From a virus, in the IMG/VR virus record IMGVR_UViG_3300024255_002515, positions 1 through 21,384 of that record: 21,384 bases of DNA, one strand, 5' to 3'. Below are positions 1 through 21,384 of the stretch, piece after piece. The translations under genes were made by a program, and so were the position numbers. The notes beneath the pieces were generated by a model. It did not search any database. It worked only from the letters and a program-made list of their open reading frames with translations, and had not been told where the DNA came from. Numbering within the stretch: the stretch's first letter is position 1; each line of letters opens with the position of its first letter.

Positions 1-1669
1 TATGGCAGGTGTAAGGACACCACAGAGACAATTTAGTAGTTGTGTGCTTATTGAGACTGATGACAGTTTGGATAGCATTAACGCAACGTCTAGTGCTGTA
101 GTTAAGTATGTAAGTCAAAAGGCAGGCATAGGCATAGGTGCCGGTAATATTAGAGCAATTGGTTCACCTATTAGGAGTGGAGACGCAACTCACACAGGAG
201 TTATCCCCTTCTATAAACTATTCCAATCAGCAGTTAAGTCATGCTCACAAGGTGGAGTACGTGGTGGTGCGGCAACACTATACTATCCTATTTGGCATTT
301 AGAAGTTGAAGATATGCTTGTACTAAAAAATAATAAAGGTACAGAAGATAATAGAGTACGTCATATGGATTATGGTGTACAGTTTAACAAACTGATGTAC
401 GAAAGACTTATTACAGGCGGTAACATTACGTTGTTCTCACCTAAAGATGTACCAGGGTTATACGATTCATTCTTTGTAGACCAAGACAAGTTTAAAGAGT
501 TATACGAACAAGCAGAACGAAAGACATCTATTCGCAAGAAAACTATTCCTGCTATTGAACTGTTTAGTAACTTTGTACAAGAAAGAAAAGACACAGGTAG
601 AATATACTTAATGAATGTCGATCATGCTAATACACATGGAGCATTTGTAGAAGAGGTAGCACCTATTAGACAAAGTAATTTATGTTGTGAAATTAATTTA
701 CCAACTAAACCACTTACTCATATTAATGATGAAGAAGGCGAAATTAGTTTATGTACATTAAGTGCTGTAAACTGGGGTATTATTAAAGACTTCGATGAGA
801 TGGCTAAAGTATGTAAGTTAGCAGTGAGAGGCCTAGATGAATTATTAGACTATCAGCAATATCCTGTGTTAGCGGCAGAACTTAGCACAATGAATAGACG
901 CCCTCTTGGTATAGGTATTATTAACTTTGCTTATTGGATGGTCAAACACGACATGACATATCAAGAGCCAAACTTAGAATTAATTGATGAGTGGGCAGAA
1001 GCATGGAGTTACAGTTTAATCAAAGCCAGTAACAAACTAGCAATGGAAAAAGGTGCTTGTCCTAAGACTATGGAAACAAAATACGGACACGGTATTACGC
1101 CTAACCAAACATATAAAAAAGAAGTTGATGAATTAGTCAAACATAAAGAAAGACAAAACTGGAAAGAACTAAGAAAGAATCTTAAAGAGCACGGTATTAG
1201 AAACAGTACATTAATGGCATTAATGCCAGCAGAAACGTCTGCACAGATAAGTAACAGCACGAATGGAATCGAGCCACCGCGTGGATACATTAGTATCAAG
1301 CAAAGTAAACACGGTGTACTAAAACAAGTTGTACCAGGCTTTCCGTACTATAAAAACAAGTATGATCTATTGTGGGATCAGAAGTCACCAGAAGGCTATT
1401 TAAAGATTATGGCTGTTCTACAAAAGTACATTGACCAAGGCATTTCAGTAAATACATCATACAATCCAGAACACTACGAAGATGAAAAGATTCCAATGAG
1501 CGTACTGATTCAGGATCTCTTAATGTTTTATAAGTATGGTGGTAAACAGTTATACTATAATAATACATATGACGGACAAGGTGAGATTGACATTAACAAA
1601 GATGATAAACTAGAAGATCTACCATTGGGGGAGATCGATGACGAAGACTGTGAGAGTTGTAAAATATAA
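1..1669 (+). CDS. nrdA: Ribonucleoside-diphosphate reductase class Ia, large subunit (5'-truncated by window)
   Basis: Catalytic R1 subunit reducing ribonucleoside diphosphates to deoxyribonucleotides, with NrdB, in the cytoplasm. The frame is open to the left edge, so only the last 555 or so residues are visible. Compared from memory with E. coli NrdA, about 211 N-terminal residues (ATP cone and part of the barrel) are missing. Visible active-site features, numbered from the first Met: the redox Cys in QFSSC (C14, equivalent to E. coli C225), the thiyl-radical Cys and nearby Glu in NLCCE (C439/E441 equivalents), the partner Cys in SLCTLS (C462 equivalent), the radical-transfer tyrosine pair LYYNNT, and a C-terminal swinging-arm Cys pair in CESCKI. 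The arm here is CxxC rather than E. coli CESGAC. The stop codon abuts the nrdB ATG directly (TAAATG), so the two are probably translated together. The family call is very secure. Confidence 0.98.
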   Translation, partial: MAGVRTPQRQFSSCVLIETDDSLDSINATSSAVVKYVSQKAGIGIGAGNIRAIGSPIRSGDATHTGVIPFYKLFQSAVKSCSQGGVRGGAATLYYPIWHLEVEDMLVLKNNKGTEDNRVRHMDYGVQFNKLMYERLITGGNITLFSPKDVPGLYDSFFVDQDKFKELYEQAERKTSIRKKTIPAIELFSNFVQERKDTGRIYLMNVDHANTHGAFVEEVAPIRQSNLCCEINLPTKPLTHINDEEGEISLCTLSAVNWGIIKDFDEMAKVCKLAVRGLDELLDYQQYPVLAAELSTMNRRPLGIGIINFAYWMVKHDMTYQEPNLELIDEWAEAWSYSLIKASNKLAMEKGACPKTMETKYGHGITPNQTYKKEVDELVKHKERQNWKELRKNLKEHGIRNSTLMALMPAETSAQISNSTNGIEPPRGYISIKQSKHGVLKQVVPGFPYYKNKYDLLWDQKSPEGYLKIMAVLQKYIDQGISVNTSYNPEHYEDEKIPMSVLIQDLLMFYKYGGKQLYYNNTYDGQGEIDINKDDKLEDLPLGEIDDEDCESCKI

Positions 1670-2758
1670 ATGAGCGTACTTAATACTAAATCAAAATATA
1701 CTGACAAGAGTAAAATGTTTTTATCAGGAGACATGGGCATTCAGCGATTTGATGTTCTTAAATATAGACAGTTTGATAAACTTACAGAAAAACAATTAGG
1801 GTTCTTTTGGAGACCAGAAGAAGTCGACATTACCAAAGATAGCAAAGACTTTAAAGACTTAACAGACTTTGAACAACATATCTTTACCAGCAACTTGAAG
1901 CGACAAATACTACTTGATAGTGTACAAGGTCGTTCACCTAATCTTGCTTTCTTGCCTATAGTAAGTCTACCAGAATTAGAAACCTGGATCGAGACATGGG
2001 CATTCAGTGAAACTATTCACAGTAAAAGTTATACACATATCATAAGAAACGTATATCCTGACCCGAGCAAAGTTTTTGATGAGATGATGAGCGTAAACGA
2101 GATTGTAGACTGCTCAGACAGTATTACAGAATATTATAATTCGTTAATTGAATATAACAGATTAAGGGATTCAGGTAGTGCTAAGTACAACGAATACGAA
2201 CACAAAAAACGTATTTGGATGTGCTTGATGAGTGTAAACATATTAGAAGGTGTACGTTTTTATGTATCCTTTGCTTGTAGTTGGGCATTTGCTGAACTTA
2301 AGAAAATGGAGGGTAATGCTAAAATTATCAAACTGATTGCTAGAGATGAAAACGTCCACTTAGCAAGTACACAACAAATGCTGAAACTTTTACCACGTGA
2401 AGACAAAGACTTTGAGAAGATTCGCGAAGAGACATATGACGATTGTACAAAACTATTTTTAGATGCTGTAGAGCAAGAAAAGAATTGGGCAGATTACTTA
2501 TTCAAAGACGGTAGCATTATTGGACTAAACGCAGAACTGCTTAAACAGTATGTAGAATTTATTGCTGGCAAAAGGATGCACGCCGTAGGACAAGAAAAAA
2601 TATTTAACACTGGTACAAATCCATTACCATGGACTCAGGCATGGATCACAGGTGGTGAAGTGCAAGTAGCACCACAAGAAACTGAAATTAGCAGTTATGT
2701 TATTGGTGGTACAAAGCAAGACGTCGACAAAGAATCCTTTAGCGGATTCTCACTTTAA
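1670..2758 (+). CDS. nrdB: Ribonucleoside-diphosphate reductase class Ia, small subunit
   Basis: R2 subunit carrying the diiron centre and tyrosyl radical that activates NrdA. At 362 residues it is full length for the family. The iron ligands and radical Tyr lie in SETIHSKSY (E114, H117, Y121, equivalent to E. coli E115, H118, Y122). D83 in LLDS matches D84, NILEG supplies the E204 equivalent, and RDENVH supplies the E238/H241 pair. The radical Tyr is present, so this is a conventional Ia enzyme rather than the Tyr-less Ic type. The C-terminus (SGFSL) resembles the peptide that docks into R1. The start ATG follows the nrdA stop with no gap. A late promoter box lies just after its stop and serves the next gene. 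Confidence 0.98.
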   Translation: MSVLNTKSKYTDKSKMFLSGDMGIQRFDVLKYRQFDKLTEKQLGFFWRPEEVDITKDSKDFKDLTDFEQHIFTSNLKRQILLDSVQGRSPNLAFLPIVSLPELETWIETWAFSETIHSKSYTHIIRNVYPDPSKVFDEMMSVNEIVDCSDSITEYYNSLIEYNRLRDSGSAKYNEYEHKKRIWMCLMSVNILEGVRFYVSFACSWAFAELKKMEGNAKIIKLIARDENVHLASTQQMLKLLPREDKDFEKIREETYDDCTKLFLDAVEQEKNWADYLFKDGSIIGLNAELLKQYVEFIAGKRMHAVGQEKIFNTGTNPLPWTQAWITGGEVQVAPQETEISSYVIGGTKQDVDKESFSGFSL

Positions 2759-2766
2759 TATAAATA
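2759..2766 (+). promoter_or_regulatory. T4-type late promoter box with leadered start
   Basis: A perfect TATAAATA lies one base after the nrdB stop. The downstream gene starts at 2789, leaving a leader of about 17 nt with a clear Shine-Dalgarno AGAGGAA at 2778-2784. This is the conventional leadered arrangement, unlike most boxes in the window. Confidence 0.8.
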
Positions 2767-2788
2767 TTCACATACACAGAGGAAACAC

Positions 2789-3085
2789 ATGTTAATACAA
2801 AAACCACACGCCAAAGGCGATATTGTCACTATTAAATTAATCAGCGATACTGAAATTATTACACGTTTTGTTAGTCAAGACGATAAAGGTATTACGTTTG
2901 AAAAACCAATGGCTGTAAGTATTACTCCACAAGGACTAGGACTAATGCCATGGTTATTTAGTGCAGATGCCGCCAAGCCAATTACTATTTCTATCGAACA
3001 AGTATTTTGTACTATGGACACATTAAAAGATCTTGCTGATCAGTACATCGAAGGCACTACCGGAATAACCCTAGCAAAGGCATAA
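2789..3085 (+). CDS. Conserved-looking small protein, possible Sm-like beta fold
   Basis: A 98-residue protein I cannot name. The N-terminal half (residues 8-45) is a run of short beta-strand-like segments with the pattern KGDIVTIKL..TEIITRFVSQDDKGITFEKP, reminiscent of Sm/LSm-type small barrels. The middle contains a Gly/Pro-rich turn (PQGLGLMPWLF), and the end is helical (TLKDLADQYIEG). The start is supported by a strong Shine-Dalgarno AGAGGAA 4 nt upstream and a TATAAATA box at 2759. Its TAA stop forms the first three bases of the late promoter of the PAAR gene. The Sm-like suggestion rests only on pattern and is weak. Confidence 0.75.
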   Translation: MLIQKPHAKGDIVTIKLISDTEIITRFVSQDDKGITFEKPMAVSITPQGLGLMPWLFSADAAKPITISIEQVFCTMDTLKDLADQYIEGTTGITLAKA

Positions 3086-3088
3086 ATA
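3083..3088 (+). promoter_or_regulatory. Late promoter fused to start codon (PAAR gene)
   Basis: TAAATA, then the 5-nt spacer CTATT, then ATG at 3094. TAAATACTATT matches the extended late promoter consensus of phage T4. The TAA is also the stop codon of the preceding gene. There is no room for a ribosome binding site between promoter and ATG, so the late transcript would be leaderless. Confidence 0.8.
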
Positions 3089-3093
3089 CTATT

Positions 3094-3357
3094 ATGCCAA
3101 TAGCCGCCACAAAAAGTATGTCAATCGCAGGAGGCCCTGTTATGGAGGGAACTGAACGAGTCAAGATTGAAGGTATGGCCGCCGCCCGTGAAGGCGACCC
3201 TATACAAGCACATGGTAAGTCACCACACGCCAAAGTTACAATAGCAACAGGCTCTGATAAAGTCACAATAGACGGCAAGCCGGCGGCAAGAGCAGGTGAT
3301 CCTGCTACATGCGGCCATGAACTAACAGGTGGAGCCGTCAGAGTTAATATTGGATGA
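3094..3357 (+). CDS. PAAR-domain spike-tip protein
   Basis: An 87-residue protein in which nearly the whole length is a PAAR-type sharpening domain: an N-terminal MPIAATKSMSIAGGP, a Gly-rich repeat pattern with EGDPIQAHG and ARAGDPATCGHE, and conserved His/Cys residues (HGK..H, CGHE) that in this family bind a metal at the cone tip. In T4-like phages the equivalent (gp5.4) caps the central baseplate spike that pierces the host envelope. It has a leaderless-type late promoter, as expected for a structural gene. Its stop overlaps the next start (ATGA at 3354-3357), coupling it to a PP-loop enzyme and a subtilisin. Confidence 0.9.
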   Translation: MPIAATKSMSIAGGPVMEGTERVKIEGMAAAREGDPIQAHGKSPHAKVTIATGSDKVTIDGKPAARAGDPATCGHELTGGAVRVNIG

Positions 3358-4541
3358 TTCCAACAGCCACAGTAGGCATAACTAAAGAATCAAAGTTATA
3401 CTCTACTCCAATTACACAAGACCTAGAAATTAAAAATGCGTATGACTTTCGTGGACAATTAATTTCTCAATTTAGACAAAATCCTTTTGGTGAACGACTG
3501 TCGCATCTAACAGCAGATATTTCGCTACCATATACAACTACAACTATACCCACTAATCCCAACATCGAAAACAATGTAGTAGACTATGTCGAGTTACATC
3601 TACGAGAATATTTACAAGAAAACAATTATAATTTATTTCTAAGTGGTGGTGTTGATAGCGAAAATATTGCCAACATACTAATAAAAGGTAATATCAGATT
3701 CACACCTATAATTGTAACATACACACATCAAGATAAAGTGCTAAATGATTATGATATAAAATACGCATTTGACTATTGTAAGAAACAAAACATAACCCCG
3801 ACTATAATTGATATTGATATAATAGATTTTTTTAATTCAGGTAAGTGTATGAAATATGCTCGTGAATATCAATGTGTAAGTCCACAATTTTCGCCTATTT
3901 TGTATGCGTTTGATCAGATTGACGGCAACATATTATACTCTGGACATCAAAAAATATTTACAAACTTATTGTATAATGCTAGGAAATACTCCACAGACCT
4001 AGAATCTGTTTTAAGTGATTTTAGTTATAATAACGACTTGCTTAACGATATAGATTTTATGACAAAGCCTACGTCATTATGGGTATTTGATAAAGTGTTA
4101 AATAAACGCAACGATAACTCTATCTCAGATTTTTATAATTGTACTACTGACATGGCGTTAACATTTACTAATAATATGATTAATCATACAGCAGTCACAT
4201 TCACAGAATTATTGGATTATAATGTGTGGCAATACCGAGACGGTATAATGGCACATGGCTTTAACCAAGTAGATAATCCTAAAAACTTTAGATCATTTAA
4301 AAAAGATAAATACAACTTTAAAGTAAATCACATATACACACCAAACAACTTGTTCGCTTTACCTAGAACTAAATATACTGGCTTTGAGGGTATCAAAAAG
4401 TTCTATTCAGATAAATACTTAGGTAAAGACATGTTACTCCAAGAGTTTGACAAGTATTTTAGAGAAACAATGTCCCGATCGGTTACAGTTTTTGACAATG
4501 AAGCAAACCAGATCGTAAATTATATATTGAAGGAAGAATAA
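3354..4541 (+). CDS. PP-loop ATP-pyrophosphatase family protein (asparagine synthase C-domain-like)
   Basis: A 395-residue protein with a clean PP-loop SGGVDS at residues 97-102, preceded by a beta strand (NYNLFL). This signature marks enzymes that adenylate a substrate with ATP and release pyrophosphate (asparagine synthase, NAD synthase, GMP synthase, tRNA thiolation enzymes). A Rossmann-like pattern follows: FTPIIVTY strand, DYDIKYAFDYCKK helix, TIIDIDI strand, and a later LYSGHQKIF. No N-terminal glutaminase domain with a catalytic Cys2 is visible, so it is not a full asparagine synthetase. Substrate unknown. It is coupled by ATGA overlap to the PAAR gene and followed 1 nt after its stop by the protease gene. 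Confidence 0.75.
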   Translation: MIPTATVGITKESKLYSTPITQDLEIKNAYDFRGQLISQFRQNPFGERLSHLTADISLPYTTTTIPTNPNIENNVVDYVELHLREYLQENNYNLFLSGGVDSENIANILIKGNIRFTPIIVTYTHQDKVLNDYDIKYAFDYCKKQNITPTIIDIDIIDFFNSGKCMKYAREYQCVSPQFSPILYAFDQIDGNILYSGHQKIFTNLLYNARKYSTDLESVLSDFSYNNDLLNDIDFMTKPTSLWVFDKVLNKRNDNSISDFYNCTTDMALTFTNNMINHTAVTFTELLDYNVWQYRDGIMAHGFNQVDNPKNFRSFKKDKYNFKVNHIYTPNNLFALPRTKYTGFEGIKKFYSDKYLGKDMLLQEFDKYFRETMSRSVTVFDNEANQIVNYILKEE

Positions 4542-4542
4542 T

Positions 4543-6237
4543 ATGGCAGACAAAAACTATTTTGTATCAATGAAAAATCACATAATCGATGACGATTTTG
4601 CAACCGCTGACTTTGACCCAGTAATACAAAAACAACAACTAGTAGACGCAGGCGCGACTATTGTTAATACGTTTCCGCACATTGATGCTGGATTTTACGA
4701 ATTAACTATAGACGATGCTAGTATCGGTTCTATCACCGGCATAGCAAATGTAGTAGCAACAGAATTAGTAGGAGCAGGTTCAAATGTATCAACTCTTGCT
4801 ATCAGCGAAAGCACAACTGAATGGCATAAACAACGAGTAGTTACAAGAAATCTTCCTCTTAGAACAACATTCGATCCTGTCTTTGAAGGTGATAACGCAA
4901 CAGTATATGTAGTAGATAGTGGATGTGATGTAGATCACCCAGAATTTGCAAATGCTATAGTACAAAGAGTTCATAATCCAGAACATGGGTCTTTTAACGA
5001 CTACATGGCCGCTGGCAATGATACAACATTATTTACTGTAGCAGATGATCACGGACACGGAACAGCAATGGCAAGTTTAGTAGTAGGCGAAACACTAGGT
5101 GTTGCCAGACATGCCAAACTTGGTGTAGCAAAAGTTAGTGGCGCAGACGGATCTGCTGATATTTCAGCAGTAGCACACGGCTTAAACTCAATTATGACTC
5201 ACAGAAATCAGAATTCAGCATTAGACACTAATGGTACTTACAGAACAGCAGTTATAGTTATGGCATTTACTTTTCCTAAATCAGAAGCACTAGATAGACT
5301 AGTTACTTACATGTGGAAAAGACGTTTTACAATAGTTGCCGCGGCAGGTAATGCCGGTGGCGATGTTGATAATTTTTCACCAGGTGGACTTAACAGTATA
5401 TTAACAGTAGGGGCAAGTGATGCCTCAGATAACGTTCCAACTTTCTCAAATGATGCTGGTACAGTAGTTGAACAAGGCACAGGCTTACAAACAAATGGTG
5501 GTGAAGAAGTTGATGTATTTGCTCCAGGTGTTGGAGTTAATGTAGCAACAATCCACAATAGAAACGAAGGTGGCGGATATGATGGCGTAGCAGAAGCCAA
5601 TCTTGTAGTAAGTGCGTCAGGTACTAGTTGTTCAACAGCAATAGTAGGCGGTATTGCCGCTGTAGCAATTCAAAGAAATGAAGGACATAGATCAAATGAA
5701 GTTAAAGACTTTGTAATATCACAATCACTAACAGGTATGTTATTCCAGGATCCAACTTTATATAGCACAACTCCAAATAACATTGTTTATTTAGAAAACG
5801 AATATTACGCAACAGTTTGGAATACTAACGCAGGCTCATTAGGCGAAACACTAATCAGTGGCGCAGGTTCAGTTAATCTTTCTTTAGATGTAGCAAATAC
5901 AGTTACAGGCATTGCTAGTTCAGACTTTGCCGCTTTACCACCAGCATTACAAATTACAGGTAATGCCAGTGATGGTTGGGCATTAACTGCCAATACAAGT
6001 GTAACAGCAACCATAACAGAAGATAAGACATATAACTTTATTTTAACAGCAACCAAGAGCGATAACACTGAATATAACAGACACTTTAGTTATAGTTTCT
6101 TTACAGGATCTGAAATTACAGACGATATGAGAGACGATGCCAAAGAGTCGTACTTTGTTGTAGACGGTAGTGATACAGAAGAAATTGATTATGTTAAAGG
6201 AATGCAAGCCGCATTTGGTGGTTTCCAATTAAAGTAA
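4543..6237 (+). CDS. Subtilisin-like serine protease (peptidase S8) with C-terminal Ig-like region
   Basis: A 564-residue protein. Residues 1-85 look like a propeptide or inhibitor-type domain with no obvious signal peptide. The catalytic domain spans roughly residues 95-400 with a complete triad: Asp in VVDSGCDVDHP (D125), His in DDHGHGTAMAS (H172), oxyanion Asn in AAAGN (N270), and the nucleophile in SASGTSCSTA (S362). The usual GTSMAxP has become GTSCSTA, so the Met and Pro are replaced. Residues from about 455 (PPALQITGN, then alternating short strands) to 540 resemble an Ig or cadherin-like beta sandwich. The Shine-Dalgarno GGAAG lies in the end of the previous gene. Possible roles are virion maturation, host-surface digestion or an injected effector. 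Its place behind PAAR suggests a tail association, but this is inference. Confidence 0.93.
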   Translation: MADKNYFVSMKNHIIDDDFATADFDPVIQKQQLVDAGATIVNTFPHIDAGFYELTIDDASIGSITGIANVVATELVGAGSNVSTLAISESTTEWHKQRVVTRNLPLRTTFDPVFEGDNATVYVVDSGCDVDHPEFANAIVQRVHNPEHGSFNDYMAAGNDTTLFTVADDHGHGTAMASLVVGETLGVARHAKLGVAKVSGADGSADISAVAHGLNSIMTHRNQNSALDTNGTYRTAVIVMAFTFPKSEALDRLVTYMWKRRFTIVAAAGNAGGDVDNFSPGGLNSILTVGASDASDNVPTFSNDAGTVVEQGTGLQTNGGEEVDVFAPGVGVNVATIHNRNEGGGYDGVAEANLVVSASGTSCSTAIVGGIAAVAIQRNEGHRSNEVKDFVISQSLTGMLFQDPTLYSTTPNNIVYLENEYYATVWNTNAGSLGETLISGAGSVNLSLDVANTVTGIASSDFAALPPALQITGNASDGWALTANTSVTATITEDKTYNFILTATKSDNTEYNRHFSYSFFTGSEITDDMRDDAKESYFVVDGSDTEEIDYVKGMQAAFGGFQLK

Positions 6238-6258
6238 ATAGAATATTAATATAAAAAG

Positions 6259-6283
6259 TAGGCTGGGAACAGCCTATTTTTTT
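6259..6283 (+). terminator. Rho-independent terminator after the protease gene
   Basis: Perfect 7-bp stem TAGGCTG / CAGCCTA with a GGAA tetraloop, followed by seven T residues (6277-6283). It lies 22 nt after the protease stop and just before a new late promoter at 6296, so it separates two transcription units. Confidence 0.9.
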
Positions 6284-6295
6284 GACTGTAAAAAA

Positions 6296-6301
6296 TAAAT
6301 A
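6296..6301 (+). promoter_or_regulatory. Late promoter fused to a GTG start (GNAT gene)
   Basis: TAAATA, the spacer CTACT (5 nt), then GTG at 6307. It has the same fixed geometry as the ATG cases although the start codon is GTG. It directly follows the terminator. Confidence 0.75.
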
Positions 6302-6306
6302 CTACT

Positions 6307-6783
6307 GTGATAACAACAAAAATAACATTTGACGAAATTTGTACAATATGGAAAGCAGAACTATGGCCTAAAAGAGTAAGTGCCATAGAACCACATAGTG
6401 CTATGACGTGGCCATTTGAAAATAATCCTAATCAATACGATATGAGTATATTTGAATACACGCCTATATTTTGGGGAACATACATAGATAATAAATTAGT
6501 AGGTGTGAATAGCGGACATCGTACTACAGACGCACAATATAGAAGCAGAGGTATATGGGTTGATCCGTCATATAGAAAACACGGCGTAGCACAGATACTT
6601 TTTACAATGACTGAGCATCAAGCAATACTAGAGGAATGTAATATGATATGGAGTATACCTCGTAAAAGTGCTTTACCGGCATACACTAAATTTGGGTTTG
6701 TAACAGTAGGTGATTATTTTGATGAGGGCATGGAATTTGGTCCAAACATATATGTTGAAAAGAGAATCAATGTCAATAGTTAA
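6307..6783 (+). CDS. GNAT-family N-acetyltransferase
   Basis: A 158-residue protein matching the GNAT fold. It has the strand IWVDPSYR leading into the acetyl-CoA pyrophosphate-binding loop RKHGVA (residues 90-95, the R/Q-x-x-G-x-G/A motif). A helix and the late motif SALPAYTKFGFVTVG follow, the usual C-terminal YxxxGF element of GNATs. Target unknown (amine of a small molecule, peptide or protein). The start codon is GTG, 5 nt after a late promoter box. The gene overlaps the radical SAM gene by 14 nt, which suggests coordinated expression and perhaps a shared substrate. Confidence 0.85.
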   Translation: MITTKITFDEICTIWKAELWPKRVSAIEPHSAMTWPFENNPNQYDMSIFEYTPIFWGTYIDNKLVGVNSGHRTTDAQYRSRGIWVDPSYRKHGVAQILFTMTEHQAILEECNMIWSIPRKSALPAYTKFGFVTVGDYFDEGMEFGPNIYVEKRINVNS

Positions 6784-7789
6784 AGTCCATGGACCTAGAA
6801 GCAACGAAGAACCAAATGATATTACCATACAATGGAGTATGGGTAATTTTTGTAACTTTGATTGTGAATACTGTCCAAAGCAATTACATGACGGAAGTTT
6901 AGGTTGGCAAAACACCGATGTATATTTAGATGTTATAGATAAAATATGTACACATTATACTAAACAAAACAAAACAGTAAACTTTGAACTAATTGGCGGT
7001 GAAGTAACAACTATTCCAGGCTTCTTAGATATACTACAAAAAATAAAAGAGCATAACGGCAGAAGTATTGTGTTTACTAACGGTAGTAGATCACGCAACT
7101 GGTGGAACAAAGCAAAGCATTATATAGATGACTTAATTATTAGTTTTCATATTAACAGTATGCATGAAGATGATTTAATTGCTATGGCTGACGAAATTAG
7201 TGATACAGTTCCAGCAAGTTATCACTTAGCAGGAGTAAAAGACAGTTTACCTGATATCGAAATATTACAAAAAAGATTAAGAGAAGTATACAGAAACAAT
7301 AAAGTACAAGACTACTACGGTGTTAATATTGATATAAAAACTATGTACAAAAAGTTACTAGGCCCTGGCAGTAAGCAAGATCCTTTTTACAATTATGACG
7401 GCAACGATTGGCGAATAATAAATCTACCAGCATGGGAAATAGATCCTGCGCCTCCGCCCCATCAACCACCTATAATCCATACTCCCCCTAAAGACAATCA
7501 AGGGGAATTTTTGTTTACAGTTATGTCGAGCGATAATAGTATACAGTATATGGAACCAGATCAAATAATGAATCAAGGCATGAATAAGTTTAAAGGCATG
7601 ACCTGCCATATTGGCGAACGTGGGTTTAATATTGACATGCGTGGCAACATTGTTAGCAGTTGGTGTGGCGCAAAAACATATGGCAACGTGTTCACTGACC
7701 AGTTTGAATTACCAACACCGTCTGGTGTTGTGTGTCCACATGAGCATTGTAATAATCCAAAAGATATTGCTATTCTCAAAACCTCCTAA
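6770..7789 (+). CDS. Radical SAM protein with SPASM-like C-terminal cysteine region
   Basis: A 339-residue protein from the ATG at 6770, chosen because GAAAAGAGA lies just upstream and the next in-frame upstream start would extend deeper into the GNAT gene. The radical SAM [4Fe-4S] motif CxxxCxxC is C28, C32, C35 in GNFCNFDCEYCP. It is followed by LIGGEVT (the GGE SAM-binding motif) and FTNGS. The C-terminus has CHIGERGFNIDMRGNIV..WCGA..YGNVF and further Cys in VVCPHEHC, closely resembling the SPASM layout (C-x2-G...G-x-V...C...GN) that binds auxiliary clusters. Radical SAM-SPASM enzymes often modify peptides or proteins, but the target is unknown here. A Pro-rich insert (PAPPPHQPP) sits before the SPASM part. 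Confidence 0.88.
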   Translation: MSIVKVHGPRSNEEPNDITIQWSMGNFCNFDCEYCPKQLHDGSLGWQNTDVYLDVIDKICTHYTKQNKTVNFELIGGEVTTIPGFLDILQKIKEHNGRSIVFTNGSRSRNWWNKAKHYIDDLIISFHINSMHEDDLIAMADEISDTVPASYHLAGVKDSLPDIEILQKRLREVYRNNKVQDYYGVNIDIKTMYKKLLGPGSKQDPFYNYDGNDWRIINLPAWEIDPAPPPHQPPIIHTPPKDNQGEFLFTVMSSDNSIQYMEPDQIMNQGMNKFKGMTCHIGERGFNIDMRGNIVSSWCGAKTYGNVFTDQFELPTPSGVVCPHEHCNNPKDIAILKTS

Positions 7790-7813
7790 AACCCCTACTT
7801 AAATTAAATATAT

Positions 7814-7821
7814 TATAAATA
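7814..7821 (+). promoter_or_regulatory. Late promoter box upstream of a leader-like region
   Basis: A perfect TATAAATA, 24 nt after the radical SAM stop. The predicted start near 7827 is followed by about 115 nt without a convincing gene before the 31-aa ORF at 7943. It is the only late box here with such a long leader. Confidence 0.6.
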
Positions 7822-7860
7822 GACTGTATAAAAGGATATAACTTACTTTTATATTATTTT

Positions 7861-7927
7861 TGCCCACATTTTAGATTAATCTGTATGACATACTAGGTTG
7901 TATGTTGCGTTATCCAACTTTTGGGCA
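7861..7927 (+). ncRNA. Candidate structured leader RNA
   Basis: The non-coding gap 7790-7942 contains nested complementarity. The outer arms TGCCCA (7861-7866) and TGGGCA (7922-7927) could pair. Inside lies the palindrome AGATTAATCT (7873-7882) and a 6-bp hairpin ACATAC-TAGGTT-GTATGT (7888-7905). It follows a TATAAATA box at 7814. It could be a 5' leader of the downstream small genes, a small RNA or a processing site. I know of no matching RNA family, and short AT-rich palindromes can arise by chance. Confidence 0.3.
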
Positions 7928-7942
7928 TAACAGCAGACAACA

Positions 7943-8038
7943 ATGAACGACCCAAGAGTACAAAAACTCAAATCACAAATTGAAATAACATTGCTTACAG
8001 CAATTTTTATAGTTAGCATCTTTGGTGTTACACCATAG
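7943..8038 (+). CDS. Tiny predicted membrane peptide, 31 aa
   Basis: ATG at 7943 to TAG at 8036-8038. The basic N-terminus (NDPRVQKLKSQIE) is followed by a hydrophobic stretch (LLTAIFIVSIFGV) long enough for one short membrane segment, giving an N-in topology by the positive-inside rule. There is no good Shine-Dalgarno. The stop overlaps the GTG of the next ORF, which supports both being genes. Possible roles are a holin-like, superinfection-exclusion or envelope-modulating peptide. No family is recognised. Confidence 0.5.
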   Translation: MNDPRVQKLKSQIEITLLTAIFIVSIFGVTP

Positions 8039-8166
8039 TGAAATACACACTATGCTATATGATTTTGCTATTTGCCGCACAAACTGATAATGTAGCAGGT
8101 ATTTTGCGTGGCTTACGAGATGTGAATCACACCCCTTATTATTTGGAACCAAAGAATGACTCTTAA
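8038..8166 (+). CDS. Small protein, 42 aa, hydrophobic N-terminus
   Basis: GTG at 8038 overlaps the TAG of the preceding 31-aa ORF (TAGTG). The product begins KYTLCYMILLFAAQ, a short Lys-plus-hydrophobic stretch like a weak signal peptide or lipoprotein-like leader, and continues with a polar, Asn/Asp-rich tail ending EPKNDS. Evidence for coding is the overlap and the absence of another explanation for the stretch. Function unknown. Confidence 0.4.
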   Translation: MKYTLCYMILLFAAQTDNVAGILRGLRDVNHTPYYLEPKNDS

Positions 8167-8187
8167 CCGTTTACGAAAAATAATTTT

Positions 8188-8193
8188 TAAATA
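8188..8193 (+). promoter_or_regulatory. Late promoter box with a very short leader
   Basis: TTTAAATA with core TAAATA at 8188-8193 and ATG at 8206. The predicted start at about 8199 leaves a leader of only some 7 nt, too short for a normal ribosome binding site. Confidence 0.6.
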
Positions 8194-8205
8194 CTGGATA
8201 CTACC

Positions 8206-8394
8206 ATGGACACCAATACCTTACAAGTAAGAGACGCAACACCTGAAGAACAAGCAGAGTGGTTTGAAACTGACTATTTTATGAAAGGAGACTTTGATGT
8301 AATGCAGATGTTTGTAGTTATTCCGGCAGTCATACAAGTTGTAGTATTTGGTATGATGTTAGCAGTTATGTTAGTTAACTCATATATATTTTGA
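8206..8394 (+). CDS. Small single-pass membrane protein, 62 aa
   Basis: Residues 1-30 are polar and acidic (ATPEEQAEWFETD). A hydrophobic segment of about 25-30 residues follows (MFVVIPAVIQVVVFGMMLAVMLV), ending NSYIF. One clear transmembrane helix near the C-terminus suggests a tail-anchored protein. Its TGA stop overlaps the TTG start of the next small gene. Function unknown. Confidence 0.7.
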   Translation: MDTNTLQVRDATPEEQAEWFETDYFMKGDFDVMQMFVVIPAVIQVVVFGMMLAVMLVNSYIF

Positions 8395-8558
8395 TTAAAG
8401 GCGCATTAAAGGCCGTGCTTGGCGTTGGCAAAAAGAGCGAAGGCAAGTTTGAAATAAAACCAATATCAATAATATGGTTTGCCTTTTTAGTAGCATTATT
8501 TTTCTTAGGCAGTATAACTAGTTTATTACTCTTGACAAGTTTAATTATCAGTGTATAA
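8391..8558 (+). CDS. Small membrane protein, 55 aa
   Basis: This reading frame starts at TTG 8391, overlapping the previous stop (TTGA), and ends at TAA 8556-8558. A basic N-terminus (IKGALKAVLGVGKKSEGKFE) is followed by a long hydrophobic region (WFAFLVALFFLGSITSLLLL) and a hydrophobic tail (TSLIISV): one long or two short membrane segments. The alternative start is the ATT at 8394. Paired with the preceding membrane gene, it could form a two-component membrane complex such as holin and partner, but this is speculation. The end of the gene contains a sigma70-type promoter for the next gene. Confidence 0.65.
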   Translation: MIKGALKAVLGVGKKSEGKFEIKPISIIWFAFLVALFFLGSITSLLLLTSLIISV

Positions 8559-8559
8559 T
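8532..8559 (+). promoter_or_regulatory. Consensus sigma70 promoter fused to a late promoter
   Basis: TTGACA (8532-8537), a 16-nt spacer and TATAAT (8554-8559). The final T of TATAAT is the first base of the late box TAAATA. Both hexamers match the bacterial consensus perfectly and lie inside the end of the small membrane gene. It should allow host RNA polymerase to transcribe the downstream gene early. Confidence 0.7.
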
Positions 8560-8564
8560 AAATA
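8559..8564 (+). promoter_or_regulatory. Late promoter fused to start codon (52-aa gene)
   Basis: TAAATA, the spacer CTATT (5 nt), then ATG at 8570. It has the same 14-nt sequence TAAATACTATTATG as the PAAR gene promoter at 3083. Confidence 0.8.
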
Positions 8565-8569
8565 CTATT

Positions 8570-8728
8570 ATGAAAAGGCAAAAACCCAGATCAATTCAAC
8601 AACCCAAAGTTCGCTATGCGAAAGAGTTGTTCACACGTGATACTCCATATGGTCATAAAGTCCAACGCGACCGTACAAAAACTCTACCTCGTAAGCAAAA
8701 GTATAAAGAAGATTTATCTGACAGATAA
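8570..8728 (+). CDS. Very basic 52-aa protein
   Basis: Starts MKRQKPRSIQQPKVRYAK and ends YKEDLSDR. About one third of residues are Lys or Arg, with no hydrophobic core, so it is probably nucleic-acid or nucleoprotein binding. A central RDTPYGHKVQRDRTK block looks like a conserved element, but I cannot assign a family. The start is fixed by the promoter-to-ATG geometry and by the clean frame. The combined sigma70 and late promoter suggests production early and late, and the gene may be leaderless when transcribed from the late start. Confidence 0.75.
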   Translation: MKRQKPRSIQQPKVRYAKELFTRDTPYGHKVQRDRTKTLPRKQKYKEDLSDR

Positions 8729-8778
8729 GGTAAATACATGTAACGAATACACTGAATGATTGTGTATAAAACATATAG

Positions 8779-8784
8779 TAAATA
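8779..8784 (+). promoter_or_regulatory. Late promoter box, 7-nt spacing to ATG
   Basis: TAAATA, then 7 nt (AAAAAAT), then ATG at 8792. Slightly longer than the strict 5-nt class; the leader would be about 2 nt. Confidence 0.6.
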
Positions 8785-8791
8785 AAAAAAT

Positions 8792-8953
8792 ATGAGCAGT
8801 AAAACACCATACGAAATTCGGTTAGAATTAATTCAAGAAGCAAGGTTAATCCTTCAAGCAAAAGCCTCTAAAGCAGAGTACATGCCAACGGCAGAAGAAG
8901 TTATTGAGGAAGCAGAAAAACTCAATAAGTTTGTATCCAAAAGACCCGAGTAA
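8792..8953 (+). CDS. Small helical acidic protein, 53 aa
   Basis: Starts MSSKTPYEIRLELIQEAR and continues with strongly helical, Glu/Lys/Ala-rich sequence (AEEVIEEAEKLNKFV), ending SKRPE. A coiled-coil or two-helix protein is likely. The style resembles short conserved hypotheticals of marine T4-like phages, but I cannot name one. It lies immediately upstream of the tRNA gene. Confidence 0.7.
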   Translation: MSSKTPYEIRLELIQEARLILQAKASKAEYMPTAEEVIEEAEKLNKFVSKRPE

Positions 8954-8969
8954 TCACTCACTCATTTAG

Positions 8970-8975
8970 TAAATA
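8970..8975 (+). promoter_or_regulatory. Possible late promoter for the tRNA
   Basis: TAAATA with a predicted start about 6 nt downstream (8981), 7 nt before the mature tRNA 5' end at 8988. Placement suits a short 5' leader, but a single 6-mer in AT-rich DNA is weak evidence. Confidence 0.45.
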
Positions 8976-8987
8976 ATATCTAGTAAA

Positions 8988-9064
8988 GCCACCGTAACTC
9001 AGTCCGGTAGAGTAACTGATTTGTAATCAGTAGGTCGTCAGTTCGAATCTGACCGGTGGCTCCA
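8988..9064 (+). tRNA. tRNA-Thr (anticodon UGU), CCA encoded
   Basis: Complete cloverleaf by eye. Acceptor GCCACCG (8988-8994) pairs with CGGTGGC (9054-9060), followed by discriminator T and an encoded CCA (9062-9064). The anticodon stem ACTGA/TCAGT encloses the loop TTTGTAA with anticodon TGT, reading ACA and probably other ACN. The T arm has GTTCGAATC. ACA is visibly the favoured Thr codon in the surrounding genes, for example in the protease gene, so the tRNA fits a codon-supplementing role. Confidence 0.95.
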
Positions 9065-9068
9065 TTTA

Positions 9069-9076
9069 TATAAATA
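9069..9076 (+). promoter_or_regulatory. Late promoter box with leadered start
   Basis: A perfect TATAAATA 5 nt after the tRNA CCA. The next gene starts at 9105 with a Shine-Dalgarno AGGA at 9095-9098, so this is a conventional leadered late gene. Confidence 0.75.
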
Positions 9077-9104
9077 AACATACACACTACTAACAGGAAC
9101 ACAG

Positions 9105-10184
9105 ATGGCACGGAATAAAAAACCAAGAAATAAAAAATACTCAGGTCCTAAAGAATCTGCTGAAACAAATAACTTAGAACCAACAGCAGTTATGGCACAG
9201 GCAAACTTAACACCTGAACAAATTCAAGCAGAAGAAATACTGTTTAGTTTACTAGATAGAAAAGTCGAAATACCAGTAGAAGCATTTCAAGGTAAGCATT
9301 TATTTATTGCTACACCATGCTATGGTGGGCAAGTAGCAGAACCATACTTAAGAAGTTTAGTTAGATTAATTTTATTAATGAATAGATTTAATGTAGAGTT
9401 TACACTAAGTACACTGGCAAACGAAAGTCTTATTACTAGAGGAAGAAACACACTAGTTAGTTTCTTTATGGAGAATGAAAAAGCAACACACTTGTTCTTC
9501 ATTGATGCGGATATTGAATATCAGCCAGAAGATGTGCTAAGAATGTTAGCATACGACAAGCCAGTAATTACAGGCGCATATCCTAAAAAGGCACTTAACT
9601 GGGATAGTATATTAAATGCCGCAAGGTCGCCTAATTTAAACGAAACACCTGAAACAATCGAAGGGCATAGTTCAAACTATGTAACAAACTTTGATTATCC
9701 AGAAGACGAAGAAGGCAATAAAATTCCTAATGTACAAATACAAGATAACTTAATAAAACTGCTTGATGCTGGCACAGGATTTATGATGATTAAGAAAAAT
9801 GTCATACAAGAAATGTTTGATAAATTTCCTGAAACAAAATACGCAAATGATTTAAACATTGATAACAAGTTTGAGCCATTTATGTATGCCTTATTTGACT
9901 GTATTATTGATCCAGAAAGCAGACGTTACTTGTCAGAAGATTATACATTCTGTAGACGTTGGCAACAGATTGGTGGTGATATTTGGTTAGATCCTAGGGT
10001 AGCACTCAACCATGTAGGGCACTATACCTTTAGAGGTAACGTAAGGAAAATGCTAACAGGTGAATCAACTTCTAGTACCTATGTTTCCCCAGATCAAAGA
10101 CCGTTTGTTATAGGAGCATCGGACAAAGTAAAAACACAGCCACAGCAACAACAAAATAAAATTCAACTAAGTAAAAAGAAATGA
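9105..10184 (+). CDS. GT-A fold glycosyltransferase-like protein
   Basis: A 359-residue protein. After a basic, disordered N-terminus (residues 1-40), the core begins HLFIATPCYGG (about residue 65). It carries an N-acceptor helix with TRGRNTLVSFFM and a metal-binding DxD motif in FFIDADIEY (D134, D136). GAYPKK and a Gly-rich GTGFMMIKKNVI follow, then SEDYTFCRRW with downstream LNHVGHY. This layout is that of nucleotide-sugar GT-A transferases, and similar proteins occur in marine T4-like phages. The C-terminus is Gln/Lys-rich. It overlaps the second glycosyltransferase gene by 4 nt (ATGA). Substrate unknown; candidates are DNA base, virion protein or host envelope glycosylation. Confidence 0.8.
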   Translation: MARNKKPRNKKYSGPKESAETNNLEPTAVMAQANLTPEQIQAEEILFSLLDRKVEIPVEAFQGKHLFIATPCYGGQVAEPYLRSLVRLILLMNRFNVEFTLSTLANESLITRGRNTLVSFFMENEKATHLFFIDADIEYQPEDVLRMLAYDKPVITGAYPKKALNWDSILNAARSPNLNETPETIEGHSSNYVTNFDYPEDEEGNKIPNVQIQDNLIKLLDAGTGFMMIKKNVIQEMFDKFPETKYANDLNIDNKFEPFMYALFDCIIDPESRRYLSEDYTFCRRWQQIGGDIWLDPRVALNHVGHYTFRGNVRKMLTGESTSSTYVSPDQRPFVIGASDKVKTQPQQQQNKIQLSKKK

Positions 10185-10999
10185 AAAAAATAAGTATACT
10201 ATTAGCAACAAGAGAACGTCCTGAATTACTTGAAAAAAGTATAGACAGTTTAATGACGAATGTAAGTGATTCAGAAAATGTCGAAATTATGCTAGGCATT
10301 GATAATGATGACACAGCAACATTGGACTTTGTTCAAACCGACGAGTTCCAAAATAAATTACAAGACGAATATAATGTAGATGTACAAGCAGTACTGTTTG
10401 ACAGACTGGGTTATAAAAACCTTCATCAATATATGAATCAGTTATGGGGCCAAGCAAACGGCGAATGGCTAATGTTATGGAATGACGATGCTATTATGGA
10501 AACAAAGGATTGGGATTTAGAAATAGGCAAATTTGATAACGAGTTTGCTTTACTGAAATTTAATCAAACTAACCATACGCACCCATACGCATTGTTTCCT
10601 GTCATCCCAACAGACTGGTGTAGATTAATAGGTAACTTTAGTTTAAACGCACAAAATGATGCGTGGCTAAACCTAATTGCTAAACCATTAGGTATTATTA
10701 AAGATATACCTGTAGATGTATATCATGACAGATTCGATCTTACTGGAAATAACGATGACGGAATATTTAGAAGTAGAGAATACGCAGAAGGCAATCCAAC
10801 AGATCCAAATGACTTAATGAATGAAAATATGATCAAGACAAGAGATGCTATTATTCATAAAATAGCATGGTATTGCGATAGGATTGGTCAAACAGAAACA
10901 AGCGAATACTTTGGTAAAGTTAAATCAGGTGACGTAGACCCTTTTGAAGATTGGAAGCAAATACGTGATGAATCAGTGGGATTAGGCTCTGGTTTATAA
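10181..10999 (+). CDS. Family 2-like glycosyltransferase
   Basis: A 272-residue protein starting MKKISILLATRERPELLEKSIDSL, the classic GT2 N-terminal strand-loop-helix that binds the nucleotide. It is followed by EIMLGIDNDD (residues 35-44) and a metal-binding acidic motif GEWLMLWNDDAIME (N101-D103). The C-terminal part (NDDGIFRSREYAE..., ending GLGSGL) is helical. Translational coupling to the preceding transferase (ATGA) suggests two consecutive sugar-transfer steps. Its stop TAA lies inside the TATAAATA box of the following gene. Confidence 0.85.
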   Translation: MKKISILLATRERPELLEKSIDSLMTNVSDSENVEIMLGIDNDDTATLDFVQTDEFQNKLQDEYNVDVQAVLFDRLGYKNLHQYMNQLWGQANGEWLMLWNDDAIMETKDWDLEIGKFDNEFALLKFNQTNHTHPYALFPVIPTDWCRLIGNFSLNAQNDAWLNLIAKPLGIIKDIPVDVYHDRFDLTGNNDDGIFRSREYAEGNPTDPNDLMNENMIKTRDAIIHKIAWYCDRIGQTETSEYFGKVKSGDVDPFEDWKQIRDESVGLGSGL

Positions 11000-11002
11000 A
11001 TA
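10995..11002 (+). promoter_or_regulatory. Late promoter overlapping a stop codon and fused to a start codon (bL33-like gene)
   Basis: TATAAATA, the spacer GTAGT (5 nt), then ATG at 11008. The upstream gene's TAA stop (10997-10999) is the TAA within the box. Confidence 0.8.
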
Positions 11003-11007
11003 GTAGT

Positions 11008-11214
11008 ATGGCAACAAAAGGCAAAAAAAAGAACGTTACAGTATATTTAATACCAGAAAGTGAAACACGTGATAGTCATACATATCACTACACTGCAGTT
11101 AAGACAAAAACATTGATACAAGAAAACAGGAAACTTAAAATGAAAAAGTACAATCCTGTCAAGCGAATACATGAGATGTTTGTTGAAGCAAAACTTCCTA
11201 AACATCAGAAATAA
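11008..11214 (+). CDS. Ribosomal protein bL33-like protein
   Basis: A 68-residue, strongly basic protein. Residues 25-63 (TYHYTAVKTKT...RKLKMKKYNPVKRIHEMFVEAKLPK) follow the bL33 pattern: an aromatic strand plus TxKxxxT, then EKLxxKKYDPxxRxHVxxxEAKIK. The match of KKYNPVKR.H...EAKLPK to the bL33 C-terminus is particularly clear. The N-terminus (ATKGKKKNVTVYLIP) corresponds to the first strand but is longer than in E. coli (55 aa). There are no zinc-ligand cysteines, so it would be the Cys-less form. bL33 sits near the E site of the 50S subunit. A phage copy could replace host bL33 in ribosomes. This was recognised from memory and not aligned. Confidence 0.72.
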   Translation: MATKGKKKNVTVYLIPESETRDSHTYHYTAVKTKTLIQENRKLKMKKYNPVKRIHEMFVEAKLPKHQK

Positions 11215-11217
11215 TAG

Positions 11218-11246
11218 TTGACATATACTATAAATAGTAGTATAAT
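11218..11246 (+). promoter_or_regulatory. Consensus sigma70 promoter interleaved with a late promoter
   Basis: TTGACA (11218-11223), a 17-nt spacer and TATAAT (11241-11246), both perfect. The spacer contains the late box TATAAATA (11229-11236). The sigma70 start would fall around 11253, only a few nt before the ATG at 11256. It heads the largest operon in the window. Confidence 0.75.
11229..11236 (+). promoter_or_regulatory. Late promoter within the sigma70 spacer
   Basis: TATAAATA followed by GTAGT and then ATA, with the ATG of the next gene at 11256. The predicted late start near 11242 gives a 14-nt leader containing AAGG (11247-11250) at a short distance from the ATG. Confidence 0.75.
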
Positions 11247-11255
11247 AAGGGCACT

Positions 11256-11678
11256 ATGGAAGAAACTATAAAAATATTTGTATACGGTACACTGAAATCA
11301 GGTAACTCTACACGAGGATTAGATAGTCCCCAATTTGCTGATGTTGAAAAGACAAAGTTAGGAATTGCTAAAACTATCGGCAGTAAATTTAATATGATAG
11401 ATCTAGGAGCATTTCCAGGTGTAGTAGTAAACGGCACACATGATATACTAGGCGAAGTTTGGGAAGGCGGTGAAGACTTTTTAGACTTATGCGATGCTAT
11501 CGAAGGCCATCAGAAAGACAAAGAAGCAAACTTTTATCACAGAGATAAAGTTAATACCACAGAAGGCGAAGCATACATATATCATTTAGATCCATGGTAT
11601 TGGAGTGATTACGGTGACGAATACGAGAACGTGCCCAGCATTACATTGTCTAATAACACACTTACTTGGAAAAGATAA
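11256..11678 (+). CDS. Gamma-glutamylcyclotransferase-like (AIG2-type) protein
   Basis: A 140-residue protein with the family hallmark FVYGTLKSGN (residues 8-17), GAFPGVVV, GEVWEGG and the catalytic Glu in AIEGHQ (E83), followed by NFYHRDKV, matching the GGCT-like xxYxRxxV strand. Enzymes of this fold cleave gamma-glutamyl amino acids or amines to 5-oxoproline, and some act in glutathione or peptide turnover. Two glutaredoxins are also encoded in this window, so a link to glutathione chemistry is conceivable. It is the first gene of the operon, preceded by overlapping sigma70 and late promoters. The stop overlaps the next ATG (TAATG). Confidence 0.85.
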   Translation: MEETIKIFVYGTLKSGNSTRGLDSPQFADVEKTKLGIAKTIGSKFNMIDLGAFPGVVVNGTHDILGEVWEGGEDFLDLCDAIEGHQKDKEANFYHRDKVNTTEGEAYIYHLDPWYWSDYGDEYENVPSITLSNNTLTWKR

Positions 11679-12223
11679 TGGAATACGCAACACTATGGAA
11701 CAACACATTAGTTGAACCAAAACATCCAGCACTACATAACCCAGCAGATATTGATCCATTAGAAACTGACATTGTTTGGCAAACAGTTGAACAAGAAATG
11801 TTTCAATTAATGAGAGACAGAATGGGTCTAGGACTTGCCGCTCCTCAACTAGGCAACCCTGTAAAAATGTTTGTAATGAGTCACAGCACATTAGGCAATA
11901 TTGCTGTTTACAATCCTAAAATTTTATTCCAATCAGAAGAAACAACAAGTTTAGAAGAAGGTTGTTTAACATTTCCGGGTTTATTTTTTCATGTTTCGCG
12001 ACCAGAAGCAGTACAAGTATCTTTCCAAGATAGAAAAGGCGAAGAACAAATACTGGAATTGGAAGGCATGGATTCTAGATGCTTTCAACACGAAACGGAT
12101 CATTTACACGGTGTTCTTAATCTATCTTATATAAGCGATTTCAAACTACAAAGAGCAATAAAGAAAAGAGATAAACTTGTTAAAAAATATGCTAACATGA
12201 AAAGAAGTGTTAGACGTGTATGA
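11678..12223 (+). CDS. def: Peptide deformylase
   Basis: Removes the N-formyl group from nascent peptides at the ribosome exit. A 181-residue protein from the ATG at 11678, chosen over an in-frame TTG 12 nt upstream because it overlaps the preceding stop (TAATG). All three family motifs are present: GLGLAAPQ (residues 50-57), EEGCLTFPG (Cys96 metal ligand) and QHETDHLHG (H138, E139, H142). Phage deformylases are well known in marine T4-like phages. It overlaps the GH6-like gene by ATGA. With the bL33-like protein and tRNA-Thr it forms a local translation set. Confidence 0.95.
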   Translation: MEYATLWNNTLVEPKHPALHNPADIDPLETDIVWQTVEQEMFQLMRDRMGLGLAAPQLGNPVKMFVMSHSTLGNIAVYNPKILFQSEETTSLEEGCLTFPGLFFHVSRPEAVQVSFQDRKGEEQILELEGMDSRCFQHETDHLHGVLNLSYISDFKLQRAIKKRDKLVKKYANMKRSVRRV

Positions 12224-13071
12224 AGTATCCATTCTGGGTCTTTGATTGGAATCGTGTAAAAGACTATCAAGAACAATATCCATTAACAAAAGAAATATTT
12301 AAATATCCACTTAGTCTCTGGTACGGCAATCGTAGTGCTAAACCTATAAAAAATTTACACAAAAGTTTACACAGACTGTTTAAACGAAGTGGCGACAAAC
12401 TGCCAGTAATGGTTGTGTATAATATGCCTAACAGAGACATAGGCCAATACAGCAAAGGTGGTGCTAAAACTCAAGAAGAATACTTACAATTTGTACAAGA
12501 CTTTGCGTTAGGGTTAGATAATCACGCACCAATTGTTATATTTGAACCAGACGCAATACCTCATTTAACACATCTTAGTGAAGCAGAAGCAACGGATAGA
12601 ATACAACTAATTAAGAAAGCACTTGCTATACTAACAGAAACAAACGCATTAGTGTATGTTGATGTAGGGCATAGCAACTGGTTGAGTCCTGAAGAAGTTG
12701 CTAATTACCTTAATAAGGTTACCAATACTAAAGTAAGAGGCTTTAGTGTTAATGTAAGTAATTATAGAACAACAATAGAGTCATGTAAGTGGGCAAATAA
12801 AATATGCGAACTTAGAAACAATGACTATTACGTTGTAGACACTAGTCGTAATGGCAACGGGCCACACGGCAACGAATGGTGTAATCCACCTGGCAGAGCA
12901 TTAGGTACACCCCCAACATGCGACACAGGATTAGAAAAATGCGATGCGTTTCTTTGGATTAAGATACCCGGCGAAAGTGACGGCAAAGCAAATGGCGGTC
13001 CTAGAGCAGGCAGAATGTGGGGTAATATGGGCGAGGACCTAGTAAGGAATACAGCATGGATAAAAACTTAA
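12220..13071 (+). CDS. Glycoside hydrolase family 6-like protein (beta-1,4-glucanase type)
   Basis: A 283-residue protein showing nearly all GH6 signatures in order: VVYNMPNRD (D73), IFEPDAIPHLT (D111, equivalent of the catalytic acid D221 of Trichoderma Cel6A), VYVDVGHSNWL (D148), RGFSVNVSNY, VVDTSRNGNGP, EWCNPPGRALG and DAFLWIKIPGESDG (D254). The conserved catalytic or active-site Asp residues are all retained. No signal peptide, linker or carbohydrate-binding module is present, so the enzyme would be made in the cytosol and released at lysis or packaged. GH6 enzymes cleave beta-1,4-glucans with inversion; the actual substrate here is unknown. It overlaps the deformylase by 4 nt and the next gene by 16 nt. 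Confidence 0.87.
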   Translation: MKYPFWVFDWNRVKDYQEQYPLTKEIFKYPLSLWYGNRSAKPIKNLHKSLHRLFKRSGDKLPVMVVYNMPNRDIGQYSKGGAKTQEEYLQFVQDFALGLDNHAPIVIFEPDAIPHLTHLSEAEATDRIQLIKKALAILTETNALVYVDVGHSNWLSPEEVANYLNKVTNTKVRGFSVNVSNYRTTIESCKWANKICELRNNDYYVVDTSRNGNGPHGNEWCNPPGRALGTPPTCDTGLEKCDAFLWIKIPGESDGKANGGPRAGRMWGNMGEDLVRNTAWIKT

Positions 13072-13628
13072 TAGTATTTGATAACTTTTACGACAACGTA
13101 GATCAAGTACGAGAATACGCATTAGATCAAGAATATGTCACAGAGGGTAACTACCCAGGATACAGAACAGGTCCTGAAAACGATAGCCAACATGCGTATC
13201 TAAAATCATTCTTTGAAAGCATAATGAATTATAAAATTACATATTGGCCAAAAGAATATAATACAGCATATCAAATAACAACAAACGAGTCAAGTACCTG
13301 GATACACCATGATGAAACTATGTGGGCGGCAGTACTGTACTTAACACCTGATGCTCCTGTAGAATCAGGTACTGCTATATACAGACATAAACCAACAGGA
13401 ATATATCAATGGGACGGCATTGCTAATTCGCCTAGTGATTTTAACAATGCAGATTTTCTTGGTGACGACAATATGGATCAATGGGAACAAATAAATTTTG
13501 TTGGCAATGTGTACAATAGGCTTGTAATATACAAGGGCAGTATGTATCACAGAAGTGTACTTCCTGGTTTTGGTACTGATAAATATAACGGAAGGTTATT
13601 TCAAACTTTCTTTTTTGACACAGAGTAA
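13056..13628 (+). CDS. DUF6445-like Fe(II)/2-oxoglutarate-type oxygenase
   Basis: A 190-residue protein starting with the typical VFDNFYDNVDQVREYAL opening. The double-stranded beta-helix core carries the iron triad: H84 and D86 in WIHHDETMWAAVLYLTP, and a distal His in YKGSMYHRSVLPGFG (H165), with an Arg (R180 in GRLFQTFFF) suited to binding the 2-oxoglutarate carboxylate. The layout matches DUF6445 as I remember it. Its substrate is unknown. It starts inside the end of the GH6-like gene (16-nt overlap) and is followed 2 nt after its stop by a second oxygenase. Confidence 0.75.
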   Translation: MDKNLIVFDNFYDNVDQVREYALDQEYVTEGNYPGYRTGPENDSQHAYLKSFFESIMNYKITYWPKEYNTAYQITTNESSTWIHHDETMWAAVLYLTPDAPVESGTAIYRHKPTGIYQWDGIANSPSDFNNADFLGDDNMDQWEQINFVGNVYNRLVIYKGSMYHRSVLPGFGTDKYNGRLFQTFFFDTE

Positions 13629-13630
13629 TT

Positions 13631-14311
13631 ATGGATAGTTATTGGGAATGGAACAAAGAAAACTTCGACTGGCATTACGATCCTGCTAATAAAACACCTG
13701 ACGTACAATATGTAGGTAAGTTTGTATCTGATCCGGAATCGTTGCTTAGAGACGGTGTAAGGGCGTGCAAAGACGCCTTAAGCGACAACGATAAGTATGA
13801 CGAAGTAAGTATTAAGGGCAAGCCTTATAACAAAGAAGCCGCTGAAATAATGGAAGGTTATCACAATGATCTTACTCGCGCCGGTTACACCTCGCACAAT
13901 ACAGGTGGCAGACAATCCAGAGAGAATCTACATCATGTAATGCACTTAATGGCCGAACGAAGTGGATTATGGAATCCGCAAATAATGTTTTTAGAACAAC
14001 CTCCCGGAAAATTTGTTCCGTGGCACAGAGACAGTTATAATAACTATAGAAGAAACTTTGCTAAAGTAGGTGACGACACTGAAGTAATACGTTACTTAGT
14101 ACAACTCAATGATTGGCAGTGGGGACATTATGTTAGTGTAGGCAATGATGTTATACATCAATACGAATTAGGCGATATACATTGTTGGAAAGAAGGCATA
14201 TATCATGCCACAGGTAACGCAGGGTTATGGCCTAGATACTGCTTAACTATAACAGGTGTAGTAACAGATTCATCATTACACTTACAACAACCAAAAGAAT
14301 TTAAAATTTAA
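13631..14311 (+). CDS. Second Fe(II)/2-oxoglutarate-type oxygenase-like protein
   Basis: A 226-residue protein. The iron-binding pattern is H132 and D134 in KFVPWHRDSYNNYRR, with the distal His in WKEGIYHATGNAG (H192) and a following Arg (R202 in PRYCLTI). The strands between (IRYLVQLNDW, GHYVSVGNDVIHQYELGDIHCW) fit a cupin or jelly-roll core. It most resembles the aspartyl hydroxylase-like or phage oxygenase families. The protein substrate is unknown. It lies 2 nt after the DUF6445-like gene and 1 nt before the ferredoxin gene (TAATATG junction), so it is part of the same translation-coupled operon. Confidence 0.7.
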   Translation: MDSYWEWNKENFDWHYDPANKTPDVQYVGKFVSDPESLLRDGVRACKDALSDNDKYDEVSIKGKPYNKEAAEIMEGYHNDLTRAGYTSHNTGGRQSRENLHHVMHLMAERSGLWNPQIMFLEQPPGKFVPWHRDSYNNYRRNFAKVGDDTEVIRYLVQLNDWQWGHYVSVGNDVIHQYELGDIHCWKEGIYHATGNAGLWPRYCLTITGVVTDSSLHLQQPKEFKI

Positions 14312-14312
14312 T

Positions 14313-14642
14313 ATGACATTTGTAGTAGGTAGTCCGTGTGTAGGATGTAAAGATACAGCATGTGTAACAGTATGTCCAGTAGACTGCTTTTACGAAGGCC
14401 CTGATATGTTATATATTGATCCAGACGAGTGTATTGATTGTGCCCTATGTGAACCAGAATGTCCAACTGAGGCAATATGGAGCGACGACGAGTTGCCAGC
14501 AGAACAAATACCATTTATAGAAATAAATGAAAAAGGTGCCGAACTGTATAGAGATGCTAATATTGTAGATCAAAAAGAGCCAGTAGCAGAAGTAAGTCCA
14601 TACAGCATAGCAGAAGCAATAGACATAGTCCAAATAGATTAA
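14313..14642 (+). CDS. fdxA: 7Fe ferredoxin (FdxA-type, [3Fe-4S][4Fe-4S])
   Basis: A 109-residue electron carrier. Nine cysteines (C9, C12, C17, C21, C25, C40, C43, C46, C50) occur in the same register as in Azotobacter vinelandii ferredoxin I, where C8, C16 and C49 hold a 3Fe cluster and C20, C39, C42 and C45 hold a 4Fe cluster. Conserved blocks are CPVDCFYEGPD and PDECIDCALCEPECP, followed by the typical C-terminal extension (DELPAEQIPFIEIN). It is the last gene of the GGCT/def/GH6/oxygenase operon. It may supply electrons to the radical SAM enzyme, oxygenases or host enzymes; the partner is unproven. Confidence 0.93.
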   Translation: MTFVVGSPCVGCKDTACVTVCPVDCFYEGPDMLYIDPDECIDCALCEPECPTEAIWSDDELPAEQIPFIEINEKGAELYRDANIVDQKEPVAEVSPYSIAEAIDIVQID

Positions 14643-14651
14643 CAAAAGAGA

Positions 14652-14657
14652 TAAATA
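14652..14657 (+). promoter_or_regulatory. Late promoter fused to start codon (nucleotidyltransferase gene)
   Basis: TAAATA, the spacer CTGTT (5 nt), then ATG at 14663. It is located 9 nt after the ferredoxin stop. Confidence 0.8.
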
Positions 14658-14662
14658 CTGTT

Positions 14663-16660
14663 ATGAACGCAAGTGACGTAATAGTAATATACCCAGGAAG
14701 ATTTCATCCTTTTCATAAAGGACACAAAGGTGTCTTTGATTTACTAAACAGTAAATTTAAAAATGTCTTCATTGCTACATCGGACAAAGTAGAAGCGGGA
14801 AAATCACCATTTAGTTTTGATGAAAAGGTCAAAATTATGAATTTAACTGGTGTAGAGCAAAGCAATATTCTAAAAGTAAAACAAACATATAACGGCGAAG
14901 AATACAAAAGCCGATTTAATAACAACTATGGCTTGATATTTGCTGTTAGTGAAAAGGATATGTCAGATGATCCGCGTTTTAACTTTCCATCAAGTGGCAT
15001 GAGTTTAAAGAAAAACGGTGAGCCAGCATACTTACAAAAGTTTACAAGTATGGATAAGGTTGATAATATGGAACAGCATGGATACATAATGACTGTGCCT
15101 ACAACTTCATTTAAAGTTAATGGCCATGACGTAAATAGTGCGTCGCAGATACGATCTTTGCTAGGAACGGAAAATATAGACGATGCAAAGCAGGCATTTG
15201 TCGATTTATATGATAAATATAATGAAACAGTATTCAATATGATACGAAACAAATTAGGTGAGAAGACAATGGAAAATATAGATTTAAACGAACTAAGAAG
15301 AATGGCAGGACTAGAGGAACGCGACATCGATCAAGATGACGATTACTCAGAGGTTCCTGGTTATAAGGAAAAGCCAATGTTCGATCAACTTGGTAAAATA
15401 ATTGACAGTTACGATATGTCACAAGAAGGTGATGATATTAAGAATCCATTGTCCACAGTTAAAACTGACGACGGCGAAGAAATAGAAGTTAATGTTGGTG
15501 AAGCAAGAGCACTTAAAGATATGATGGAAATGCTATCCAGTGCTAGAATGGGACAAGATAAGTCAGCAAGAGAAAAGTTTTTAGATACCATACAAAAATC
15601 AGAAGGTTTACATGGTATGTTAGAGTTTGCTAGATCAAAAGGCCTAGTAAAAGAAGAATACACAGGCGAAGGCAACGCATTTAGCGGTGCTCAAGTAGGT
15701 AAAAAGAAAGGTGATAAGTTTACAGTAGGTGGTAAAACATTTACAAAAGAAGAAGAAATTGAAGAATTAAATTTAGACGATATTAGAGCAGACTATGGCA
15801 TCAACGAAGGCAGATTAAAAGATATTATTATAGATGCTATGCAAATGACTAAAGAAGAATTTGACATGGAATACAAAGGCGAATGGGATTACGACGAAAT
15901 TAACGCAGACTTTGGTGAAAACAGCAATGATCAAGAACCAGCAGAAATTGGCGAAGGCCCAGACTATGATGCGTCAGATATCCACAGAGGCGATGCTATT
16001 ACTTGTAAGCCATGTGGAGGCAAAGGTTGCGATCATTGTGACCAAAAAGGTGTTCATCCTAAAGAAGAAAGTTTTGATCCACAAGCAGAACAAGGTCGTG
16101 AAGAAGAAGCACACGAAAAACTAATGACTGCTTTACAAACTGGTGGCGAAGAAGCATACGCAAAAGCATGTGGTTTATCCATGGATGAACTTGATGACGA
16201 AATGAGTGAGATTAGCAGAGACTTAAACTTACACATGGACGACGACAGAGATGAAATTATTCATAGACATGCTGAAGATACATGTGATAATGCCGATTAC
16301 AAAGACCATGGCGAACCAGCAGTAGACGAAGACTTACAAAGAATGCGTCATTTAGCCGGTATCGATAATATAACAGAAGTTGACTGGAATTGGAAATCCG
16401 GCAGTTACGACGAAGAAGCAGGATACGATACTAATTATAGTTTATGGCGAGATGAAGCAATGAGAGATAGATCAGACTATAAAGTTGAGCCTTTCAAATC
16501 CGAAGAAGAAATGATTAAATCATTTGAAGCCAGTATGGAAAGCATGGGTATTGATATTTTCAAACAAAAACAAATAAGTCTAGCAAAGAAACAAGAGCAA
16601 GAGAAAGAAGAAAGAGAAAGATATTCTTCTAAGCCAGAACAAACAGCAATGGACTTTTAA
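14663..16660 (+). CDS. Nucleotidyltransferase domain fused to a long acidic, zinc-knuckle-containing region
   Basis: A 665-residue two-part protein. Residues 1-200 form a cytidylyltransferase-like (NMNAT/PPAT superfamily) domain: VIVIYPGRFHPFHKGHKGVF with the HxGH signature H18-H21, and SASQIRSLLG (159-168), the counterpart of the ISSTxxR nucleotide-binding motif. Such enzymes transfer AMP or CMP to phosphate-containing substrates such as NMN. Residues 203-665 are acidic, low-complexity, Glu/Asp/Lys-rich and mostly helical. They contain LNELRRMAGLEE (209-219), a four-Cys knuckle CKPCGGKGCDHC (448-459) like DnaJ zinc centres, and LQRMRHLAGI (558-567). The C-terminus is a charged coiled-coil-like stretch (KKQEQEKEERERY). 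An internal ATG at 15269 with a strong ribosome binding site may produce the C-terminal part alone. Confidence 0.85.
   Translation: MNASDVIVIYPGRFHPFHKGHKGVFDLLNSKFKNVFIATSDKVEAGKSPFSFDEKVKIMNLTGVEQSNILKVKQTYNGEEYKSRFNNNYGLIFAVSEKDMSDDPRFNFPSSGMSLKKNGEPAYLQKFTSMDKVDNMEQHGYIMTVPTTSFKVNGHDVNSASQIRSLLGTENIDDAKQAFVDLYDKYNETVFNMIRNKLGEKTMENIDLNELRRMAGLEERDIDQDDDYSEVPGYKEKPMFDQLGKIIDSYDMSQEGDDIKNPLSTVKTDDGEEIEVNVGEARALKDMMEMLSSARMGQDKSAREKFLDTIQKSEGLHGMLEFARSKGLVKEEYTGEGNAFSGAQVGKKKGDKFTVGGKTFTKEEEIEELNLDDIRADYGINEGRLKDIIIDAMQMTKEEFDMEYKGEWDYDEINADFGENSNDQEPAEIGEGPDYDASDIHRGDAITCKPCGGKGCDHCDQKGVHPKEESFDPQAEQGREEEAHEKLMTALQTGGEEAYAKACGLSMDELDDEMSEISRDLNLHMDDDRDEIIHRHAEDTCDNADYKDHGEPAVDEDLQRMRHLAGIDNITEVDWNWKSGSYDEEAGYDTNYSLWRDEAMRDRSDYKVEPFKSEEEMIKSFEASMESMGIDIFKQKQISLAKKQEQEKEERERYSSKPEQTAMDF
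15256..15271 (+). promoter_or_regulatory. Internal ribosome binding site and ATG within the fusion gene
   Basis: AGGTGA (15256-15261) matches the core of the anti-Shine-Dalgarno complement and lies 7 nt before an in-frame ATG (15269-15271). This is exactly where the nucleotidyltransferase domain ends and the MENIDLNELRRMAGL segment begins. It could yield a separate 463-residue C-terminal product. Confidence 0.45.
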
Positions 16661-16661
16661 T

Positions 16662-17066
16662 ATGAGTAAAGTAAGCAAAGAAGATTTAAAACAATTACAA
16701 AAATTAGCAGGCATATATACAGACGTGCTAAATGAAAAGGATGCCGGAAGTGCTGAAAAACTAGCAGTAGGGCATGTAGATAACGAGCGTGATATGATTA
16801 GAAGACAGTTATATCAAATGGGAACATATACAGTCGAATTGGCTAAAATGTTAAAAGAATTGCCAGACTCAGATTTCCCTAATTGGTGGCAAGCAAAGAT
16901 TACAAAAGCAGGAGCATACATAAGCGATGCTAAACATTACTTGGAAAATACTCAAGCAGTTCCACCAGGAGATGATATGACCAAAGACGGTTCGCAAGGA
17001 ACTGTTGGTGTTGTAGATCCTGATTTTGAAAGAGACGACGTACAAGATCCATCCGGCGTAAGTTAA
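16662..17066 (+). CDS. Hypothetical 134-aa protein with N-terminal LAG motif
   Basis: Begins MSKVSKEDLKQLQKLAGIYTDVL, carrying the same L-x-x-L-x-x-LAG(I/L) signature found in the fusion protein upstream and in the large minus-strand protein. The centre is a helical domain (DNERDMIRRQLYQMGTY, ELAKMLKELPDSDFPNWWQAK, AGAYISDAKHYLEN). The C-terminus is acidic and disordered. The gene starts 1 nt after the upstream stop (TAATATG) and so is co-translated with it. Function unknown; a virion or capsid-internal role is a guess based on the shared motif. Confidence 0.8.
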   Translation: MSKVSKEDLKQLQKLAGIYTDVLNEKDAGSAEKLAVGHVDNERDMIRRQLYQMGTYTVELAKMLKELPDSDFPNWWQAKITKAGAYISDAKHYLENTQAVPPGDDMTKDGSQGTVGVVDPDFERDDVQDPSGVS

Positions 17067-17101
17067 TACCTTTTCTAGACAATAAAAAAGTTTAAGAGGT
17101 G

Positions 17102-17107
17102 TAAATA
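17102..17107 (+). promoter_or_regulatory. Late promoter fused to start codon (methyltransferase gene)
   Basis: TAAATA, the spacer CAACT (5 nt), then ATG at 17113. Confidence 0.75.
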
Positions 17108-17112
17108 CAACT

Positions 17113-17772
17113 ATGACCGAGACTGAAAGCACTCCATTACAACAAGAATATTCCAAGAAAATTGAAAACAACGGAGCCATAATGTTTATAGGTTCAAACA
17201 ATCGTTCTGATTTTGATATACATAGTGATACACATTATAACTATCTAATAGAACAAGGTCTTCAGCCAGAACATGTATTTTTAGACGTTGGTTGTGGAGC
17301 ATGTAGAACAGCACAAAAAGTTGTTCCGTATTTACACGCAGGTAACTACTATGGTTTAGATAGGATGCCTGAATTGATAGAATATGGCTTGAACGAAATA
17401 TTTGAGGAGTCAACAGTATTTGATAAGAGTCCTAAATTTTCAGTTAACTCTGAATTTAATGTAGACTTTGTTGATAAGCCAGTAGACTTTATATGGTGCC
17501 AAAGTTTAATGTCTCACTTAGATGAGCACGATATTAAGAAATGTCTTAATAGTGTTAAACGTGTATGCCACGAAAATACCAAAGTATATTTTACATATTT
17601 TCAAAAGTCTGGTATTATAAGGGAAGACACAACTCGTAGTAATTCCAAAGTTGATATACAATATGATAAAACAGTCATGGATGATATAGTCAGCGAATCC
17701 GGATATACTAAAATTTTTAATAATTCATTTGGCCATCCAAGAGGCCAATGGATGTACATTTGTAAGGTATAA
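17113..17772 (+). CDS. Class I SAM-dependent methyltransferase
   Basis: A 219-residue protein with a Rossmann-type SAM site: motif I VFLDVGCGACRTA (residues 55-67), the acidic end of strand 2 in YYGLDRMPELIEYG (D83), a motif IV-like VDFIWCQSLMSHLDEHD, and a late strand TKVYFTYFQK. The substrate is not evident. The layout resembles generic small-molecule or Methyltransf_25/11-type enzymes rather than DNA methyltransferases, because no DPPY/NPPY or PC motif is seen. It is a single-gene unit with a leaderless-type late promoter. Its TAA stop is embedded in the promoter of the glutaredoxin gene. Confidence 0.85.
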   Translation: MTETESTPLQQEYSKKIENNGAIMFIGSNNRSDFDIHSDTHYNYLIEQGLQPEHVFLDVGCGACRTAQKVVPYLHAGNYYGLDRMPELIEYGLNEIFEESTVFDKSPKFSVNSEFNVDFVDKPVDFIWCQSLMSHLDEHDIKKCLNSVKRVCHENTKVYFTYFQKSGIIREDTTRSNSKVDIQYDKTVMDDIVSESGYTKIFNNSFGHPRGQWMYICKV

Positions 17773-17775
17773 ATA
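17768..17775 (+). promoter_or_regulatory. Late promoter overlapping a stop codon and fused to a start codon (glutaredoxin gene)
   Basis: TATAAATA, the spacer AAAGT (5 nt), then ATG at 17781. The methyltransferase stop TAA (17770-17772) is part of the box. Confidence 0.8.
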
Positions 17776-17780
17776 AAAGT

Positions 17781-18011
17781 ATGATAGTAGAAATATATAG
17801 CAAACCACAATGTCCATATTGCGTTCAAGCAAAGGCATTAGCAGAAAGAGAAGGTCACGAACTAACATATAAAATGTTAGACGAGGATTTTGACAGAGAA
17901 ACACTAATGGAAACATTTCCAGGTGCGAGGACATTCCCGCAAATTATAGTTGATGGTGAAAAGATTGGTGGCTTTACAGAATTTAAAGCACTAGTAGACG
18001 CAAGTAAGTAA
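17781..18011 (+). CDS. Dithiol glutaredoxin
   Basis: A 76-residue thioredoxin-fold protein with the active site CPYC (C11-C14) in YSKPQCPYCVQAKAL, the cis-proline segment GARTFPQIIVDG and the glutathione-binding GGFTEFKAL. It is expected to reduce ribonucleotide reductase (NrdAB is encoded here) using glutathione or thioredoxin reductase, as T4 NrdC does. Length is typical of phage and bacterial GrxA/GrxC. Its stop overlaps the start of a second glutaredoxin (TAATG). Confidence 0.95.
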   Translation: MIVEIYSKPQCPYCVQAKALAEREGHELTYKMLDEDFDRETLMETFPGARTFPQIIVDGEKIGGFTEFKALVDASK

Positions 18012-18319
18012 TGTCAACAGTAAAAGAACAATTAGAAAGTATGATTGCGGACAATAATATTATATTGTTTATGAAGGGCGATCCGCATCAACCACAATGT
18101 GGCTTTTCTGCTAAAGTAGTAAATGTACTAAAAGAGTATCAAATAGAATTTAGTTATTTTGATATACTTCAAGATCCACAAGTAAGATCAACATTACCAA
18201 GTGTAAGCGATTGGCCTACATTCCCACAATTATTTGTTAAAGGTGAACTGATAGGCGGTTGTGATATTATTACTGAAATGCACTCAGCAGGCGAATTAAA
18301 AGAAGTATTAGTAGATTAA
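18011..18319 (+). CDS. Monothiol CGFS glutaredoxin (Grx4/GrxD type)
   Basis: A 102-residue protein with the canonical class II sequence FMKGDPHQPQCGFSAKVV (CGFS at residues 30-33), the WPTFPQLFVKGELIGGCDI segment and C-terminal ELKEVL. CGFS glutaredoxins bind and transfer [2Fe-2S] clusters with glutathione rather than reduce disulfides. That fits a phage which also encodes a 7Fe ferredoxin and a radical SAM enzyme. It overlaps the dithiol glutaredoxin by 1 nt. Its stop codon overlaps the stop of the convergent minus-strand gene. Confidence 0.95.
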   Translation: MSTVKEQLESMIADNNIILFMKGDPHQPQCGFSAKVVNVLKEYQIEFSYFDILQDPQVRSTLPSVSDWPTFPQLFVKGELIGGCDIITEMHSAGELKEVLVD

Positions 18320-18858
18320 ATCTGCGTTGCTACAATGTGTATTCTATCTTCATTGCTGAAATTCACAGCGGAATGTAAATAATTAGTACGCATCAGATAC
18401 GCATTACCTGGTGCCAAGTTATAATGTTTAATAGAAATATCAGTACCTGTATCACTTGCTTTAGGCTTATCCGTGTAGAACATTAAAAAGTTTTGATCGT
18501 TCGTTACAACAGGTATGTGTAGGCGCATTACGTGGTCTGTGCCGTCATGATGAACACTATAACATGTGCGTCTTGCTTTATTCATTATACGCCATCTACA
18601 GTAATTAGGTGCTAAACTTTCGATTAAACTGCCTATATAACGGTCTTTTATACTGTTATTGATAGCAGTAAACTCGTGTTCCTGGTAGTTTAAATTGGCT
18701 ATTTTGCCTATGCTACACTCCCAATCATCGTTGCCTGTGATACTAGTTAAACTGATTTGTTGGTTAGGCCATAGTGGTGTTAAGCCAAGTATATGCTCAA
18801 CGTCTTCGAGTAGTTGCTTTTGATCTATCTGAATTGATAGTTTGTTTATATATTCCAT
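18316..18858 (-). CDS. Aspartyl/asparaginyl beta-hydroxylase-like Fe(II) oxygenase
   Basis: A 180-residue protein on the minus strand. I chose the ATG at 18858, which follows a small gene's stop by 5 nt (TAGGTACTATG), over an in-frame ATG at 18882 that would lie inside that small gene and lacks a ribosome binding site. The jelly-roll iron triad is visible: H103 and D105 in CYSVHHDGTDHVMRLHIPV, and the distal His in YLHSAVNFSNEDRIHIVA (H162) with R172 for the co-substrate carboxylate. GNAYLMRTNYLHSAVN is typical of the family. The protein target is unknown. It is the last gene of a leftward unit. Confidence 0.8.
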   Translation of the reverse strand: MEYINKLSIQIDQKQLLEDVEHILGLTPLWPNQQISLTSITGNDDWECSIGKIANLNYQEHEFTAINNSIKDRYIGSLIESLAPNYCRWRIMNKARRTCYSVHHDGTDHVMRLHIPVVTNDQNFLMFYTDKPKASDTGTDISIKHYNLAPGNAYLMRTNYLHSAVNFSNEDRIHIVATQI

Positions 18859-18863
18859 AGTAC

Positions 18864-18968
18864 CTATTCTGGATACTGCCATTTACCGTTTTTAAATACA
18901 ACAAGTTCACCAAACTGGTCTAAACTATATTCGCCTTCTACAGGATGTTGTGGTTCTTTGACTCTCAT
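18864..18968 (-). CDS. Tiny 34-aa protein between two minus-strand genes
   Basis: ATG at 18968-18966 abuts the TAG of the upstream large gene (TAGATG), and TAG at 18866-18864 is followed 5 nt later by the hydroxylase ATG. The product starts MRVKEPQHPVEGEYSLDQFG and ends VVFKNGKWQYPE, a soluble sequence with a small beta-hairpin feel. Tight junctions on both sides argue it is translated. No family is recognised. Confidence 0.6.
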   Translation of the reverse strand: MRVKEPQHPVEGEYSLDQFGELVVFKNGKWQYPE

Positions 18969-21384
18969 CTACCAGGCGCGGCAACTCCAGTAACGTGCCT
19001 TTGTACGTGGTCCTGGATTATCACAATTATGTCTTGCTCTAAAACTCTTACGTCTTGCTGGATTAGACTTTTTAATTTTCATAGTCTTTTGTCCGGCTTT
19101 TTTAGCACTACTGCCACCGTGTCCAAAGTTTACTTTTTTAACATTTCCTGTCTTAGGATCTTTTACATAAACTTTAAACTTCTTAACATCGCCTCTAGTT
19201 GGTTTGCCCAACTTGACTTTGCGTCCTTGGTATTCTGCTTCTTCAATTGATTCAAAGTCAAACTCTGATTGTCTAGGTGTTCCTGGTGTTAACTCTAACT
19301 CTTTCTGTAAAGGCGGCTTCCTATTAAGTATCTCACCGTCTGTACCGTAACCTGTCGCTTTTTCAAAATTTATTTTTGCTATTGCTATTTTTTGTAAATT
19401 TTTAGGATCTTTTAAATCCAAAGTAAACGTACAGTTATTATCTTTACACCAGTTTATAAACTTGCCTGATGTAGCAAAACCGTTCTTGATAATATCTTGA
19501 ACTGCTTTTTTAACTTGGTCTGGTTTAGCATACATTTCAATATCGCCTTCATCTAAACCTGCTAGATGTCTCATTCTTTCAATTTCTTCATATGCCTTTG
19601 TTCCGCCAAAGTATCCGTCATCTTTACCTTCGCCGTCACATTTAGGACATTCCTTTTCTGGCTCATCTGGTATCCAACCATTGCCATTACAGTCTGGACA
19701 ATCGTCGTCTATGGCTTTAGGGTTTCTATTTTTAAAAACTTTATCAAACGCATCCTGATCAAAAGATGCTTCTTCTATATCTTCGTTCTTTTTACAAGAA
19801 CCTTTTTCGCCTGCTGATTTACCAGGGACTTTACTATAACCTTTCCAGCACTTGTTGTATATTTTGCTGTTACCGTGCTTTTCGCCTTCGTCTACTTCTT
19901 CTGTTTCTTCGAATAAACTATCAGCAGTTTCGTCCCAAGCAATTAACACATTTTCACCTACAACATGTATAACAGGAGCAATGACTCCTTCGCCCATGCC
20001 TGTTTCGATCATTAGTTCGTCACCTGCTTGTATACTTTCAGTCTTAACATAATCTTTAAAATCCTGTAAGTATATTTGGTATCGTTGACTGATAATTCTT
20101 TCCTTGGGTGGGTTTTTATCTGTTTGCATTGTCCACACATGATATTCTTCGCCACTTAGTGGGCCACCTTGATTATTAGTAGGAAACAATCCTACTGCTG
20201 TTTTTACTGTTTTCATTTCATTTACGTCCTCGGCATGCATTGCCGCCATATGTTTTTTATATTTTGCTGAACCTTTTTTATGTGGTGACTTGCCTTCGCT
20301 AGTTAACCCTGCTTTTTTCATTCCTTTAGCAACTAAACTGGCTCTTTGTGCTCTGCCCATACTAGGGTATTCATTTTTAACATACTCTAAAGCATCTCTA
20401 GGATCTTGGCCACTCTTCTTCAATTGCTTGGCTGTACTAGCCGCAAAGTCTATAACTGCTTCATCACCTGGGTAGTTTGCTTTGGCTTGTTGTCTTTGTG
20501 CTTGACGTTCATCATGATCTTTAATTTCTTTCCAACTTACATCGCCACCATCGTATGTCAAAATACCATCGTCACAACCGTAGTTGCCAAACCCATTACA
20601 GTCTTCGTCATCTTCTACATTAGGACACTCTGGGCAACTGCCATCTTTGACATATTCTGCTTCAACACTACTGCTTTGTTCTAACGCATCTTGTAAATCA
20701 TTGTATGCCTGCTTTCTTGCTTCAGCATCGTAAAAATTATCTGGCTGACCAATCATTCCTTCATCTTGAGGACCGTCTGGATCGATAAACGGTTCATTAC
20801 TTGTATGGTGATGACCATCTGGATTCTTTACTTCTTTAACTAGTTCATCATCGTATTCTTCAGGTTCGTCGCCTTCGCTACGAATATAATCTACTAGAAC
20901 TTTGCCGCCATATGCTACAGCAAGTACACCTGCTATAGGTAAACCGTATTTTACTAACATATCAGCAATCTTCTTTAGTGTTTCCATATCAAATAGGTCA
21001 CCAAATAAGTCTGACAAAAATTGTATTGCTTCTTCAATTTTATCAAATACTTGATCGACTAAATATGAAACACCGCCTACAACAACTGCTCCGCCTACTG
21101 CTGGGCCAACTGCTTTCTTACCAATTTCTTTGCCTACCTTACCTACTACTGGTGCCACCTTTTTTGCGCCACCAACTGCTTTCTTGCCAATTTCTTTTGC
21201 TACTTTACCAGCCGCAGGTCCCACAGTTTTAGTACTGTTAGTCACAGCCTTTTTAACTGCTTTCTTGACTGCTTCGCCGCCTACTTTGCCTACTACTGCT
21301 TTTTTAATAGCATCTTTGGTAGCATGTCTAAGTATAATAGGGCCTAATAACCTTAAACCGGTTAATATTACTGGAATGGCAGGT
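18969..21384 (-). CDS. Large mosaic protein of short repeated modules (5' end beyond window)
   Basis: At least 805 residues; the frame is open to the right edge, and a GTG at 21245 is probably not the true start. From N to C: Gly/Ala/Lys-rich amphipathic repeats (GKVAKEIGKKAVG, then GKVGKEIGKKAVG, 21105-21233); a hydrophobic patch YGLPIAGVLAVAYGG; an acidic linker; a Cys cluster CPECPN..CNGFGNYGC (about 20566-20643); HKKGSAKYKKHMAAMHAE (about 20230-20290); CWKGYSKVPGKSAGEKGSCKK (about 19797-19855); a DnaJ-like CPDCNGNG...CPKCDGEG pair (about 19625-19700); RMRHLAGL (19554-19577); and a basic C-terminus with RARHNC...YWSCRAW. Several modules look like those scattered through marine T4-like phage proteins. 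A virion-internal or capsid-core role is plausible but unproven. Confidence 0.8.
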   Translation of the reverse strand, partial: PAIPVILTGLRLLGPIILRHATKDAIKKAVVGKVGGEAVKKAVKKAVTNSTKTVGPAAGKVAKEIGKKAVGGAKKVAPVVGKVGKEIGKKAVGPAVGGAVVVGGVSYLVDQVFDKIEEAIQFLSDLFGDLFDMETLKKIADMLVKYGLPIAGVLAVAYGGKVLVDYIRSEGDEPEEYDDELVKEVKNPDGHHHTSNEPFIDPDGPQDEGMIGQPDNFYDAEARKQAYNDLQDALEQSSSVEAEYVKDGSCPECPNVEDDEDCNGFGNYGCDDGILTYDGGDVSWKEIKDHDERQAQRQQAKANYPGDEAVIDFAASTAKQLKKSGQDPRDALEYVKNEYPSMGRAQRASLVAKGMKKAGLTSEGKSPHKKGSAKYKKHMAAMHAEDVNEMKTVKTAVGLFPTNNQGGPLSGEEYHVWTMQTDKNPPKERIISQRYQIYLQDFKDYVKTESIQAGDELMIETGMGEGVIAPVIHVVGENVLIAWDETADSLFEETEEVDEGEKHGNSKIYNKCWKGYSKVPGKSAGEKGSCKKNEDIEEASFDQDAFDKVFKNRNPKAIDDDCPDCNGNGWIPDEPEKECPKCDGEGKDDGYFGGTKAYEEIERMRHLAGLDEGDIEMYAKPDQVKKAVQDIIKNGFATSGKFINWCKDNNCTFTLDLKDPKNLQKIAIAKINFEKATGYGTDGEILNRKPPLQKELELTPGTPRQSEFDFESIEEAEYQGRKVKLGKPTRGDVKKFKVYVKDPKTGNVKKVNFGHGGSSAKKAGQKTMKIKKSNPARRKSFRARHNCDNPGPRTKARYWSCRAW

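Follow-up and report, generated by a model that had tools for sequence, protein, structure and literature searches.

The open reading frame P0001, at the right-hand end of a stretch of viral DNA of 21,384 nucleotides (the window; IMG/VR record IMGVR_UViG_3300024255_002515), probably encodes an internal, ejected head protein of the T4 type, made by a marine T4-like phage in the form of a polyprotein whose small blocks are exchangeable. This reading is drawn from sequence comparison. An N-terminal capsid targeting sequence, known from the relatives of P0001, and an internal LAG tag, which may be copied from the final ~10 residues of the scaffold protein gp22 in related phages, would draw the polyprotein into the assembling prohead, through whichever partner the tag may bind. 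During head maturation a prohead protease of the gp21 type would cut behind [L/I/V/M/F]-x-E, removing the targeting sequence and the tag and freeing the blocks, foremost the basic C-terminal module. The freed basic blocks would remain associated with the DNA inside the head and accompany it into the next host.

Architecture of P0001

P0001 (Table 1) terminates at a TAG codon (18971-18969), with no stop between this codon and the right edge of the window, and its true N-terminus lies beyond that edge. An earlier sequence-only reading had described a mosaic of short cassettes, and those that it named are all present as described. They include the repeats KVAKEIGKKAVG (residues 60-71) and KVGKEIGKKAVG (residues 82-93), which are identical at 11 of 12 positions, the Cys clusters (within residues 206-290 and 556-592), CWKGY...GEKGSCKK (within residues 500-536), the LAG tag IERMRHLAGL (residues 601-610) and the basic RARHNC...YWSC tail, which falls within the last 30 residues; HKKGSAKYKKHMAAMHAE occupies residues 368-385. 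The acidic linkers and basic blocks of that description are likewise real, as computed net charges range from +23 to -18. Positive charge is carried by the C-terminal module (+23), residues 1-95 (+17) and the CWKGY block (+5), and negative charge by the MIG Cys block (-18), residues 171-205 (-10), the CxxCxGxG block (-8) and residues 485-500 (-8). A nucleic-acid-binding role would be compatible with the two largest positive charges.

Table 1. Features of P0001 and of two neighbouring open reading frames, in window coordinates.
Feature	Coordinates	Strand	Details
P0001, whole open frame	18969..21383	minus	804 aa; 5' end past the right edge of the window
Gly/Ala/Lys-rich part, residues 1-95	21099..21383	minus	two KVxKEIGKKAVG repeats; net +17; relatives: none found
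Helical/hydrophobic part, residues 96-170	20874..21098	minus	hydrophobic stretches marginal
MIGxPD...CPEC...GNYGC block, residues 206-290	20514..20768	minus	acidic; low-confidence model
YPGDE...MGRAQRASL block, residues 291-365	20289..20513	minus	helical; model confidence 88-95 from ~residue 309
SPHKKGSAKYKKHMAAMHA block, residues 366-386	20226..20288	minus	in relatives precedes or follows the MIG block
GDELMIET...HVV block, residues 447-492	19908..20045	minus	
CWKGY...SCKK block, residues 500-536	19776..19886	minus	immediately behind predicted cut VDE/G (499/500)
Two CxxCxGxG Cys pairs, residues 556-592	19608..19718	minus	DnaJ zinc-finger-like, under Pfam cut-off
LAG tag IERMRHLAGL and predicted cut LDE/G (612/613), residues 601-612	19548..19583	minus	
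NWCKxNNC region, residues 613-715	19239..19547	minus	common to L002/L105; ends at predicted cut IEE/A (715/716)
Basic C-terminal module AEYQG...SFRARHNC...YWSCRAW, residues 716-804	18972..19238	minus	net +23
Cytidylyltransferase-like ORF, neighbour	14663..16660	plus	LAG tag at residues 558-567; LAG-like ELRRMAGLEE earlier
134-aa ORF, neighbour	16662..17066	plus	LAG tag LKQLQKLAGI in N-terminal part, then YTDVLNE

Pfam returns two sub-threshold Cys matches on P0001 and nothing else. The DnaJ zinc finger (PF00684) reaches 16.8 bits on the CxxCxGxG block against a cut-off of 32.7, over 25 of 65 positions, and an Anti-TRAP Cys match also stays under the cut-off, and we adopt neither. The profile PHROG_7595 matches residues 713-804. 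The C-terminal module was modelled with intermediate confidence (mean pLDDT 73, pTM 0.60), and a comparison with solved structures gave no relative by sequence (best E 0.36) or by fold (no hit at E <= 0.001). The same model has 14 viral matches in BFVD at E <= 0.001, one of them named ChaB and one XkdF. DUF5754 was set aside, as it is weak in 6 of 21 module sequences (best E 0.00023) and the module of the window itself is unmatched. The model of the MIG block (mean pLDDT 68, pTM 0.44), which is confident in the helical half and not in the Cys half, has no match in the PDB at E <= 0.001.

Exchange of blocks among relatives

We find 73 loci related to P0001: in 66 the similarity is confined to residues 622-804, and in the other 7 it runs from about residue 200 to the C-terminus. 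The block pattern exceeds chance, because of these locus matches and because the window has three copies of the LAG pattern, where shuffled sequence gives a mean of 0.0. For residues 1-209 no relative was found in viral_contigs or the named phages, and the middle of the protein (about residues 209-715) has none among the named phages. The MIG block is common to 23 viral loci, 7 of them on contigs already among the loci related to P0001.

The blocks recur in relatives in other order and number, and the relatives that were read carry N-termini that differ from that of P0001. Across different relatives, 25 pairs of block types are seen in both orders (18 without the loose Cys pattern), which bears out the proposed exchange of cassettes. 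Homologues conserved end to end as a single domain, without shuffling, had been named as the outcome that would tell against the mosaic; the block order varies instead, and on the sequences compared the view of P0001 as one conserved domain is refuted. By contrast, for the window genes that adjoin P0001, 22 of 23 genes matched in the related record G026 are 54-95% identical.

The LAG tag and the end of the scaffold protein

Among records whose gp23 is intact, all 17 (15 distinct sequences) have LAG as the end of the ORF immediately upstream of that gene. This gp22 ORF was picked by its position next to gp23, regardless of the tag, and each record was counted once. A further record, G013, has a stop within gp23 and is kept outside the 17, and its gp22 ends in LAG too. 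The same motif, like the C-terminal end of the scaffold, is found in P0001 and in the two neighbouring ORFs. The tag occurs twice in G007 and three times in G012, with one copy in each being gp22 itself, and 2-4 times in G002, G026, G027 and the window, in which no gp22 is visible; shuffle means are 0.0-0.2. Elsewhere than in gp22 the tag is either C-terminal or has [LIVMF]xE within 10 residues after it, as in 36 of the 38 non-terminal tags (27% expected), whereas xD stands there in 2 of 38. After homology collapse, 11 of 13 contexts keep this arrangement. The 11 residues upstream of LAG tags are motif-rich as well (17 of 30). LAG may thus be a removable packing tag derived from the scaffold.

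A different reading would make LAG a generic short amphipathic helix, serving oligomerisation or folding, with its likeness to the gp22 end convergent and no role in directing packaging. The tag is just 10 residues long, and the one match in HTVC008M is perhaps due to chance. Moreover, the scaffold-end motif of the Kyanoviridae, which we looked for on their cargo proteins, was not found there, so that tag sharing is no general rule. We nevertheless consider a generic helix unlikely, given that LAG ends the ORF ahead of gp23 in every record with an intact gp23, that it is multiplied beyond the shuffle means where three Kyanoviridae, whose gp22, like that of T4, does not end in LAG, have 0, 0 and 1 matches, and that a cut motif follows it almost wherever it lies away from the C-terminus.

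Leaders and predicted joints

The capsid targeting sequence of T4-type internal head proteins has 10-19 residues and ends in L/I-x-E. A leader like it is found in the relatives only, the start of P0001 being off the window edge. We scanned the first ~14 residues of the 41 cluster representatives whose start is complete and of 997 other ORFs. [LIVMF]xE is found in 38 of 41 relatives against 233 of 997 other ORFs, and [LIVMF]xD in 4 of 41 against 182 of 997. A stricter leader, MK..(F/Y/I)(I/L/F/V)xE, is present in 23 of 41 relatives and 58 of 997 others, and polar-xE is also raised (23 of 41 versus 188 of 997). Many of these leaders resemble MKTLKEYIAES, where the T4 ipII and ipIII record reads MKTYQEFIAEA. 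A leader of the same kind, MKKFSAFLNEA, begins the S-SM1 cytidylyltransferase T4-GC190, which an excerpt of PMC3037559 lists as found in virions by mass spectrometry.

The motif recurs at several joints. Of 42 distinct contexts of the C-terminal module, 33 have it 0-4 residues ahead, compared with 13.4% at random positions, and it lies directly ahead of the module in 27 of the 34 representatives that have the anchor. Among other blocks it precedes ERSIIRDA (5/5) and YKDVGxAD (6/6), while the figures are low for HKKG (5/10), MIG (7/15), CW (4/11, one a false match), DADQII (2/4), ESLQALA (1/3), RYGKDA/VMYA (0/3), AKALGD (0/8) and KADP (0/2); these named joints were picked after the sequences had been seen, and the counts are accordingly not blind. 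[LIVMF]xE also occurs inside blocks of P0001, at residues 118, 460, 465 and 477. At the edges of local similarity the excess is moderate (starts 60 of 241 versus 44.0 +- 5.8; ends 65 of 204 versus 37.3 +- 5.7), and polar-xE is up at the same edges (starts 113 versus 85.8 +- 7.6; ends 92 versus 73.1 +- 7.1).

The state of the module in named phages varies with the protease. The module is embedded behind a [LIVMF]xE site in 4 of 4 isolates with PF03420, the gp21 protease family, and 7 of the 8 isolates in which no gp21 protease is recognised have it as a free protein of 79-93 residues (Fisher p 0.01), a comparison that covers 12 of 25 named phage records and includes, among the 8, an Aegir record of just 18 kb. 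In genome contigs, 38 module loci comprise 15 with a site directly ahead, 5 free modules, 8 embedded without a site and 10 without the anchor; one of the 8 has a site a residue earlier. Proteolytic release of peptides in the capsid, as the sequence-only reading had proposed, thus gains indirect support, since gp21-kind motifs at several joints, T4-like leaders and the free C-terminal block would all be consistent with cutting.

P0001 could instead be packaged and stay uncut, its blocks hanging on flexible acidic strings as a DNA-condensing or core-filling scaffold, with the joint motif mirroring no more than the acidity of the linkers. The linkers are indeed Glu-rich, polar-xE is raised at leaders and similarity edges alike, several blocks mostly lack a preceding motif, and the 8 modules of genome contigs that are embedded without a site point the same way. 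Acidity, however, leaves the preference for xE over xD unexplained, both after the tag and at the start of the relatives, and it does not account for the free module in isolates without a recognised gp21. We therefore hold an uncut scaffold to be quite unlikely, and a cut polyprotein remains our preferred reading.

It is very improbable that P0001 is a membrane-active or tail protein, whose Gly/Ala/Lys part would enter membranes or set the length of the tail while the rest is decoration. Beside these repeats and a few hydrophobic stretches, that reading can call on a weak match to the tape-measure family PHROG_991 (E 0.0058) that is confined to residues 36-153, a part without relatives, rather than conserved over the length of the protein, whereas hydropathy exceeds 1.4 in just six 19-residue windows and peaks at a marginal 1.73, the relatives that were read carry other N-termini, and Gly/Ala/Lys repeats also occur in S-SM1_191, which adjoins the cytidylyltransferase reported from virions. 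Of the roles first suggested for the mosaic, exchange of cassettes is supported, cutting in the capsid is supported by indirect evidence, and the case for membrane insertion by the repeats is weak.

Protease and capsid genes

Of 25 related records chosen for the search, 14 have the prohead protease family PF03420, among them all 9 of those above 170 kb. Among records with the MIG block, PF03420 was found in none of the 23 searched (0/7 and 0/16) and PF07068 in none of the 14 searched, these records being fragments of which the largest is 130 kb. Because they are fragments, we infer the gp21-type protease of this lineage from a related record. G026 keeps the gene order of the window, with nrdA/B 94-95% identical, and G051, linked to it by a gp15 that is 74% identical to that of G026, encodes gp21, gp23 and a LAG-ended gp22. 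All 14 distinct N-termini of gp23 share [LIVMF]xE at one constant position.

Comparison with known systems

One close likeness is to the T4 proteins IPI, IPII, IPIII and Alt, which bear a capsid targeting sequence and are processed by the prohead protease gp21, in that the leader of the relatives is similar to theirs in length and wording and ends in [LI]xE. The family of P0001 further shares with the T4 internal proteins the occurrence, in related phages, of gp21 and of a gp23 that has the same motif, basic parts and fast divergence between phages. The C-terminus of Alt is cut too, according to an excerpt of PMC9026906. The T4 internal proteins are, however, single proteins with one leader and no second tag, whereas the family of P0001 has swappable blocks in one chain, repeated motif sites and a second tag that resembles the scaffold end.

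The T4 core proteins gp22, gp67 and gp68 also carry multiple gp21-type motifs per chain, and LAG is the end of gp22 in the present phage group. They are cut by gp21 into several fragments, most of which leave the head according to the same excerpt. In contrast, the conserved and separately mobile blocks found here suggest products that are retained.

Polyvalent proteins (Iyer et al. 2017), and DarA and DarB of P1, are large modular proteins that are packed in the head or delivered with phage DNA (excerpts of PMC5512222 and PMC9024508). P0001 is large and modular as they are, but it is built of smaller blocks, and the prohead protease would cut them apart in trans. We do not class it with them, as Pfam recognises no enzyme or embedded peptidase domain in it.

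In engineered P22, fusion of a C-terminal part of the scaffold to a cargo brings the cargo into the capsid (excerpt of PMC9962691). Those are engineered scaffold pieces (238-303 or 141-303), whereas LAG is natural, spans ~10 residues and is followed by a predicted cut.

Implications

In a more general scheme, a group of marine T4-like phages would have copied the C-terminal tag of its scaffold onto cargo, coupled internal tags to a protease site and strung blocks into polyproteins, so that a new mini-protein with a [LIVMF]xE site on either side would be packed, come free inside the head and reach the host. We give this scheme an even chance of being correct. Searches of the open-access literature on the letters of the motif and on capsid targeting by marine phages listed no title or abstract opening that describes such a system. 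If it is true, a phage could exchange injected mini-proteins by recombination while its head stays unchanged, and there would be a polyprotein route for loading many small proteins into one virion. A natural scaffold end would then serve as a removable packing tag, the counterpart of which we have met only in the engineered P22 capsids of the excerpt cited above.

If the leader, the LAG tag and [LIVMF]xE mark proteins that are packed and cut, a sequence rule would predict both injected proteins and their mature ends, and it could be tried on the isolates HTVC008M, Melnitz and immuto. Many genes of marine T4-like phages carry the annotation 'hypothetical'.

The polyprotein and its phage lineage

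The minus-strand protein of many short blocks that the sequence-only reading placed at the window's right edge is indeed present, as a frame of 804 residues (P0001). All the noted parts are in it: the two KEIGKKAVG repeats, the clusters of Cys, the blocks HKKGSAKYKKH, CWKGY and LAG, and the basic tail. The charge is +23 for the tail module and +17 for residues 1–95, and acidic stretches separate the two.

The virus record that makes up the window spans 21.4 kb and comes from a T4-like phage lineage. Compared with the related record G026, 24 of its 28 ORFs are matched with gene order kept, and 22 of the 23 matched ORFs other than the polyprotein are 54–95% identical (nrdA and nrdB 94–95%), the exception being listed in the Table. 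The polyprotein itself is 39% identical to that of G026 over 384 residues and 51% to that of a second record, G002, over 393. Jointly, G026, G002 and G027 hold relatives of gp4, gp15, gp17, gp18, gp44, uvsX, uvsW, gp41 and nrdA/B of the T4-like phage S-SM1, a set spread over the three records rather than full in each.

Of 25 chosen records with relatives, 14 have a match to the prohead protease gp21 (PF03420); the capsid protein gp23 (PF07068) was detected in 14 of 18, these being the same 14. Records with the MIG block gave no match to PF03420 (0/7 and 0/16 in two sets) or PF07068 (0/14). The lineage of the window was reached by searching with gp15 of G026: here 4 of 18 chosen records have both genes, including G051, whose gp15 is 74% identical to that of G026 and whose scaffold protein gp22 ends in VVEINQIRKLAGLSN. 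The motif [LIVMF]xE, of the kind cut by T4 gp21, precedes VQPM, where mature gp23 should begin, in all 14 distinct gp23 N-termini (37 residues ahead in 12, 35 in two).

Shuffling of blocks

Among 73 related viral loci, 66 match within residues 622–804 only and seven match from around residue 200 onward. Searching with the MIG block returned 23 loci, seven of them on contigs already known from the P0001 search. Read through, the ORFs of relatives contain the same blocks in differing order and number. Using 18 block patterns and 43 cluster representatives (17 multi-block, 26 with the C-terminal block only), 25 pairs of block types were seen in both orders, or 18 once a loose Cys pattern is left out; for some pairs one of the orders is known from a single protein. 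The suggested exchange of cassettes is therefore upheld, as relatives reorder their blocks rather than being conserved end to end as a single domain.

Two further ORFs of G026 belong to one cluster (Table). The one with a superoxide dismutase domain is possibly a head-packed enzyme.

Leaders, tags and predicted cut sites

Relatives of P0001 start with MKTLKEYIAES, MKTFKDYLAES, MKLFEFLTERP, MKFFELITEGK and similar sequences; in the T4 record ipII and ipIII start with MKTYQEFIAEA and ipI with MKTFKEFTS...TITEA. [LIVMF]xE lies within the first ~14 residues of 38 of 41 cluster representatives with complete starts, compared with 233 of 997 other ORFs, a background that includes other leader-bearing proteins. 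The controls gave 4/41 against 182/997 for xD and 23/41 against 188/997 for polar-xE. The closest experimental finding for such proteins is that the cytidylyltransferase T4-GC190 of the cyanophage S-SM1, which starts with MKKFSAFLNEA, was detected in virions (PMC3037559).

The LAG tag, a motif of ~10 residues (IERMRHLAGL in P0001), forms the end of gp22 in 17 of 17 records of the phage group (15 distinct sequences), with gp22 taken as the ORF directly upstream of gp23 irrespective of the tag. The gp22 proteins of T4, S-SM1, HTVC008M and C48C1 have other ends, and tags number 0, 1 and 0 in the Kyanoviridae genomes S-SM1, HTVC008M and C48C1. The related records G007 and G012 have two and three, in each case counting gp22 itself; in G002, G026, G027 and the window, none of which shows gp22, there are four, three, two and three (shuffle means 0.0–0.2).

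Over the cluster representatives the tag is C-terminal in 20 of 58 cases. In 36 of the other 38, [LIVMF]xE comes within the next 10 residues, against 27% for windows starting at a hydrophobic residue; xD does so in two, xK in five and polar-xE in 21 (46% expected). After collapsing by homology, 11 of 13 contexts have [LIVMF]xE in the majority. The spacing and residues between tag and site differ (LAGLDE|G, LAGLEPVME|S, LAGIYTDTLNE|K), as would be expected of a site under selection and not of a copied word. The 11 residues ahead of the tag are likewise motif-rich (17/30).

The C-terminal module

Glu stands immediately ahead of the basic C-terminal module (residues 716–804) in the 42 distinct contexts. 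[LIVMF]xE ends 0–4 residues before the module in 33 of these, compared with 13.4% at random positions, and immediately adjoins it in 27 of 34 cluster representatives with the first anchor. The module was modelled at a mean pLDDT of 73, with the first strand beginning at the Glu before the predicted cut.

Of 25 named phage records, 12 isolates with the module were examined. In all four with a PF03420 match it is embedded, preceded by LEE|A, LTE|A, LDE|G or MME|S. Among the eight without a match, which include Aegir, an 18 kb record, it is a free protein of 79–93 residues in seven; in the eighth, CRP-6, it precedes a Peptidase_S78_2 domain (PF14550, E 7e-18), which possibly ties the module to the assembly of heads in phages that are not T4-like. 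For the contrast between the two groups, the Fisher value of 0.01 is optimistic, as members within groups are related. The predicted cut before an embedded module would thus give what other phages encode as a free protein.

Genome contigs contain 38 module loci (L298–L335) in MAGs and single-cell genomes, two of the loci lying on chromosome-scale records (CP070664, CP070815). The site is directly before the module in 15, five are free, eight are embedded without a site and 10 are not anchored.

These eight site-less modules weaken the cutting reading, and so do three further results. The motif precedes HKKG in 5/10 copies, MIG in 7/15, CW in 4/11, DADQII in 2/4 and ESLQALA in 1/3, and is missing before every copy of VMYA (0/3), AKALGD (0/8) and KADP (0/2). 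It also occurs inside blocks of P0001. In a general test at local-similarity edges its rise was only moderate, and polar-xE rose too.

Proposed mechanism and known systems

We suggest that the leader and the scaffold-type tag would recruit the polyprotein to the prohead, where the protease would cut after [LIVMF]xE, to judge from the motif, the protease in related records and the isolates. The products would be released, basic ones probably staying with the DNA, given their charge and T4 practice. That the +23 module binds DNA is the simplest guess. Ejection into the host may follow, by analogy with T4 and P1 (PMC9026906, PMC9024508).

P0001 does not fit the published description of polyvalent proteins (PMC5512222), because no enzyme or peptidase domain was recognised in it. 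Searches of open-access literature, on the motif and on capsid targeting by marine phages, turned up no paper with such a system in its title or the opening of its abstract; in engineered P22 capsids scaffold ends load cargo (PMC9962691). The polyprotein would work like the T4 internal proteins, and the leader of that class is found in relatives of P0001. P0001 itself is a candidate member: its start lies beyond the window's edge, and gp21 of this phage is out of view. The polyprotein differs from the T4 proteins in its many blocks per chain and its scaffold-like tag.

Table. Positions of the polyprotein and other features in the window, related records (G) and loci of relatives (L)
Feature	Location	Strand	Remarks
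Polyprotein frame P0001	window 21383 to stop at 18969	-	open at window right edge
ORF	window 3354-4541		30% identical to G026
Protease-like ORF	window 4543-6237		PHROG_3677 'protease', E 1.3e-33; 55% identical in G026
Cytidylyltransferase-like ORF	window 14663-16660		PF01467, E 5.2e-6; multi-block, LAG tags, Cys block CKPCGGKGCDHC
Leader-bearing family, ~200 aa	G026 13155-13844; L007, L009, L014, L016, L022, L048, others		MKTFAEYLTE|S...TYDYRIK; YRIK kept right after predicted cut (by eye); near gp17 in G026
2222-aa ORF	G026 39306-45974 (L136-L137)		start MKLADLYEYNKG; short RYGDDAEAVMYATATKMAK block, also in other relatives
606-aa ORF	G026 45971-47791 (L137:5971-7791)		start MRLYEVTKPGQ; Cu/Zn superoxide dismutase domain PF00080, E 6e-44, then more cassette-like stretches
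Two adjoining ORFs	G012 109385-110145 (L283)		leader-like starts MRAREFIAE and MRAREFITE, similar ends
Roseobacter phage CRP-6 gp55	L294:835-1524		module + Peptidase_S78_2 (XkdF), putative phage protease family
Repeat genes	L176:7820-10600; L193:9340-12231		presumably resembling curli subunits; neighbour gp15 relative in T4-like phages
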